Below are positions 1 through 64,000 of a DNA stretch of 64,000 nt, piece by piece. The stretch is from Acidobacteriota bacterium (GTDB taxonomy: Bacteria; Acidobacteriota; Blastocatellia; Chloracidobacteriales; JADJPF01): positions 1-64,000 of the forward strand of contig JACQZQ010000056.1 of assembly GCA_016213785.1 (NCBI GenBank). The letters run 5' to 3'. Position numbers and translations under genes: made by a program. The number at the start of each line of letters is the position of its first letter. Position 1 is the stretch's first letter. The notes beneath the pieces are model-generated. The model searched no databases. It was given only the letters and a program-made list of their open reading frames with translations, and was not told where the DNA came from.

Positions 1-136
1 GTATAGCATTTTTGGTATTTTTATAAATTGCTATTTTTAGCCGATCTTAAGCAAGTTTGAGTAGTTCATATTTACAGTACTATACAATCTACTGTGGTTA
101 TCATTTATCAAAACCACTATATAACCTCGTGAACGC

Positions 137-1147
137 TTACGAAAGTTCTAAACAAAGGCAAGAACAATCTGCTTGAGAACCAACAGAAAGTAACCAAAGG
201 GTAGCAATACTAACAGCAAGCCAAAGTCTAGAAGCACGATTTGGGTCAGTCATACGGGTATTTTGCCATTGAAACCCAGCACGCTTTATAAACTTAAAAC
301 CCTGTTCAATCCAAGACCTGAGGCCGTACCAAGCAGCATTAGCCGACTGTGGTTCTAAATTAGTCAATATTAACCAAGGATCTTTACAGCCTTCTTGCCA
401 ACAAGCTACTAAAGTACAGTTAAGTTGAGAATTTTTTCTTTTAGTACTAGCAAATGCTGTCCCTTTTATACTGCACATTGCCCCTAGTTTTGGAACAAAG
501 CTTAACAATTCTTGAAACTGATAGCTACCTTCTGGACGAAATTTTCCTCCGTTATTAATACGTAAAAATGGATACCAGCCTAAGCGTACAATTCTTTTAT
601 ATAGCCATCTTGCATATAATCCTCTATCTCCCATTACTATCACTAGCATTGATTTTGGCACTGCTTTTCTTATCACTCTTAACATTCTTAACCATTCTGG
701 CCTCCAGGCATGTTTTTGGTTTGCTGGTATTATTTTCCATGCTACTGGGATTGCATTTCCTCTATATACTACACTTACTACTAATATCACAAATATATCT
801 GCTAACGTAGTTGCATCTATTGCTAATGCTAACCTATCACTTTTCCATATACTTAGTATCCATTTCAATATTGGTACAAAATTTTCTTCTACCTCTATTT
901 CTTGTCTTTTTTTTCCGCCTTTATCTTCTGCATCATAACAAAATTCTCTCAGTTGTTGGCGTATGGTATTTTCTTTTTTCCCTAATAGTGCTCCTAACAT
1001 TAGACTTACTGCTGTTATTGCACAGCTTTTGGCTAGTATCATCCCAAAACTCCACATCGCTAAAACTGTTGCTTGTCTTTTACTTAAATGCGGCATATTT
1101 CTTGCCACAATCTCTTTCCATTGGTATAACCCTTCTTGGTTTGACAT
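137..1147 (-). CDS. IS4-like DDE transposase
   Basis: This is a cut-and-paste DDE transposase of 336 residues. The acidic triad is visible: D111 in DATTLAD, D174 in GDRGLYA and E281 in SWIEQGFKFIKR, the last with the spacing of the IS4-type Y-R-E-K signature. A strong ribosome site (AAGGAG, five bases before the ATG) fixes the start. The gene looks intact over the whole IS4 domain. I could not define terminal inverted repeats or a target duplication on either side; the left end may lie before the window. A broken ankyrin-repeat gene lies just upstream of it (higher coordinates), which fits an insertion that disrupted a host gene. Subfamily assignment within IS4 is uncertain. Confidence 0.88.
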   Translation of the reverse strand: MSNQEGLYQWKEIVARNMPHLSKRQATVLAMWSFGMILAKSCAITAVSLMLGALLGKKENTIRQQLREFCYDAEDKGGKKRQEIEVEENFVPILKWILSIWKSDRLALAIDATTLADIFVILVVSVVYRGNAIPVAWKIIPANQKHAWRPEWLRMLRVIRKAVPKSMLVIVMGDRGLYARWLYKRIVRLGWYPFLRINNGGKFRPEGSYQFQELLSFVPKLGAMCSIKGTAFASTKRKNSQLNCTLVACWQEGCKDPWLILTNLEPQSANAAWYGLRSWIEQGFKFIKRAGFQWQNTRMTDPNRASRLWLAVSIATLWLLSVGSQADCSCLCLELS

Positions 1148-1299
1148 TCTTGCTCCTTGTTTCTCTGCTATCTTTCTTTTACAGATTACATTATCAAGAA
1201 TGTCTTTCCTTTTTTCAAAAACCTACCTTTGAAAGATTATTGGTGAGGGTGTGGTAGATGAAATATTGCCTGATTAGTTTGTATTGTAAAGTTAAATAA

Positions 1300-1557
1300 T
1301 TAGCACTAGTTGGTTTAATTCAAAAAGTTAGAGAGCTTATTTCTGTTGGAGCAAACCTTAATACTTTTGATGATTTAGGCAATACTGCTTTGCATATTGC
1401 TGTTGAGCTTAACTTTGTTAATATTGTTGATATTTTACTTACGGCTGGGGCTGATCCTTCTATTGAAAATGACTTAGGCCAAACTCCTTTTCAATTAGCT
1501 CATGAAACTTTTCTTCGTTACCAACAAATCCTTAAGCTTTTTTCTCCTAATTCTTAG
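1300..1557 (+). pseudogene. ankyrin-repeat gene remnant, 5' end missing
   Basis: An open frame of about 85 codons ends at a TAG and contains one clear ankyrin repeat: a GNTALHIAVELN helix start, then VDILLTAGADPS, then the next repeat beginning with GQTPFQLA. The frame is closed upstream by a stop at 1297-1299 and holds no ATG, GTG or TTG before the repeat, so the gene as seen cannot be translated alone. It sits about 150 bases upstream of the IS4-like transposase gene and is most simply read as the 3' part of a host gene cut by that insertion or by an associated deletion. The missing 5' part is not recognisable in bases 1-136. Confidence 0.65.
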
Positions 1558-1616
1558 TTCTTTTTATTTCCAGCACTTTTATCGAAAACTCACGCTCTTC
1601 TATTAAAAACAAAGAC

Positions 1617-1637
1617 GGGCAGGTACAAGCCCTGCCC
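1617..1637 (-). repeat. REP-like hairpin with GTAG head; possible terminator
   Basis: A 7-bp perfect stem (GGGCAGG / CCTGCCC) with a 7-base loop lies 29 bases past the stop of the kinase gene at 1666. On the minus strand it is preceded by GTAG and followed by a T-rich stretch (GTTTTT), so it can act as a terminator for that gene. The GTAG head in front of a palindrome is the layout of REP sequences, and a second GTAG-headed palindrome is at 30561. Confidence 0.5.
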
Positions 1638-1665
1638 CTACAGTGATTTATTTTTATATAACTTA

Positions 1666-4600
1666 TTATTCTACAAATGGTGTTTTACCATATTGGAAAA
1701 TATGATCTTTGCCTTCTAAATTTCTATCGCGCTCACGTGAAGCGTAAGCTTCTTTTCCACCATTATCATAACCATCTGCACCAGCAAACCAAACCTCAGG
1801 GTTTCCATTGTTTAATCTATAACCAATAGCCTTCTTTGTTGCAAAATCTACTGGTACAGCTAGGTTAGTTTCTTTCATTGCTAAATCTAATGTAGCTGGG
1901 AATTGCCCATAGGTCTTTTTATAAGCTGAAGCAGCCGCAAAACTAGCAAGTGTTATCCCCATACAACGCCTATTATAAAGACTCTTCATAGATGACAGAG
2001 CACTAGGAAGGGTTTCTGATACTAAATAGCGAGCTAGTAGGGCACTTGGAGATAAAGACCAACTAGAGAAAGTTTCTTGTAAGTCTGAAGCTACACTATG
2101 TGCTACTGGAAAATCCCAGGTTTCTGCACTAGGGCGTATTTGCTCTAAATAGTTTTGATTAAAGGTAACAAGCTCGTTGTGTAGCCTTATACGTAAGCCA
2201 GGTAAATTTGCTAGGGCAGACATTAGCTTTTCATATTGAAAGCTTGTTGCTAACCCTTTTAATTCTGTAGGGTCATTTTTTATTAAAGCTTCTTCTAAAG
2301 ATATATGTAAGGCTTGGAGATCTTGAGTTAATGTCTTGTGTATATTAGGTATTTTTTGCTCTAGCTCTACTATTTTACGAGTAATTTCTAAATCTGTAGC
2401 TGCATCGGTAGTGCCAGAATAAATAATAGGGAATAGTGTTCGGTATGCAATGCCAGAACCAACCACAGAAATTAATCCTGATATCAAATTAGCATTAGGA
2501 TCTGCTCCTATATCTATGCTCATCTCATAAGCTGCTAAGGCTAACTCTACACCTTGAGCCGTTTTCCCTTCTAAATGAAGACGGCGAGCTTGAGCGCAAA
2601 CAACGATAATTAAGCTTCTAATCTGTATAAAATTAGGCATAGAGGTTGAAGCTGTTGGAAGTTCAGAATAATACTGAGCTTTAGGACGTTTTGCTCCTGC
2701 AAGTACTCTTTCAATCGCAACTTGGTGTTTATCAAGATATGCTAGTTGCTCAGCGTTAAACTCTGTTTTTCCAGTAGCTACTGTTTCTAAGTCTTTAAAA
2801 CCAGGGTTGCGCATTTGTTGCATAGAGAGGCTTCCCATTACCTCATTAAATGTTTTATTAGTATTTTCTTTAGTAGGAACAGCTGAAATTTCTAATAAAT
2901 CTTGAATTGCTAGGTTGTAATCAACCCATGCATTTTCTGAATCAGGAATTTTTTCAAACTTTGGTCTTACTATTTCAATAGGTTTGCTAAATGGTGGCAC
3001 TATTAATATATAGGAAAAAGCTGAAAATAATACTGAAAGTACTAGGGTTATAGCTGTTAAAACTTTACGTTTATTTGAGAAAGTTAATCTTTCAATAAGT
3101 TTTAAATCATCTGCAAAAGATTTATGTTGATAAGGATTTTCACCATTAACTTCACAGGACTTAAAATAAAGTAGTGTAACAGCCATATCTGTTATTGGAC
3201 TAATAATAGTCAAGAATAATCCAGGCAGTAGTAGTGTAGAAATAATAGTAATAAGCACGCGAGCAGCAAAACCCTGCTCTGTAGTGTTATCAAAAACTAT
3301 ATTAGTAAGCATAAATGAGCCTAAAAACAAAATAAAAGCAGCGACTCTAATGAGAAGGCTTCTAATTTTTAATGAAAAAGCTAGAGAGTAAAACTTTTTC
3401 AATAGATTTTTTGATCTTTGCATAACTTGGCTACCTTTCTTTTCTTCAATAAATGTGATAGGAGCGCTCAATGAATACTCGACTTGAGCGTGGAGTGTAG
3501 GGATTACAAGCTTCCAAACTTGTAGTAGTGATAGTAAATAACCTTGTAGGGTTACTCTTATAAGTGAAGGAAGATTCTTTACTAGATTAACTAATACTAC
3601 TTTAAGTGAAACCTGATCAGTTTCTTGTGATTGTTTGACTAATAATGAAAATGCCCCTGTGCTTACTTCTCCAAGAACTACTAGGAAAAGTAGAGGTGAA
3701 ATCCAACAAATAGTTTCTAAAAAACTACTATAAAAAAAGTAAAACTTATGTTGTGTTAATAATATTGACAATACACTACCAAAAAGGACAAAAAATAGAT
3801 TGATAAGAACAGATATAATAGCTACCTTAGGAAAATGTTTCTTATAAATATCAAAAGCTTGAGTAAGAAGAGGTTTTTCACCAGCTAAATTAGTTTGAAG
3901 AGCCGTAGAAAAAGCTTGTGCGCTAGGGAATCTATCACTAGGCTGCTTAGCTAAGGTAGCCATAATTAAGTCAGCTATTACTTTAGGAACATCTTTCCGC
4001 TTTTTATTTATATGAGTAGGAACATCTTCTGAATGGCTATGAATAAGCTGTTTTACAGTTCCTCTAAATGGAGGCTCACCAGTAAGCATTTCATAAGCTA
4101 TTACCCCTAAGCTATAAATATCAGAACGTGAGTCTATTTCTACACCCTTACATTGCTCAGGTGACATATAGAGGGGAGTTCCTAAAATCATCCCTGCTCT
4201 TGTCATATTTTCTGTTTTAGGGCTGCTACCAACAGGTTTAGCTGTTTCAACTAATTGAAGAACTTTAGTGTCTTTTTCTTCAAATGTTTGTTCTCCTGTT
4301 GCTAAGGTATTTGCAGCTGTTGAGGGCTGAGCTTGTGTATCTAGGCTTTCAGGTGAACTATCAACATCAGGTAGAGGATTACTAATAAAAGATAAATCAT
4401 TTGTTGTAGAGTCTGATAAGTTAGAATGAAATTTAGCTAAGCCAAAATCAAGGACTTTAACGTGATAAGAGGAGCGACCATCAGGTTCTAGCCAGATATT
4501 ATCAGGTTTTAAGTCTCTATGAATAATACCCAACTCGTGAGCTTCATTAATGGCAGAGCAAATCTGTTCTAATATATCAATAGTAAAACCAACAGGAAGC

Positions 4601-5193
4601 TTACTTTTTTTCTTTAGCAAATCGCCTAAGGTAAAGCCTTTAAGATATTCCATAACCAAATAAGCTACTTTGGCTTTACCTTGGGTTACTCCAAAATCAG
4701 TAACATTAACTACGTTTGGATGAGACAATCGTCCTGCTGCTTCAGCTTCGCGCTTAAAACGTTCAACAAACTCTGCATGAATCATAAATTGGGGTGTTAT
4801 TATTTTTAGTGCTACAGGCCGTTTTGTTCCTAAGTGAATAGCCTGATATACTGTCCCCATACCGCCTTGGCCTAATTGTTTTTCTATCAAGTATTTACCA
4901 TCAAGGACTTGGCCGATAATTTGTTTTAGGAAGGGAAGTATATTTGAAAGTTCTTTTTGGACAAGTTTAGTAGCAAGGTGGGCAACATCTTTTTCTAAGA
5001 AAGAGCTTGCTTGTTCGTGTGAAGCAAGTAGGGAGAGGACTTCTTGCAACATTTTTTCATCATCACAAGCTTTTGCAAGATAGTCTTTACGCTCTAGAGC
5101 TGTCATTTCTAGGGCTGAACAAAAAAGTTCTTTAGCTCGAATTTCTCTATCTAGGGTCATAACTAGTTTTTCCTTTTTTTTACCGCTTCTCAT
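1666..5193 (-). CDS. membrane Ser/Thr protein kinase with large extracytoplasmic C-terminal part
   Basis: This Hanks-type Ser/Thr kinase has 1175 residues. Residues 12-75 form the N-terminal module seen on acidobacterial kinases (LFCSALEM, EVLSLLASHE, FLEK). The kinase domain spans about 98-430: glycine loop GQGGMGTVY at 108-116, K130, HRDLKPDN at 225-232, DFG at 249-251 and GTPLYMSPEQ at 338-347. About 87 residues, Ser/Thr/Pro-rich, separate DFG from GTP, much longer than usual. Five or six hydrophobic segments follow between about 450 and 740, then some 430 residues that end in a pseudopilin-like tail (YGQFPATLD..., GADGYDNGG). All catalytic residues are present, so it should be active. Two starts are possible: M1, or M12 at 5160, which fits the family N-terminus better and has an AAGGA upstream. 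A REP-like hairpin lies downstream. Confidence 0.9.
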   Translation of the reverse strand: MRSGKKKEKLVMTLDREIRAKELFCSALEMTALERKDYLAKACDDEKMLQEVLSLLASHEQASSFLEKDVAHLATKLVQKELSNILPFLKQIIGQVLDGKYLIEKQLGQGGMGTVYQAIHLGTKRPVALKIITPQFMIHAEFVERFKREAEAAGRLSHPNVVNVTDFGVTQGKAKVAYLVMEYLKGFTLGDLLKKKSKLPVGFTIDILEQICSAINEAHELGIIHRDLKPDNIWLEPDGRSSYHVKVLDFGLAKFHSNLSDSTTNDLSFISNPLPDVDSSPESLDTQAQPSTAANTLATGEQTFEEKDTKVLQLVETAKPVGSSPKTENMTRAGMILGTPLYMSPEQCKGVEIDSRSDIYSLGVIAYEMLTGEPPFRGTVKQLIHSHSEDVPTHINKKRKDVPKVIADLIMATLAKQPSDRFPSAQAFSTALQTNLAGEKPLLTQAFDIYKKHFPKVAIISVLINLFFVLFGSVLSILLTQHKFYFFYSSFLETICWISPLLFLVVLGEVSTGAFSLLVKQSQETDQVSLKVVLVNLVKNLPSLIRVTLQGYLLSLLQVWKLVIPTLHAQVEYSLSAPITFIEEKKGSQVMQRSKNLLKKFYSLAFSLKIRSLLIRVAAFILFLGSFMLTNIVFDNTTEQGFAARVLITIISTLLLPGLFLTIISPITDMAVTLLYFKSCEVNGENPYQHKSFADDLKLIERLTFSNKRKVLTAITLVLSVLFSAFSYILIVPPFSKPIEIVRPKFEKIPDSENAWVDYNLAIQDLLEISAVPTKENTNKTFNEVMGSLSMQQMRNPGFKDLETVATGKTEFNAEQLAYLDKHQVAIERVLAGAKRPKAQYYSELPTASTSMPNFIQIRSLIIVVCAQARRLHLEGKTAQGVELALAAYEMSIDIGADPNANLISGLISVVGSGIAYRTLFPIIYSGTTDAATDLEITRKIVELEQKIPNIHKTLTQDLQALHISLEEALIKNDPTELKGLATSFQYEKLMSALANLPGLRIRLHNELVTFNQNYLEQIRPSAETWDFPVAHSVASDLQETFSSWSLSPSALLARYLVSETLPSALSSMKSLYNRRCMGITLASFAAASAYKKTYGQFPATLDLAMKETNLAVPVDFATKKAIGYRLNNGNPEVWFAGADGYDNGGKEAYASRERDRNLEGKDHIFQYGKTPFVE

Positions 5194-5283
5194 CGTCTAA
5201 CCCCTACAATAGATAAAAATTCTTGTTATTTTACATGGCGACAAAAGAAGCTTTTTTCTATCAAAAAATTTTCAATTTTTTGA

Positions 5284-5645
5284 TAAATTTCCTTATCACA
5301 GATAGATGGAATGGATATAATTGTTTTGCCTTAAATCAGCGTCAGCTTTGTTGGGCGCACCTCAAACGGGATTTTACTAAAATATCAGAACGCGACGGTA
5401 AGGCAGGCGAAATAGGAAAAGAATTACTTGAACTTCAATCAGAACTTTTTACATATTGGCATAAAGTTAGGGACAAAACTTTGACTCGTGATGGTTTTAT
5501 CTTAAAAGCAGATGAAATAAGGGCAAAAGTATTCACTTTACTAAAATCTGGGGCAAGTTATCAGCCAAAGAAAGATGAAAAAACATCTTTGGCACTCACT
5601 TCCAGAACTTGTGAGAGTTGCTTAAGCTTGAGCCTGCTATGTGGT
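5284..5645 (+). pseudogene. IS66-family transposase remnant (frameshifted)
   Basis: The frame encodes an internal piece of an IS66 transposase. TDRWNGYN, RQLCWAHLKRDF, ISERDGKAGEIG and WHKVRDKTLTRDGF match the conserved core of the IS66 domain. After about residue 110 the frame drifts. The next conserved block, LLKLEPAMW, appears in a different frame at 5618-5644, so there is a frameshift near 5612. Both the N-terminal part and the C-terminal part (NNxAER region) are missing, so the copy is dead. The second frame runs straight on into the downstream zinc-ribbon gene, which suggests the insertion also removed that gene's original upstream region. Confidence 0.8.
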
Positions 5646-5692
5646 TAAATATAGCCGCAAAAATAGCAGAAAATCATATAAGTTTAAGTATT

Positions 5693-5905
5693 ATGTGTCC
5701 TAGCTGTGATAAAGCTACAATAGATTTTCAATACGTGGGGAACCCAGAGAGCAAGATAGGATATTTAGATGTTTGGTGCAAAGGTTGTTTGCAAGGAATA
5801 CATATATCTAGGGTAAAGATACCTGACAATATTAGTTTCTTACCTTTTGATACACCAGAAGAAGTTTTTTTAAAAAGGATCCCAAACTTTAAAGAAGTAT
5901 CTTAA
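5693..5905 (+). CDS. small zinc-ribbon protein, possible immunity-type protein
   Basis: This is a protein of 70 residues if translation begins at the ATG at 5693. It holds two Cys pairs, CPSC near the N-terminus and CKGC in WCKGCLQGIHISR, which would form one zinc ribbon. The rest (KIPDN, FLPFDTPEE, IPNF) is polar. I have a general memory of small proteins with this WC..C.GIHISR pattern near polymorphic toxin loci, but I cannot name a family. The open frame continues upstream into IS66 debris (LLKLEPAMW), so a longer fused product is formally possible. No good ribosome site precedes 5693, so the 5' end may be damaged. Its neighbour at 6084 looks like an immunity protein, and both may be leftovers of one toxin-immunity array. 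Confidence 0.55.
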   Translation: MCPSCDKATIDFQYVGNPESKIGYLDVWCKGCLQGIHISRVKIPDNISFLPFDTPEEVFLKRIPNFKEVS

Positions 5906-5962
5906 AGGGTCATGCTGTAAAAGAATTGTTGAGGAATTTATTATCCAGTAATGCATTCCTAA

Positions 5963-6058
5963 GTTAATCAAAGAATATTTTCAACTTTATTGAAACACAA
6001 CCATAAACTTCAAGGTGGACAAGTAAAAGCATCAAGTAAAGATAATAAAAAACCATAA
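5963..6058 (+). other. start-less coding fragment between the two immunity-like genes
   Basis: A 31-codon open stretch bounded upstream by a stop at 5960 ends in a Lys/Asn-rich tail (KASSKDNKKP, stop at 6058). It has no start codon. Its position directly before the Imm21-like gene and its basic C-terminal flavour suggest the very end of a former toxin or other coding sequence, but this is a guess; the stretch is too short to assign. Confidence 0.2.
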
Positions 6059-6083
6059 GCAAATATAGGTAGGAAAATAGGCT

Positions 6084-6656
6084 ATGTCTAATCAATTTAC
6101 TAGCCTTAAATGGATAGGTTCTAGTGGTGGGCCTTTAGTTTTAATACCAAAACATTTAAGCCATTTTTGGATGGGTTATTATTTTAACTTGAATGGCAGT
6201 TTAGTTAGCCCATTTGAAATGACATTTGATGAGCTAACAAACTTACATTTAGCAATTTCAAAGACAGATTATGATAGAGCTTGTGAAATTGAAAAGTATA
6301 TTGCTCCTATTAAAGTTGATAGTGGTACAGGATTAGTTATAACAGGTGAAATCTGTCCTACAAGTTGGTGGCAAGAAGAATTTGGTGGGATGTTAGTTCG
6401 GGTTAGATACACAGATGACATCTTATTAATACCAAGTTTCTTACTTAATTTGCCTGATAGTCTTTGGGAAGAAGAAAGTTTTTGTTTTGATTTACATGAA
6501 AGCAGTTTGCTTTTATTTGGTTCTGTAGAACATGGAAAAGATATTGGTGATTTACTTGAAATAATATTACATCCAGGTAATTATCAAATTTTTACAGCTA
6601 ATTATTCTCCAAATAGCGAAACAGCTTTAATAATTCATAAGTTCAATAGGATATAG
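6084..6656 (+). CDS. Imm21-like immunity protein
   Basis: The 190-residue protein resembles the Imm21 immunity family of polymorphic toxin systems. It has the N-terminal KWIGSSGGPLVLIPK block, the TDYDRACEIEKYI block near residues 63-75, then a GTGLVITGE strand and a GGMLVRVRYTDD segment. Members bind and neutralise a cognate secreted toxin in the cytoplasm. No toxin gene is found nearby, so it is an orphan here. There is no signal peptide, as expected. A weak ribosome site (AGGAAAATAGGCT) precedes the ATG. The zinc-ribbon gene upstream and the degraded IS66 copy suggest a decayed immunity cassette. I recognise the family from its motifs; a profile search was not possible. Confidence 0.65.
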   Translation: MSNQFTSLKWIGSSGGPLVLIPKHLSHFWMGYYFNLNGSLVSPFEMTFDELTNLHLAISKTDYDRACEIEKYIAPIKVDSGTGLVITGEICPTSWWQEEFGGMLVRVRYTDDILLIPSFLLNLPDSLWEEESFCFDLHESSLLLFGSVEHGKDIGDLLEIILHPGNYQIFTANYSPNSETALIIHKFNRI

Positions 6657-6735
6657 ACAGAAAAAGTAACCTCTAATAAGTTTAACTAAAACGTAGCTAT
6701 GATAAATCATAGCTAATGCAAGCGATTATGCACTA

Positions 6736-8019
6736 TTATATTTTTTCCATCAATGCCCCAGCTGCCGTTAACCCTGGGCCAAAAGCAATACTTAGTATTA
6801 AAGTTTTACTGGGAATTTCTTTTGCTTTAAGGATTCTATCCCATATAAAGGGCAGGGTAGCAGATGACATATTTCCAAACTCTTCAAGAATATTATGGCT
6901 AAAAGTGACTTGTTGGGGGGCTATTTTTAGGCTACGTTGTATAAATTCTATTATCTTAGGCCCTCCAGGGTGTATAGCAAAAAGTAAACGGTCTTTTTCT
7001 TTGGCAAAATCAAGCCCTATCTCTAACATTAACTCTTCAACAAAAGATAGAATATTGTCTCTAATTAAAAATGGTATTTTTTTAGAAAGTATCATTTCAA
7101 AATTATAGCTAGATAAATTCCAAAGCATTTCTCCTAAAGAATCAGCAATTATAGTCTCTTTTAAGGCTAAGATTTTTAACCCAGGTGTATTTTGACTAAG
7201 AAAATCTTTTAGTGGATAAAGAGAATATTTAATAAACCCATCTCCAAAAAGGGTGGTTGCTAATATATCTCTAGGTGTAAGCCTAGTTAAATCAACATGT
7301 AAAGTAAGAAATTCTGTATGCACAATGTCTATTTGTGATTTAACTGTGCCTAAAGCATAATGGGAAGCTACTAAAAAACCATTTGCCATACGTAGCGCAG
7401 GAACTGAAGCATAACAACCCATATGATATGAATGAGTTACAGTTGTTTTTCTCCAATGTCTTTGTGAAACCATTTTTTCTACTGGGCTAGGTGCTAAATA
7501 ACCAGAACAACTTACATGAATAATATCATCAGGAGCTAAAGTGTCTTTAGGATAAGCCTTTTCTAATACACGATCAGCTATTTCCCCAAATAAAACCATC
7601 CTTTCTTTTAAGTCTTTTCCTTGAGGGTTAGTATCTAGATTATTAAAAATACTTACTTCGTTGGGGTGGATTTTTTCTAAAGAATCTATGGTTTTACTTA
7701 AAATGTTAACTTGCCTTCTATTAATTATCTTAGGTGAAACACCATAATGATAAATTTTCTCTAAAATTTGAGCACTTGATAATGGCTCTGAGGTTGATAT
7801 TGATTCTGATAATGAACGAGCATTTACTTGTATTGCTAAGCTAGCAAAAGTATCTAATAAAATGTTTTGAGGAATTGGATTAGTAAGAATAATAGGAGTA
7901 AAGTTAGCTAATACAGTAGAAAAGCTATTGTTATTTTTTAATTGGTTTGTTGAGCTAAGAAACTCTTTGGTTATTTCAGGCATTTTAAGTATAAGGTAGG
8001 TAGTAGAAAGTTCTACCAC
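6736..8019 (-). CDS. type III polyketide synthase (chalcone/stilbene synthase family)
   Basis: The 427-residue protein is a thiolase-fold type III PKS that would extend an acyl-CoA starter with malonyl units and cyclise the product to a resorcinol, pyrone or similar ring. The catalytic triad is complete: C202 in HMGCYASVP, H350 in FAIHPGGP and N383 in EEFGNMSSAT. The GPGLTAAGALM tail is also typical. The length is slightly above the usual 350-400 because of the N-terminus. M13 at 7983 is a reasonable alternative start, since the first 12 codons fall in a hairpin (7997-8022). A carboxylesterase and a chalcone-isomerase-like gene lie upstream on the same strand. Starter and product cannot be read from sequence. 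The CHS-like Cys-His-Asn set rules out KAS III, which is otherwise the nearest relative. Confidence 0.93.
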   Translation of the reverse strand: MVELSTTYLILKMPEITKEFLSSTNQLKNNNSFSTVLANFTPIILTNPIPQNILLDTFASLAIQVNARSLSESISTSEPLSSAQILEKIYHYGVSPKIINRRQVNILSKTIDSLEKIHPNEVSIFNNLDTNPQGKDLKERMVLFGEIADRVLEKAYPKDTLAPDDIIHVSCSGYLAPSPVEKMVSQRHWRKTTVTHSYHMGCYASVPALRMANGFLVASHYALGTVKSQIDIVHTEFLTLHVDLTRLTPRDILATTLFGDGFIKYSLYPLKDFLSQNTPGLKILALKETIIADSLGEMLWNLSSYNFEMILSKKIPFLIRDNILSFVEELMLEIGLDFAKEKDRLLFAIHPGGPKIIEFIQRSLKIAPQQVTFSHNILEEFGNMSSATLPFIWDRILKAKEIPSKTLILSIAFGPGLTAAGALMEKI

Positions 8020-8022
8020 CTA
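7997..8022. repeat. imperfect inverted repeat at the start of the PKS gene
   Basis: Two 12-base arms (TAGGTAGTAGAA and TTCTACCACCTA, one mismatch) are separated by two bases. The hairpin lies between the esterase stop (8039) and the PKS start. It could slow or end esterase read-through, or cover the PKS start; no T-run follows on the minus strand, so it is not a classical terminator. Confidence 0.4.
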
Positions 8023-8038
8023 CTTATTTAAGAGTTTT

Positions 8039-9721
8039 TTAGTCTTCTCCACAACCGCAGGTAAGACCAGAGGCTTCTGTACCTAGGGTTTGTGAAAGGA
8101 ACGAGCAAAAGTCTTTACGTAGTCCTGTGTCAGTTTTAATTTTAGTATTTAAGACTATATTCATATCAGTACTATTATTATAAGCAGGCCATTTAGGTAA
8201 GTTTTTACCATTAGGATCACCTGTTTTAGCAAAATTTGTCCAATAAGCTAGCATTTTATCAGCTAGTTTAATTTCTTTTTTGCTAATAGTAGCAAGTTTA
8301 ACATTACTAACGGTACGAAATACAAAGCCTAGTTCTAGGCCATGGAATGAGCCAAGAGATTCGACTGATTTAATAGTTTGGGTAAACTGATAGTAAAAGG
8401 TTTTTGGCTGGTTAATGGAAGTAAGCCTTACAGCAGTGCGTGCTGGGCAAAGAAATGCAAAATCAGTAAAAACAGCATCAAGAGCTAAGGTTGGAGAACC
8501 ATAATCAGAAATTGGATAGCGTTTAGCAATTTCTGGAGCTTTGTCTCCAAAATTTAATCTTAGTGCTGATTCATAATCGGCTTGATTATCTAGTTTAATA
8601 TTTAGACCAGGGATAAAACTTAAAAACTCATTTTTGTTTGTTCCAATCATTAAAGGCACTTGGTTATAGTTACCGCTAGTAAGTATTGTAGTGCTTTTAT
8701 CTGGGATAATTACACCGTCAACTATTGGGCCATATTGAAAACCACTAAATCCAAGTTCGTCTGGTGTAAGAGCTTTTAATAGTTGCTCTGGTGTTGAATT
8801 ACGTAAACAAACTGTAGGAGAGGCAATGCCTTTTTCACATCCAAGAGATTGAGAAGTTCTTAGTCCAATATTTTCTGCTGATATGCCTGTAGTGTCTGTA
8901 CGTAAAGGAGTTTCTATAAATAAAGGTGCGCCGCTTTCTACAATAGCTTTTTGGAAAAGCCCTTTGGCTTTTGGTGAGCTAACTAAAGCTAAGACATTAC
9001 GACCGCCAGCAGATTCACCAAAGATAGTAATGTTATTAGGGTCGCCACCAAAATTAGCAATATTTTTTTGTACCCATTGAAGAGCAAAGATTTGATCCAT
9101 TAGACCATAATTACCAGAGACACCATTTTCCCTATCTTCAGCGCTAAGTCCTGGATGGGAAAAAAATCCTAATGGGCCTAGGCGGTAGTTAATGGTAACA
9201 ACAACAACTCCACCTAGATCATGAAGAAAAGTTCCATCATAGAGACGAACACCAAAGGCTATGACATCGGCTGAGCCTGTTACATTTCCTCCACCATGAA
9301 TAAAAAACATTACTGGACGAGGAGAGGATTCTTTAGTTTTAGGCGACCAGATATTTAATGATAGACAATCTTCACTACCAATAACTTTTCCTGCATCTGG
9401 TTGAGAGCAGGGTGAGCCAAATTGAGTTGCTTCTAAAACATCAGTTCGTTTTGCTGCTGGCTGAGGTGCTCGCCAACGTAAATTACCTACTGGAGGTGAT
9501 GCATAAGGAATACCACGAAATACAATAGATTTATCTTGGAGTTCACCACGAACAGGCCCTTCTTCAGTCATAATAGGATCGCTTAATGCTAAGGGCGTAG
9601 GTTCAATTTCTTGAGTATTATTTTCTTGGGATGTAGGAGCTAAATTAGCGTTCATTATTGCACTATTAGCTAAGAATGTAGTAGATAGTAACAGCGCAAG
9701 TAAGAATAAATATTTCCTCAT
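8039..9721 (-). CDS. exported carboxylesterase, type B
   Basis: This is an alpha/beta-hydrolase of the carboxylesterase type B (COesterase) family, 560 residues, hydrolysing carboxylic esters outside the cytoplasm. Near the N-terminus it has a signal peptide (MRKYLFLLALLLSTTFLANS). Family blocks follow in order: GIPYASPPVGNLRW, EDCLSLNIW, the oxyanion-hole HGGG, the nucleophile FGESAGG, and the acid and His in the second half (FHGLELGFVF). I chose the ATG at 9721 because AAAGGA stands just before it and it puts the signal peptide first; the longer frame to 9751 adds ten charged residues ahead of the signal. The protein ends in a short Cys-containing tail (TCGCGED). It lies between the PKS and the CHI-like gene on one strand and may process a product of that pathway, which is inference only. 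Confidence 0.92.
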   Translation of the reverse strand: MRKYLFLLALLLSTTFLANSAIMNANLAPTSQENNTQEIEPTPLALSDPIMTEEGPVRGELQDKSIVFRGIPYASPPVGNLRWRAPQPAAKRTDVLEATQFGSPCSQPDAGKVIGSEDCLSLNIWSPKTKESSPRPVMFFIHGGGNVTGSADVIAFGVRLYDGTFLHDLGGVVVVTINYRLGPLGFFSHPGLSAEDRENGVSGNYGLMDQIFALQWVQKNIANFGGDPNNITIFGESAGGRNVLALVSSPKAKGLFQKAIVESGAPLFIETPLRTDTTGISAENIGLRTSQSLGCEKGIASPTVCLRNSTPEQLLKALTPDELGFSGFQYGPIVDGVIIPDKSTTILTSGNYNQVPLMIGTNKNEFLSFIPGLNIKLDNQADYESALRLNFGDKAPEIAKRYPISDYGSPTLALDAVFTDFAFLCPARTAVRLTSINQPKTFYYQFTQTIKSVESLGSFHGLELGFVFRTVSNVKLATISKKEIKLADKMLAYWTNFAKTGDPNGKNLPKWPAYNNSTDMNIVLNTKIKTDTGLRKDFCSFLSQTLGTEASGLTCGCGED

Positions 9722-9766
9722 AATTTTTTCCTTTATAAGAGGGTAGGTCAATAGTTATTTTAATTA

Positions 9767-10369
9767 TTATTTCATTCTAGCAACTAGTCCTGTTTTGATA
9801 TCGCCAGAAATAGGCGAGCCACCAAGCCAAATAGACCAAATACCGCGAGCTAAAACAGGATCTGTAAAAGTAGCTTTGGTTTGGCCTTTAGCAATAAATT
9901 CAATTTTGCCGCCTTGTGTCCATTTTAGAACTATTTCTTCATTGGTTTTCATATCTATTTGTGCGGCTAGAAAAGCATCAGCATTTTTCTTGGCTGGAGA
10001 AGAAGCATAGCTTGGAATATTGTTTTTTAAGCTTTCTTCAAATGCTCCTTTAATACTTGCTGCATCAACATCACGGACAAAATGCATAGTAATTTGTTTA
10101 GCTGGGCCATCGCTAAGTAATTGACTATAGGGATCAGTTCCTTTATTAATTTTGCTTGCATCCATATATGAAGCTATTGCATAAACCTTAAAGATAGCTC
10201 TCTTTCTAAGTCCTACGCCGGTAATAGCTGCACTTGCTCCACCAACGCTAACTTGTTCAGGAAAGCTAACTCCGCTTGAAGGTTCTTTTACTTGGGCATA
10301 AGAGGATGGGAAACTTATTAGCAGGGTTACTAAAACAAATATAGAAAATAAAAAACTTCTTCTAGACAT
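9767..10369 (-). CDS. exported chalcone-isomerase-like protein
   Basis: This 200-residue protein matches the bacterial chalcone-isomerase-like family (CHI-like fold). Visible features are a signal peptide (SFLFSIFVLVTLLISFPSSYA), a GVGLRKRAIFKVYAIASYM strand-turn block, ITMHFVRDVDAASIKGAFEESL, and the C-terminal LARGIWSIWLGG followed by a basic end. In bacteria such proteins are usually periplasmic and are thought to bind lipids or to be non-catalytic; the plant enzyme closes chalcones to flavanones. The tail DPVLARGIWSIWLGGSPIS is the most conserved part. It starts the one-strand group CHI-like, carboxylesterase, type III PKS. The ATG at 10369 begins a normal signal peptide. Enzyme activity cannot be judged from sequence alone. 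Confidence 0.85.
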   Translation of the reverse strand: MSRRSFLFSIFVLVTLLISFPSSYAQVKEPSSGVSFPEQVSVGGASAAITGVGLRKRAIFKVYAIASYMDASKINKGTDPYSQLLSDGPAKQITMHFVRDVDAASIKGAFEESLKNNIPSYASSPAKKNADAFLAAQIDMKTNEEIVLKWTQGGKIEFIAKGQTKATFTDPVLARGIWSIWLGGSPISGDIKTGLVARMK

Positions 10370-10482
10370 TTAAGATTTTTACTCCTTAGGATTAATAAGA
10401 TAAAAGGTTATGTTGAGATTAAGGGATTTTCTCGCGATTAGCTTAATATATCAAGTCTTTTTATCTATTTGATTAATATAGT

Positions 10483-10511
10483 TTTCACTGACCTCTTTTG
10501 CTTGTTATAAT
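10483..10511 (+). promoter_or_regulatory. sigma70-type promoter with extended -10
   Basis: TGTTATAAT (TG-N-TATAAT, -10 at 10506-10511) lies 40 bases before the sigma-factor start. A weak -35, TTTCAC at 10483-10488, is 17 bases upstream. The perfect extended -10 makes this the clearest promoter in the window. Confidence 0.6.
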
Positions 10512-10550
10512 CTCGCGCAAATCTTTCTTATCTTATCCTTTGGATTTTTC

Positions 10551-11135
10551 ATGAATTTAGCCTCACTATCAGATATAGAACTAGTAGAAGCTCTTAAGAA
10601 CACCAAAGACTCTGAGTTAATAGAAGAACTCTATAGACGTTATTCCCAGAGGGTTTATTGGTGGGCATTAAAGTTTTTACAAAGTTCTTCTGAAGCTGAA
10701 GAAATGGTACAAGAAATTTTTATTATGCTTCTAGGAGATGCACTAAAGAATTATCACCCAAGAGAAGATGCTAAGTTTAGCTCTTGGCTCTATCGTTGTG
10801 TTGGAAATCAGTGCTTAAAATCTCTTAGAGGACGTTATGATGTACTAAATAAACAAGTTATAATTGAGGATATTCCTAAAGAATTAATTGCTAAAATAGA
10901 CTTAAATGATTCTATTTTACTTGAAGAGCGTGCTCAAATGCTTAGCCAAGCTCTTAATCAATTAAGTGCTATGCAAAGAGCTTGTTGCTTAAAATTTTAT
11001 TGGGATGCAATGAAATACGAACAAATTGCAGAAGAATTAGGTATTACCTACGATCAAGTACGTTCTCACTTACAAAATGCTTTGCGAAACTTAAAAATAG
11101 CTTTTAAGGAGACTAGAGGTAGGACAATTTTATAA
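10551..11135 (+). CDS. ECF-type RNA polymerase sigma factor
   Basis: This 194-residue protein is an extracytoplasmic-function sigma factor. Region 2 is at about residues 20-95 (LYRRYSQRVYWWALKFL, EAEEMVQEIFIMLL, FSSWLYRCVGNQCL). Region 4 is at about 130-185 (LSAMQRACCLKFYWDAMKYEQIAEELG, then the recognition helix YDQVRSHLQNALRNLK). There is no region 1.1 or 3. The pseudokinase gene starts 109 bases downstream on the same strand, so the pair is probably co-transcribed. No anti-sigma factor is adjacent, and the kinase-like protein is the only candidate partner. An extended -10 promoter lies upstream. Confidence 0.92.
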   Translation: MNLASLSDIELVEALKNTKDSELIEELYRRYSQRVYWWALKFLQSSSEAEEMVQEIFIMLLGDALKNYHPREDAKFSSWLYRCVGNQCLKSLRGRYDVLNKQVIIEDIPKELIAKIDLNDSILLEERAQMLSQALNQLSAMQRACCLKFYWDAMKYEQIAEELGITYDQVRSHLQNALRNLKIAFKETRGRTIL

Positions 11136-11244
11136 TTTTGTAATTTTATGAAATTGTTGGTCTTAAGTCCTAAAAATATCTTATAAGCTATTTTTAGATA
11201 TGCTTCTAAAATATTAATTTTCTAAAACCTAAAATGTTAATTTT

Positions 11245-13047
11245 ATGATAAATAGCACAATTAGTTCTTATAAAGTTATACAAAAGATCGGCCAAGGCGG
11301 ATTTTGTGAAGTATATAGGGCACAGCAAACCAACTTAGAAGATCGTCTAGTTGCTATTAAAGTCTTACTAGATGAATATAAAAACGATAAAGATATGTTG
11401 GAGGACTATTTAATTAGTCAAACAGAACTTACTGCTAGGCTTAATCACCCTAATATTGTCACAATCTATGATGCTGGTTGGGATAATAAAAAATATTTTG
11501 TTGCTATGAAATATCTTAAGGGTAAAACTTTAGCTAGTTTATTAGATGAAAAAAACATTCTATCCTCTAAACAAGTTTTTAGCTTGTTACGTCAATTAGC
11601 TAGTGCAATAGATTTTACCCATCGAGCCAATGTTTTTCACAGAGATATTAACCCTACTAATATTATTGTTGATGAAAAAGATAAAATTACTTTAATAGGC
11701 TTTAAGATGAAAGTACCTAAAGGTGTAGTTATTGGAACACCAGGATATATGTCTCCAGAACAACTAATGGGAGAAAAAATTGATACTAGAACCGATATTT
11801 ATGCTTTAGGTGTAGTAGCTTTTGAGCTACTAACAGGAAAAAATCCTTTTGGCGAGGGAGGTTTATCAGAAATGATTAGTCAGCAAATTAATTATCCCCC
11901 TCCAAACCCATCGGACTTTAATAAAAATCTACCTAAAGAAATCGATCAAGTAATAAAAAAAGCTTTAGCAAAAAATCCACAAGAACGTTACTACCAAGCA
12001 AAAGCTTTTTTATATGAATTAGAAAACATATATTTTGCTGAAGTGGAAAAAACTCCTTTAATTTTAAGTATAGAAAATTCTCAAGAAGAAAAATTAATCC
12101 AAACTATATTACAAAATAAGGTTATCTCGCATCGGTTAGCTATTCCTTGTGAAAATAGACTAGAAAAAATTATTGCTCCAGAACAAAAAATAAAAATAAA
12201 ATCTCGCTGGGTTTATCAATCAATACCTAAATTAAAATTAGTACACCCTAAGGATAATATAGTAGACGAATTTATTATTATAGGGGCATTAAAATTGGAT
12301 GATGGTGATTATTTAATGCTTGCTGAGCGTGCTCTTTTAGAACAAGATCAACACTTAATACTTGTAAAGATAGTAGGTAAACATACTCTAGAGACTGTAA
12401 CAGCAGAAGTAATAATAAAATATTTAGGTAGAATACAATCAGAAGTTCTTGAACAAACACAAGGCATTAGTAAAAGTATCATTAGGGCTTTACTAGGAGA
12501 CTTACCAGAAGTTACTTCAGAAAATGAGTTAGAACTAGAGATAGTTAAACCCATTTCCATTAGGTGTTTTGCTTGTGATGGGCAGATAGAACATATTGCA
12601 GAAAATTGCCCTTATTGCAAAGTAGAAAGACTTGCACCAAATTGCCCAGAGTGTGATAAACCGGTTGCTGATTGGAAGGATAAAAAATTTTTAGGCTCAT
12701 TTAGTGTTTATACTTGGAATAGTGGATGGGATGGTCGTTGTAAGCATTGTGGTTTGGAGTTTGAATCTAAATTTGAATTAAAAACAGGACATCATTGGGC
12801 TGATCGTGGCCCTAGCTCAGAAATAAAAATTAGTGGTAATGAAAGTAGTACAACAGTATTTTTAGATTATTGGCAACATCTTCCAACCATTGAAATTAGC
12901 ATAGACCGTGTAGTTCCAGGCGGGAGACTAGCTAAAGAAGAAAAAATAACTCTAACAATAGAGGAATTTGAAGCTATTTCTAAGCAACTAGAAAGCTGCC
13001 TAAATATATTACTTAAGCGCAAAACTTGGTCAGAAGATACAACATAA
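11245..13047 (+). CDS. Ser/Thr kinase-like protein, predicted pseudokinase, with C-terminal zinc ribbons
   Basis: The 600-residue protein has a protein-kinase fold at about 9-270: glycine loop GQGGFCEVY at 16-24, K39 in VAIKV, HRD at 132-134, and GTPGYMSPEQ. Two catalytic positions are changed. The usual HRDxKPxN reads HRDINPTN (Lys to Asn), and the Mg-binding DFG reads GFK at 152-154. Loss of the DFG Asp normally abolishes or strongly weakens phosphotransfer. The activation segment is also short. Residues about 270-430 have no fold I recognise. Residues about 440-505 hold four CxxC pairs (CFAC, CPYC, CPEC, CKHC), probably two zinc ribbons. There is no transmembrane segment. It directly follows an ECF sigma-factor gene, so a regulatory, binding-only role is plausible. 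Confidence 0.85.
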   Translation: MINSTISSYKVIQKIGQGGFCEVYRAQQTNLEDRLVAIKVLLDEYKNDKDMLEDYLISQTELTARLNHPNIVTIYDAGWDNKKYFVAMKYLKGKTLASLLDEKNILSSKQVFSLLRQLASAIDFTHRANVFHRDINPTNIIVDEKDKITLIGFKMKVPKGVVIGTPGYMSPEQLMGEKIDTRTDIYALGVVAFELLTGKNPFGEGGLSEMISQQINYPPPNPSDFNKNLPKEIDQVIKKALAKNPQERYYQAKAFLYELENIYFAEVEKTPLILSIENSQEEKLIQTILQNKVISHRLAIPCENRLEKIIAPEQKIKIKSRWVYQSIPKLKLVHPKDNIVDEFIIIGALKLDDGDYLMLAERALLEQDQHLILVKIVGKHTLETVTAEVIIKYLGRIQSEVLEQTQGISKSIIRALLGDLPEVTSENELELEIVKPISIRCFACDGQIEHIAENCPYCKVERLAPNCPECDKPVADWKDKKFLGSFSVYTWNSGWDGRCKHCGLEFESKFELKTGHHWADRGPSSEIKISGNESSTTVFLDYWQHLPTIEISIDRVVPGGRLAKEEKITLTIEEFEAISKQLESCLNILLKRKTWSEDTT

Positions 13048-13186
13048 ACTAATTCTAAATTAATCCTACTGCCAGCAAACATAAAAAACTTCTCTTTTTT
13101 AACAAACGTAACTTAAGCTATCAACTAATAATTTGTTTTGACCTAAATTACCTAATATATCTATGTAAGTTACCTAAGGAGTTTTT

Positions 13187-14596
13187 ATGTCTAAAGCTAT
13201 TAAAATCTTATTGGTAAGTGCTGTTTTATTTTTTGTTCCTATTCTTGTTTGTGCAAAAGCAAATAACCCTTCAGAAACTAAATCAGAACCTAATGTTGAA
13301 AAAATTATTCAGGAAAGGGTTGATACTTATAAAAAAAGTGCTGGTATAGTTGTAGGAGTTGTTTCTCCAACAGCTAATAAAATAACTAGTTATGGAAAAA
13401 CGAGTTTTGATAGTAAAACAAATATAGGTGAAAAAACTATCTTTGAAATAGCTTCAGTAAGTAAAGTTTTTACCTCGCTTTTATTGGCAGATATGGTAGA
13501 AAAAGGTGAGGTTAAATTAGATGATCCTATTTCAAAGTTTTTACCAAAATCAGTTAAAACTCCGACTAAAAACGGTAAAGAAATAACTTTACTTCATTTA
13601 GCTACACATACTTCAGGGCTTCCAAGACTTCCTACAAATCTTTTTGCAGTGGCAAAAGATTTAGAAAATCCTTATGCAGATTATACACAAGAGCATCTCT
13701 ATGATTTTTTATCTAATTATAATCTTACTAGAGAAATTGGAGCAGGTTTTGAGTACTCTAATTTAGGAATGGGTTTACTTGGACATATTCTTTCTTTACG
13801 TGCAGGCCTAGATTATGAAACTCTAGTAGTTACTCGTATTTGTAAGCCTTTAGAGATGAATGACACTAAAATTAATCTTTCACTAGAAGAAAAAGCACGC
13901 TTATCTATGGGTCATAATGAAGATAAGGCTGTTGTAAAAAACTGGCAATTTGCTTCACTTGCGGGTGCTGGAGGGCTTCGTTCTACTGTTGCTGATATGT
14001 TGAAATTTCTTAGTGCTTACTTAAATTTTTCTAAAACCCCTCTTTCTGCTGCTATGGAAAGATCGCTAAAAATTTATGAGAAAACAAACATTCCTGATAC
14101 AAATATAGGGCTTGGTTGGTTTTTATCTAAACATAATGATAGAGAACTTTTTTGGCATAATGGTCAGACTGCTGGTTATCATAGCTATATAACTTTTGAT
14201 AGAAAAACTCAAACAGGGGTTGTGGTGCTTTCTAATTCTACAAATGATATTGAAGATATTGGACGACATTTGATAGATAGTAAATATAATTTGTTTAATT
14301 TTGAAAAAGCAAAAGAGCGTAAAGCTATAGAAATAGACTCAAAAATTTTTGACCTATACGTAGGGCAATATCAACTTACACCAGAGTTTATTTTAACAAT
14401 AAGTAGGGAAGGAGAACGCTTTTTTGTACAAGCTACAGGACAATCTAGATTAGAGATTTTTGCTGAATCAAAAGAAAAATTTTTCTTAACTCAGGTAGAT
14501 GCACAAATAGAATTTATTAGAGATGAAAAAGGGAAAATAATAGAAGCAATACTTTATCAAGGTGGCCGTAGTACTCCTGGTAAAAAAATAAAATAA
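13187..14596 (+). CDS. exported serine hydrolase, beta-lactamase class C / PBP4-like family
   Basis: This 469-residue serine hydrolase of the beta-lactamase (class C-like) family is exported by a signal peptide (ILLVSAVLFFVPILVCAKA). The active site is visible: the SxxK motif SVSK in FEIASVSKVFTSLL, the YSN motif in FEYSNLGMGLLG, and HNG (in place of KTG) in FWHNGQTAGYHSY. Such enzymes are usually peptidases or esterases acting on cell-wall or small ester substrates; only some are true beta-lactamases. About 100 residues follow the catalytic domain and form a small beta domain (LYVGQYQLTPEF), a common DUF3471-like arrangement. A ribosome site (AAGGAG) is eight bases before the ATG. A hairpin shared with the convergent gene follows the stop. 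Confidence 0.9.
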   Translation: MSKAIKILLVSAVLFFVPILVCAKANNPSETKSEPNVEKIIQERVDTYKKSAGIVVGVVSPTANKITSYGKTSFDSKTNIGEKTIFEIASVSKVFTSLLLADMVEKGEVKLDDPISKFLPKSVKTPTKNGKEITLLHLATHTSGLPRLPTNLFAVAKDLENPYADYTQEHLYDFLSNYNLTREIGAGFEYSNLGMGLLGHILSLRAGLDYETLVVTRICKPLEMNDTKINLSLEEKARLSMGHNEDKAVVKNWQFASLAGAGGLRSTVADMLKFLSAYLNFSKTPLSAAMERSLKIYEKTNIPDTNIGLGWFLSKHNDRELFWHNGQTAGYHSYITFDRKTQTGVVVLSNSTNDIEDIGRHLIDSKYNLFNFEKAKERKAIEIDSKIFDLYVGQYQLTPEFILTISREGERFFVQATGQSRLEIFAESKEKFFLTQVDAQIEFIRDEKGKIIEAILYQGGRSTPGKKIK

Positions 14597-14626
14597 AGTA
14601 CATAAGTACACACTAACAAATCATAC

Positions 14627-14651
14627 TAGGGCATATAAATAATATGCCCTA
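14627..14651. terminator. hairpin between convergent genes
   Basis: A perfect 10-bp stem (TAGGGCATAT / ATATGCCCTA) with a five-base loop lies between the stops of the serine hydrolase and the oxidoreductase. The A-run right after it is on the + strand, so neither direction has an ideal T-tail after the stem; weak bidirectional termination is likely. Confidence 0.5.
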
Positions 14652-14657
14652 AAAAAG

Positions 14658-16157
14658 CTATAACTTAAAGATAGCACGAAGTTTTAAGCCTTCTTCTACT
14701 TGGCCTTCGGCTTTGATTTTTCCTTGTAAGAATGCAATTTCGGCTCGTTTTTTTCTTAAAAGTATTGCTGCCCAAACTCCAGCAGGCATTGTAACTGTAA
14801 ATGTTGTATTTTCAGGTATTTCACCAAACTGAAGATCCATTGTACCATTTTTAATTGATAAACAAATTTTTTCATCTCCAGCCTTGCCATCAGCAGTTAA
14901 ATAAATACCTATAGTAAGATTCCAATTTGCTGCAAGTTTAGGGTCAAAGCTTTTTACTAGGTTTTCAGTTAATGATTTTGCTTGAGGTGCGTAATCAGAA
15001 AGATTTTCGCTGGTTAAAAAGGGGATTGACCAGTTTTTTCTAGATATTTTAGATCTATTTTCTTTACGCCTTTGCCAAGCATAAAATGAAGGCCAAAGAC
15101 TATCTAATTCGTTTAAGTAAACTTCCCGGTTTAATCTAGCAGCTTTTTGTACTGCTAAAGAAAAACGTAAAATTTCACGACCTTCTTTTCCTGAAAGTAA
15201 AGGGCTTGCTCTACCTTTAATTGAATCAATAAAATTTTGTGTAGATGCCTTAAAACCAATACTCCAATCAGATTCTATTTCAATATGCTCTATGGTATGA
15301 CCATTAAAAATACTTAAGGCTGCTCCAGATTGAATATTGCCTGAACATCGATTAATTAAAATAATACCTTGAGAGCCTGATATTTCAATCCATTCATCAT
15401 TAGCATAATATTTTGATGGAATATGTAAGTTGCTTGAATGAGTAAAATCACAAGAGCCATATTTACTAGAATTTTTGTATTTCCAAATAATTATGGCAGG
15501 ACAATCTAGGACATCTTGAGAAAAGTCAATCCAGCCTGCAACTTTTTCAACTTCTCCAAGTAAAAAATAGGCTGTTGACCAAAGATGATGCCCATGATCA
15601 AAAGTTGCTGTGCCTCTACCAGCAAGAATTTCTTCCATTCGCCATTCCCAAGAACTAGATGGAACTGACCAACCGCCAGATGAGCCGCTAATAAATTTAA
15701 TCCTTAAATTTGTTAGTTCACCAATTTTTCCAGATTCTATAAGTTCTTTTGCTTTTACTATTGGAGGGTAGAAAACATAATTTTCCGTTACTTTATAAAC
15801 TAAATTTTTTTTCCCTACCGCTCTTAACATTCGATCTGCACTAGCAAGACTAGTAGTCATAGGCTTTTGTACTGCAATATGTTTACCTTCTTTAGCTGCT
15901 TTAATTACAAGTTTTTCGTGTAGGTTTTGATTATGAGGGACTAGAATTTCTACTGCATCTATTTCTTTATCAGCAAGTAATTCTTGGTAATCTGTATAGG
16001 CTTTTATAGCCTTCCATTCATTTTTACGTTTTTCTACTAGTTCTTTATTAATATCACAAACAGCATAAACTCTAGCGTCAGGATTATTTTGATAGCCTAA
16101 ATAATGTAGGTCTGCTATGCGGCCTGCACCAATAATTCCTATATTGATCTTTTGCAT
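14658..16157 (-). CDS. Gfo/Idh/MocA oxidoreductase fused to an SCP2-like domain
   Basis: Residues 1-340 form a NAD(P)-dependent Gfo/Idh/MocA oxidoreductase: GIIGAGRIADLHYLG Rossmann start, YQELLADKEIDAVEI, HIAVQKPMTTSLASAD (QKP in place of the usual EKP), and a C-terminal alpha/beta domain (RGTATFDHGHH). Members act on sugars or cyclitols. After a linker, residues about 385-499 look like an SCP2 lipid-binding domain: LTIGIYLTADGKAG, MDLQFGEIPENTTFTVTMPAGVWAAILL, FLQGKIKAEGQVEEGLKL. This fusion is unusual and may bring a lipid-linked substrate to the dehydrogenase. The total of 499 residues agrees with two whole domains. There is no signal peptide. The substrate is unknown. Confidence 0.85.
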   Translation of the reverse strand: MQKINIGIIGAGRIADLHYLGYQNNPDARVYAVCDINKELVEKRKNEWKAIKAYTDYQELLADKEIDAVEILVPHNQNLHEKLVIKAAKEGKHIAVQKPMTTSLASADRMLRAVGKKNLVYKVTENYVFYPPIVKAKELIESGKIGELTNLRIKFISGSSGGWSVPSSSWEWRMEEILAGRGTATFDHGHHLWSTAYFLLGEVEKVAGWIDFSQDVLDCPAIIIWKYKNSSKYGSCDFTHSSNLHIPSKYYANDEWIEISGSQGIILINRCSGNIQSGAALSIFNGHTIEHIEIESDWSIGFKASTQNFIDSIKGRASPLLSGKEGREILRFSLAVQKAARLNREVYLNELDSLWPSFYAWQRRKENRSKISRKNWSIPFLTSENLSDYAPQAKSLTENLVKSFDPKLAANWNLTIGIYLTADGKAGDEKICLSIKNGTMDLQFGEIPENTTFTVTMPAGVWAAILLRKKRAEIAFLQGKIKAEGQVEEGLKLRAIFKL

Positions 16158-16259
16158 GAAAGACTCCTAAAAATATCTCTAAAATACCTCTAAAAATATC
16201 CCTAAAAGGTTTTGATAATAGTAAAACTAAATATTTGATAGTAGGTAATTAAAATTATC

Positions 16260-16757
16260 TTACATATATATAGGAATAGAAGCAGTATTAGTTGGTAGAA
16301 AAGAGGGAAAAAAGCTTTGTAGTGCGTTTGATAAAGCACGTATTGTAGCAACCCTTAACCCTGAAGAGGTTTCTTCGTAAATAATTCTATCTTCTGAAGA
16401 AATACTTAAGCGAGTACGATAGCTTACTTGTCCCTTATTATGTTCTAAAACTAGTTCTAAGGAAAAAACGCTACTAGCACAAAATAGGATTATATCTTCT
16501 AAATGGGGAATAAAAACCATTTTTTCACTTTCTTCTTTTAAGGAAAGCCCTTTTTTATTTGATTGTTCTAGTAGATTAATTAATTCTGTATCAACAAGGT
16601 AAACACAGTCTGCAAAAAGCATTTGCCAAAATAGTTCACAATCTTCTGTAACACAGAATTGATCGCCTAATTTCCATTTATGGAGTAGCTTAAATTTATG
16701 TAGTCTTAAGGAGGCTTCTATTAAGTCTGCCGAGAATTGTTGCGTATCTTTTATCAT
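16260..16757 (-). CDS. hypothetical protein, 165 residues
   Basis: I do not recognise this protein. It is acidic to neutral, has no signal peptide or transmembrane segment, and alternates predicted helices (ADLIEASLRLHKFKLLHKW) with a central beta-rich part (VSYRTRLSISSEDRIIYEE). It contains four cysteines, not arranged as a metal site. A helix near 140 (VATIRALSNALQSFFP) is the most regular part. An AAGGA-like site sits some distance upstream of the ATG, so the start is only moderately supported. It is a lone gene between the oxidoreductase and the FHA-kinase, with about 100 bases on one side and 370 on the other. The unbroken frame and the codon use like its neighbours argue that it is real. 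Confidence 0.6.
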   Translation of the reverse strand: MIKDTQQFSADLIEASLRLHKFKLLHKWKLGDQFCVTEDCELFWQMLFADCVYLVDTELINLLEQSNKKGLSLKEESEKMVFIPHLEDIILFCASSVFSLELVLEHNKGQVSYRTRLSISSEDRIIYEETSSGLRVATIRALSNALQSFFPSFLPTNTASIPIYM

Positions 16758-17127
16758 AAGCTATAAGGATTTATTTATAAGTTGTAGAATAAAAATGTTT
16801 ATTTTAAGTTTTTAGAAAGTCTAAACTGAGCTACTTTATATATGCAAGGTAAAAGTAGGAAAAAAACTTAAAATATTAATCATGTATAAGATTTTTATTA
16901 CTTTAGTTTATCAAATTTATATTTTATAATACTTTAGGTCAAAAATTTTCCATCACAAACCATAAAAATTCTAACAAATAGTTAATAACTTAAAGAATAA
17001 ATAATAATTAGCATATAATAATTATTAATAGTAAAGTTCCTAGGGATATATTTTAGAATTTTAGAAAAAGTGTTTGAAAATTTATTAATCAACAAAAAGT
17101 TAATATTGAGGGGAAAAAGTAAAAGCC
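16758..17127. other. AT-rich intergenic region between divergent genes
   Basis: About 370 bases, strongly AT-rich, lie between the orphan gene (minus) and the FHA-GAF kinase (plus). They must hold both promoters. Several TATAAT-like hexamers occur (for example around 17015-17030), but in such AT-rich sequence none stands out. No open frame or clear repeat was seen. GAGGGG at 17109-17114 is the ribosome site of the kinase. Confidence 0.5.
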
Positions 17128-18807
17128 ATGTCAAGTGAGCAAGAACAAATAGCTTATCTTGATTTTTTAGATGAAGATAATCTTCCGTGTAGAGTAGAAA
17201 TAACTAAAAGTTCTTTTTCTATTGGTCGAGCTTATGAAAATGAGCTAAGAATAGAAGACTCTCGTATTTCTCGCCGCCATGCAGAAATAATAAAAATCTG
17301 GGGTGGTAAATATGTATTTCGTGATAAAGATAGTAAGTGTGGTAGTTTTGTTAATGGTTTAAGAGTACAAGAACATATACTTAGTACTGGGGATGAAATT
17401 GTTTTAGGGGGACTAAACGCTACTAAACTAACTTTTGGTTATGGTCAACCAAAAGTGCAATTAGTAACAATGATGGATACTCAAGCTACTAGTAGCCACC
17501 CTCCAACAAATATTGACCCTGAATTAAGAGGCGCAACTGTAATAACTGATCAGCAAACACGCTTTCTTAATACAGCCTTAATGCAAAAACCAGAGTATGT
17601 TACTGGAACAACTCTACAACGCTTAGCTTCACTCTATGAAATTACACATAAAATACTTCCAGCTCAAAGTGTTAATGAACTTGCTGAAACTTGGCTAAGT
17701 GAGCTATTTAAGGCTTTACCTATAGATCAAGGTGCTATTTTGCTTCATAACTCTACTACCAATCAGCTAGATGTAGCTTTAGCTGAAAGTAGAGGAAAAA
17801 AAGAAGTTAGCCAAAATATTGTAAGTAACACAATTGTAGAACATACTTTTAGGGAAAAAGTAGCTATTTTAACGCATGATGCTACTAGCGATGAAAGGTT
17901 TGCTTCTAATGTTAGTGTTATTTTAGAAAATATTCGTTCTGTGCTTTCTGCTCCAATTAGCTCAAAATTAAGAGTTTGGGGAGTTATTTATTTAGATAGC
18001 CGGACTCGTGCAGCACTCTTTACTTCTGAAGACCTAGAATTTTTAATGGCAACAGCTCGGGAAGCAGGTTTAGTAATAGAAAACCTTAAATTAATTGAGG
18101 AACTGCGTGCCACTCAAGAGCAATTAATAAAGGCAGAGCGCTTAGCTACTATTGGTAAGCTAACTTCAGCTATTTCTCATGAAATACGTAATCGCTTAGC
18201 TTTATTAACAGGTATTGAATTTATTGAAATGAAATATAGCGATGACCCTGAAGTAAAGCAATTTACCAATATGGTCTTAGAAGGGCAACGCCGTGCTTTA
18301 GCACTTGTAGAAGAGATTCGCGCCTTTGCACGTAACCGAACTGAGCATTATGAAAAAACAAGAAAGCCGATTGTACCAGCTATTAAAAAGACTCTATCCA
18401 TCATACAACTTGATACAGCTGTTGCAAAAAGGATAGTAAATTTTAATTATGATACTGAACCAGAATTAGTTTTTAACGAAGAAAAACTTGAACAAGTAAT
18501 TATTAACTTGGTTCGTAATGCAGTTGAAGCTACAGAAGAATACACAGGAGAAATTAACATTAATTTAGCTGTAGTAGAAAAAAATGTAGTAATTCAAGTT
18601 TCAGATAATGGGCAAGGAATTGCTCAAGAGATAATGGGTGCAATATGGGAGCCTTTTTTTAGTACTAAAGGTGAAGAAGGTACGGGAATTGGTTTAGAGA
18701 TTTGTAGACGTATTATTGAAGCACATAATGGTCATATTAGTTGTAGTAGCCAAATGGGGGTAGGTACTTGTTTTACTATTAATTTACCTTTGGAAAATTA
18801 TGTGTAG
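17128..18807 (+). CDS. FHA-GAF sensor histidine kinase
   Basis: The 559-residue protein has no membrane segment. Its N-terminal FHA domain (about 22-95: SFSIGRAYENELRIEDSRISRRHAE, then SFVNGLRV) would bind phosphothreonine peptides. A GAF domain (about 160-315) follows, then a HisKA dimerisation helix with the phospho-acceptor H351 (ISHEIRNRL), and a HATPase_c domain with NLVRNAVEAT, SDNGQGI and GTGIGLEI. Joining an FHA reader to a histidine kinase gives a direct route from Ser/Thr kinase activity to two-component output. A PP2C phosphatase gene follows about 135 bases later on the same strand and could be its opposing enzyme. No response regulator is adjacent. The start has a GAGGGG site 13 bases before the ATG. 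Confidence 0.93.
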   Translation: MSSEQEQIAYLDFLDEDNLPCRVEITKSSFSIGRAYENELRIEDSRISRRHAEIIKIWGGKYVFRDKDSKCGSFVNGLRVQEHILSTGDEIVLGGLNATKLTFGYGQPKVQLVTMMDTQATSSHPPTNIDPELRGATVITDQQTRFLNTALMQKPEYVTGTTLQRLASLYEITHKILPAQSVNELAETWLSELFKALPIDQGAILLHNSTTNQLDVALAESRGKKEVSQNIVSNTIVEHTFREKVAILTHDATSDERFASNVSVILENIRSVLSAPISSKLRVWGVIYLDSRTRAALFTSEDLEFLMATAREAGLVIENLKLIEELRATQEQLIKAERLATIGKLTSAISHEIRNRLALLTGIEFIEMKYSDDPEVKQFTNMVLEGQRRALALVEEIRAFARNRTEHYEKTRKPIVPAIKKTLSIIQLDTAVAKRIVNFNYDTEPELVFNEEKLEQVIINLVRNAVEATEEYTGEININLAVVEKNVVIQVSDNGQGIAQEIMGAIWEPFFSTKGEEGTGIGLEICRRIIEAHNGHISCSSQMGVGTCFTINLPLENYV

Positions 18808-18943
18808 ATAAAAAATAATTGCAACTACTTATTTCAAGTCTTGTTTGATTTGGAATCTCTATGTATTATAGAAAGTCTAAATCAAAATTTATTTGTTTTT
18901 TATGACCAGGTGAACTAGTTATTTAATTTGCGGAGAGGTGCAT

Positions 18944-20335
18944 ATGAGTGGGGGAATAATCTCATCGTTATTAGTTGGTTTAACGGATGTTGGGTTGGTA
19001 AGAGAAAATAACGAAGATATGTTTTTAATGGTCGAACCAGAATCAGGAATGTTACTGGAAAACAACTACAAACTGATTCGTCCGGTAGAAAAACATAATG
19101 TTTTGTTGGTAGTCTCTGATGGTATGGGTGGTTATGAAGGGGGAGAAGTTGCTAGTTTATTAACAGTTGGTGCAATAAAAAACGAACTCTTAAAACTACC
19201 TAAACAACTATCTCCGCAAAGCCGCTTAGAAGCAGCAGTAGAAGAGGCAAACCGAACTGTTTCTTACCATCGTCAACTGGATCAAAAACTAGCTAATATG
19301 GGCGCAACTGCAACAGCTGTCCTAATAGAACAAGATATTGCTTATGTTGCAGAAGTAGGGGATTCTAGAGCTTATATACTTCGTGATGGACGTATTAAAC
19401 AATTAACAACAGATCAAACAATGATTCAAATGTTAATTGACTCAGGAGCTATTTCTGCTGAATCTGCTGCTACTAATAAAAATCGTAATATTTTACTGCA
19501 AGCTATTGGTAGTCAAGAATTTCTTCAAATAGCTGTAACTTCTATAAGACTTCAAGCCAATGATATTTTACTTCTTTGTAGTGATGGTCTGTCAGGAAAA
19601 CTTACTGCTCCTGAAATGAAAAAGATAATAGATGCTAATAACACTAGCTTAAATAACGCTGGTTTAGAAATGATAAATCTAGCTAAAGAGCGAGGTGGAG
19701 ATGATAACATAACCGTTATTTTGGCTAAGTTTGAAGGTTCTGGTCTACAAGGTAAATTAAGTGCTGGTGGAGTAGCAGGTACTTTAACTAAACAAATTAA
19801 GGTACTAGCAAGGTTTGACCCAGAACAAGAAGCAGAATCTAAACCAAGAAGAGAAGTCCGGCCAGCAAACTTCCAGGATTGGATGACTTCAGCCGTTATA
19901 GATGCTTTTGCTCGTACAGATGAACAACGTGAAGCCTTAGCTGCACTAGGTAAATTTGGAGATTATGTAGTCTTTAGAAAAGGCGATGTCCTACATATTG
20001 AACCAGGCTCAAATACTAAAGAACATTATTGGTTAGTTGGTGGTAGATATCGTGTTATGGCTGATAATCAACGTGGAGAAAAACAATCTTTATTTTTTCT
20101 AGTTCCTCCTACCGATCGTCGCTCAGATGATTTAATTCAGGCAGGTGAAGCTTTTGTTTGGGTAAGAAGACAGTTTTTTATTTCTACTTTAAGCATGTTA
20201 CAACAACAAGCCCGCAATCCTATTATACGTTGTGAAGATGATAAAAATACTGCTATTCATATTAATGGAGAACTATTTGATAAATTATCAGAAATATTAG
20301 GAGATAGATTTGTTGCAACTGTAAGACATTCATAG
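18944..20335 (+). CDS. PP2C-family Ser/Thr phosphatase with a C-terminal extension
   Basis: This is a metal-dependent PPM/PP2C phosphatase, 463 residues. Conserved blocks are in the first 260 residues: TDVGLVRENNEDMFL, VSDGMGGYEGGE, GDSRAYIL, CSDGLSG and GGDDNIT, so all the metal-binding Asp residues are present. About 200 residues follow: a short linker with RRE, then a compact domain (FGDYVVFRKGDVLHIEPG, HYWLVGGRYRVMA) that I do not recognise. I chose the ATG at 18944 because GGAGAGG lies five bases before it; a GTG two codons earlier overlaps that site. It follows the FHA histidine kinase and would reverse Ser/Thr phosphorylation by the window's kinases. No membrane anchor. A hairpin terminator follows. 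Confidence 0.93.
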   Translation: MSGGIISSLLVGLTDVGLVRENNEDMFLMVEPESGMLLENNYKLIRPVEKHNVLLVVSDGMGGYEGGEVASLLTVGAIKNELLKLPKQLSPQSRLEAAVEEANRTVSYHRQLDQKLANMGATATAVLIEQDIAYVAEVGDSRAYILRDGRIKQLTTDQTMIQMLIDSGAISAESAATNKNRNILLQAIGSQEFLQIAVTSIRLQANDILLLCSDGLSGKLTAPEMKKIIDANNTSLNNAGLEMINLAKERGGDDNITVILAKFEGSGLQGKLSAGGVAGTLTKQIKVLARFDPEQEAESKPRREVRPANFQDWMTSAVIDAFARTDEQREALAALGKFGDYVVFRKGDVLHIEPGSNTKEHYWLVGGRYRVMADNQRGEKQSLFFLVPPTDRRSDDLIQAGEAFVWVRRQFFISTLSMLQQQARNPIIRCEDDKNTAIHINGELFDKLSEILGDRFVATVRHS

Positions 20336-20377
20336 ATCATACGATAAATTTCCTTAAAGTTAATTTTATATAAACTA

Positions 20378-20412
20378 AAAGCGCTGATAACAAATTTATG
20401 TTTCAGCGCTTT
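20378..20412. terminator. bidirectional hairpin terminator
   Basis: A perfect 10-bp stem (AAAGCGCTGA / TCAGCGCTTT) with a 15-base loop and A/T tails on both sides lies between convergent genes. A second small hairpin (ACCCCA / TGGGGT, 20425-20438) follows it. Together they can end both the phosphatase and the propeller transcripts. Confidence 0.7.
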
Positions 20413-20453
20413 ATATATTTATATACCCCATCTGGGGTTATTGTCTTTTAGGA

Positions 20454-21776
20454 CTATTTATCAATTAAATTAATGCCTTCAGGTTGAGTTACAATAACTT
20501 TATTTGCTTTTTCGCTTAATCCTACATGTAGTAAATCTGTAAAGTCCATTTCTAAAGATTCATCAGCATTTAGAAGATTAAATTTGAAAAAGCCCCCTTG
20601 AGTTGTTCCAGAATAAAGTATTGAACCATCCTGGCTATATGCAAAACCTGTTAAAGGAGAAGCAAATTCTTTGTCAAATGCCAAGTTAAATAGGTCAGAT
20701 GACACAACACTGACATGCCCTGGTTTTTGGATATGTCCTGGTTTTTGAATATGTCCTGGTTTTTGAATATGTCCTGGCTTTTGAATATGTCCTGGCTTTT
20801 GAATGTAAACTAGGCCATTATTATTACTGTAATCAACATGGATTGGCAATAAACGGGCTTCGTCTTCATTGCTATCAGCAAGCCCTAAAATATATCTTCT
20901 AGCTATTGGGCTAGCTTTTTTAATATCATAACAAGAAACATAGCCTTTATTTGAAGATGCTATATAAACATTGCTACCATCTCCATTAAAGGCCACTTTT
21001 GAGCCAAACCCAACAATCTCATCAGATAAAAGATTTATTAACCCTTTTACTTCTAATTGGCCTTCATCATTTAGGCTATAGACGTATAAATAATACTTAT
21101 TATCTTGCTGCTTAACTATACCTAATCTATTACTAATAGGATCGTAGGAAAAACTCTCTAAGCGGTTTTCACTGCTATAAGAATCAATTCCAACATTTTC
21201 TTCAAAGAGCTTTTCTCCAGTAGTGGTAGAGAAAACAAAGATACTTGCTTTGTTAGAATAGATTCCATATCGACCATCTGATGATAGAGCTACATCGTCA
21301 GGTAGAATGGTGTCATCCTCAGACATAGGAACAGAAAAAGCCACATTAATGCGATGACTAAGATCAAAAGATCCATCTGCATTAACAGGTGTTGTAAGAA
21401 TCGTTGCTATATTTGACTCACTGCCCCTAGCGGAAATAACTAATAGATTGTTAGAGGTTATAGCTAATTTAGTTGGGTTAATTGTTCCTACTTTAGCTGT
21501 ATCAAGAGTGTCTATTACTTGGCCTGTTTGAGTATCGAAACTATATACATAGTGACCATTAGAACTACCTGATTCATTTGATTCATTGTAAGAGGCAACT
21601 AAACCAACTTTACCATCTTGAGTAAATACTATGTTGTTTAGGTCTGATAGTTTACCTGGTAATGTTACCATAGCACTAGGTTGCGTTGAGTCAGCTTTGG
21701 TTGACCAGCTATAAAACAACGCTGCTAGACCACAAAGCAACAAAGCTAAAGTTTGATATCTAGTACAAATTCTCAT
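20454..21776 (-). CDS. exported propeller-like protein with five IQKPGH repeats
   Basis: The 440-residue protein starts with a signal peptide (LALLLCGLAALFYSWSTKA). It then shows repeated strand patterns typical of a seven-bladed YVTN/WD40-like propeller (VALSSDGRYGIYSNKASIFVFS, VAFNGDGSNVYIASSNKGYVSCYD, GFAYSQDGSILYSGT). Near residues 320-355 a run of five exact IQKPGH hexapeptides is inserted between blades, coded by an 18-bp tandem repeat. I know no family with this insert. The next gene upstream (21850-21993) encodes a short exported peptide with two IVKPGH motifs, so the two are probably functionally linked. The number of repeats may vary between strains. Substrate or partner is unknown. 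An ATG at 21776 gives a complete signal peptide; its ribosome site is weak. Confidence 0.8.
   Translation of the reverse strand: MRICTRYQTLALLLCGLAALFYSWSTKADSTQPSAMVTLPGKLSDLNNIVFTQDGKVGLVASYNESNESGSSNGHYVYSFDTQTGQVIDTLDTAKVGTINPTKLAITSNNLLVISARGSESNIATILTTPVNADGSFDLSHRINVAFSVPMSEDDTILPDDVALSSDGRYGIYSNKASIFVFSTTTGEKLFEENVGIDSYSSENRLESFSYDPISNRLGIVKQQDNKYYLYVYSLNDEGQLEVKGLINLLSDEIVGFGSKVAFNGDGSNVYIASSNKGYVSCYDIKKASPIARRYILGLADSNEDEARLLPIHVDYSNNNGLVYIQKPGHIQKPGHIQKPGHIQKPGHIQKPGHVSVVSSDLFNLAFDKEFASPLTGFAYSQDGSILYSGTTQGGFFKFNLLNADESLEMDFTDLLHVGLSEKANKVIVTQPEGINLIDK
20715..20804 (-). repeat. 18-bp tandem repeat, five copies (IQKPGH)
   Basis: Five in-frame copies of an 18-bp unit, differing at a few third-codon positions, encode IQKPGH five times inside the propeller-like gene. 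An exact multiple of three keeps the frame if copy number changes. Confidence 0.95.
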
Positions 21777-21849
21777 AACTTTACTCTGAAAATTAAGATA
21801 TTTAAGGTTTCCTGTTCTACTAGCATTTGCATTATTTCCTAATTTATTT

Positions 21850-21993
21850 TTAGTGGCCCGGTTTAACTATGCTGGTAGATTTACTATCTTGCTTAATATG
21901 TCCAGGTTTAACTATGGCTGCTGTGCTTATTACTACGGTAGCTACTACTAGTGTGGTACTAACAAAAATAAGAAGATTTTTTTTATTCAGCAT
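21850..21993 (-). CDS. short exported peptide with two IVKPGH motifs
   Basis: This is a 47-residue frame. It begins with an ATG preceded by GAGGA at a good distance, so translation is well supported. Residues 3-26 are a short basic start plus a long hydrophobic stretch (LLIFVSTTLVVATVVISTAA), a signal peptide or membrane anchor. The remaining 21 residues are IVKPGH, a nine-residue spacer (IKQDSKSTS), and a second IVKPGH ending at the stop. If a signal peptidase cuts after STAA, the mature peptide is just the two motifs and the spacer. It lies 73 bases upstream of the propeller-like gene that holds five IQKPGH repeats, on the same strand, so the two are probably one operon. The family is unknown to me; a pheromone, adhesion or binding-motif peptide are all possible. 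Confidence 0.65.
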   Translation of the reverse strand: MLNKKNLLIFVSTTLVVATVVISTAAIVKPGHIKQDSKSTSIVKPGH

Positions 21994-22248
21994 TTTTTCC
22001 TCGCTTATTTATTAAGCTTTAACTAACAATTTTTATTGAATATTTTTTTGGAAAGACTTAGTTGAATTTTTAGCACTAAAGAGGCTATAAAGTCAAGCTT
22101 TCACAATAGTAAATGCTCTTAGAATACTAAATTACTCCGTCTTAGCAAAAATCCTAAAATAATATATTTTTTGTTTTCTAAATAACTCTATAATTATTAT
22201 ATAGTTACAAACACCATTCTAAAGGGTTGCTTCTTTTTTATAAAAAGT

Positions 22249-23460
22249 TTAAATAGTCGATACCCTTTGAGAAAGAGGCTCACAGCCTTTTTCTGTGATC
22301 AGAAAAACATCCTCTATCCTTACTCCAAACTCACCTGGCAAATAAATTCCAGGCTCAATAGTTACCACATTACCGGGTTGTAACTTAAAAGAATTTCCTT
22401 TAACTAAATAAGGAAACTCATGCCCATCCATTCCTAAACCATGTCCAAGTCTATGGGTAAAATATTTTCCATAGCCCGCTTTCTCAATTACATTTCTAGC
22501 TGCTTTGTCTACTTCTTGGCATTCAACACCAGCTTTAGCGGCTTCAACACCCGCTTGTTGAGCTTGCCAAACAATATTATAAATTTCTTTATACTTTGTT
22601 GAAGGTGAATCTCCCCAAAATATTGTTCTAGTAATATCTGAAGCATAACCACCTACTTCACACCCTACATCAATTAAAACAGGCATTGCTTTAGCTAGTT
22701 TTACTTCACTTGGGCCTCCGTGTGGCAGTGCAGCGCTTGGGCCAAATTGAACCAGCCCTCCACCAGAAACCCCACGTTTTTTCATCTCTTGAGAAACTAT
22801 AGCCCCTACTTCTAGCTCTGTTTTATCTACGGCTAAAGCTGCATGAGTTCCAGCAATTGACTCTAATGTAATTTGATTAGCATATTTTATTGCAGCTAAT
22901 TCTTCTGGAGATTTTTGTAAGCGTAAAGCTGTAAAAATTGCTTCAGCATCCATTAATTCTAGATTGTTAGGCGCAATTGCACGTAATTTCCAGTAAGTAT
23001 TTAAGTCTGTTGAAGGCTCTAGCCCAATACGATTAACACCTAGTTTCTTAAATATATCTACTGCAAGTTGATAAGGACTTTCTGATTCTTCCCAAGGAGC
23101 AGTTTTAATAGTGCTGTTAGCCTTTTTTAGTCTAGATTCTTCAAATAGAGGAGTAATAACAATGGGTTCACCATTTTGAGGTAAAAGTAGCGCAATTAAC
23201 CTTTCGCTACGACCTGTTCTTAGCTTAGATAAATAAGTCATATTTTTACCAGGCAAAGTAAAAAGCAAATCAATTTTTGCGGCTTTCATTTGCTCTTGTG
23301 CTCTAGTAATACGACTAGGAATAGAATTATTAATTGCTTCCTGAATATTACTTATACTTAGTTGAGTAGTATTGTCAAAATTGCTAAAACTAAACTTAGG
23401 CTCAATTAATAATGATGTTGTAGCCAAACCAAGCGAAGCTAAAAACTTACGTCTTTGCAT
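22249..23460 (-). CDS. Tat-exported M24 metallopeptidase (Xaa-Pro aminopeptidase-like)
   Basis: The 403-residue protein is an M24-family metallopeptidase, cleaving N-terminal residues before proline or a related bond. The N-terminal creatinase-like domain is at about 40-190. The pita-bread catalytic domain follows, with the metal ligands visible: LIDVGCEVGGYASDITRT (two Asp), HRLGHGLGMDGHE (His), IEPGIYLPGEFG (Glu) and VRIEDVFLI (Glu). The first residues, MQRRKFLASLGLATTSLL, contain a twin-arginine signal (RRKFL), so it folds before export. An A-rich leader with no strong ribosome site precedes the ATG. It stands alone, with the KPGH pair downstream and an orphan gene upstream. Confidence 0.93.
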   Translation of the reverse strand: MQRRKFLASLGLATTSLLIEPKFSFSNFDNTTQLSISNIQEAINNSIPSRITRAQEQMKAAKIDLLFTLPGKNMTYLSKLRTGRSERLIALLLPQNGEPIVITPLFEESRLKKANSTIKTAPWEESESPYQLAVDIFKKLGVNRIGLEPSTDLNTYWKLRAIAPNNLELMDAEAIFTALRLQKSPEELAAIKYANQITLESIAGTHAALAVDKTELEVGAIVSQEMKKRGVSGGGLVQFGPSAALPHGGPSEVKLAKAMPVLIDVGCEVGGYASDITRTIFWGDSPSTKYKEIYNIVWQAQQAGVEAAKAGVECQEVDKAARNVIEKAGYGKYFTHRLGHGLGMDGHEFPYLVKGNSFKLQPGNVVTIEPGIYLPGEFGVRIEDVFLITEKGCEPLSQRVSTI

Positions 23461-23518
23461 AATAAAACCTCAAGTAATATATTAGATAAGATATATTAAT
23501 ATATTGATTAAAATATAG

Positions 23519-23869
23519 TTAGCGTTTTGCTAAAAATTGTAAATAGCCGTCAACCATCTTTTTGGTTTTTCTAAGGGTATGTTGGCTCTTAATACTTCTT
23601 AGGCCGTGAACATCTTTAAGTTTATTTAGTAGGTCTTGTTCATGCTCTTCAGATGGAGTTGGGGGCAGAAGCACATGTATGGCAAAAGGTGTATTAGGAT
23701 AATTAGCTAGAAAGGTAATAAGTACAGGGTATTTAGCATAGCCTAGGTCAATTACTAAAGCGGCTCTACCAGCTTTGTAGGTTTCTTTAAATTCTTCTTC
23801 TGATTCTAGTATTTTGCCATTATTTAAGTCTACTATATCAAATAAGTCACCATTACCTATATCTATCAT
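23519..23869 (-). CDS. hypothetical protein, 116 residues
   Basis: I do not recognise this protein. The GGGAGG ribosome site five bases before the ATG at 23869 decides the start; a longer frame to 23923 adds 18 residues without such a site. The protein is mixed alpha/beta: an acidic N-terminal part (VDLNNGKILESEEEFKE), a central hydrophobic strand pair (AALVIDLGYAKYPVLITFL, FAIHVLLPP), and a basic C-terminal helix. No signal peptide, membrane segment or metal site is seen. It lies just upstream of the M24 peptidase gene, 58 bases away on the same strand, and may share its transcript. No function can be proposed. Confidence 0.6.
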   Translation of the reverse strand: MIDIGNGDLFDIVDLNNGKILESEEEFKETYKAGRAALVIDLGYAKYPVLITFLANYPNTPFAIHVLLPPTPSEEHEQDLLNKLKDVHGLRSIKSQHTLRKTKKMVDGYLQFLAKR

Positions 23870-23971
23870 TATGGCCTCCCAAAGACATTTTATTTTGATA
23901 TTTATTTTTGGATAGAAAAACAATCCTAGCTAAGAGAAAAAATTAGGTCAATTAGTTGATACGGCTTTATA

Positions 23972-24009
23972 AAAAATAAAACCCAGCAAAATAACTGAGT
24001 TTTATTTTT
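23972..24009. terminator. hairpin terminator after the GH13 operon
   Basis: Arms of 15 bases (one mismatch) with an 8-base loop lie between the GH13 stop and the next gene. On each strand the second arm runs into TTTT-A-TTTT, as in an intrinsic terminator. Confidence 0.65.
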
Positions 24010-24036
24010 ATATTATTTAACTATTTATGCCTAAGC

Positions 24037-25446
24037 TTAATCTAGAAAGACTTCTAATAAAAAGCCGCCAGTTTCATTCCAACTAGTTATACTATTTTGA
24101 GGCAAAACTAAATTGTCATTTTCACTTCTTGCTAAATCTATTGTTTGACCTGTCCAATGGTCTAAGCATCTTACTTTAGCATCAAGAGGAAGTTTTAGGT
24201 GCATTAAAGGAATAGATAAACTTGGATTTGGGCTATTGCCAGGAGCATTAAAAATATCTGCTCCTACTAAAATAGTTCGGCCCTCAAGTTGTCTCCTAAC
24301 TAAAATTACTCCTGATTGCATTGATAAAGTAAGCATTTCACCATTTCTAAAAACAGGATCCTTAATTATATAAAGAAGTTGTTGATAGAATTTTTGTAAT
24401 TTCTCATCAGTTGTTTCTTCTTTAAGTGGGCGTATTCTTTGAACAGGGAGTTTTTCAGTAAATCCTTCCATTTGGCCTTGATGGATAAATGGTACACCTA
24501 ATATCCCAAAACTTAAAATAGCAGAAGGTTTTTGGCGGTTTCCAAAACGTTCTGCTGCCCGAGGCTCATCATGGTTTTCTAGAAAATGAACGGAGCGAGA
24601 TAAATACTCATTAGAAACATTTTGTAGATAATTTACTAGCTCATTTCCAGAAGCATGTTCAAGCAAATCATAGAGTTTTTTATCATAAGTTAAGTCAAAG
24701 CCAAGTTGTTGTAAATACGGCTCTTTATCCCAATAAACTTCTGCCATAAAAATAAAGTTTGGGTGTAAGGCTTTTACTTGGCTAATTGCCTCTGACCAAA
24801 ATTCATTTGGCATATATTGGTTAAAAATATTCCAATCAACTTTAGGAAACCATTGATTCTTAATTTGCTCTCTTAAAACTAGCATTGCCATATCACAACG
24901 TAGTCCATCTATAAGTGTAGCTAGACGCTTAAGCTCATTAATTTGATAAGAACGTAGTTCTGGGTGGGAATAATCAAGTTGTGCAGTATCAGGCCAGCCT
25001 GGAAAATAAGGATCTCTACCATAAGCTAAATATCTTCCACTAGGATGTAAAAAGTTGTCCCTAGGTGATTCATCTCTTAGATCTGGGTTATGGTGAATAA
25101 AAAATTCTGGGTGAGAATCAATAAGAGGACTATCTGGGGCCATATGATTAGGTACAAAATCAGCCATTATTTTTAAGCCTAATTTATGGGCACGATCTGC
25201 TAAATCTCTTAAAGCAGATTCTCCACCTAAATCGGGATTAACTTGATAGTCAACAATTGCATAGGGTGAAGCCTCAAAGTCTGGTGCAGTTTGTTGCGCA
25301 ATAGCTTTGCCAGCAATGCTATTGCGCCAAATTCCCATTAACCAAAGCCAATCAAAGCCTAAATCAACTAAATGTTGGAGTTCTTCATTTGTAATTTGGT
25401 TAAACTTTTTTCCATAAACTCGGGCGTTTAGTTCGTAGATTATCAT
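24037..25446 (-). CDS. GH13 alpha-amylase-family glycosidase
   Basis: This 469-residue TIM-barrel enzyme belongs to glycoside hydrolase family 13, which acts on alpha-glucan bonds. The conserved regions are present: DFVPNH (region I), GLRCDMAML with nucleophile D185, FMAEVYW with acid E236, and FLENHDEPRA with D293. The barrel is followed by a short beta domain (about 390-469). There is no signal peptide, so it acts in the cytoplasm, for example on glycogen or maltodextrin. Its ATG overlaps the DUF3108 stop by four bases, placing it last in the heptosyltransferase operon. The exact reaction (hydrolase or transferase) cannot be told. A hairpin terminator follows. Confidence 0.92.
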   Translation of the reverse strand: MIIYELNARVYGKKFNQITNEELQHLVDLGFDWLWLMGIWRNSIAGKAIAQQTAPDFEASPYAIVDYQVNPDLGGESALRDLADRAHKLGLKIMADFVPNHMAPDSPLIDSHPEFFIHHNPDLRDESPRDNFLHPSGRYLAYGRDPYFPGWPDTAQLDYSHPELRSYQINELKRLATLIDGLRCDMAMLVLREQIKNQWFPKVDWNIFNQYMPNEFWSEAISQVKALHPNFIFMAEVYWDKEPYLQQLGFDLTYDKKLYDLLEHASGNELVNYLQNVSNEYLSRSVHFLENHDEPRAAERFGNRQKPSAILSFGILGVPFIHQGQMEGFTEKLPVQRIRPLKEETTDEKLQKFYQQLLYIIKDPVFRNGEMLTLSMQSGVILVRRQLEGRTILVGADIFNAPGNSPNPSLSIPLMHLKLPLDAKVRCLDHWTGQTIDLARSENDNLVLPQNSITSWNETGGFLLEVFLD

Positions 25447-26507
25447 AAGTTTTTTACATTTTTCATTTCTATTAAATTGGCTGTTACTGTACCAAAACCG
25501 CTTTTAATTTGAGCACGTAAAGGAATATGACGCTCATCATCTGTTACCCAAAGGTGAAGTGTTCCTTTTCGTCTAATATATTTGCCATTAAATATTTTCA
25601 TGTCAAGTTTTATAGTAGAAAACTTACCAAAATCATTTGTATCTAGCTTTTCTTTGCCTAAAACAACAACTTCAATATCATAAGTTTCCCCTTCATCATT
25701 AAGTGGGAAAGAAAAACTTTTTCCTACTGTAAGTTCTTGTGCTCTCATTACATACCAACCATTAATTATATCTGTTACCCAAATTAAAGTAGGGTTTTCT
25801 TTACTACGAACTACTTTCTTAGTATTTAAATCTGTGTCTATAAGTTTAACTTTTTGTTTAGCTTGATCAAACTCCGTCACCATTTCACGACGTTTGTTTC
25901 CTTCCTCAATATTTTTTACTGTTTTACTAATACTAAAATCATTTTTATTTACATATGAAGTAAAAACATCATTAATATTTTTACGGAAAATAGATGTAAG
26001 GATTCCTTTAGACTTGGCTTCTACAGTGAATTTCCAAATAGTGTTATCTTGTTTTTTTTCTAAGACTACACTTTCTGTTTGTTTAACAGGCTCACTAGTA
26101 TTTTGATTTATGATTTGGGTAGTAATTTGAGTATTTTCTATCGTGTTAGTTCTGTTTTCAACAGGTTTTTCTTCTGTAGCTTTTTCTACTTTTTCTACTT
26201 TTTCTCTCGGTGTTAGATCTTTATCTTTAATAGCTTCTTGCTCGTTTACAACAAAAGTAAGAGTCCCAATAGTTCCATAAATTGGGAATAGAGAAAGTTT
26301 TAGCTCATAAGATAGCTGTTCACCTGTTTGAAAAGGGGTATTGGACTTAATTTTGCCATGTGTTTGAGCAAATTTTTCTGCTTTTGCTGGCGGTAAAATT
26401 TTAGGGTCATTAATTATATTGCTGTTTTGTGCTGTAACTACAATAAAACTAAAAGAAATAACCAGACTTAAAATTAAGAATAATCTTATAGCATTTTTTC
26501 TTATCAT
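25443..26507 (-). CDS. DUF3108-family exported protein
   Basis: This 354-residue protein has an N-terminal signal peptide (LFLILSLVISFSFIVVTA) and then the DUF3108 fold, a beta-rich periplasmic domain: GEQLSYELKLSLFPIYGTIGTLTF, later DIINGWYVMRAQELTVGKSF, and near the end IRRKGTLHLWVTDDERHIPL. Between these, residues about 85-135 form a charged, low-complexity insert (KVEKVEK, Thr/Asn-rich). The family is found in cell-envelope contexts, but its function is not settled. The start and the stop overlap its neighbours by four bases each (methyltransferase upstream, GH13 downstream), which argues for translational coupling in one operon. Confidence 0.85.
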   Translation of the reverse strand: MIRKNAIRLFLILSLVISFSFIVVTAQNSNIINDPKILPPAKAEKFAQTHGKIKSNTPFQTGEQLSYELKLSLFPIYGTIGTLTFVVNEQEAIKDKDLTPREKVEKVEKATEEKPVENRTNTIENTQITTQIINQNTSEPVKQTESVVLEKKQDNTIWKFTVEAKSKGILTSIFRKNINDVFTSYVNKNDFSISKTVKNIEEGNKRREMVTEFDQAKQKVKLIDTDLNTKKVVRSKENPTLIWVTDIINGWYVMRAQELTVGKSFSFPLNDEGETYDIEVVVLGKEKLDTNDFGKFSTIKLDMKIFNGKYIRRKGTLHLWVTDDERHIPLRAQIKSGFGTVTANLIEMKNVKNL

Positions 26508-27064
26508 TTATAAATTCCTCCTAGCCAATAAGTTTTAGCTATTAATACTCCTAGTGCTGCTACTGTACCGAGTAGAGCACGGTATTCACGATATCTTAAA
26601 TAAAGACTTAAATCGAAATCTGCTTTTGAGCCTTCTTTCCAAGCTGTTAATCTAGGCAAAAATAAAGGCACGTTTTCTGCATAATTAGGATACTGATTAG
26701 GAAAAGTTTGTTGCATATAATCTGCCTCAGAACGCATTACTGATGAATAAACTAACAAATAAAATAAGACAAAAATAGCTACTAGTTCTAACCTTGCTGT
26801 TGCTAAAGCAAAACCAGCACCAAGAAATAAACTGCCAAAGTAAAGTGGATTACGAGTATATGCGTAAGGGCCAGTAATAGCTAGCTTTTCATTTTTTCTT
26901 AAGTGTCCTGATGCCCAAGCTCGCCAAGCTAGGCCAAATAAAGCTAATAAAGCACCACTAGCTATACTCCAAAGCTTAGGTGTGGCTAGGATTAAGCATA
27001 ATGCTCCTAATAAAAAGCCTAGTGGGACGCGAGCGCGGCGGATGAATTCTTGTTTATTTGCCAT
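26504..27064 (-). CDS. isoprenylcysteine methyltransferase-like membrane protein
   Basis: This 186-residue membrane protein belongs to the ICMT/PEMT-like methyltransferase superfamily. The signature is in the middle, GPYAYTRNPLYFGSLFLGAGFAL at about 65-87, preceded by two N-terminal hydrophobic segments and followed by ALVAIFVLFYLLVY. The conserved RNPxY block marks the SAM-binding region. Bacterial members methylate varied lipid or small substrates; the substrate here is unknown. The 5' end overlaps the heptosyltransferase 3' end by 46 bases, and its stop overlaps the DUF3108 start by four bases. No clear ribosome site is seen before the ATG, so coupling to the upstream gene is likely. Confidence 0.87.
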   Translation of the reverse strand: MANKQEFIRRARVPLGFLLGALCLILATPKLWSIASGALLALFGLAWRAWASGHLRKNEKLAITGPYAYTRNPLYFGSLFLGAGFALATARLELVAIFVLFYLLVYSSVMRSEADYMQQTFPNQYPNYAENVPLFLPRLTAWKEGSKADFDLSLYLRYREYRALLGTVAALGVLIAKTYWLGGIYK

Positions 27065-28098
27065 AATTTTATTTTTGGTAGCCGTTTTTCAACAGCACTT
27101 ATTACCATTTTCAAAGGAATATCCATACATTCATTATTAGTTGGGCATTTACGCCTATGACAATCAATACGACAACTTAAGTCTAACCCTACAGTTATAT
27201 CTTTAGCATCAAATGGGCCATTACGATTTGCAAGGGTAGGGCCATAAATTCCCACAATAGGTGTTTTAGAAGCTGCTGCTAAATGAAGCGGGCCAGTATC
27301 TCCGCCAATAAAAATTGTTGCTTTTCTAGCTAAAGCAACAAATTGTTTTAAGTTAGTAGTGATTTGATAAGTATGACCTAGACTTGAAGCCTTAACCACT
27401 GATTGAGCTAAAATCTCTTCTCCTGGCCCAAAAGTTACTAAACTTGTTAATTGGTAATGTTCCCATAGCCAGTCACTTAGCTGACCAAAATATTTTGGCG
27501 ACCAAATCTTAGTCGGCCATCCTCCTCCAGGATTAATAATTGCAAATTCCTTAAGGTTATATTCTAGTAATAAATTATTTATATATTCTGTATCTTCACT
27601 AGATACACTAATAGGAAATTCATAAGGTTGAGCGTTTTCTATTTCTAGGCTTTTAATTAATTGTAGATTTTTTTCAATTATATGTAGCTTATCATCAACA
27701 TTAACTTGGTTGGATAAAAACAATCGACTAGCTTTTTCTCGTAGTCCATTATCTGAAAAACCCACTCGTTTTTTACTTCCAGAGATTAATGCTATTAATC
27801 CTGATTTAAGTAGCCCTTGAAAATCAAAGGCAATATCTATTTTATTAGAGTGGAGTTTTTTAACTGTCTGAATAACTTCTTTTAATACTATAGGTTGCCA
27901 AAATTTTTTCCGCCAGCTTTTAGTATCAATAATAATTAATTCATCAATAGTTGTATTACCTAATAAAATATTAGCTGCTGCACGCTCAGCTATCCAAGTA
28001 ATCCTACTATTAGGATAAGCGCGGCGTAGGGCTGCCACTGCTGGTAGTGTGTGGACTACATCGCCTATTGCGCTAAGTTTTACTATTAAAAAATGCAT
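27019..28098 (-). CDS. waaC: LPS heptosyltransferase, GT9 family (WaaC-like)
   Basis: The 359-residue protein is a GT-B glycosyltransferase of family GT9 that adds heptose to the inner core of lipopolysaccharide on the cytoplasmic face of the inner membrane. It opens with the family start MHFLIVKLSAIGDVVHTLPA. Later come RVGFSDNGLREK, the nucleotide-sugar region INPGGGWPTKIWSPKYFGQL, and FIGGDTGPLHLAAASKTPIVGIYGP. Overall it looks more like heptosyltransferase I than II, but I would not insist on that. It is the first gene of the overlapping operon that continues with the methyltransferase, DUF3108 and GH13. The divergent AAA gene shares the upstream region. A lipopolysaccharide-type outer membrane is implied. 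Confidence 0.9.
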   Translation of the reverse strand: MHFLIVKLSAIGDVVHTLPAVAALRRAYPNSRITWIAERAAANILLGNTTIDELIIIDTKSWRKKFWQPIVLKEVIQTVKKLHSNKIDIAFDFQGLLKSGLIALISGSKKRVGFSDNGLREKASRLFLSNQVNVDDKLHIIEKNLQLIKSLEIENAQPYEFPISVSSEDTEYINNLLLEYNLKEFAIINPGGGWPTKIWSPKYFGQLSDWLWEHYQLTSLVTFGPGEEILAQSVVKASSLGHTYQITTNLKQFVALARKATIFIGGDTGPLHLAAASKTPIVGIYGPTLANRNGPFDAKDITVGLDLSCRIDCHRRKCPTNNECMDIPLKMVISAVEKRLPKIKLWQINKNSSAALASH

Positions 28099-28359
28099 AG
28101 ATTCTTTGGAAATAATTTTCTTTAACGCCTGTGTTTAAATATAAATTTTATTTATTAAGTTTAATGATCAATCTAAATAAAAGTTCAAAATTCTATTATT
28201 ATTTGGCAAAAACTAGCATAGAAAATAGTTGGTTTCAACGCTACTCTATCTTAATTATGTCTTACGTTATCCCGTTTAAGGGGGTTTTTCCTATTAATTA
28301 TTATGCTAAAATATCGCTTCTTGCTTTAATCCTACTATCCTTATGAGGAGATTTGATTT

Positions 28360-30156
28360 ATGAGTTCTCTTAACATTGAACGAAAAAAACTCTTAGGCGG
28401 TAATGAAGACGAAATTAGACAATTACCTAAATGGGCAGCAACTCTTGTACGTAAGTATAATTCCGGGGAAGCTAGTCGCTTTTTACTCTATCATAATATT
28501 TATGACCTAATTTGGCTAAAAAATAGCTACTCTAACTTAATTGGGTTTCTAGGGTACTTACTTAAGGATCGTAATTTTCTTCTTTATAATCGTAGTAATG
28601 GAATTCAAGCAAGTAGAAAAGATTTACTCTTTGAAATGGAGCGAGTATTTAATGCAGATATGCGTGTAGCTGATCCACTAGCTGCAACTAAAAAGCAAAT
28701 GAATATTACTCCTATGCTGCCTAAAGATCCTGCTCGTGCTATTCCTTATATTGAGCAGTTTTTTTATGAACAATGGAGAACTGAAGCCCCAAACCCAGAA
28801 GCAGAACAGCTTTTTGGAGAATGTGGTGTAGTAATTAACTTTCTAGAATCAATTATTCCTGCTGGAGAAGTAGGCTATATGTCAGGAGAAGATCGTAATC
28901 TCTGGGTCACACTTCAAAAATGGATTACCACCACCCAAGATAAACCTGCTCATAACCCTATTATTTTTATTACTGAAAGCGTTTCTGATGTAAATCAACG
29001 TATTAGAGAAAACCCACGCCTAGTTAATATTGAAATCCCTTACCCTGATTATGAAGAGCGTTTAAGTTATACCAGGTATTTTAGAGTAATGAACCCATCA
29101 ATTCGTTTTGAAATGAATGAAGAACAATTTTCCCATATGTCTTCAGGCTTAAACCGTATTCATATTACTTCAATGGTTCGTAGTGCTTCTATTAATTCCG
29201 AAGGGCTTACTTATGAGATTGTTCGTAATAAGAAAAAAGAAATTATTGAAAGTGAATGTGTTGGATTAGTTGAGTTTGTTACCCCCAAATATGGCCTAGA
29301 ACACGTTGGTGGAATGAAAAAAGCAAAAGAGTTTTTACGTAATATTGCTAAAATTATTAAAGATGGCATTACAGAAGAAGCCCCTATGGGAATCTTACTT
29401 TCTGGAGCAGTTGGAACAGGAAAAACATTTTTAGCCGAATGCTTTGCTAAAGATTGTGGATTAAACGTAATTGAACTTAAGAATTTTAGAGATAAATGGG
29501 TAGGATCTACAGAGGCAAACCTAGAAAAAATTCTTAATCTATTAACTACTCTTGCTCCAATAGTAGTTTTAATTGATGAAGCAGACGCGACTTTAGGAAA
29601 CCGTGATAGCGGTGGAGGAGGAAGCGATGTAGATTCAAGAATCTTTTCTAAATTAGCTAATGCAATGGGTAGTCCTGAGAACCGAGGTCAAATACTTTGG
29701 ATTTTAATGACTTGCCGCCCAGATTTACTCCCAATTGACTTAAAACGCCAAGGCCGTTGTGAAGAACATATTTCGCTTTTTTATCCAGACACCGAAGAAG
29801 AACGATTAGAAATTGCTCAAGCCATGGTTAAGAAAAATAATATTGATAATACTTTTACTGATTGGGCACCTTTAACTAAACATTCTCTATCACTCTCAGG
29901 CGCAGATATTGAAGCTATTTTAATTCGTTGTCGTAGACAAGCCAGAAATAATGGCCGCAAAGTCGCTACTCAAGAGGATTTATTAGAAGTTTGTAATACT
30001 TTTACTCCTGCTCGTGATGAAATGGCTATTGAGTATCAAACCCTAGTAGCAGTAAGAGAATCGACTTCTAAAGAAATGCTCCCAGAACTTTATAGAGATA
30101 CATCTGCACAAGAAATTGCTTCTCGTATTGAACAATTACGGCCTTACGTCCGATAA
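28360..30156 (+). CDS. AAA-family ATPase, 598 residues
   Basis: The C-terminal half (about 310-560) is a classical AAA ATPase: Walker A GAVGTGKT at about 349, Walker [10 protein letters not shown] at about 404, sensor-like [10 protein letters not shown] and the arginine-finger region KRQGRCEEH. The N-terminal 300 residues are a separate domain ([23 protein letters not shown]) with weak resemblance to a second, degenerate ATPase unit ([19 protein letters not shown]); it has no Walker A. There is no protease motif (no HEXXH), so it is not FtsH. GAGGAG lies nine bases before the ATG. The role may be protein remodelling; the partner is unknown. Confidence 0.88.
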
Positions 30157-30175
30157 AATAAAAAATTGGAGACTT

Positions 30176-30553
30176 ATGACAAAAGAGAGAATTCCTGCAA
30201 TTCGTGTAGTAATGATGCCTAGAGATACTAATTCTCATGGAACAATTTTTGGAGGTGTTTTACTTAGCTATATTGACCAGGCTGGAGCAATAGAGGTACA
30301 TAAACATACCAGTAAAAAAATTGTTACTGTAGCAATGACCGAAGTTATTTTTATTGAACCAGTTTTTGTAGGAGATTTAGTTAGTTTTTATACAGAAACA
30401 GTCAAAATAGGGCGAACATCTATAACAGTAAAAGTTTTTGTTGAGTCAGATAGAATTATTGCCACTAAACGTCAAACCGTAAAAGTAACAGAAGCCGAAG
30501 TGGTTTATGTTGCCGTTAATGACGAGCGCCGCCCAATCCCAGTATTAGATTAA
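30176..30553 (+). CDS. acyl-CoA thioesterase, hotdog fold
   Basis: This 125-residue protein is a single hotdog-fold acyl-CoA thioesterase of the YciA/BACH type, hydrolysing acyl-CoAs in the cytoplasm. The family signature [23 protein letters not shown] and the strand [21 protein letters not shown] are present. I start it at the ATG at 30176, with GGAG six bases upstream; a longer frame begins inside the AAA gene. It follows the AAA gene by 19 bases and is probably co-transcribed with it. A perfect palindrome follows and reaches the convergent thioesterase gene. Confidence 0.9.
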
Positions 30554-30560
30554 ATAATTG

Positions 30561-30620
30561 GTAGAGATAGACCTATGTGTCTATTTCGGAGTAGAGATAG
30601 ACACATAGGTCTATCTCTAC
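30561..30620. repeat. perfect 24-bp palindrome with GTAG heads (REP/BIME-like) between convergent genes
   Basis: Two 24-base arms, a perfect match, flank a 12-base loop. Each arm holds a short GTAG-headed palindrome (GTAG-AGATAGAC), like a pair of REP units. The right arm covers the stop codon of the gene at 30617, and further GTAGAGAC-type copies continue into its coding end. It would also stop transcription from both sides. Confidence 0.8.
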
Positions 30621-31069
30621 GGTGTCTCTACGGTCTCTATGGTGTCTAATTTTTTAATTGCATCTCTAACAACTTTGGGCATATCTGCGGATTTTCCTTG
30701 TTTATAGTCTGCCCAAACTATTATAGAGAAACCTTCTGCTACTAAGGTTTCTGTGCCAGCAAGGAAAAGACCATAATCCATTTGAAAGGATCTTGTCTTA
30801 AGAGAAGATACTCTTACTCCAACATCAAGTCTAGCAGGGTAATGTACTTGTTTTCTAAAGTTTAAGTTAGCGTGTGCTAGTGTAGGGCCTTCAGATAAGT
30901 TAGGTATTAGGTTTAATTCTAACGATTCAAAATAACGAATTCTTGCTGATTCGCAAAAAGTAAAATATCTAGTGTTATTTACATGTCCAAGTGCGTCCAT
31001 ATCACCCCAACGAATGTCTACTTCTATCCAACACTTGAAATCACTACGTTTGATATCAGCTTTTTCCAA
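30617..31069 (-). CDS. 4HBT-type acyl-CoA thioesterase
   Basis: This 150-residue protein is a second hotdog thioesterase, of the 4-hydroxybenzoyl-CoA thioesterase (4HBT, YbgC-like) type. It shows the catalytic block IRWGDMDALGHVNNTRYFTFCESAR, where the first Asp of the block is the usual catalytic residue, and FRKQVHYPARLDVGVRV. The last ten residues (DTIETVETP) are coded inside the GTAG-type repeat, so the C-terminus was probably changed by that repeat. Its ATG at 31069 has a weak site. It is convergent with the other thioesterase. The natural acyl substrate is unknown. Confidence 0.9.
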   Translation of the reverse strand: MEKADIKRSDFKCWIEVDIRWGDMDALGHVNNTRYFTFCESARIRYFESLELNLIPNLSEGPTLAHANLNFRKQVHYPARLDVGVRVSSLKTRSFQMDYGLFLAGTETLVAEGFSIIVWADYKQGKSADMPKVVRDAIKKLDTIETVETP

Positions 31070-31100
31070 GACAATTTCTCCTAAACATAAGTTTATAAAA

Positions 31101-31130
31101 TAATAGCCTAAGCAGTTGCTTAGGCTATTA
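31101..31130 (-). terminator. intrinsic terminator of the TerB-like gene
   Basis: A perfect 14-bp stem with a two-base loop (it will open to four or more) lies 17 bases past the stop at 31148 and is followed on the minus strand by TTTTATAAACTT. It ends the TerB-like transcript before the thioesterase gene. Confidence 0.8.
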
Positions 31131-31147
31131 TTTGAAGGTAAGTTTAT

Positions 31148-32083
31148 TTAGACTTGAACATTTAGTTTAGCAATTTCAGCATCATATTGTTCTTGGTTAA
31201 TTGTATTTGCTTTTAGTTGTTTACCAAGCTCTGTCATCTTAGCAGCAACTTCTTTATTGGCATCTATACTAGCCTTGCTAGCTTGGTATTCTTTTTCACC
31301 AGCAGCCTTTTGTTCTTTGAATATACTTTTAATGGTATCGGTTGTTAGCATTCCACCAGATTCAAAGTATTTTACTGCTACTTGTCCCATAGCGTGTGTT
31401 GCTATAAAAGCGCCAGCAGCGCCAACTAAACTACCAAAACCAGGAACAAGTTTAGCTAAACTTGAAACAGCCATTCTTGCACCAGTTCCTAGACCTGCTG
31501 TTGCTAACAAAGCTTTGATACTGGCTTTGTCTAGGCTTCTACCATAAGTTTTACCAATTTCTGCCACCATTCTTATTTGGGCTGTAAGCACCATTACTTC
31601 ACCAATTATTGGTATAGGTACTGCACCAGCAATACTAGCTAAGATACGATGTATTTTAATGATTTCTTGAGAGTCTTCTGAGCGGGTTGTTTGGCTAGGA
31701 GCACCTGAGCTAGCAGCCATAGTTCCTTGACTAATCATTACAGCATTTTGGAGATCAACCATTTCTGAATCTGGTATATTCCAGCGTTTTTGCACCTCTT
31801 CTAGTAAAGCTTTTTCTTCTGGGCTACAATCACCATCAGCATGAGCTAGTAAATAAGCTGCTGAAAAGCTTTGGTGTCTTGCTTCTTCAGATTGAATTAC
31901 AGCTAAAACACTTTCTAAGGTTTGATTTTCAGATAAAAGACTATCGACAGTGTGATTTCCAGGTAGCGAACTTCCTTCTAGTGCGTCTTGAATCCCAACA
32001 CGTTCTTCTTCAGAAATTACTCCGTTAGCTTTGGCAACAAGTACCAATAATTGCAATGAGGCTAATGCTTGGTTTGAATCCAT
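31148..32083 (-). CDS. TerB-like N-terminal plus DUF697-like protein
   Basis: The 311-residue protein has two parts. Residues about 5-125 look like a TerB-like helical domain (LVLVAKANGVISEEE, LLAHADGDCSPEEKALLEEV), with the repeated acidic D/E-rich turns of that fold. Residues about 145-250 are a hydrophobic DUF697-like unit (GAVPIPIIGEVMVLTAQIRMV, GLGTGARMAVSSLAKLVPGFG, AGAFIATHAMGQVAVKYFE), which probably sits in or on the membrane. The end is a charged helix. Such pairings are found with envelope stress functions, but no exact role is known. A good ribosome site (AAGGAG) stands before the ATG. Confidence 0.8.
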   Translation of the reverse strand: MDSNQALASLQLLVLVAKANGVISEEERVGIQDALEGSSLPGNHTVDSLLSENQTLESVLAVIQSEEARHQSFSAAYLLAHADGDCSPEEKALLEEVQKRWNIPDSEMVDLQNAVMISQGTMAASSGAPSQTTRSEDSQEIIKIHRILASIAGAVPIPIIGEVMVLTAQIRMVAEIGKTYGRSLDKASIKALLATAGLGTGARMAVSSLAKLVPGFGSLVGAAGAFIATHAMGQVAVKYFESGGMLTTDTIKSIFKEQKAAGEKEYQASKASIDANKEVAAKMTELGKQLKANTINQEQYDAEIAKLNVQV

Positions 32084-32497
32084 TAATAATCTCCTTAAAT
32101 TAGTTTGCAGGCTTACTAGTTAATACAGCTAAGAATATCTACTTGTATAGGGTTAATAATTTAACACTAAAAGCGTGCAAATTATATAAGCCTATTAGCT
32201 ATTTAGCAAACGAGATATATAAAAATATACCTGTATAGAAAGTTTACTTTTGTCATATAAGCTTAAAGATAATAAAATTTAATAAAATAAACCCTTAAAT
32301 CTATTTATAGTGCTTACGAATAATTACCAAAGTTGCTATTTTGATTATAGTCTGTTATTTTTGTTGAGCCAAATTCTTGTAGGTTCTTCTAAAGAAACTA
32401 AATAACGGTCATTATTGATAGATTGATAGTAATATTTTTATAAAAAGTAGAAGGAGGAAAAACACTAAAGAGTTTAGTGTTTAATGCTAAAGAGTTT
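32084..32497. other. intergenic region between divergent genes
   Basis: About 400 bases lie between the TerB-like gene (minus) and the GYF_2-like gene (plus). They hold both promoters, an AAGGAGG-type site at 32451-32457, and a perfect 9-bp inverted repeat at 32461-32481. No other open frame is convincing and no RNA gene was recognised. Confidence 0.5.
32461..32481. promoter_or_regulatory. perfect 9-bp inverted repeat before the GYF_2-like gene
   Basis: AACACTAAA and TTTAGTGTT are separated by GAG. The repeat stands between a strong Shine-Dalgarno sequence and the first ATG, which may make it an operator or an RNA stem that brings the ribosome site closer to the start. It partly repeats again as TAAAGAGTTTATG over the start codon. 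Confidence 0.4.
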
Positions 32498-33445
32498 ATG
32501 AGCGCTGATAATGAAATGTGGCAAGTTTTATTGTCTGGGGAAATTACAGATGTTGATTTAGGGACACTAAAACAATGGATTGGTGAGGGAAAAGTTCTAA
32601 AAACTGATAAAGTTAGAAAAGGGGGAGGAAGTTGGGTAGATGTTGCACGAACGCCAGCCTTACGTGCTCTACTATCTGGTGTTTCACAACAACAAAGCAC
32701 CCCTCCACCAGCAATACAACTTCAAGATAATTCTGCTAATGTCACTTCACAATCACAACCTTACTTACCTGCTGACCAACCCTATTTGCCGCCAGATCAA
32801 CCTTATTTACCTCAAACTCCAGAATCAGACCAGCCCTACCTAGACCCTAATAAAAACTATAATGCACCTGAACCTCAAACTCCACCGTCAACAGGAACGA
32901 TGTTTGAAGGCACTGCTCCTCCACAAAAATTTTTACAAACTGAAGCTCTTCCAGAAGCTTTTAGAAAAGATACTTCTAAAAAGCCTAAGAGAATTTCTAT
33001 AGAAGAATATGCTAGTAGAATGCAGTCCCAGCAAAGCCTAGGCGGATTAATAGGAGCGGGCTTTTTAGGAGGAGGATTTGGTGTTATAGCTTGGGCTTTT
33101 TTTGCCTTAGCAACTCAAAGTAAATCCTATTGGATTTGCCTAGGTATAGGTTATTTAGTTGGGGATATGGCTAGAAGATTTGGCAAATGTGTAGAAGCTA
33201 AATTTGGCGCAATTGCAGGCTTTTTTGCCATAGTCGCTTCTTTTATAGGTCAACTCTTAGGTGTTGCTATAGTTGATGCTCTGCAAAATGATATTTCTAA
33301 AGCACAGGTTTTTTCTAATTTAGACTTTGCCAAAGCCTATAGCAATATGATGCTCTCCTTTGGTGCTTTTAATCTGATTCTTTATTTAGCTGCTGGATAT
33401 GTTGCTTATTATTTTTGTTTTAGAACAGATACAGAAATGGATTAA
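32498..33445 (+). CDS. membrane protein with a GYF_2-like domain and a Pro-rich linker
   Basis: This protein, 315 residues from the ATG at 32498, has an N-terminal GYF_2-like domain (MWQVLLSGEITDVDLGTLKQW, then VRKGGGSWVDVARTP). A linker with repeated QPYLP motifs (QPYLPADQPYLPPDQPYLP) follows, then a charged helix, and four or five hydrophobic segments from about residue 180 on (LIGAGFLGGGFGVIAWAFFAL, CLGIGYLVGDMARR, AIAGFFAIVASFIGQLLGV, LILYLAAGYVAYYFCF). A GTG at 32477 would add seven residues; neither start has an ideal site, and the GGAGG is far upstream. The QPYLP repeats look like a binding stretch for partner proteins. Confidence 0.72.
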   Translation: MSADNEMWQVLLSGEITDVDLGTLKQWIGEGKVLKTDKVRKGGGSWVDVARTPALRALLSGVSQQQSTPPPAIQLQDNSANVTSQSQPYLPADQPYLPPDQPYLPQTPESDQPYLDPNKNYNAPEPQTPPSTGTMFEGTAPPQKFLQTEALPEAFRKDTSKKPKRISIEEYASRMQSQQSLGGLIGAGFLGGGFGVIAWAFFALATQSKSYWICLGIGYLVGDMARRFGKCVEAKFGAIAGFFAIVASFIGQLLGVAIVDALQNDISKAQVFSNLDFAKAYSNMMLSFGAFNLILYLAAGYVAYYFCFRTDTEMD

Positions 33446-33530
33446 TTTAAGTATAAAGACTAGTAAAATACTAAATTAGAGACTTTTGGTGTTTGAAGAG
33501 ATAAGCTAAGAAATATTTTAGGAGTGGTAT

Positions 33531-34232
33531 ATGAGTAGTTTTTTTGATAAAGCAAAGAAGTTAAGTCAAACTATTGGTGTTAGTAAAGACAAATCTCAAG
33601 AAAATCTAGAAAGCAATCTAGAAAGCAATCTAGAAAATAATACTCAAGAAACTCAGCTTAAAGTAGAAACATCTCAAACCTTTATTAATACTGGTCTAGA
33701 AAAGGTTCAAGATCTTACAAATACAGGGCTTGGAAAAGTTCAAGGTGTTGCAGGTTCTAGCCTAGAAAAAGCACAAGCAGTTGCAGAATTAAGTAAAGTA
33801 AAAATTAAAGGTGTTGCTAATTTAGGCCGCGAAGCAGTTGAAGATGTGAGTGAATTTGCTTGGGATAAGGTTCAAAGTGTTGCAGGAAAAGGTTTAGATA
33901 GTATTAATCAAGCTATTGATTCTACTATGGCAGATTTACAGGGGCTTAAGCCAATCTTATCAAAATGTGGGTTTTCTATAGATGAAATAGAAATAGAGTT
34001 TTCTTTTCCTCCAGAATTTCAAGTTTCTATTACCCAACCTAAAAATGCCACTGCTAAACTAGAAGAAGCAATTAAAGATGTTACTTTAACTAAAACTCAG
34101 CAAATTTTTGTTAGTTCTCTAAGGGCTGTTAATCTAGCTAATGATTTTATTAGCGAAAAATATAGCGAATATATAGAAGATATTACTGTAGTTGCAGGTT
34201 TTCCCCCTAAATTAAAAGTTAAATTAAAATAA
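33531..34232 (+). CDS. hypothetical amphipathic protein, 233 residues
   Basis: I do not recognise this protein. The first half is low-complexity and helical, with repeats such as NLESNLESNLEN and a loose heptad-like series (GLEKVQDLTNTGLGKVQGVAG, then SLEKAQAVAELS), suggesting amphipathic helices or a coiled coil that may bind a membrane surface. The second half (about 130-233) is compact: CGFSIDEIEIEFSFPPEF, and a final IEDITVVAGFPPKLKVKLK echoing it. TAGGAG precedes the ATG. It follows the GYF_2-like gene by 85 bases on the same strand and could belong to the same operon. No signal peptide or strong membrane segment is visible. Confidence 0.7.
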   Translation: MSSFFDKAKKLSQTIGVSKDKSQENLESNLESNLENNTQETQLKVETSQTFINTGLEKVQDLTNTGLGKVQGVAGSSLEKAQAVAELSKVKIKGVANLGREAVEDVSEFAWDKVQSVAGKGLDSINQAIDSTMADLQGLKPILSKCGFSIDEIEIEFSFPPEFQVSITQPKNATAKLEEAIKDVTLTKTQQIFVSSLRAVNLANDFISEKYSEYIEDITVVAGFPPKLKVKLK

Positions 34233-34313
34233 TTTTACTAAGTTTTATAATAACTTATAAACTATTGAAAATTAAATTTTTATAAATCACTTTTCTAAAA
34301 ATGAGCTTAAAAA

Positions 34314-35369
34314 ATGGCTACAAAACAAACTATAGAAACATTTGATAATGATAGTGTATGGAAAGAATTACTAGAAAAATACTTTAAGGAGTTTATGGAG
34401 TATTTTTTTCCAAATGCTTACAATCAAATAGACTGGGAAAAAGGCTATACCTTTTTAGATAAAGAATTGCAAAAAGTAGTAAGAAAAGCTATAGGAAAAA
34501 GACGTTATGTAGACAAATTAGTCAAAGTATGGTTAAAAGATGGTCAAGAAACTTGGGTACTACTTCATATAGAAATACAAAACCAATGGGAAGAAGACTT
34601 TAACGAAAGAATGTATATCTATCAATACCGAATTTTTGATAGATATAAAAGAAAAGTAGCAAGTTTTGTAATACTTACAGATGAAAACCCTAACTGGAAG
34701 CCAAATAAGTTTGAGTATAATTTACTAGAAACAAAACTTTTCTATGAATATAAAATAGTAAAAATACTAGATTACAAAAATAGGTGGGAAGAATTAGAGA
34801 AAGACAAAAATATATTTTCTCTTGTAATAATGGCACATCTAAAAGTTCAGGAAACAAAAGATAATGCAAATGAAAGGTATTTGTGGAAATGGAAATTAGT
34901 TAGAATGCTTTATGAAAGAGGTTATAACAAAGAGGATATTTTAGAACTTTTCCGCTTTATAGATTGGTTAATTATTTTGCCTGAAGAATTAGAAGAAAAA
35001 TTAGAAAATGCATTAGAAGAATTAGAAAGGAGTGAGTCTATGCCATATGTTACTAGCATTGAACGTAGAGCTATTCAAAGAGGTTTAGAACAAGGTCGTC
35101 AAGAAGGTCGTCAAGAAGGTCGTCAAGAAGGTCGTCAGGAAGGTCGTCAAGAAGGTCGTCAGGAAGGTCGTCAGGAAGGTCGTCAGGAAGGTTTGCTTGA
35201 AGAAGCAAGAGAGGCTGTTTTAGATAACTTAGAAATAAGATTTGGGAATGTGCCAGAGGCTATATTACTAGCTATAAAACATATGACAGATATAGCCTTA
35301 CTAAAAAGCTTACGTAAAAAAACTTTACAGGTGGTATCTTTAGAGGAGTTTAGTAAAGAAATTGTTTGA
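34314..35369 (+). CDS. Rpn/PD-(D/E)XK nuclease-like protein with GRQE repeats
   Basis: This 351-residue protein resembles the recombination-promoting nuclease (Rpn, PD-(D/E)XK) or 'transposase-like' DUF family. The N-terminal region (about 10-150) includes YFFPNAYNQIDW, KRRYVDKLVKVWLKDG with an Asp, and LLHIEIQNQWEEDFNERMY, where an E-x-Q stands at the catalytic core. Helices with LLLPEELEE-like leucine patterns follow. Then come eight GRQE tandem units (residues about 260-292) and a C-terminal helical tail. The weak ribosome site may mean low expression. Such genes are often mobile and numerous in a genome. Confidence 0.82.
   Translation: MATKQTIETFDNDSVWKELLEKYFKEFMEYFFPNAYNQIDWEKGYTFLDKELQKVVRKAIGKRRYVDKLVKVWLKDGQETWVLLHIEIQNQWEEDFNERMYIYQYRIFDRYKRKVASFVILTDENPNWKPNKFEYNLLETKLFYEYKIVKILDYKNRWEELEKDKNIFSLVIMAHLKVQETKDNANERYLWKWKLVRMLYERGYNKEDILELFRFIDWLIILPEELEEKLENALEELERSESMPYVTSIERRAIQRGLEQGRQEGRQEGRQEGRQEGRQEGRQEGRQEGRQEGLLEEAREAVLDNLEIRFGNVPEAILLAIKHMTDIALLKSLRKKTLQVVSLEEFSKEIV
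35094..35189 (+). repeat. 12-bp tandem repeat, eight copies (GRQE)
   Basis: Eight copies of GGTCGTCARGAA, near identical except for A/G at one position, lie in frame in the Rpn-like gene. The repeat can expand or contract without frameshift and is typical of this family's linker. Confidence 0.93.
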
Positions 35370-35524
35370 GTTAATAGGTTAAGATAAATGGGTTAAGGCA
35401 AAATTTATCTAAAGTAAAAAGTTAAAGTTTATGTGAGTTTGGTAAAAATCGTTGCAAGTCTCATAAGTAAGTTCGTTCTCAACCGCAAGCGAACAGGCTT
35501 CGCTTATAACTCAAGTAGGAAACC

Positions 35525-36433
35525 ATGAATAAATTGGCTATGTTAATCTATAATCCACGTTCTGGTCGTCAAAAAGAGCGTGAGATAGAAGTAAAACATT
35601 TTATTGAGCTTATGAATCAAAGGGATTTTCAAGTTGAAGCACGGCGGACAGAACGCCCACGTCATGCCAGTGATTTAGGCAAAGAAGCAGCTAGTCGAAA
35701 TCTTGATCTAGTAGTTGCAAATGGTGGTGATGGAACTCTTAATGAAGTTTTGCAAGGAATGATTGGTTCACAAGTGCCTTTAGCTGTTTGGCCTGCTGGA
35801 ACAGCAAATGTTGTAGCATTAGACTTAAAACTTCCTAGAACGCCTTTTGAAATAGTAAATTTAATTACTCGTAACGATAGCCGATATCGCATTCATGTAG
35901 CTTTAGCTGGTACTCGATATTATTTTTTTACTGCTGGTATAGGGCTAGATGCTGAAATTATTGAAGCGGTTGATGCTGAACTAAAAAAGCAAATTGGTAA
36001 AGGTGCTTTTTGGATTGCTGGTTTTTCTCATCTAATTAAATGGAACCCTACACCAATAACACTAAAGATAGATGGCAAAATTTACCAAGGAACTTTTGCA
36101 ATTATTGGAAAGTCTTTTGGTTATGGTGGTACGCTCTCTCTTACACCTTATGCTCGTCTTGATGAAGATATGTTGGATGTTTGTATTTTTTCTGGCACTA
36201 GTAAACTAAAATATATCAGTTATTTAGCTTCCTGCTTAAGTAATAGTCAACTGCAACGCAGTGGAGTAACTTATCTAAAGACTCGTCGGGTTGAAGTTAG
36301 TTCAATAGTTGCACTTCCTGTGCAAGCTGATGGAGAAGTTATAGGAAATCTTCCTATGACATTTGAAGTTATTCCTAATGCACTCACAATGGTTGTGCCT
36401 CCAGGAGTATTAAGGCAAAGCCAACAAGTTTAA
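35525..36433 (+). CDS. diacylglycerol-kinase family lipid kinase
   Basis: The 302-residue protein is a soluble DagK/sphingosine-kinase-type lipid kinase that phosphorylates diacylglycerol or a similar lipid with ATP. Visible motifs are the N-terminal NPRSGRQKE, the nucleotide-binding VVANGGDGTLNEVLQGM at about 65-80, PAGTANVVALDL, and FFTAGIGLDAEIIEA. The C-terminal beta domain ends near the stop (VQADGEVIGNLPMTFEVIP). It lies between the Rpn-like gene and a TPR operon. A small hairpin (AAGCGAA/TTCGCTT, 35487-35505) lies just before it. AGGAAACC before the ATG is a fair ribosome site. Confidence 0.93.
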   Translation: MNKLAMLIYNPRSGRQKEREIEVKHFIELMNQRDFQVEARRTERPRHASDLGKEAASRNLDLVVANGGDGTLNEVLQGMIGSQVPLAVWPAGTANVVALDLKLPRTPFEIVNLITRNDSRYRIHVALAGTRYYFFTAGIGLDAEIIEAVDAELKKQIGKGAFWIAGFSHLIKWNPTPITLKIDGKIYQGTFAIIGKSFGYGGTLSLTPYARLDEDMLDVCIFSGTSKLKYISYLASCLSNSQLQRSGVTYLKTRRVEVSSIVALPVQADGEVIGNLPMTFEVIPNALTMVVPPGVLRQSQQV

Positions 36434-36482
36434 AATATATATAAATTAAATAATTTCAATAACTTACTAAGAAGGAGCTATT

Positions 36483-37718
36483 ATGCGTTTCTTAATGGTG
36501 TGTGTTTTTTTGCTTGCTACAAGCCTTATTGCTACAGGGCAAAATTTATCTAATACAAAAACAAATGTAAATAACAGTTCTAGCAATCGAATTATAAATA
36601 GCGAAAGTGCTGAATATCAAAGGCTTAGAAGAGAAGGGTTTAATGCTCTTTATAATATGGATTATAAAGGCGCACAAACAAAATTTACCCAAATGACCCA
36701 AATGCTACCACAACATCCAGCAGGTCATTTTTATTTAGCTACTAATTATTGGTTAGAATTACTAGAATCTACTCGTAGACTACAAGCTAATCTCTATAGT
36801 GGAGAGTCCTTTTATGCTGATACAAAAGATAAAGTAGATGAAAAAGTAGATAAAGAATTTAGACAATTACTTAATACTTCTTTAGAAAAAGCTGAATCTA
36901 ATGTTAAGAAAAACCCTAAAGATGTAGAATCAATTTATTATCAAGGTGCAGCACATGGTCTACTAGCAAGTTATGAAGCAACAGTTAGTAGAGCATTTTT
37001 TTCAGCCTTAAAACATGGTTCGAAATCTGTAGATCTTCATCGTAAGGTAATAGAATTAGACCCAAATTATATAGATGCCTATTTGACTATTGGAGCTTAT
37101 GATTATATTGTTGGAAGCCTTCCTTTTGCTGTAAAAGTATTAGCTGCAATAGGTGGTTTTCGTGGATCAAAAGATCGGGGTTTAGAAGAACTTAATCTAG
37201 TTACTCAAAAAGGTTTTTATGCTCAGGATGATGCTAGAGTGCTATTACTTGCACTCTATAATCGTGAAAATAAAAATGCTGAGGTTTTAGGTTTGCTAGA
37301 AACTCTTTCTAATAAATATCCTAATAATTATCTCTTTAAGATAGAACGGGCTAATACTTTAGTTAAACTAAACAGAGCAACAGAAAGTTATCAACTTTTT
37401 GAAGAATTACTTAAAGATAAAAAAGCTCAAAAAATGGCAGATCTTATTCATTATCAATACGGTGAAGCTTTTAGTAGCCAAGGCCGCAATAGCGAAGCAT
37501 TAGCAGAGTTTCAAAAAATTAAAAACCTTAATAACTCAAGTCCAGAACTTGTTACTCGTGCTTATTTACGCGCAGGACAAATGTTAGACTTACTTGCAAA
37601 ACGTGGCGAAGCAAAACTTGAATACCAAACTGTACTTAATCGAGAAAATGTTTTTGACTCTCACGATCAAGCAAAAAAGTATCTACAAAAACCTTACACA
37701 ATGGTAAAAGGAAGTTAA
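36483..37718 (+). CDS. exported TPR-type protein, 411 residues
   Basis: The protein has a signal peptide (MRFLMVCVFLLATSLIATG) and then a series of helix pairs of the TPR type: FNALYNMDYKGAQTKFTQM, AHGLLASYEATVSRAFFSALKHG, and LVKLNRATESYQLFEELL. Such repeats mediate protein binding. One unit contains the unusual FAVKVLAAIGGFRGSKDRGLEELN, seen in 'outer membrane' TPR proteins. It has a good AAGGAG site and is followed 21 bases later by another exported TPR-type gene and then by a kinase, so it may form the periplasmic side of a kinase-linked system. The partner is unknown. Confidence 0.82.
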   Translation: MRFLMVCVFLLATSLIATGQNLSNTKTNVNNSSSNRIINSESAEYQRLRREGFNALYNMDYKGAQTKFTQMTQMLPQHPAGHFYLATNYWLELLESTRRLQANLYSGESFYADTKDKVDEKVDKEFRQLLNTSLEKAESNVKKNPKDVESIYYQGAAHGLLASYEATVSRAFFSALKHGSKSVDLHRKVIELDPNYIDAYLTIGAYDYIVGSLPFAVKVLAAIGGFRGSKDRGLEELNLVTQKGFYAQDDARVLLLALYNRENKNAEVLGLLETLSNKYPNNYLFKIERANTLVKLNRATESYQLFEELLKDKKAQKMADLIHYQYGEAFSSQGRNSEALAEFQKIKNLNNSSPELVTRAYLRAGQMLDLLAKRGEAKLEYQTVLNRENVFDSHDQAKKYLQKPYTMVKGS

Positions 37719-37739
37719 TTTCTAGGAGTTGTTTTACTA

Positions 37740-38852
37740 ATGAATAATAAATTAAGAGCTAATCAAATAATTATTGCTCTAAGCCTAATAACGCTAGTCT
37801 TACATAATATAGGACTAGCGCAATCTTCTATTACTAATACTAAAGAACCAATTAATTCTAGGTCTAATCCATCTAATACAAAGAATAAAAATATTTCCAC
37901 AAACACAAATAATCTTGCTAACACTTCAATAGCTAACAAAGAAAGCTTAGAAATAGCACCAGAAGCTAAAAGTGTTGACTGGTATTATGAACGTGCCCTT
38001 GTTTATTATTTAAGAGAACAACCAGGGCGAGCAACCATTGAACTTTATAAAGCATTAGAAAAAGATCCAGAGAATTCTAATGTTAATTATTTGCTAGGAA
38101 TATTATTTAAGGAACGTAAGTTATGGAAAGAAGCATCTGAGGCTTTTTTTAAGGTGACACAAGTAACTAAAATTGAACATATTCCAGCAAGACTTGAGCT
38201 AGCCTTTGCTTCGGTAGAATTAGCTAACTATCAAGTAGTTTTTCTTCAACTAGAAAAAGCCCTTCAGCTAATGAAACTAGATAGCAGTTATCGTAACAGG
38301 CTTTATCAATACCAAGTTGATGCTTCTACAGAAAAAGACTCAAGTAACTTAAAGAAAAAACTTAAAATAGATGTTAAATCTTCATTAGAAAGCTTTATTG
38401 TAGAGCTAATGGTTATACTTTTAGACACACCTGAGTCTTATAAATCATTTACTACAGCAACAGGGCTTAATGATCCTTTAATTTATAATGAAATAATTCA
38501 GCTTTATGAAGAAGATGGTGAAGATGAAGAAGATGGTAAAGAAAACAAAAAAAATGATGGTAAAGTTTTAGAAACACTAAATGAGTTTCTAAAGAAACGA
38601 AATGGTTTTTCTCCTGTGATACTTTCTCAAATGGGGGCAATATATCAAAAACAAACCCAAAATGCTTTAGCTATAGCTACTTATGAGAAAGTTATAGCAC
38701 AGTTAACTAGCCTAGGTTTTAGTGAAGCAGCGGGAGATTTTTCTACTGAGGAGTTACAAAATCTTCAAGCTGAATCAAAACGATCTACTTCTATGCGACC
38801 TACGCAAAACAAACGGCCTATAAATAAAAATAAAGTAAACATAAATAAATGA
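37740..38852 (+). CDS. exported TPR-type protein, 370 residues
   Basis: A signal peptide (IIIALSLITLVLHNIGLAQS) is followed by a Ser/Asn-rich stretch (about 28-75) and two or three TPR-like units: WYYERALVYYLREQPGRATIELYKAL, NYLLGILFKERKLWKEASEAF, and later AIYQKQTQNALAIATYEKVI. An acidic run (EEDGEDEEDGKEN) near residue 260 and a basic, low-complexity tail close the protein. It is the second gene of the TPR-TPR-kinase set on the plus strand. A TAGGAG precedes the ATG at some distance. It probably works as a scaffold together with its neighbour. Confidence 0.78.
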   Translation: MNNKLRANQIIIALSLITLVLHNIGLAQSSITNTKEPINSRSNPSNTKNKNISTNTNNLANTSIANKESLEIAPEAKSVDWYYERALVYYLREQPGRATIELYKALEKDPENSNVNYLLGILFKERKLWKEASEAFFKVTQVTKIEHIPARLELAFASVELANYQVVFLQLEKALQLMKLDSSYRNRLYQYQVDASTEKDSSNLKKKLKIDVKSSLESFIVELMVILLDTPESYKSFTTATGLNDPLIYNEIIQLYEEDGEDEEDGKENKKNDGKVLETLNEFLKKRNGFSPVILSQMGAIYQKQTQNALAIATYEKVIAQLTSLGFSEAAGDFSTEELQNLQAESKRSTSMRPTQNKRPINKNKVNINK

Positions 38853-38933
38853 AATATTATAAATCTTAATTAAAAATTAATCTTTTTAATGATATAACTT
38901 TCAAACTGGGTGATAATTTTTTAGGGGATAATT

Positions 38934-41249
38934 ATGAAAATTTGTCCAGTTTGTCATTTTTGTTATGAAGATAGTTTTTCTCTTTGTCCAGCCGATGAAA
39001 GTATGCTAGAGGCGGCTATGGCAGGTTCTACCATTCTAGACAACAAGTTTCGTTTAGAGTCGCGTTTAGGTAAAGGTGGAATGGGTTTAGTTTACCGTGC
39101 CATGCATTTAGGCTTAAAACGCTATGTAGCTATTAAAACGCTACTTCCTAAAAATCTCTCCCAAAAAGAATTTATCGATAGGTTTCGGCGTGAAGCCGAA
39201 GCCTTAGGACGGCTTAAACACCCTAATATTGTTTCAGTTATGGATTTTGGCTTTACTAAAATAGGTAGAGAGGATGTGGGTTATTTAGTAATGGAATACC
39301 TCTCAGGTACATCGCTTAATAGCCTAATAAAGGAAAAAAAGACTTTTTCTTTAGATGAAACAGTAAAAATTATGTCTCAAGTTGCTGATGCTGTTTCTGC
39401 TGCCCATAGTGTAGGAATTCTACATCGTGACTTAAAACCAGATAATATTTTTATTGAAGATAAAACGACATTTAAGCTTAAAGTCTTAGATTTTGGGCTT
39501 GCAAAGGTTACAGACCCCACAAGTTCTAAGGAGACTCTAGAGCCTGAAGAGACTTTATCTAAATATGTTGAACCTATACTACGAAAATTAGCTAAGCGTG
39601 ATGCTGTTAGTTCAAATAGTTCAAATAAAGTAAGTGACTCAGTAGGATCTTTTGAGATAACTCAGGAAAGGAAAAATTTAAGAACAGCAGAAGTTTTTGC
39701 AAATACTGAGTCTATGAATTTGGGTACGCAGGATTTTGCTGAAATAAAAACAGATATTTTTAATACCACTGTTGAGTATGTTACACATACAGGGGCAATG
39801 GTTGGAACATTGCCTTATATGTCTCCTGAGCAATGTTGTGCTAAACCTGCTACTTCTGCATCAGATGTTTATAGCTTAGGAGTAATTGCTTATGAAATGC
39901 TCACAGGCCGTAGACCATTTTTAGGAAAAAGTTTTGAGCTTGCCTTACAACATATAAATGAAGACCCTGACCCTCCTTCAAAATTTGCTGTACATCTTTC
40001 TAAATCAGTAGATGAAGCAATCTTAAATGCTTTAGCTAAACCCCTAACAGAACGTACTAGTTCTGCTAAAGAGTTTGTCTTAGAACTAGGAAAAGAATTA
40101 GAAGAGAAAAGAAAACGTAATGAAAACCTACGGCGTATTGCTGTAGGCGCAATGATTGCTGCTTCACTAATACTTATTATTACTACATTTGCGAGTTCAA
40201 CTAATAGAACTTTAATTGCTTCTTATTGGTATGGAAATAGTAAAGAAGAAAAGAATCTTGCTGTCAACTATTCAACGGTTCTTAAATTAGTTTCTTTAAG
40301 CAATAAAAAGGATTCATTACTAGAAAAATCTCCAAATATTTTATTAAGACCAGAACAAGTTTTTGAATATCAAAATGAGCTACATTTTTTTACAAGGTTT
40401 TCTTCTGATGGAAATTTGTTAGCTTACTTTCATCCAAGTAAGGGAATTAACGTTTGGGATGTAAGCACAGGTAAAGTACTTTATAATGTTGCTTCAGAAA
40501 AATTAATTAACCGAATTACAAGCATTTGTTTTTCTAATGATAGTAAATATTTGATAATTGCAGGAGTAAATAAACTGCTTATTCTAAATGCATCTGATGG
40601 AAGTATGATAAAAACTATAGATAATTTTGAGATAAACACTTTTCTGCAACCTTTTGGAAAAGAAGAATTTTTAGTTAGCTCTCTACGTCATCCTGTTTTA
40701 GAACAGGTAATAAGCGGGACAAGATATCCACTAAATGAAACAAACTCTCTAGTCTCTATTTGGCGAGGGGAAAATAAACTTTCTCAAATTGTTCAACAAT
40801 ATGGAGAAATTGAATTTATTAGTCTTAAAGGATCTTTAATGTTAATAGAATGGCGTGTTAGTGAAAAGTCGCCTACTAGACGTATTGAACTTTGGTCTTT
40901 AGAGGGCAATAGCTCTAAATTATTAGAATCTTGGTTAGCAAATGGAAATGCAAAAGGAGATATTTCTAATAATGGTAAAAAAGTTGCTCTACATTTATCC
41001 GAGGAAGAAATCACAGAACTAGATTTAATTAGTAAAAAAGAGCTTAAAAAATATAAGGTAAAAAACTCTAGCGCTATAATGCTATCTTATGATGAGAAAG
41101 ATAATTTGGTTATTATAGATTTAACTAGTATTAAAGATCTTTACTCAGATAGTTTACTTTATCTTTTACCTAAAAATAGCCGAGTTTTAGAAATAAACTG
41201 GAAAAATAAAACTCTACTTCTACAACATTCTATAAGAGAAAATTCTTAG
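38934..41249 (+). CDS. Ser/Thr protein kinase with N-terminal zinc ribbon and C-terminal propeller-like part
   Basis: The 771-residue kinase begins with a CPVCHFCYEDSFSLCPAD ribbon (four Cys, residues 4-19), a common start on acidobacterial-type kinases. The kinase domain (about 40-395) has GKGGMGLVY, K68, HRDLKPDN at 164-171, DFG at 186-188, and GTLPYMSPEQ starting at residue 291. The segment between DFG and GT is about 100 residues and Ser/Thr-rich. One membrane helix follows (AVGAMIAASLILIITTFAS, about 402-420). The outside part (about 425-771) shows WD40-like strands (FSSDGNLLAYFHPSKGINVWDVSTG) and may be a ligand-binding propeller. It ends a plus-strand set after two exported TPR proteins. 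All catalytic residues are present. Confidence 0.92.
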   Translation: MKICPVCHFCYEDSFSLCPADESMLEAAMAGSTILDNKFRLESRLGKGGMGLVYRAMHLGLKRYVAIKTLLPKNLSQKEFIDRFRREAEALGRLKHPNIVSVMDFGFTKIGREDVGYLVMEYLSGTSLNSLIKEKKTFSLDETVKIMSQVADAVSAAHSVGILHRDLKPDNIFIEDKTTFKLKVLDFGLAKVTDPTSSKETLEPEETLSKYVEPILRKLAKRDAVSSNSSNKVSDSVGSFEITQERKNLRTAEVFANTESMNLGTQDFAEIKTDIFNTTVEYVTHTGAMVGTLPYMSPEQCCAKPATSASDVYSLGVIAYEMLTGRRPFLGKSFELALQHINEDPDPPSKFAVHLSKSVDEAILNALAKPLTERTSSAKEFVLELGKELEEKRKRNENLRRIAVGAMIAASLILIITTFASSTNRTLIASYWYGNSKEEKNLAVNYSTVLKLVSLSNKKDSLLEKSPNILLRPEQVFEYQNELHFFTRFSSDGNLLAYFHPSKGINVWDVSTGKVLYNVASEKLINRITSICFSNDSKYLIIAGVNKLLILNASDGSMIKTIDNFEINTFLQPFGKEEFLVSSLRHPVLEQVISGTRYPLNETNSLVSIWRGENKLSQIVQQYGEIEFISLKGSLMLIEWRVSEKSPTRRIELWSLEGNSSKLLESWLANGNAKGDISNNGKKVALHLSEEEITELDLISKKELKKYKVKNSSAIMLSYDEKDNLVIIDLTSIKDLYSDSLLYLLPKNSRVLEINWKNKTLLLQHSIRENS

Positions 41250-41250
41250 T

Positions 41251-43071
41251 TTAATTTTTAGAAGTAATTCTTTTTGAGCTTAGTTCACGAGCAAATTGAA
41301 TAGCGTTCTTAAAACTTGTAGAAACAGTTAAATTCTTTTGACCAATAAGACCAGCTTTTTTAAGTGCAAACCAAGGTTGCCTTCTTACTCCTGTTAAAAT
41401 TACATGTACATTCCGCTTTTTTAAGAAATCTAAAGTAGACTCTAAACTTATTATTCCTGTTGCATCTATAATTTGGACTGAATCGATAGAAAGAATGACA
41501 GTTTTAGCCGATTTACCTATAGAGTTTAATGCGCTCATAGCTTTTTGTGCTGCACCAAAAAATAATGGGCCTGATATTTCATAAAGTATTGTATCTGTAG
41601 GTAATGGTTCTGAAATAAGTAAATTTTTTTGTTTAATTAGTTTTACTTTAGATGTAACTGCCATTGAATGCATAAATAACATACAAGAGAGTAATAACCC
41701 TACTGTTACACCTATTACCATATCAAAGAAAACCGTTAATAAGAAACACATTACTAATACTAAAATATCATTTCTAGGTGCTACTTTAAGAATATGTATA
41801 AAATGTTTTACTTCAGACATATTCCAGGCTACTAAAAGTAGTAGAGCCGCAAGAGATGCCATAGGTAAGTAAGAGACTAGTGGAGCAAATAAAAGTATTG
41901 CTAATAGTAAAAAAATTGCATGCGTTACTGATGCAATTGGTGATTGGGCACCAGAGCGAATATTGGTTGCAGTTCTAGCTATTGCTCCAGTAGCAGCAAA
42001 ACCACCAAAAAATGGCCCTACAATATTTCCTATTCCTTGAGCAAATAATTCTGAATCAGGGCTATGTTTTGTGTCTGTCATTCCATCAGCTATTACCGCT
42101 GAGAGCAAGGACTCTATTGCTCCTAAAATCGAAATAGCAAAAGCTGATGGTAACAACTCTCTAATTAGTTGAAATGATAAACCTATTGAATTGCCATCTG
42201 CTCCTGGAAGTGACCAAGGCAGTAGTGGAAGTGGAGGGGTTCTTGGAATTCCAGCATACTCTACTCCCTTTACTGTATAAGTAAATTTGCTAGCAATAGT
42301 CACAACAGTAAATTCTGGATAATATGCAGAAATAATAAGAACTATTATTGCTGCGGCTGATAAAGCCATTAAAGGAGCAGGGAGTTTATTAGTAATCTTA
42401 GGCCAAAAAATAAGAATGGTTAGTGTTAATAATCCTATAGATAAATCTTGCCAATGTGTTGTGGGTAGAGCAGATAGAAGTACAATTACACGATCAAGAA
42501 AATGTTCTGGCATTTGTTTTACGGTCAGCCCAAGAAAATCTTTAAGTTGGAGTACTGCAATTACAACTGCAATTCCAGCCGTAAAACCTGTTGTAACTGT
42601 AGAAGGAATATACTCAATAAATTTACCTATTTTAGCCAGGCTAAAAGCTACTAAAATAATTCCAGCCATTAGACTTGCTAAAACCAGTCCACCTAAACCA
42701 TATTTAATTGCTATAGGGGTTAGAATAACTATAAAAGCGGCTGTTGGGCCTGATACTTGTGTTCTTGAGCCACCTAGTAACGCAATTAATGCACCAGAAA
42801 TTATTGCAGTATATATTCCATATTGTGGTGGGACTCCTGTAGCAATTGCTAATGCCATTGAAAGAGGCAGAGCCACTATACCTACTACTAGACCAGCAAG
42901 AATGTCTGAGCGGAGTTTGGCAAGATTATACCCTTGAAGAAAAGTTTCTTTTAATGCATAGGCTGGTTTAATGTGGTCTAGTGAGGGTTGGCTAGAATTG
43001 TTTATTTCTGTTTGAGAATATTCATGCGAGTATTCGCCCTTACTGTCATCTAAGTAATAGTTTTTGAGCAT
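41251..43071 (-). CDS. SulP-family anion permease with STAS domain
   Basis: The 606-residue protein is a SulP (SLC26-like) inner-membrane transporter, moving sulfate, bicarbonate or other anions, with 10-14 hydrophobic segments at about 47-465 (GLVVGIVALPLSMALAIATGV, PQYGIYTAIISGALIALLGGS, VSGPTAAFIVILTPIA). The C-terminal STAS domain (about 490-590) contains IDSVQIIDATGIISLES. Substrate cannot be read off. The gene is 218 bases downstream of the small kinase gene on the same strand and may be its own transcript. The N-terminal 45 residues are polar and variable. Confidence 0.93.
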   Translation of the reverse strand: MLKNYYLDDSKGEYSHEYSQTEINNSSQPSLDHIKPAYALKETFLQGYNLAKLRSDILAGLVVGIVALPLSMALAIATGVPPQYGIYTAIISGALIALLGGSRTQVSGPTAAFIVILTPIAIKYGLGGLVLASLMAGIILVAFSLAKIGKFIEYIPSTVTTGFTAGIAVVIAVLQLKDFLGLTVKQMPEHFLDRVIVLLSALPTTHWQDLSIGLLTLTILIFWPKITNKLPAPLMALSAAAIIVLIISAYYPEFTVVTIASKFTYTVKGVEYAGIPRTPPLPLLPWSLPGADGNSIGLSFQLIRELLPSAFAISILGAIESLLSAVIADGMTDTKHSPDSELFAQGIGNIVGPFFGGFAATGAIARTATNIRSGAQSPIASVTHAIFLLLAILLFAPLVSYLPMASLAALLLLVAWNMSEVKHFIHILKVAPRNDILVLVMCFLLTVFFDMVIGVTVGLLLSCMLFMHSMAVTSKVKLIKQKNLLISEPLPTDTILYEISGPLFFGAAQKAMSALNSIGKSAKTVILSIDSVQIIDATGIISLESTLDFLKKRNVHVILTGVRRQPWFALKKAGLIGQKNLTVSTSFKNAIQFARELSSKRITSKN

Positions 43072-43289
43072 CAGTATTTCCCATAAATTGAAGTGCCTAG
43101 AACTTGCTTTGTAAGTAGTTGATTATAAAGCTAGCTTAAATTTTCAAAGTTCATTTAATGATTTTTATAATAGAACAGAGATAGATTTTTGAAAACATAA
43201 AATTGGGCGATATTATATTAAGTACTAATAAAACCAAGTAGTTAAATTAATATTATAAAACTGTTGGAAAAACCTAGAAAAATTTAAGT

Positions 43290-44378
43290 TTATAAAATTT
43301 CTGTAATGGCTCTAAGTAAATCTTTAGGGGTTTGATATCTATTTTGGGGTGCTGGTATAAGAGCTTTTTTAAGTATTTTATCTAGCTCAAGCGGGAGATT
43401 AGCAGAAAAAGTAGACAAAGCGACAATATTTTCACCTTTTACTTTATACATAAGAAGTTCTTGAAAATTATTTGCTACTATTGGTAATTTACCTGTAACC
43501 ATTTCATAAAAAATTACACCTAAGCTATAAACATCGGATGCTGTATTAAGGGGATAGTTCATTAACTGCTCAGGAGACATATAGTTAGGAGAACCAATAA
43601 TAGTTTCTTTTGCCGTTAATACTTCTCCTTCATTAGTAATCTGTCCATCTACTTCAAGTAATTTGACTATACCAAAATCAGCAAGTTTTATTAGTTGCTG
43701 TCCATTTTCTTGGCCTATAAGTATATTAGCTGGTTTAATATCACGGTGTAAAATCTTACGACTATGTGCTAGCTCTAAAGCACTACATAAAGGTTCAAGT
43801 ATCTCTAGAGCCTTTCTTAAAGCTATTGGAGCAAACTTTTCTATATAGTTTTTTAATGTTTGAGCTTTAATATATTCCATTACAATAAAGAAAATTCCAT
43901 CTTTATTTTGGCTAAATTCTAAGACTTTAACTATATTTGGATGTGAGAGTGTCCAACCTACTCTTGCTTCACGGCGAAAACGTTTAACAAAACTGCTGTT
44001 GTTTTTAAGAGATGGAGGCATTATTTTAATTGCTACTTGATTACCTAAAAGTAAATGAGTACAACGAAATACTGCACCCATTCCTCCTACTCCTATCATT
44101 TCTTCTATAAGGTAAGTATTATTAAACTTTGTACCTAAAAGATCATTAAAATACTCTTCATTACTAGATTTAGTGTCTGTAAAAATAGCTGTTGATATAG
44201 GTTTATTTTCAGGTAAAAAATCAGTAGATTTCTTATGGTGGTTTATTAGAGATTCCACTTCTTTACGTACAGTCTCATCATAACAATTACTATCAAGATA
44301 GGTTTTTTCTTGTGAAGGTTCTAGTAAGTTTATTTGTTCAAATAGGAGTTTAACTTGTTTCCATTGCTCAGGAGTCAT
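43290..44378 (-). CDS. cytoplasmic Ser/Thr protein kinase
   Basis: The 362-residue kinase starts with the same N-terminal module as the kinase at 1666 (MTPEQWKQVKLLFEQ, EVESLINHHKKSTDFL) and then has a complete catalytic domain from about 88 to 360: GVGGMGAVF at 96-104, K118, HRDIKPAN at 211-218, DFG at 234-236 and GSPNYMSPEQ. The insert is short. It ends at the kinase domain without membrane helix or sensor, so the N-terminal module is the only place for regulation. It follows an ECF sigma gene by 17 bases; the pair sigma-then-kinase is the same order as at 10551-13047. All catalytic residues are intact. Confidence 0.92.
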   Translation of the reverse strand: MTPEQWKQVKLLFEQINLLEPSQEKTYLDSNCYDETVRKEVESLINHHKKSTDFLPENKPISTAIFTDTKSSNEEYFNDLLGTKFNNTYLIEEMIGVGGMGAVFRCTHLLLGNQVAIKIMPPSLKNNSSFVKRFRREARVGWTLSHPNIVKVLEFSQNKDGIFFIVMEYIKAQTLKNYIEKFAPIALRKALEILEPLCSALELAHSRKILHRDIKPANILIGQENGQQLIKLADFGIVKLLEVDGQITNEGEVLTAKETIIGSPNYMSPEQLMNYPLNTASDVYSLGVIFYEMVTGKLPIVANNFQELLMYKVKGENIVALSTFSANLPLELDKILKKALIPAPQNRYQTPKDLLRAITEIL

Positions 44379-44395
44379 TTTTTAATACCCAATAC

Positions 44396-44944
44396 TTAAC
44401 TTAATTCTCTGTGTAGCCAAGCTCTAGCCATTGCCCAGTCATTTTTAACACTAGTTGGAGAAATTCCTAAAATGCTTGCTGTTTCTTCTATTGTTAGGCC
44501 ACAAAAAAATCTTAGTTCTACTATTTTTACTTGAGAAGCATCTATAGTCTCAAGTTTTTTAAGTGCTTCTTCTAGGGCAAGTAGGTCAATATCTTGAGGC
44601 ATAATACTTTCAGCTATGCCTGTTAAAGTTATCTTAAATGCTTCATTTTCACGCTTTTGAGCATTTTTCATACGAGCATAGTCTATAAGTACTCTTCTCA
44701 TTGTACTAGCAGCTATTGCTATAAAATGAGAACGATTTGCAAAGCTTTTATTCTCGCCCATTAAACGTATAATAGCCTCATTAATTAATGCTGTTGTTTG
44801 TAGGGTATGATTATTTCTTTCGGCTCTAATATAGTGGTTTGCTAGACGATGTAGCTCATTATAAACTATTGGAATTAAATCAGATAAAGCTTCTTGGCTA
44901 CCTTCTTGCCATTTTTCTAATAAAATAGTAACAGTATTGGACAT
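44396..44944 (-). CDS. ECF-like RNA polymerase sigma factor
   Basis: This 182-residue sigma factor is of the Sigma70-ECF type known from Acidobacteria and Planctomycetes. Region 2 includes LIPIVYNELHRLANHYIRAER and TTALINEAIIRLMG; region 4 includes LKKLETIDASQVKIVELRFFCGLTIEETASILGISPTSVKNDWAMAR split over about 130-180. The kinase gene starts 17 bases later on the same strand, so the pair is an operon. No anti-sigma factor is seen. The Ser/Thr kinase is a natural candidate for phosphorylating it, as reported for some ECF groups. Confidence 0.92.
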   Translation of the reverse strand: MSNTVTILLEKWQEGSQEALSDLIPIVYNELHRLANHYIRAERNNHTLQTTALINEAIIRLMGENKSFANRSHFIAIAASTMRRVLIDYARMKNAQKRENEAFKITLTGIAESIMPQDIDLLALEEALKKLETIDASQVKIVELRFFCGLTIEETASILGISPTSVKNDWAMARAWLHRELS

Positions 44945-45097
44945 CTCTATATTTACCGTATTTACCTTAGAGTTTTTGATCTGATTTGAAAGTAGAGCAA
45001 ATTATAGCAGACTTTTATTATTGGGAAATAGCCCAACCCTATAGTAATCCACTTCCAAGATAGAGTTAAGGGATTAGTATTGTAATAATATCTATTT

Positions 45098-48000
45098 TTA
45101 TACTATTTCTGTTAAATTTGTTGTAACTTTTGATTCACCTGTTATAGTAATATTATTAGTTTGTGTTGGGCTAGAAATCACTTTTTCAAGAGAGTTTATT
45201 GAACGGCTAACAGTAGGAATATCATCATCTATACTATTTGATAAAGACAAAGGGTTATTATAATCAGATAGATCATTTTCTAATACTGATTTAAGAACTT
45301 CGGCTACATCTTTAGATGTAGGACGATTATTTTGATCTTTTTCTAACATTTTTAGAATAGTTTCTTCAATAAGTTTAGGCACTTTTAAGTTAAATTTTTC
45401 TAAAGGAATAGGGTCTTCTATTAAGTGTTTTAAGATTATTGAAGAAAGATTATTATCTGGTGAGGAAAAAGGTAAATGGCCTGAAAGCATTTGGTAAAAC
45501 ATTACCCCTAGACTATAAATATCTGAGCGCCCATCATAAGGCTGATTTGTTAATCGTTCTGGTGCCATATAAGCAGGAGTTCCTATTAAACCCCCTGTAT
45601 TAGTTAAATTTCCACTAACATCAATCATATCTATAATTTTAGCAATGCCAAAGTCTACAACTTTGACTATTTCACCTTTTTCATCTTCATGTAGAAAGAT
45701 ATTATCAGGTTTAATATCTCTATGAACTACACCTGCTTGATGAGCTTTTTCTAAAACATCGCATACAGGTAGTAGAATTTCTATAGAACGTTTAAGGGAA
45801 AGTCTTCTTTTTCCTAAAATCTCATTTTTTAGGGTTTGGCCTTTTAATAGCTCCATTACTAGATAAGCAATACCATCGTCTGAAATTCCAGAATCTAGTA
45901 CAGCAACAGAATTTAAGTGATTTATACGACAAGAAGAAACGGCTTCAAGTTGGAAACGTTCTAATGCTTCAATAGAATCATTTCCTGGAACAGGGCGAAA
46001 TATCTTTATTGCTACAGGTTTTTTAAGTGATAGATGTGTAGCCCTATAAACTGCACCAAAACCACCACTTCCTATTTTCTCTTCTAATTTATATTTTTCA
46101 TCTAGTATTGTACCAGGTAGGGCTTGAGCAAGGGCTGAAAAAATACGGTCAGCACGTTTATGTAATTCTATTAATTCTAAATTTTTACTAGCTAACTCGG
46201 CATTTTTTTGATCAAACTCAAGGTTTTTTATTGCTAATTCTTGGTTTTTTTCTTCAGTCTGTTTTTGGGAAATTCTTATTTGCTCTAGCGCAGTAAAAAG
46301 CTCTTTATTAGTTTGTGCTAGCTGGTCTGTCCTCTCATTAACCTTTGCTTCTAGTAAAATATTTTGTTTAGAAAGTCTTTCTAGACGATAATTATGTAGT
46401 AGATAAATAATGCTACCTAAGACTATTAAATATAGTGAATATGCCCACCAACTAAGCCAAGGAGCCGCCTTTATATAAAATTTTACTGAAAGCGGGCCAG
46501 AAATATTACCTAGATAATCTTTTGCCCAAACATTAAAAGTATATTCGCCTGAGCTTAAGTTTTGATACTCTTTCTTTGGTTCATTTGTCCAATCAGAAAG
46601 AGTTTTATCATAACCAACTAGTTGAAATCTATAGCGAGAATCTGATTCTCGAAAATAGCTAAGTAATGCATATTCAAAAGTTATGTTATTTTGGTCAAAA
46701 GAAAGTTTATCAAGATTAGTTGTAGGGTTATCAAATTTTTGTGGTTTTCCATCTACTAATAATTTTTCTAAATAAAAAGGTTTAGGGCTATTGTCTAGAG
46801 TTTCTTTTGATGGGTCAAAAAGTGCTGCCCCTCCAATGGTTCCCACCCAAATACGTCCAAGACTATCTACTAAAGATGCCCCACTATTACATTCATTATT
46901 AGGAAGGCCATCCTTAATTGTAAAATTATAAATACTGTAATTAGTATCATTTAGGTTAGGATTTATTTTAGTTAATCTTACTAGACCTTTATTTGTAGAA
47001 AGATAAATTCTATTTTCTTTATCAGCACGAATTTGATAAATGGTGTTATTAGGAATTGCTGGCGAGGTTGTATCAGAGAGCCATTGCCAGTTAGAAATAT
47101 CTATCTCTGTCCAAAAAACCCCGCTATCAGTTCCAACCCAAAGCCATTCTTTATCTTGATACTCAGTTTTAAGTAACGCTCTAATTCTATGTTGAGATAA
47201 ATTTTGTGTCCACTCATTAGCTTTTAATGCACTAAGCCCGCTTTCAGTTCCAATCCAAATTATTTCTTGACCTGCTTTATCATAAGTAGCTAAAAGACTT
47301 CTTATAGTATTATTAGGGAGTTTAGAATTAGAAATGTTATAGCTTTGCCATAAACCATTTTCACAATAAGCTAAACCTTCACGTGTTCCTACCCATAAAA
47401 TATTTTCACCTTTTTTATTTTTAGTTGAGAGTAGGCAGTAAATTCTATTACTAGGTAGACCTGATTTAGTATCAATAATTTGCCATTTCCCACGATCAAT
47501 TTTTATTAATCCACCCTCGGTTGCTATCCAAGTTATTTTTCTACCATCATTTTCTTTGGTTTCAAGAAAAGCTCTAACTGTATTATTAGGAAGCCCAGAT
47601 TTAAGATTATAAATAGTCCATAAACCATTTTCCCAATAACCTAAACCTCCATCAGTTCCAATCCAAAAAGAGCTAGAGCCATCATCTTTTTTACTCTCCA
47701 TTATGCTAAAAACGGCATTATTAGGAAGCCCCGAATCAGTATTAAATGAAACCCACTTACCAGTTTCAAGTTTTGCTAGTCCTCCTCGACTTGCCATTCC
47801 AATCCAAAGAGTCTTAATTCCTGCCACAGAGGTTGTTTCAAGTAGACTCCAAACCGAATCATCAGCAAGTCCTGATTTGGTTGTGTAGGTTGTCCATTTA
47901 CTATTTTCAATTTCAAAACGAGATAGCCCAAAACCTCCTGTTCCAACCCAAAGAATTTTTTTACCTTTTGAGTTCATTGTTTCAAGAATACATCTTACTT

Positions 48001-48859
48001 CATTACTAGCTAAACCATCTTTATCTTGATAGATTGTCCAAGTGTAGTTATCAAAATGTGCAATACCACCTTCTGTTGCAATCCATAGCGAATGGTCAGA
48101 CTTACTTTGACTCTTAGCCAATCCCCTTATTACATTATTAGGAAGTTTAGAATTAGAAGTGTTATAGATAACCCACTCATTATTTTCAAAACAAGCAAGC
48201 CCTAAATCAGTACCAACCCAAATAGCTTGGCTTCCACTAGAATTAGTAGTTTTAAGTAAGTGTCTTATCAGGTTATTAGGAAGTTTAGAATTAGACGTGT
48301 TATAGGTAGTCCATTTATTATCTTCAAAGCGGGCAAGACCGTTTGATGTTCCAACCCAAAGAATTTCTTTACCATTTGAACTAGTTGTTTCTAAAAAGCT
48401 ACGGACTTGATCATTTGGGAGTCCCGATCTTATATCATAAGTTGTCCAAATACCGTCTTTATAGGCAGATAAGCCACCTCCATTAGTACAAAACCATACT
48501 CTACCATCTTTAGAGACATAAATTTGATAAACCCAATTTGAAAGGGTTCGATTAGGCATATTAACAGTTGTCCAGCTATGCCCATTATAGTAGGCTGCTC
48601 CATCCTGTGTTCCAACCCAAATATAGCCTTTTTTATCTACTGCAACAGTGTTTATAGTGTTTTGAGGTATTCCATCAACCTCATCAAAAAACTGGAAAAT
48701 TACTTTTCCGCTATCAGCAATTTCTATATTTGATTTGATTAAAGTAGTTTTACTATTAGCCTTATTCTTAGCCAACGCTAAAGGGCTGTTATATAAGTTT
48801 GTTATAGATAAAAAAGCTATTACTAAATAAACTAATAAATGTTGCTTGTGAGGAAACAT
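45098..48859 (-). CDS. two-component-style propeller sensor fused to a Ser/Thr protein kinase
   Basis: The 1253-residue protein begins with a signal sequence (LLVYLVIAFLSITNLYNSPLALA). Fourteen or so Reg_prop blades follow up to about residue 680 (IWVGTQDGAAYYNGHSWTT, LWVGTSNGLARFEDNKWTT), then a Y_Y_Y domain (about 715-800; ALLSYFRESDSRYRFQLVGYD), a membrane helix near 805-825, and a coiled coil. The C-terminal kinase starts at about 925: GSGGFGAVY, K, HRDIKPDN at about 1043, DFG, and GTPAYMAPERL. A short polar tail ends it. Reg_prop plus Y_Y_Y is normally attached to a histidine kinase; here a Ser/Thr kinase takes that place. Several blades share near-identical 30-bp stretches (around 47308, 48137, 48268), showing recent duplication. 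All catalytic residues look intact. Confidence 0.93.
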   Translation of the reverse strand: MFPHKQHLLVYLVIAFLSITNLYNSPLALAKNKANSKTTLIKSNIEIADSGKVIFQFFDEVDGIPQNTINTVAVDKKGYIWVGTQDGAAYYNGHSWTTVNMPNRTLSNWVYQIYVSKDGRVWFCTNGGGLSAYKDGIWTTYDIRSGLPNDQVRSFLETTSSNGKEILWVGTSNGLARFEDNKWTTYNTSNSKLPNNLIRHLLKTTNSSGSQAIWVGTDLGLACFENNEWVIYNTSNSKLPNNVIRGLAKSQSKSDHSLWIATEGGIAHFDNYTWTIYQDKDGLASNEVRCILETMNSKGKKILWVGTGGFGLSRFEIENSKWTTYTTKSGLADDSVWSLLETTSVAGIKTLWIGMASRGGLAKLETGKWVSFNTDSGLPNNAVFSIMESKKDDGSSSFWIGTDGGLGYWENGLWTIYNLKSGLPNNTVRAFLETKENDGRKITWIATEGGLIKIDRGKWQIIDTKSGLPSNRIYCLLSTKNKKGENILWVGTREGLAYCENGLWQSYNISNSKLPNNTIRSLLATYDKAGQEIIWIGTESGLSALKANEWTQNLSQHRIRALLKTEYQDKEWLWVGTDSGVFWTEIDISNWQWLSDTTSPAIPNNTIYQIRADKENRIYLSTNKGLVRLTKINPNLNDTNYSIYNFTIKDGLPNNECNSGASLVDSLGRIWVGTIGGAALFDPSKETLDNSPKPFYLEKLLVDGKPQKFDNPTTNLDKLSFDQNNITFEYALLSYFRESDSRYRFQLVGYDKTLSDWTNEPKKEYQNLSSGEYTFNVWAKDYLGNISGPLSVKFYIKAAPWLSWWAYSLYLIVLGSIIYLLHNYRLERLSKQNILLEAKVNERTDQLAQTNKELFTALEQIRISQKQTEEKNQELAIKNLEFDQKNAELASKNLELIELHKRADRIFSALAQALPGTILDEKYKLEEKIGSGGFGAVYRATHLSLKKPVAIKIFRPVPGNDSIEALERFQLEAVSSCRINHLNSVAVLDSGISDDGIAYLVMELLKGQTLKNEILGKRRLSLKRSIEILLPVCDVLEKAHQAGVVHRDIKPDNIFLHEDEKGEIVKVVDFGIAKIIDMIDVSGNLTNTGGLIGTPAYMAPERLTNQPYDGRSDIYSLGVMFYQMLSGHLPFSSPDNNLSSIILKHLIEDPIPLEKFNLKVPKLIEETILKMLEKDQNNRPTSKDVAEVLKSVLENDLSDYNNPLSLSNSIDDDIPTVSRSINSLEKVISSPTQTNNITITGESKVTTNLTEIV

Positions 48860-49062
48860 AAAAAAAACTTTAATATATTTTCTCCATAAAACTTTGAACT
48901 TTGAGCTTTTTCGTAAGATTTTAGCAGAGAGTCTATATCTTGACTATATCTTGATAAGAACAAAAATCCTTTTGCCTATTGGCTTTTTAGGTGAAATGCC
49001 TTTATTTAGAAAATTAGAAAAAGGGGCTTTTTAGCTATATAGTTATAGTTTTACAAGTTAAT

Positions 49063-50301
49063 TTACTTGGTAAAAGCTCGTTCACTTTCTAGTATTGCAA
49101 GTAGATTAAGTACAAGTTGAGAGCTTTTAACTACTTTGCTTACTTGACCAGCAAAAGCTCCTAATAGTATTTCATCATGTATAGTAAATAGACCTTCTTT
49201 TTTATTTAGAACTTGCAAAACGCCTATAACTCTACCTGACTCATCCTTAAGCGGGGCACAAAGCACTGTTTGAGTATGATAGCCTGTTCTAGCATCTATT
49301 TCTTGATTAAAACGGGAATCTTGATAAGCATCAATAATATTTACAGTTTCTCCTGTATTTACAACATGCCCTGCAATACCTATTCCTAAAGGAAAACGTA
49401 TCTCGCTAACTCCTGCACCTTCAGCAACTTTTGACCAAATTTCTTGTCTATCATAATCAACTATAAATAAAGTACTACGATCAGCATTCATTACCTGAGT
49501 TGTCTTCTTCATTAATGCCTGTAGTAGGTTATCAATACCTAAGCCTGTTGAAAGGGCTTTCATTATTAAAAGCAAAGGATTACTTACTAAAGGCGGTGCT
49601 CCAACTCCAGGAGCATTATTTTTTATTGACATTGAGGCTTGAGTAGCAAAGGCTTGAAAAAGATACTCATCATCTGGTGTAAAACGGCCTTCATTTTTAT
49701 TTAACACTTCTAGCACTCCAAAAATACTACCTGTACTATCTCTTAAGGGAGTAACTATAAGATTATTAGCATGATATGCTGGTTTTTCATCTATTTCAGG
49801 CTTAAAATTAGGATCTTTAGAGGTATCTGAAATATTTAAAGTCCTACCACTAGCGGCAGCAGTTCCAACTATTCCAAGGCCACGAGAGAATTTAGTAGTT
49901 TTATTTCCTTGTGAGTCAGGGGTTTGTGCATGTAGTTCTTTAGTTGTTGGATCTACTAAGAAAATCATACTGCGATCAGCATTAAGTAATTGCGCTGACT
50001 TTTCTATAATCATACCTAATCTACGGTCAGAGTCTAGTTCTGCTGAAAGAGCACGAACCGTATCTAATAGAAAGTAAAGCAATTGTATTTTTTTATTAAT
50101 TGTATTTAGTTGTTCAAATTCGCCTGAAATAGGTATTGAGTCAGATTCAGGTTGTGGATTTGCATTTCCTTGTTCGCTAATGAATGAATTTAGAATATCT
50201 GTTAATTTAGAAATTCGGCCTAGTTCTAGCTCTAAACGCTGTTTTTCTAGAAAAATTTGATTATACCAGGCCTTAAAATCAAAATTATTATTTTTGTTCA
50301 T
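49063..50301 (-). CDS. protein with two GAF domains
   Basis: The 412-residue protein contains two GAF domains: one at about 65-225 (AQLLNADRSMIFLVDP, RGLGIVGTAAASGRTLNISD) and one at about 240-400 (TTQVMNADRSTLFIVD, PLGIGIAGHVVNTGETVNIID). No output domain and no membrane helix are seen, so it is likely a regulator or adaptor that binds a small ligand and acts on a partner. I start it at the ATG at 50301, with AAGGAG eight bases upstream; the longer frame starts with TTG too close to that site. The two GAF units are alike and came from a duplication. It lies between the propeller-kinase gene and the histidine phosphatase gene. Confidence 0.87.
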   Translation of the reverse strand: MNKNNNFDFKAWYNQIFLEKQRLELELGRISKLTDILNSFISEQGNANPQPESDSIPISGEFEQLNTINKKIQLLYFLLDTVRALSAELDSDRRLGMIIEKSAQLLNADRSMIFLVDPTTKELHAQTPDSQGNKTTKFSRGLGIVGTAAASGRTLNISDTSKDPNFKPEIDEKPAYHANNLIVTPLRDSTGSIFGVLEVLNKNEGRFTPDDEYLFQAFATQASMSIKNNAPGVGAPPLVSNPLLLIMKALSTGLGIDNLLQALMKKTTQVMNADRSTLFIVDYDRQEIWSKVAEGAGVSEIRFPLGIGIAGHVVNTGETVNIIDAYQDSRFNQEIDARTGYHTQTVLCAPLKDESGRVIGVLQVLNKKEGLFTIHDEILLGAFAGQVSKVVKSSQLVLNLLAILESERAFTK

Positions 50302-50448
50302 CAGCAAAACTCCTTAAGATATGTGTAAAGAATTAAAAATAAATAAAGATATTAAATAAAGCCAATAATAAGTCTTTGACCAGGCAAAAAGCAATCTATC
50401 AGGATAACTATTTGGAATTAAAGGCATATATTTTTTAACCACAATTTT

Positions 50449-51147
50449 TTAGCTACAACCAAAAATTTGTTCGCTGATCTTATTAAATTCAGAATTTATT
50501 TTAAGAGATTCTTTATTTTTAAGAGCTTGTACTTGTAAATGGGATTCATCGTTAAAACAAACCAAACGCCATCTATCTAAAGCTAAAAACTCATAACGAC
50601 TAATAGAACAATTAGAGATTTTATAAGAAACTCTAAAATTTTCCTCTTCTTTGATACCAAAGATATAATGATTTATATGAAAAATCACTCCACCATGTGC
50701 GACTATTAAAATATGTCCTTGGGAGTATGTTGATACTATCTCACTAAATGCTTTAATTACACGGCTACGAACCATACCATGAGATTCACCTTCAGGAATA
50801 ACTACATCAGGATCTCTATGTGAAATAGCTTCATATTCTTTAGGGTATTGCTCAGCAATTTCGGTAAAGCGTTTTCCTTGGAAAATTCCTAAATTTATCT
50901 CACGCAATCGTTTATCTATATTTACTGATAATTTATGAGGTTGTGCAATTATTTCTGCTGTAATATGAGCACGTTCTAAATCGCTAGAATAAATGGCAGT
51001 AAATAATTCTTTAGAAAGTGCTTTAGATGTAAGAGTAGCCTGTAAGTTACCTAATTCTGATAATTTGACATCAGTTTGGCCTGTAAAGCATTCAGCCGCA
51101 TTTCCTGTAGATTGTCCATGTCTAACTAAAGTAATTTTAAGAGTCAT
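50449..51147 (-). CDS. histidine phosphatase (phosphoglycerate-mutase-like)
   Basis: The 232-residue protein belongs to the histidine phosphatase superfamily, which forms a phosphohistidine intermediate. The catalytic RHG is present in TLVRHGQSTGNAAECFTGQTD near the N-terminus, the second His in LIVAHGGVIFHINHY, and the usual E in the middle (EINLGIFQGKRF). Its length fits a monomeric enzyme of the cobC/GpmB type. Substrate may be a phosphosugar or another small phosphate ester. No signal peptide. It lies in a signalling neighbourhood but there is nothing to tie it to a kinase. Confidence 0.9.
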   Translation of the reverse strand: MTLKITLVRHGQSTGNAAECFTGQTDVKLSELGNLQATLTSKALSKELFTAIYSSDLERAHITAEIIAQPHKLSVNIDKRLREINLGIFQGKRFTEIAEQYPKEYEAISHRDPDVVIPEGESHGMVRSRVIKAFSEIVSTYSQGHILIVAHGGVIFHINHYIFGIKEEENFRVSYKISNCSISRYEFLALDRWRLVCFNDESHLQVQALKNKESLKINSEFNKISEQIFGCS

Positions 51148-51213
51148 AAATAGCCATAGTCCTAATTTAGAGATTTTTCTTAATTAAAAAATTTTATTGT
51201 AACGTCTTACTTA

Positions 51214-53553
51214 CTAATGTTTTACATTAGGTTGATGTTTTTCTTTTTCCATTTTAAGCGCCAAAATAGTTTTATCCACCTCTATTAAAAAAGGTGTAAA
51301 TACAAACTTGATTTCATCTATTTGTTTTTTGATAGCAAGTTTTTCTAACTGACGGCATAAATTAACTAGTTTATCTGCACCTAAATTACCGCTAGGCGAG
51401 GCTAAAGAATGGGCTATAGTTTGAATTGATTTAAAATTTTCTTCATTAACTGCATCGGATAATAAAATAATCTTTTCTTTTGAGTCTGTAATAAATATGT
51501 CTATTAGTTTAACAAGTAAACTTGGTTCATCATCGTCTTCTAAGGCAAGAATCATCTCTAAGCGAGAATAATTTAATACTGCTAAATTTTCCTCAGAAGA
51601 TATTAGTTCAGAAGATGTTAGTTCAGAAGATGTTAGTTCAAATGTTTTTTCTACAGGATTTTCTATAGGTGCGATTTCTGAAGATAATTTAGTTGGTTGT
51701 AAATCTTTTACTAATGGTTCTATTGTTTCTAAGTCTTGTTTTAAGATTGTTTTTTGAGTTTTTTGGATATTAAGTTTCATAGTTTGGTATTGAGCAAGAA
51801 TTTGCTGCAATTTATAGATATTAATTGGTTTAGTAGAAAAGTCATCCATACCTGCATCTAAACAGTATTGTCTTTCGGCATCCATTGCTCCAGCAGTCAT
51901 TGCAACAATTCTAGGACGATTTTCCTTAGGATAGAGTTGACAAATCTGACGAGTGGCTGTAATGCCGTCCATTTCAGGCATTTGTACATCCATCAAAATC
52001 AGGTCATATTTTTTATTTTCTAGTTTTTTTAGCACTTCTAAGCCATTTGAGGCAATATCAGATGCATATCCTAGTTTTTTTAGCACTTTTAGGGCAATTT
52101 GTTGATTTATTAAGTTATCTTCTGCTACTAAAATTTCTAGTGGGAATTCACCAGCCATAGAATCAATAGCTGGAGATTGTTGAGAGGCTTGAAGTTTATT
52201 CTCATCAACAATTTTAGCTACAATTGTAAAATGAAAAGTAGAACCTTCATTAACTTTACTTTCTACCCACATTTTACCCCCAAGTAGCTCAGATAAACGC
52301 TTACTAATGGCAAGTCCAAGCCCTGTACCTCCATACTTACGTGTAGTAGAGGCATCTGCTTGATTAAAGGGCAGAAACAATTTACTTATTTGTTCAATAG
52401 ATATGCCTATGCCTGTATCCTTAACTTGAAAGTGAAATTCATCCATTTCATTACTTACTTTACTACTGCTAAGAGAAACAGCAATTTTACCTTTATGAGT
52501 AAACTTTATGGCATTACTAATTAGATTGTTAAGTATTTGATATAAACGGGTTATGTCAGAGGATACAAAAGTAGTACTATCTTTATCTATTATATAATCT
52601 AGCTTAAGATTTTTGTTATTGGCTTGTAGTGTTAATAGTTTTATACATTGCTCAATAACTTCACGTAAATCAAAGTTAGTAAGCTCTAGCTCTAGTTTAC
52701 CGGCTTCAATTTTTGAAAAATCCAAGATTTCATTAATTATAACTAATAGATTATCTCCGCTTTTTCTAATGATTTCTACAAGCTCTAGTTGTTCTTTGTT
52801 TAAGTCTGTAGTGATTAGTAATTCAGAAATTCCTATAATGCCATTAAGCGGTGTACGTATTTCATGGCTCATATTGGCTAAAAATAAGCTTTTTGTTTTA
52901 TTTGCTTCTTGTTCAGCTTTATGAGTTTGGCTTAAAAGGTCAAGCTTTTCTTTATTTAACCTTTCTGCATTTTTACGTAATACTTCATATATATAACTGA
53001 TAGCTGTTGCAGCTAAAGTAACAGAATATAGAGTAGAGAGCTTTAGCCATTGAAAGTTATCATAGGACTTAAACATAGGAGGGAAAAGGCTATTATTTTT
53101 TGTAATATTAAATAAAATTAGCATTTCTATAAATAAAAAACCTATAAGTATAAATGCGTGTCTAGTTTCCATTAAAAATATACTTATGATTGATATAAAG
53201 GGGAAAGCAAGCACTATTGGAGCATCAAAACCACCAGCATTTAACGCTGCTAAAAAAAACAATGTATTAAGTAGAGTAGGGATAGTAGAAGAGGTTATTA
53301 GATGTTTTTTAGTTATTTTTAGTAAGAATGGATTTAGAAATAAAACTATACTTGCGGATAAATATAAGACTCCATTAAGATCTATAATGTTTTTTATTAC
53401 CACTAAACGGACAAGAGAACCTATTAGTAAGCTTAAAGCCAAAGCAAAAGAAGCAAAAAGAGCTATTCTAGATCTCTGTAAAACATCTTTATCACCCTCT
53501 TTTATTTCTTTAGGAATAAATGAATCAACAAAGTAAGTTAAATTCTTTTGCAT
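51214..53553 (-). CDS. membrane hybrid sensor histidine kinase (HisKA-HATPase-REC-Hpt)
   Basis: The 779-residue protein has about six hydrophobic segments at residues 28-190, a HisKA helix with H230 ([16 protein letters not shown]), a HATPase_c domain ([24 protein letters not shown]), a receiver domain with phospho-acceptor D522 ([13 protein letters not shown]) and a C-terminal Hpt domain with H715 ([13 protein letters not shown]). The Hpt motif normally reads HxLKG; here Lys-Gly is replaced by Ala-Ser, so phosphotransfer may be affected. A short repeat (SSELTSSEL) separates REC and Hpt. It is the last gene of a row of phosphorelay genes on this strand, but 217 bases with a MITE-like palindrome separate it from the next upstream gene. 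Confidence 0.93.
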
Positions 53554-53580
53554 AAGATTTTTTTGATCAAGAACAAATAA

Positions 53581-53720
53581 CTTAGTACTCAGTAAACTAA
53601 AAAAACTTAGATTCTTACACTCTTAAGCCCCGCTGGGGCTTAAGATGGGGCTTAAGAATTAAGATTCCATGAAGCTTAGGAGTTAAGACCCTATACCTTT
53701 TTAGTTTACAAAGTACTTAG
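53581..53720. repeat. MITE-like palindromic element
   Basis: About 140 bases are bounded by 23-bp imperfect inverted repeats (53581-53603 and 53698-53720, 20 of 23 matching). Inside is a perfect 10-bp GC-rich hairpin (CTTAAGCCCC / GGGGCTTAAG, 53622-53644) followed by a third GGGGCTTAAG copy. There is no open frame. It stands between two same-strand genes and could also end transcription. Confidence 0.55.
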
Positions 53721-53770
53721 TTGGCTATTAAATAATTTCTTATGGTCTTTATATGTTTGATAAACTAGTC

Positions 53771-55108
53771 CTAGGTTTGATTTTGATAATAGATTGTGAA
53801 TTTATTAAATAGTTCATCTAGTGGGTCTACTATAATTCTAGGTTGAGTAATCTCTTGAGATTCAAAAACAAAACGGCCTTCAGTCCAGCTTATTAATGAA
53901 AACAAAGCTATTTCGCCATTAAGTCCTCCATATTCTGCATCTATTATAGCTCCATCTTGAAAATAAATATTTCCAGATACACTTTCTAGCGTTAAGGTTA
54001 GAACTCCAGTTTTACTCATATATTCAAGCATTCTTAATAAATGGGGTAGAGGAATACTACCTAATTTACCAGATAATTCTGATTGATTATCATCTAATGA
54101 ACTAGTTTTATTTTGTGAAGATTGAAGCTGGCGGAGAAGGATTTTTTTTGTTCTCACAGATAGCTCAGAGATAACAAAAGGTTTAACCCAATAATCTTCT
54201 ACGCCTTTACTAAATGCAGCAAGCTTTTCATCTTCTTGGCCTCGTGAACTAAGACAAACAAAAGGGATATAGCTAGTTTCTGGATCTTCTTGCAATTTGG
54301 CAAAAAACTGGTTTCCATCCATTTGTGGCATTAGTAGATCAGAAATAATTAAATTGGGCTTTAGCTCAAAAACTTTTTCTATTGCTTCAGTCCCATTATT
54401 AGCTGTAACAGATTGACATCCTAAGGATTTAAGCATAGCAGAAAGAATTTTACAGACTCCTTGATCATCATCTACAACCAAAACTTTCATTTGGGCTAGT
54501 AAAGCTTTTTCTGCTGCTGGAGTTGTAGGAACTTTAGCTGCTGTATAACCTGGTAAAGACGCAATTAGTTGAGTAGGTCTAGGAGAACTTTCTTCTACCC
54601 AAGTTCCACGAGCACCTTGTGCCCAAGATTCATCTTTTTCTCCTATCATTTCCCTAAGTTCTTTACGATAGAGACTATCTTTTTCTCCAAGCAAGGGTAA
54701 GTTTTGCACAAATCCACGAGCAGCATCTTTTTGGTTAATTTCTAAATAAATTTCTATTATTTGGCGGCTAGTGCGGTAAGTTTCTTCAAATTGGCCTATA
54801 TTAAAGTAAGTTTTAGCAATATCTTTAAGAATACTTGCTCGTTCGGCTTGTTCTGCCAGCTTTTCAGCTTTACGAAAATAAGCTATTGCTAGTTGGGCTT
54901 GAGATTGTTGATAGAGTCTACCTAAGATAGAAAAACATTTTACAGCTTCTTCGGTTAGTCCATTTGTTTCACATGATATTCCTAACTGGCGTAGTGTTTC
55001 AGGATCATTAGGTTTTGTTTGTAATATAGACCTTAAACGCTCTATTTCTTTAATATTTTTTTGGTCACTACCAGATATTTGTTGTTTTACTTTATCAAAT
55101 AAAGACAT
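53771..55108 (-). CDS. TPR-receiver-DUF4388 response regulator
   Basis: The 445-residue protein has an N-terminal TPR-like array (about 20-150; PNDPETLRQLGISCETNGLT, YFRKAEKLAEQAERASILK), a receiver domain at about 208-330 (VLVVDDDQGVCKILS, D257 in LIISDLLMPQMDG), and a C-terminal DUF4388 (PATAN-like) domain (about 345-440; LPHLLRMLEYMSKTGVLTL, IYFQDGAIIDAEYG). DUF4388 occurs in gliding and exopolysaccharide signalling proteins; the output is likely by protein contact, as there is no DNA-binding domain. It starts 24 bases after the hybrid kinase gene and is probably its co-transcribed partner. Confidence 0.92.
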   Translation of the reverse strand: MSLFDKVKQQISGSDQKNIKEIERLRSILQTKPNDPETLRQLGISCETNGLTEEAVKCFSILGRLYQQSQAQLAIAYFRKAEKLAEQAERASILKDIAKTYFNIGQFEETYRTSRQIIEIYLEINQKDAARGFVQNLPLLGEKDSLYRKELREMIGEKDESWAQGARGTWVEESSPRPTQLIASLPGYTAAKVPTTPAAEKALLAQMKVLVVDDDQGVCKILSAMLKSLGCQSVTANNGTEAIEKVFELKPNLIISDLLMPQMDGNQFFAKLQEDPETSYIPFVCLSSRGQEDEKLAAFSKGVEDYWVKPFVISELSVRTKKILLRQLQSSQNKTSSLDDNQSELSGKLGSIPLPHLLRMLEYMSKTGVLTLTLESVSGNIYFQDGAIIDAEYGGLNGEIALFSLISWTEGRFVFESQEITQPRIIVDPLDELFNKFTIYYQNQT

Positions 55109-55132
55109 TTTTTCCTCACAAGTCTTTAATTT

Positions 55133-57787
55133 CTATTTAGAAATTTTTTCCTTTTCTCTTACTAAAACATGCTCAGCACGCATAAATTCCATTTCTAATT
55201 GGATAAGCAGAGAATCTAGAGTATCAAGAGAATTAGTTTTACACCTCTGCTCTATTTCTGCACAAATTTTCATCATTGGATTAGCACCTAAAGAACCTGA
55301 GCCACCTTTAAGATTATGAGAAATACGCCTTACTTGTACATAGTCTTTTTGCTGTAGTGCTGTACGTAGTGTATCTAGCTTAGCAGGAGTTTCTTTAATA
55401 AATAAGTCAATTAACTCTACAAGTAAATTAGGTTCTCCAGGAACTTGTACTTGGAGAAGGCTTTCTAGTACTGTTAGATCTATTGGGGGTAGCATTTGAA
55501 GCTCACCTGTTAATCTACCAGTTATTTTTCCCGCAAGTCTTTCGGTTGGCTTTCTAGCTAGCTTTTCGGTTGGAAGTTGATAACAACGTTTTAAGACGGT
55601 TTGTAGTTGTTCTATTCTAACAGGTTTACTTAAATAATCATCCATTCCTGCTTCTAAACAAATCTCTCTATCACCAGGCATTGCATTAGCTGTCATTGCA
55701 ATAATACGAGGGCGATTTTCCTTAAAACGATTTCGGATTTCACGGGTAGCTTCTAAACCATCCATTTCTGGCATTTGTAAGTCCATTAAAATGGCATCAT
55801 AGTTTTGGCGATTTAATGCATCTAGTACTTCTAAACCATTACCAGCTATATCAGCGCGATAACCAAGTTTTGCTAACATTTTTAATGCTACTTTTTGATT
55901 TACAGCATTATCTTCTGCTATAAGTAATCTTAAAGGCTGCTTAAGCGACATTTCATTATCAATATCCATTAATGTTTTTGATTGCTTAGCTCTAGTTGAA
56001 AGATGGGAAAAAATATCTGATAGTTTTTCATATAAGTGATGGGTATTAAACGGTTTAGTTAAAGATCCTATTATTTCTAATCCTTCAAAGTTTTTTGGTA
56101 GGTTTGTATTTTCACTGGAATTTAACATTAATACAGGTAGGTTTTGTCCATTTGAATGCTCAGTTAGCTTTTGAAGAAAATTTTGGTAGCTATAAACATC
56201 TGTATCTATTATAACAACATCAAATTGCGCTCCATCACGAATCCAATAAAGTGCTTCATCTGATAAAGTAGTTGCACGAGTAAGCATTCCCCAGGCTTGA
56301 GTTTGTTGATTAAGAAAATATTGATCTATTGGGTCATCAACTATAATTAATAGACTTTTACTAACTAAAATATTTTCTATATCACAATGATTAGGCTGAT
56401 CAGCTTCAACTTGTACAAGAATAAAAAAGTTAAAAGTAGACCCATACCCTAAAGAACTTTCTACCCAAATGGTTCCTCCCATAATTTCACAAAGTAATTT
56501 ACTAATGGCTAGACCTAAGCCTGTTCCTCCATATTTACGTGTTGTAGAAGCATCAACTTGAGTAAATGCTTGAAATAGATTAGTTATCCTATCTAGAGGA
56601 ATCCCAATTCCTGTGTCTTTAACAGAAAAATGTATTTGATAAAATTTATTGCTATTTTCTAATTTAGTATTATATGTAATTGCCGCTATTTCAGAAGCTT
56701 TTACTGAAATAGATATTTCTCCTAGCTTAGTAAACTTTACTGCATTACTTAGTAAATTAACTAGTATCTGGCGTAGTCTAGCCATATCGCCTATTATGAC
56801 TCTAGGAGCAAGTGGGTCTATTGAGTAATTAAGATTAAGTCCTTTTTCTGCTGCTTTAGAAGCAATTAATACCATAGACTCTTCTATACAATCTTTAATA
56901 TCAAAAGGTGATTGTTCTAGCTCTAATTTACCTGCTTCGATTTTAGAGAAATCCAAAATATCATTAATAATTGTTAATAGTGCATCTCCACTACTACGTA
57001 TAGTTTCTACATAATCTATTTGTTCAGTTGAGAGTTTAGTATCTAGAAGTAGCCCAGTCATCCCAATAACAGCATTCATTGGGGTACGAATCTCATGGCT
57101 CATATTGGCTAGAAATTCTGATTTAGTTTTTGCTGCAAGTTCGGCTTCTTCTTTAGCTTTTTGTAGTTCTTCATGAACTTGTTTTCGTTCAGTAACATCT
57201 GTAGCTACACCTAGAAAGCCTGTAAATTTGCCTGTAGCATCTTTTAGGGCTGTTACAGATAGGCTAACACTTAAAGCTCTGCCATCTTTTCTAATATATG
57301 TCCATTCCTTTGTTTCAGGTTTTCCTTGTCTAACCCGTTCAACTATAACATTTAGCCCTTTAATTTCACGACCAAGTTCTTGACTTAATTCTTTACCCCT
57401 TTTTTCAAGCTCTTCTTTAGAATGAAAAATTATTGGAGAGTGTTTTCCAACTATTTCACTTGCACTATAGCCAAGCATTTGCTCAGCACCAGAATTAAAA
57501 ATTGTAATTATTCCATTAGTATTTGTTGCAATGATAGATACAAGAGTAGCTGCTTCTAAAAGAGCATTTAGCGGAATATTTATTGAAGTAGGTACTGTTA
57601 GATTAGTATTTTCTATAAGTCTAGAAAAGTTTTTTTCTATATTCTGGATTTTTGCTTGTAGTTTTTTATGCTCATTCTCCATTTTAGAGAGCTTAAAAAC
57701 CTTACGGTTTAATTTATTAACTTCTCTAATTATTTGTTTTTTTGTTTTTTGGCTATCTCTCATTGAGCTTATCCTTTTAGCTAGCAA
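55133..57787 (-). CDS. cytoplasmic PAS hybrid histidine kinase with two receivers and an Hpt
   Basis: The 884-residue protein has an N-terminal coiled-coil, a PAS domain with PAC (about 85-205), HisKA with H231 ([16 protein letters not shown]), HATPase_c ([23 protein letters not shown]), a first, degenerate receiver (about 478-595; SLLIIVDDPIDQYFL, VVIIDTDVY), a second receiver with D669 (AILMDLQMPEMDG), and a C-terminal Hpt with H824 (SHNLKGGSGSLGA). No membrane segments. The domain order forms a complete phosphorelay in one chain. The TPR-REC protein gene follows 24 bases later on the same strand. The first receiver lacks some of the acidic pocket residues, so it may only regulate. Confidence 0.93.
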   Translation of the reverse strand: MLAKRISSMRDSQKTKKQIIREVNKLNRKVFKLSKMENEHKKLQAKIQNIEKNFSRLIENTNLTVPTSINIPLNALLEAATLVSIIATNTNGIITIFNSGAEQMLGYSASEIVGKHSPIIFHSKEELEKRGKELSQELGREIKGLNVIVERVRQGKPETKEWTYIRKDGRALSVSLSVTALKDATGKFTGFLGVATDVTERKQVHEELQKAKEEAELAAKTKSEFLANMSHEIRTPMNAVIGMTGLLLDTKLSTEQIDYVETIRSSGDALLTIINDILDFSKIEAGKLELEQSPFDIKDCIEESMVLIASKAAEKGLNLNYSIDPLAPRVIIGDMARLRQILVNLLSNAVKFTKLGEISISVKASEIAAITYNTKLENSNKFYQIHFSVKDTGIGIPLDRITNLFQAFTQVDASTTRKYGGTGLGLAISKLLCEIMGGTIWVESSLGYGSTFNFFILVQVEADQPNHCDIENILVSKSLLIIVDDPIDQYFLNQQTQAWGMLTRATTLSDEALYWIRDGAQFDVVIIDTDVYSYQNFLQKLTEHSNGQNLPVLMLNSSENTNLPKNFEGLEIIGSLTKPFNTHHLYEKLSDIFSHLSTRAKQSKTLMDIDNEMSLKQPLRLLIAEDNAVNQKVALKMLAKLGYRADIAGNGLEVLDALNRQNYDAILMDLQMPEMDGLEATREIRNRFKENRPRIIAMTANAMPGDREICLEAGMDDYLSKPVRIEQLQTVLKRCYQLPTEKLARKPTERLAGKITGRLTGELQMLPPIDLTVLESLLQVQVPGEPNLLVELIDLFIKETPAKLDTLRTALQQKDYVQVRRISHNLKGGSGSLGANPMMKICAEIEQRCKTNSLDTLDSLLIQLEMEFMRAEHVLVREKEKISK

Positions 57788-57972
57788 CTATGTTCAAAAT
57801 AAAATACATAAGGATTTTGCTTTATTTTATTGAAAAGTCTTAATTTTACAAAAGAGCAATAGATAATTTAATGATAATAAAGTTAGATTGATTTATTAGT
57901 TATAAAGATTGGGTTTCTTAAACTTATATTGGTATAGCCTAACACAGGGACTCTAGAAAATTAAGCTAAGAT

Positions 57973-59367
57973 TTATTTTTGCATAATAAATAAAGCAACA
58001 GTGATTATTAATAATCCAAAAAGTACACCTACAATGATAATAAGTAGTTTAACTTGCTTTTCGCTAGAATCTGTAATTCTAATAGGTTTAATAGGTCTTA
58101 TAATAGGTTCTTGATTAAGATTAAAATTATTTTGAAAATGATTATTATTTAATTGGTTTTGAGATGGTAAAGAAACTATGGGCGGAGTAACTATTTCTAT
58201 AGGAACTTGGGCAATTGGAGGAACTTGAGTAATTGGAGAAACTTGAGTTGGAGGTGTTTGAATAATTGGAGGTGTTTGAGCAAATTGATTGATTTTTTGA
58301 GGCGTTGTAATTTCTTTTTCTACAATAGGTGTAAGAGGCTTAACTTGGTTTACTTCAGCTTGTAAGTTTACTTCAGGACTAAAATTTTCCTCAGCAGCTA
58401 TATAGTTTTTACGAACTTCTGAAAGCAGACTTTGATCTAAAACAGGCTGTGTAGGACTAGAGTATTCTAAGCTAATATCAAAAGCAGTTCTTTGGAAATC
58501 ATCAAGTAATTCCTTACCTGTTTGATAACGCTTACGAGGATCTCGTGCTAAAACTCTTTGCATAAGAGGATCTAATATTCTAGGTATAAATGGAAACTTT
58601 TCTGATGGTGGTTGAAGATCTTGATTAATTTTAATAGCTAGAATCTGACGAACATTATTACTCTCTATAGGCATTTTAGCTGTGAGCATTTGATAGAGGA
58701 TAATTCCTAGACTATATATATCTGCTGTTGGGCCTAAAGGCTGACCAATAACTTGTTCTGGAGACATATAGTAAGGTGTTCCACAAGCCTCTCCCATAGC
58801 AGTAAGATTGTTTCCCGCAGTAATTTCACTGTCAGGTTGCATAAGTTTTACCAGTCCAAAGTCAACTAGTTTAATGGTTTCTCTTCCGCTTTTATCTTTA
58901 GAAATAAGTACATTAGCTGGTTTTAAGTCTCTATGTAGAATATTACGTCTATGTGCTGCATCTAGGGCTTCGCATAAAGGGCGTAAGATTTCTAAAGAGC
59001 GCATAACATTAAGAGGTGCAGAACGGCTTAGGTATTCATCTAGGGTTTTCCCTTCAATAAATTCCATTGCCATAAATAAAACACCTTCAGATGTTTCACC
59101 AAACTCATAGACTTTTACAATATTAGGGTGAGATAGGATAGTACCTACTTTAGCTTCTCTTTGAAAGCGTTTTACAAATACAGAATTAGCAGTTAAATGA
59201 GGAGAGATAACTTTAATTGCTACAGAATCGCCATTTGCTAAATGTACACCACGAAACACTGCTCCCATTCCGCCTAGTGCAACTTGGCTATCAATACGAT
59301 AGGTTTGGTTTAACTCTTTACCTAGCAGGCTATTAAAATAGTTAATCTGTCCCGTTTTATTGGTCAT
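57973..59367 (-). CDS. membrane-anchored Ser/Thr protein kinase
   Basis: This 464-residue kinase has a catalytic domain at about 23-295: LGGMGAVF at 31-38, K52, HRDLKPAN at 145-152, DFG at 169-171, and GTPYYMSPEQ. A linker rich in Pro, Gln and Thr (about 330-430; TPPTQVSPITQVPPIAQVP) leads to a single C-terminal membrane helix (LLIIIVGVLFGLLIITVALFI) ending within two residues of the stop. So it is tail-anchored with the kinase in the cytoplasm and no outer sensor. It starts 18 bases after the FGE-kinase gene and is co-transcribed with it. All catalytic residues are present. Confidence 0.92.
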   Translation of the reverse strand: MTNKTGQINYFNSLLGKELNQTYRIDSQVALGGMGAVFRGVHLANGDSVAIKVISPHLTANSVFVKRFQREAKVGTILSHPNIVKVYEFGETSEGVLFMAMEFIEGKTLDEYLSRSAPLNVMRSLEILRPLCEALDAAHRRNILHRDLKPANVLISKDKSGRETIKLVDFGLVKLMQPDSEITAGNNLTAMGEACGTPYYMSPEQVIGQPLGPTADIYSLGIILYQMLTAKMPIESNNVRQILAIKINQDLQPPSEKFPFIPRILDPLMQRVLARDPRKRYQTGKELLDDFQRTAFDISLEYSSPTQPVLDQSLLSEVRKNYIAAEENFSPEVNLQAEVNQVKPLTPIVEKEITTPQKINQFAQTPPIIQTPPTQVSPITQVPPIAQVPIEIVTPPIVSLPSQNQLNNNHFQNNFNLNQEPIIRPIKPIRITDSSEKQVKLLIIIVGVLFGLLIITVALFIMQK

Positions 59368-59385
59368 TATTACTATCCAGATAGC

Positions 59386-61155
59386 TTAGTCTTTGTACGC
59401 AACACGAAAACCTAAAATGTCTCTATCAGCTCCTGCTTTATCCCATTCACGAAAAGTGATTGGGTCAGCCTTACCACCATTATCAAGAATTGTTCTACCT
59501 CGAAAAACATAGTAGCCTCCCTCTGTAGGGAATAGTTTTGCAAATTTTGAATTTTGATAAGGTTTTGGTTCGGAGTTAGTCCATTCAAAGTATTGTGTTG
59601 CTATTTGATCAACGCCTAAAGATGCGTGATTACGAGCTATGTATTCCCACTCTTCTTCTGAAGGCAGTCTATATAGAATTCCTGTTTTTGTAGTTAGCCA
59701 GTTACAATAGGCTTGAGCATCACGCCAAGATATAGTTGTAACAGGATCTTCTAACATATCACTAGGAGGGGCATCTGCGCCGCGCCAGCTTGTAGGGAGA
59801 GGCTTATAATTAGTGTCTTTTACAAAAGCGGCGTATTGATTATTAGTTATAAGAAAACGTGAGACTTGAAATGATTCTATTTTCACCTCATGCTCTGGAC
59901 TAGAGTACTCATCCTTATTATTACCCATCTTAAAAGAGCCAGCCCGTATTTTTACCATTCCAGGGGGTTGGATTTTTACTTCTTTATCTGGAGGAACTAC
60001 AAAGTATTTATAGTAAGCAAATCCACCACCACCGCCCAAGAGTAAAAACACTATTATGGCTACAAAAACCATAGCCTTACTCTTAGGTTTAGGCTCATCA
60101 TAAGTTAAAATTTCTTGATTAGAGACTGTTCCAGGTACTACACTAACTTCTCTTTGCTGTTGTTGTTGTAAGATGGCATCACGCTGTTTTCTAGCTGTAG
60201 TATTATTGCGAGATGTTTGAGTGGTTGCACTTTGGCTTTGTCTACCTGTTACACTACCTGTATTATTATAGTAGATCCCGCTTGAGTCTGTACCATCGCT
60301 AATTATGCCCATCATTATATCTTGCTCAAGGTTATCTAGTTCTTTTTTTAGTATTGCAGCAGATTGTTGGCGTTGATCAGGAGATTGAGAAAGACCTTTA
60401 AGGATAATTTCACTTAGTCTTTCAGAAACATCACAAAGCTCATGTAGAGGTTGTGCAAGTGACATAACTGCTGGAGGTACAATTCCAGAAAGCATTTCAT
60501 AGGCAATTAAACAAATTCCAAACACATCTGAACGAGCATCTACTGGAGCACCAAGAAATTGCTCAGGAGTCATATATTTTAATGTACCTAATAGTTCTTC
60601 GTTAGATGTAAGGTTTTGGCTATGAGGGTCATCTGCTAAGACTTTAGCAATACCAAAATCAAGGACTTTGGTTTCAACATCATCATCATCAACTTGCTTA
60701 ATCATTATGTTTTCTGGCTTTAAGTCTCTATGGACTATACCTTGAGTATGAGCCGCATGTAAGCCAGCACACATATGTTTAGTAATTTGGATAGCAGTTT
60801 TTTCTGGAAGTTTTTTGAGCTTTTCTAATAATGATCTTAATGGAACACCGTCTACATATTCCATAACAATATATGGGAGGTTATCAGGGGTAATTCCAAA
60901 GTCTGTTACTGCAACAACATTACGATGACTAATTTTAGCTAGAGCTTCTGCTTCACGCTTAAAACGTGCTAAACGATTGGGATCATTATCACTTGGGCTA
61001 AAATTCATTAGCTTAAGCGCAAAAGGTTTATTTAGTTGTAAGTGATTTACCTTAAAAACCTTGCCCATACCGCCTTTACCCATAAGGGTATCAATACGGT
61101 ACTTACCTTCTATAACCATTCCAATTGCTGGATCAGCCGTTTGCATTTGAGACAT
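59386..61155 (-). CDS. Ser/Thr protein kinase with FGE-sulfatase domain
   Basis: The 589-residue protein starts with a kinase domain (about 18-285): GKGGMGKVF, K48 in ALKLM, HRDLKPEN at 142-149, DFG at 166-168, GTLKYMTPEQF. A Gln-rich linker (QQQQQREVS, TQTSRNNTT) follows, then a membrane helix (about 363-383; VFVAIIVFLLLGGGGGFAY) and an outside FGE-sulfatase domain (about 395-589; VKIRAGSFKMGNNKDEYSSPEHEV, RLPSEEEWEYIAR, LGFRVAYK). The cysteine pair that formylglycine-generating enzyme uses is not visible, so this part probably binds rather than oxidises. Fusions of this type are known (for example Pkn1 in chlamydiae). It is the first gene of a two-kinase operon. Confidence 0.92.
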   Translation of the reverse strand: MSQMQTADPAIGMVIEGKYRIDTLMGKGGMGKVFKVNHLQLNKPFALKLMNFSPSDNDPNRLARFKREAEALAKISHRNVVAVTDFGITPDNLPYIVMEYVDGVPLRSLLEKLKKLPEKTAIQITKHMCAGLHAAHTQGIVHRDLKPENIMIKQVDDDDVETKVLDFGIAKVLADDPHSQNLTSNEELLGTLKYMTPEQFLGAPVDARSDVFGICLIAYEMLSGIVPPAVMSLAQPLHELCDVSERLSEIILKGLSQSPDQRQQSAAILKKELDNLEQDIMMGIISDGTDSSGIYYNNTGSVTGRQSQSATTQTSRNNTTARKQRDAILQQQQQREVSVVPGTVSNQEILTYDEPKPKSKAMVFVAIIVFLLLGGGGGFAYYKYFVVPPDKEVKIQPPGMVKIRAGSFKMGNNKDEYSSPEHEVKIESFQVSRFLITNNQYAAFVKDTNYKPLPTSWRGADAPPSDMLEDPVTTISWRDAQAYCNWLTTKTGILYRLPSEEEWEYIARNHASLGVDQIATQYFEWTNSEPKPYQNSKFAKLFPTEGGYYVFRGRTILDNGGKADPITFREWDKAGADRDILGFRVAYKD

Positions 61156-61617
61156 ATTAATTCCCGGTTTATAGAACTTCTATCTTTTAAGAAAGAAAGA
61201 GTTGATTTTTTTAATTTAATTAAAGGTTCTCTGAATTTGTATTTAGGTAAACAAATGCAATTATCAATTTATCAATATATATTAAGGTAGTGGGTAGAGA
61301 CAAGGTTTTATTTTTAGCAATTTGATTACCTAATAGCAGACCAATTTTCTCACAATAATTAATTTAATGTAAAGTGAGAAAGTTGATAATAATTCTAAGA
61401 TTAGATTAAATACCGGGTTTGGCTTAAAACCCTCTTAAAATCTTCTCTAAATAAGTAAATAAAGCTATTAAGAGTATTAAAGGGCTATTAATGCATATTA
61501 AAGTGGTAGTAGGTATAGGATTTTAGCTATAATTTTGACTTGCTTTGCATCTTATTTGTATCTTAATAACTAAAATTTCTAAAATTAAGCTTTTTTGCTT
61601 TAGGAGGAAGATTTTTT
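61156..61617. other. intergenic region between divergent genes
   Basis: About 460 AT-rich bases separate the FGE-kinase gene (minus) and the RPGV TPR gene (plus). A promoter-like TTGACT and TATCTT pair lies at 61535-61564. A few short direct repeats (TATTAA) occur. The open frame at 61042-61290 reads against the kinase gene and is not credible. No RNA gene was seen. Confidence 0.5.
61535..61564 (+). promoter_or_regulatory. sigma70-like promoter
   Basis: TTGACT (61535-61540) and TATCTT (61559-61564) are 18 bases apart, about 50 bases before the ATG of the TPR gene. The -35 is near consensus; the -10 is weak. Confidence 0.4.
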
Positions 61618-63417
61618 ATGAGTAATAGGAATTTAAGTTTGCTTAAAAACTTTTCTTCTCAGTCTATTATTACCAGTTTGTTAGCCTTAAGTGTAACTTC
61701 TAGTACTATATTTGCCCAAACTCCTAGTTTATTGAATATAAAGTATCTTCCTGCTACTAATATAAAATATTATTTACCTATTTCTGATAATTTGGGGCAA
61801 TCACGTCCAGGAGTTCCAAACACATCATCTACAAACACCTCAAATCCTGCACAATCACGTCCAGGAGTTCCAAATACTTCTACTTCATCAAACTCACAAA
61901 GTAGGCCAGGGGTAGTTTCAAGCGGTCAAGGAAAAATAAGTAGGCCAGGGGTAGGCAATTCCTTAGGGCTTGCTGCTGGAATGAGCCTATCTCGCCCAGG
62001 TGTAGCGGCTGTATCTCGCCCAGGTGTAGAACTTAGTCAAGCCTTAGGTGTTCAACAAGTTGGTGAAGCAAGCGCTCAAGCTACTCGCCGAATAATTGCT
62101 GCTACTGCTAAAACAGGCCCAGAAGCCATAGTAGAATCAGCAGATAAACTAGTTGATAAAGGTGATAGAGATAGTATTGAAAAGGCTATTGATAAATATA
62201 GAGGTGTTATTAAAGAAACTCCAAATCTTGCTAGTGCTTATGCTGGCTTAGGTTATGCCTATATCCAAATAGAGGAATTTGACTTGGCTGTAGAAAATCT
62301 AAAAATAGCCCTAGAAAAAAATAATAAAGATCAAGAAACACAACTTAACTTAGGTGTTGCTCTTTATCGTGGCGGCAATATTACTGAGGCTATTGAACAG
62401 TATAAAAATCTTACTGATACCAAATCTGCAAGTGCAGAAGTCCATTATAATCTGGGTATTGCCTATGCCCACGAAGGCGAGTTTGAAAAAGCAATAGATG
62501 AAATAAATACAGCTATTACTAAACGTAAAAATAAATACCCTGAGGCTTATAATAACTTAGGCTTAATTTATGAAGCAAAAGGAGATGTTGCAAAAGCTAT
62601 AGAACTATTTGAAGCTTCTGTTTTACAACAAAATGGTAATAACCCACTTGCTAGCTATAATTTAGCTAGACTCTACCTTAATAAAGCTAATAGTAAAGAA
62701 AGTAAACTTAGTGCAATAGATCAATATAAAAAAGCCATTAAACAAAAAACAAGTTTTGCTGAAGCTTACTTAGATATGGGTAATGCCTATATTTATCTTA
62801 CTATTCATAGCGTAGAAAGTCTTCCTGATGCATTAAAAGCCTATCAAGATGCTCTTAAACTAAGAGGAGGTATTTATCCATTAGCACATGAAAATATTGC
62901 TATAACCTATAGCAAAATGGGAAAACTCGAAGAAGCCTTAAAACATTACTATCTTGCTTTTGAGCAATATGATGGGCGCTGCCCAGAAGCTTTACATAAT
63001 CTTACTACTACACTTAGTGAAGGGACTTTTACTATTAGTAATGAACTACTGCAAGCTAATAATGCAGCTAGTCTAAAAAATAAACAGCTAAAAAAAGAAA
63101 GTGAAAAAAATAAAGGAAATACAGAAAAAATAGATGAAGTATTTTTCCGTACAATGAAAAATTTACTTTTTTATGAAGAAATAGATGATAAGAAAAAAGA
63201 TGATCCTCTAGTTCGTTATTGTGGAGGAAGGGCTTATGCTTTTGTTGGAGATTGGTATTCTGCTACTAATGAATTTATTAGCGCTATAGAACTGGCTAAA
63301 AAAGACCCTAAATCTAGTAATATAACTGTAGGGGCTGAAAAGATAAATGTAGTAAATGATGCTGAAAGAGCATTAATAACAATAACTTCTAATAACTTGG
63401 TAGCTATGTTGCCATAG
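61618..63417 (+). CDS. exported TPR protein with six RPGV motifs
   Basis: The 599-residue protein has a signal peptide (SIITSLLALSVTSSTIFA). Residues about 60-140 are a flexible segment in which RPGV occurs six times (QSRPGVPNT twice, then QSRPGVVSS, ISRPGV, LSRPGV, VSRPGV). An array of some eight TPR units follows from about 165 to 460 (ASAYAGLGYAYIQIEEFDLAVENL, EVHYNLGIAYAHEGEFEKAIDEI, EAYNNLGLIYEAKGDVAKAIELF). A helical charged C-terminal region ends it. TPR arrays bind partner proteins. The RPGV unit recalls the KPGH motif of the 20.4-22 kb genes, both outside the cytoplasm. AGGAGGAAG before the ATG is a strong site. It is followed by a cysteine synthase gene 21 bases away. Confidence 0.85.
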   Translation: MSNRNLSLLKNFSSQSIITSLLALSVTSSTIFAQTPSLLNIKYLPATNIKYYLPISDNLGQSRPGVPNTSSTNTSNPAQSRPGVPNTSTSSNSQSRPGVVSSGQGKISRPGVGNSLGLAAGMSLSRPGVAAVSRPGVELSQALGVQQVGEASAQATRRIIAATAKTGPEAIVESADKLVDKGDRDSIEKAIDKYRGVIKETPNLASAYAGLGYAYIQIEEFDLAVENLKIALEKNNKDQETQLNLGVALYRGGNITEAIEQYKNLTDTKSASAEVHYNLGIAYAHEGEFEKAIDEINTAITKRKNKYPEAYNNLGLIYEAKGDVAKAIELFEASVLQQNGNNPLASYNLARLYLNKANSKESKLSAIDQYKKAIKQKTSFAEAYLDMGNAYIYLTIHSVESLPDALKAYQDALKLRGGIYPLAHENIAITYSKMGKLEEALKHYYLAFEQYDGRCPEALHNLTTTLSEGTFTISNELLQANNAASLKNKQLKKESEKNKGNTEKIDEVFFRTMKNLLFYEEIDDKKKDDPLVRYCGGRAYAFVGDWYSATNEFISAIELAKKDPKSSNITVGAEKINVVNDAERALITITSNNLVAMLP

Positions 63418-63438
63418 ATTTTTGTTTTGGAGGAAATA

Positions 63439-64000
63439 GTGAAAGGGCAGTTACTTAATTTAATAGGCAATACTCCTTTAGTTGAGTTAAAAAGCTTTAG
63501 TAAATCTGATGTAAAAATATTTGCTAAGCTAGAAATGATGAACCCTAGCGGCTCACTAAAAGATCGTATTGCTAAATATATGATTGAAGAAGCAGAAAGA
63601 ACAGGTAAACTTACTCCTGGTAAAACTATTATTGAAGCTTCTAGCGGTAATACAGGGATTTCTCTCTCTATGGTAGGCTCATTAAAGGGCTACCGTACTA
63701 AAATTTTTATGCCTGAGTCTAAAAGTATAGAGCGTCGTATAATGATGCGTATGTGGGGGGCAGATCTGGTTTTAACTTCACGTAATAATCCTCATAGCCA
63801 TATTGAAGCAGCAAAAGAGCTTGCTGCTAGCGGAGATGCTTATTTTTATATTGATCAAAATGAAAACCAAGATAATGTCTTAGCACATTATCATCATACG
63901 GCTGGAGAGATTTTAGAGCAAATGACAGGCACAATAGATGCTTTTCTTGCTGGTATTGGGACAGGTGGAACCATTATGGGTGTTGGTAGAAGGCTAAAAG
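63439..64000 (+). CDS. cysteine synthase (O-acetylserine sulfhydrylase family), partial at window end
   Basis: The frame begins at a GTG, with GGAGG six bases before it, and runs to the end of the window, about 187 codons, without a stop. It is the N-terminal part of a PLP-dependent cysteine synthase/cystathionine beta-synthase-type enzyme, making cysteine from an activated serine and sulfide. IGNTPLVEL opens it, MNPSGSLKDRIA carries the PLP lysine, SSGNTGI binds the substrate carboxylate, and GIGTGGTIMGVG binds the PLP phosphate. CysK and CysM types cannot be told apart from this part, so I give no symbol. It is 21 bases after the RPGV TPR gene and probably co-transcribed. Confidence 0.93.
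   Translation, partial: MKGQLLNLIGNTPLVELKSFSKSDVKIFAKLEMMNPSGSLKDRIAKYMIEEAERTGKLTPGKTIIEASSGNTGISLSMVGSLKGYRTKIFMPESKSIERRIMMRMWGADLVLTSRNNPHSHIEAAKELAASGDAYFYIDQNENQDNVLAHYHHTAGEILEQMTGTIDAFLAGIGTGGTIMGVGRRLK

Follow-up and report, generated by a model that had tools for sequence, protein, structure and literature searches.

The exported peptide and propeller genes

The window, by which we mean the whole stretch of 64,000 nucleotides analyzed here (from genome G000), carries on its minus strand a small gene for a putative exported peptide, followed on the same strand, after a gap of 73 bases, by a gene for a predicted secreted beta-propeller protein, each encoding several copies of a similar hexapeptide. 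The features of this locus are:

21850..21993, minus strand: gene for a 47-aa exported-type peptide (ORF call, orthologue in L011, dN/dS)
21898..21915, minus strand: first IVKPGH of the peptide (ATA GTT AAA CCT GGA CAT)
21853..21870, minus strand: second, C-terminal IVKPGH of the peptide (ATA GTT AAA CCG GGC CAC)
20454..21776, minus strand: gene for a 440-aa secreted beta-propeller with a signal-like N-terminus (ORF call, AlphaFold, structure matches)
20715..20804, minus strand: five tandem exact IQKPGH units in an 18-bp tandem array (repeat search, low-pLDDT loop)

A preliminary description of this DNA had pointed out the 47-residue frame, with its ribosome site, leader and two IVKPGH motifs, as well as the 440-residue propeller with five IQKPGH units 73 bases downstream, and we recovered both genes and the array at the same coordinates. 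The start codon of the peptide (full sequence MLNKKNLLIFVSTTLVVATVVISTAAIVKPGHIKQDSKSTSIVKPGH) is preceded by a GAGG ribosome site, and the layout of the product is MLNKKNLLIFVSTTLVVATVVISTAA-IVKPGH-IKQDSKSTS-IVKPGH-stop, the two IVKPGH codings showing three differences, all synonymous. By eye, which is how the signal peptides of both peptide and propeller were assessed, the N-terminus combines a basic n-region, a hydrophobic stretch, and a plausible cleavage site before IVKPGH, a trait conserved in genome G001. Since the G001 orthologue has a clean signal-peptidase site between ASA and IVKPGH, the mature peptide likely corresponds to the last 21 residues of the frame. Between G000 and G001, the peptide shows a dN of about 0.18 and a dS of about 0.78 (Fisher p 0.0003), similar to the values of the propeller (dN 0.17, dS 0.91), and the other two pairs gave Fisher p of 1e-6 and 2e-4. 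Judged by these substitution patterns, the small frame is a real gene under purifying selection.

The AlphaFold model of the window protein is a beta-propeller (pLDDT 73, pTM 0.72), in which the IQKPGH array is found in a loop between the strands VYIQ and HVSVV. The array region (residues 329-370) has a pLDDT of 25-31, and the array of a second homologue is likewise predicted as a low-confidence loop between two strands; as the modelled propellers are of the tail-less kind (see below) and the underlying alignments held five sequences only, the low confidence is suggestive of a disordered loop, short of proof. The best structure matches are eight-bladed propellers, namely Rsa4, Fbw7/Cdc4, BamB, and YxaL (Z 24-27), several of which bind partner proteins or peptides. 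At the sequence level, the window protein reaches 14.4 bits against the Lactonase family, below the cut-off of 21.7, and has no match in NCBIfam; members of the propeller family match PQQ_2, Lactonase, and others weakly (best E 2e-4), and a PADLOC search for defence systems left the propellers without a match. Nor did we find literature on KPGH or hexapeptide arrays in propellers of Acidobacteria, the text matches to KPGH being unrelated. The earlier impression that no known family fits was thus borne out by profile, defence-system, and literature searches alike.

The body of the window propeller is acidic (net about -22 without the loop), and in every member of the family a basic loop (+2 to +7) accompanies an acidic remainder (-7 to -27). 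These charges would suit a self-recognition, in which the loop or the free peptide docks on the acidic face of a neighboring propeller, the loop linking propellers and the peptide capping them or competing, with no third protein required. The peptide-binding eight-bladed propellers among the nearest structures (Fbw7, Cdc4, Rsa4) point in the same direction, and a pocket encoded in the same gene would make a matched change of the copies easy. However, the predicted monomer leaves the loop undocked (at low pLDDT and with a five-sequence alignment), and the invariant columns are mostly G, P, and N, with no conserved acidic pocket standing out; self-recognition appears to us rather unlikely.

The sharing of the motif between the two genes had been deemed hard to explain by chance, and the counts agree. 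The window contains the KPGH pattern 7 times, versus 0.2 expected, and in the whole 6.4-Mb genome IxKPGH is found only at these seven sites and at two more in one paralogue (contig C96), while the reversed pattern, used as a control in the same genome, gave 0 matches. A scan of the genome for tandem motifs returned real ones only in propellers, amid chance matches. Genome and window counts, together with the exclusively synonymous differences between copies described below, rule out a chance coincidence. A DNA-level repeat was rejected as well, because the copies differ at synonymous sites and yet match in their residues.

Directly upstream of the peptide gene (22249-23460, minus strand) lies a gene for an M24 (Xaa-Pro aminopeptidase-type) peptidase with a twin-arginine-like leader (MQRRKFLASLG...). 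This vicinity of an Xaa-Pro peptidase and a K-P peptide, kept in G001 and not at the G003 locus, is suggestive, and it would fit a role of the hexapeptide as a processing substrate, i.e., as the sequence at which an exported enzyme, be it a protease or a modifying one, would produce short peptides from both precursors by a multi-core logic. The identical tandem units, the flexible loop, and the short exported precursor could be read in the same way. Yet no conserved modifying enzyme or dedicated protease adjoins the family, and the M24 gene is absent beside the G003 locus and the others, and we consider processing improbable. Elsewhere in the window, a PP2C phosphatase gene (18938-20332, plus strand) is convergent with the propeller gene and is also a neighbor at the G001 and G003 loci, a GFO/IDH/MocA oxidoreductase is fused to a C-terminal SCP2 sterol-carrier domain (14661-16157, minus strand), and a 12-bp tandem repeat, AAGGTCGTCAAG, extends over 8.4 copies with 96% matches (35092-35192).

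Distribution of the pair and selection on the hexapeptide

The search for relatives of the propeller covered 58 related genomes, 162 genomes of the class, and 396 of the phylum. Full members were found in 14 genomes from four families (f1, f2, f3, f6) of the Blastocatellia, a class of soil and water bacteria, and within the genomes searched the module is limited to part of the Blastocatellia (Acidobacteriota). At seven loci in five genomes, corresponding to about four independent lineages, the propeller gene is immediately preceded, on the same strand and at a distance of 19-73 bases, by a short exported frame containing [KR]PGH. The small frame, whose loss in relatives had been named beforehand as a finding that would speak against the pair, is therefore kept. 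These loci are:

G000, window locus: peptide with two IVKPGH, loop with five IQKPGH
G001, contig c394: same as the window (peptide with two IVKPGH, loop with five IQKPGH)
G003, contig c15: peptide with ITKPGH and IVKPGH, loop with four IQRPGH
G004, contig c102, and G005, contig c55: peptide with two IAKPGH, loop with three IQKPGH
G004, contig c16: peptide with three IARPGH, loop with three LVRPGH
G005, contig c78: peptide with three IARPGH, loop with three INRPGH

Peptide and propeller hexads resemble each other without being identical (IVKPGH and IQKPGH in the window), those of G003 differing at the K/R position too. The C-terminal hexad ends the peptide in G000 and G001, is followed by two residues in G003, and precedes longer tails in G004 and G005. 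The claim of a peptide beside the propeller thus holds at seven loci, but several propellers have no free peptide and others bear the motif in a C-terminal tail instead. For five KPGH- and ISRP-type propellers neither peptide nor tail was found, G002 being 83% complete and several contigs ending near the loci. A three-unit [KR]PGH-type pattern searched in 84,980 genomes returned 37 stretches, five of which are real and belong to Blastocatellia propellers or peptides (L061, L074, two in L086, and L091); the other ones were discarded as GC-rich repeat frames (LGHPGH...) or as isolated repeats unlinked to a propeller.

That the two genes belong together was upheld by this survey, whereas KPGH proved to be an incomplete description of the motif, as it is one version of the wider [IVL]x[KR]Pxx. 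The latter is present in 1-5 copies at the same surface loop in all 21 propellers compared, which share 21-71% identity with the window protein. Position P334 is invariant (21/21) and I331 is conserved in 18 of the 21, which places them among the best-conserved columns in a family with otherwise few invariant residues. The hexads are identical within a protein and different between proteins (IQKPGH, INRPGH, LVRPGH, ISRPLG, ITRPAN, IRRPIF, and others). In addition to the loops listed above, there are tandem ones with two ISRPLG, two ISRPFG, five ISRPGN, or three ITRPAN, and spaced pairs of IHRPLN, IRRPTN, ISRPIN, IRRPIF, VKRPIF, or VRRPTL, whose motif-linker-motif layout is that of the window peptide.

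Between neighboring copies, 112 of 112 nucleotide differences are synonymous, versus 27% expected without constraint; the differences were treated as independent, and the nominal p of 1e-64 thus overstates the strength of this result. Moreover, sister proteins switch all copies together, as seen for two IRRPTN versus two ISRPIN, two IRRPIF versus two VKRPIF, and three LVRPGH versus three INRPGH. From the synonymous-only differences, the joint switching, and the conservation of P334 and I331 we conclude, at the level of sequence comparison, that the hexapeptide is a selected feature and that its copies are selected to match one another. The persistence of the motif in orthologues, the other check proposed at the outset, is accordingly explained by selection on the amino acids. 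A neutral expansion of an 18-base unit by slippage, combined with a chance match in the small frame, could account for the copy number varying from 1 to 5 and for the five DNA-identical units in the G001 loop. It is contradicted by the 112 synonymous differences, by the location of the arrays at the same site in 14 genomes, by the purifying selection on the peptide, and by the spaced motif-linker-motif forms, which slippage would not create; unless the alignments are wrong, the data already refute it, and we give it practically no credence.

At 510-562 aa, the propellers of families f3 and f6 are longer, and we found no separate peptide for them. Six of the eight f3/f6 members have a C-terminal tail with the motif at its end (SIRRPSNVKR, SIRRPCNLGLH, TIRRPCNILR, AIRRPCNIKR, GIRRPCGLTGR, SISRPGGRSDGH). 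This fusion-like occurrence of the motif as a propeller tail in place of a free peptide supports the idea that peptide and propeller act together. A general sorting signal was dismissed, IRRPC[NGSD] being no commoner than the control in eight genomes. Three propellers of about 900 aa with later repeat domains (L114, L115, and L117; G025 C92, G014 C37, and G021 C28, respectively) are likely relatives of this family; they carry a single IRRP[VIS]N at the equivalent loop, and neither a small peptide nor a motif tail.

An HTH-TPR-sigma54 activator in the propeller genomes

Many of the propeller genes adjoin a gene for an activator of 1,160-1,270 aa, composed of an N-terminal HTH, TPR repeats, sigma54 AAA+, and Fis domains, and the ISRPLG/ISRPFG propellers are followed by a related TPR-sigma54 gene of about 1,000 aa. 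Of the 14 propeller genomes, 13 encode the N-terminal HTH of the activator as part of such a long frame, and the 14th (G029) has a contig-cut copy of the activator beside its propeller. The activator was detected in 0 of the 148 other genomes of the class among the candidates scored (in one of them, a 180-aa protein carries just the HTH), a figure that comes from a first-look search with limited candidates, repeated with the N-terminal part to lower the risk of missing homologues. In the tree, the regulators associated with propellers group into a single exclusive clade, whose subclades are those of the propellers, and complete pairings correspond to about one regulator per hexapeptide code: G004 and G005 have two regulators and two codes each, and G000 has two regulators and two loop codes for three propellers, those of the window and of C96 sharing IQKPGH.

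Sigma54-type promoters were predicted upstream of several members, scoring above 95% of shuffles. The window locus lacks both an adjacent activator and a convincing sigma54 promoter, and its link to the regulator is thus one of co-inheritance only. The TPR-sigma54 gene adjoins the peptide only at G004 C16 and G005 C78, and no further peptides were found near other TPR-sigma54 activators. In PADLOC, the regulator matches only through its AAA+ and TPR parts, and a profile of its TPR region picks up NprR and RapF as well, together with many generic TPRs. Two TPR-sigma54 homologues of G014 (C24, 102082-105141 and 111049-114144) contain two or three in-frame stops and are possibly decayed or frameshifted.

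Possible roles of the exported hexapeptides

The matched motif in peptide and propeller, together with a dedicated regulator, points to an undescribed peptide-recognition or peptide-signaling system. We propose an exported-hexapeptide module, to which we assign about an even chance, where a single co-evolving partner would read the hexapeptide as its ligand, displayed in two ways, by the peptide and by the loop. The secreted propeller would show 1-5 identical hexapeptides on a flexible loop, the second presentation being the upstream exported peptide (KPGH/RPGH types, including the window) or the C-terminal tail of the propeller (RPxN types). Peptide and loop or tail would bind the same partner, the free peptide possibly as a signal or competitor and the propeller as a multivalent, fixed form, and the activator would turn the module on. 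With one co-evolving reader, copies would be expected to match within a system and to drift apart between systems. As candidate partners one may think of a protein of the envelope, of the propeller itself, or of the activator's TPR domain, which might read the released peptide. Of the two readings offered in the preliminary description, peptide and propeller insert as ligand and mimic or both as targets of a third protein, either may hold. If this proposal is right, one interchangeable hexapeptide code is displayed both on a secreted scaffold and by a free peptide, under a dedicated activator, a recognition or signaling logic that is undescribed in the Acidobacteriota, an abundant and poorly studied phylum. 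As the codes are matched per system and differ between paralogues in one genome, its specificity would be open to direct hexapeptide swaps.

The secreted hexapeptide, be it the IVKPGH-type peptide or a fragment released from the propeller loop or tail, might also re-enter the cell, be recognized there by the activator's TPR domain, and switch on the propeller and peptide genes, with one code per activator. We hold this to be unlikely, yet a TPR reader is attractive because the layout of the window peptide resembles that of RRNPP propeptides with duplicated hexapeptides. In the Phr of phage phi105, ERPVGT occurs twice, once internally after a spacer and once at the C-terminus (PMC11343458); by inspection, the window peptide is likewise a short exported precursor with a basic n-region, a hydrophobic leader, and two identical hexapeptides, one internal and one C-terminal, and TPR proteins are also part of the Blastocatellia system. 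The RRNPP(A) systems are, however, those of Bacillota and not of a diderm phylum such as the Acidobacteriota, and here a large secreted propeller incorporates the hexapeptide as well. For their receptors, a TPR protein of 250-500 aa is the criterion (PMC10075063), whereas the candidate receptor is a TPR-sigma54 activator of 980-1,270 aa, which in most loci, the window included, is not adjacent to the peptide. RRNPP(A) receptors capture the mature peptide in the cytoplasm with their TPR domain, a function for which the TPR domain described here is a candidate only. Given the receptor size and the lack of adjacency, we do not file the system as RRNPP. Were the TPR activator indeed the reader, RRNPP-like peptide signaling would reach past Bacillota into a diderm phylum.

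Other known systems resemble the module in part. BamB, YxaL, and YncE/lactonase-type propellers share with it the fold, the export, and a weak profile similarity, but none of them has a tandem loop of matched hexapeptides or a cognate small peptide as its defining trait. Amyloid signaling pairs (HET-s/NWD2 in fungi, BASS in bacteria) offer a precedent in the literature for adjacent genes with a common, short repeated motif, which is also what we observe, and the matching within each system would be compatible with a homotypic cross-beta assembly of peptide and propeller. The Blastocatellia proteins differ in being exported and devoid of NLR or known effector domains, their arrays are predicted to be unordered, and the invariant K/R-P (often K/R-P-G) is ill suited to a cross-beta structure, this core not being amyloid-like; a cross-beta assembly is in our view very improbable. 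As for PEP-CTERM-like signals, some members do bear a short C-terminal motif (SIRRPCN...) and have sigma54 regulators nearby. Yet the motif is also internal and arrayed, no transmembrane segment follows it, and instead of many motif-ended proteins per genome, G000 has IxKPGH at one locus and in one paralogue.

Downstream of that paralogous propeller on C96 lies a gene for a 1,425-aa exported FG-GAP/Ig-like protein (L122, 9321-13595), which is also found in G001; in G014, G040, and G044, a different large exported protein is encoded at this position.
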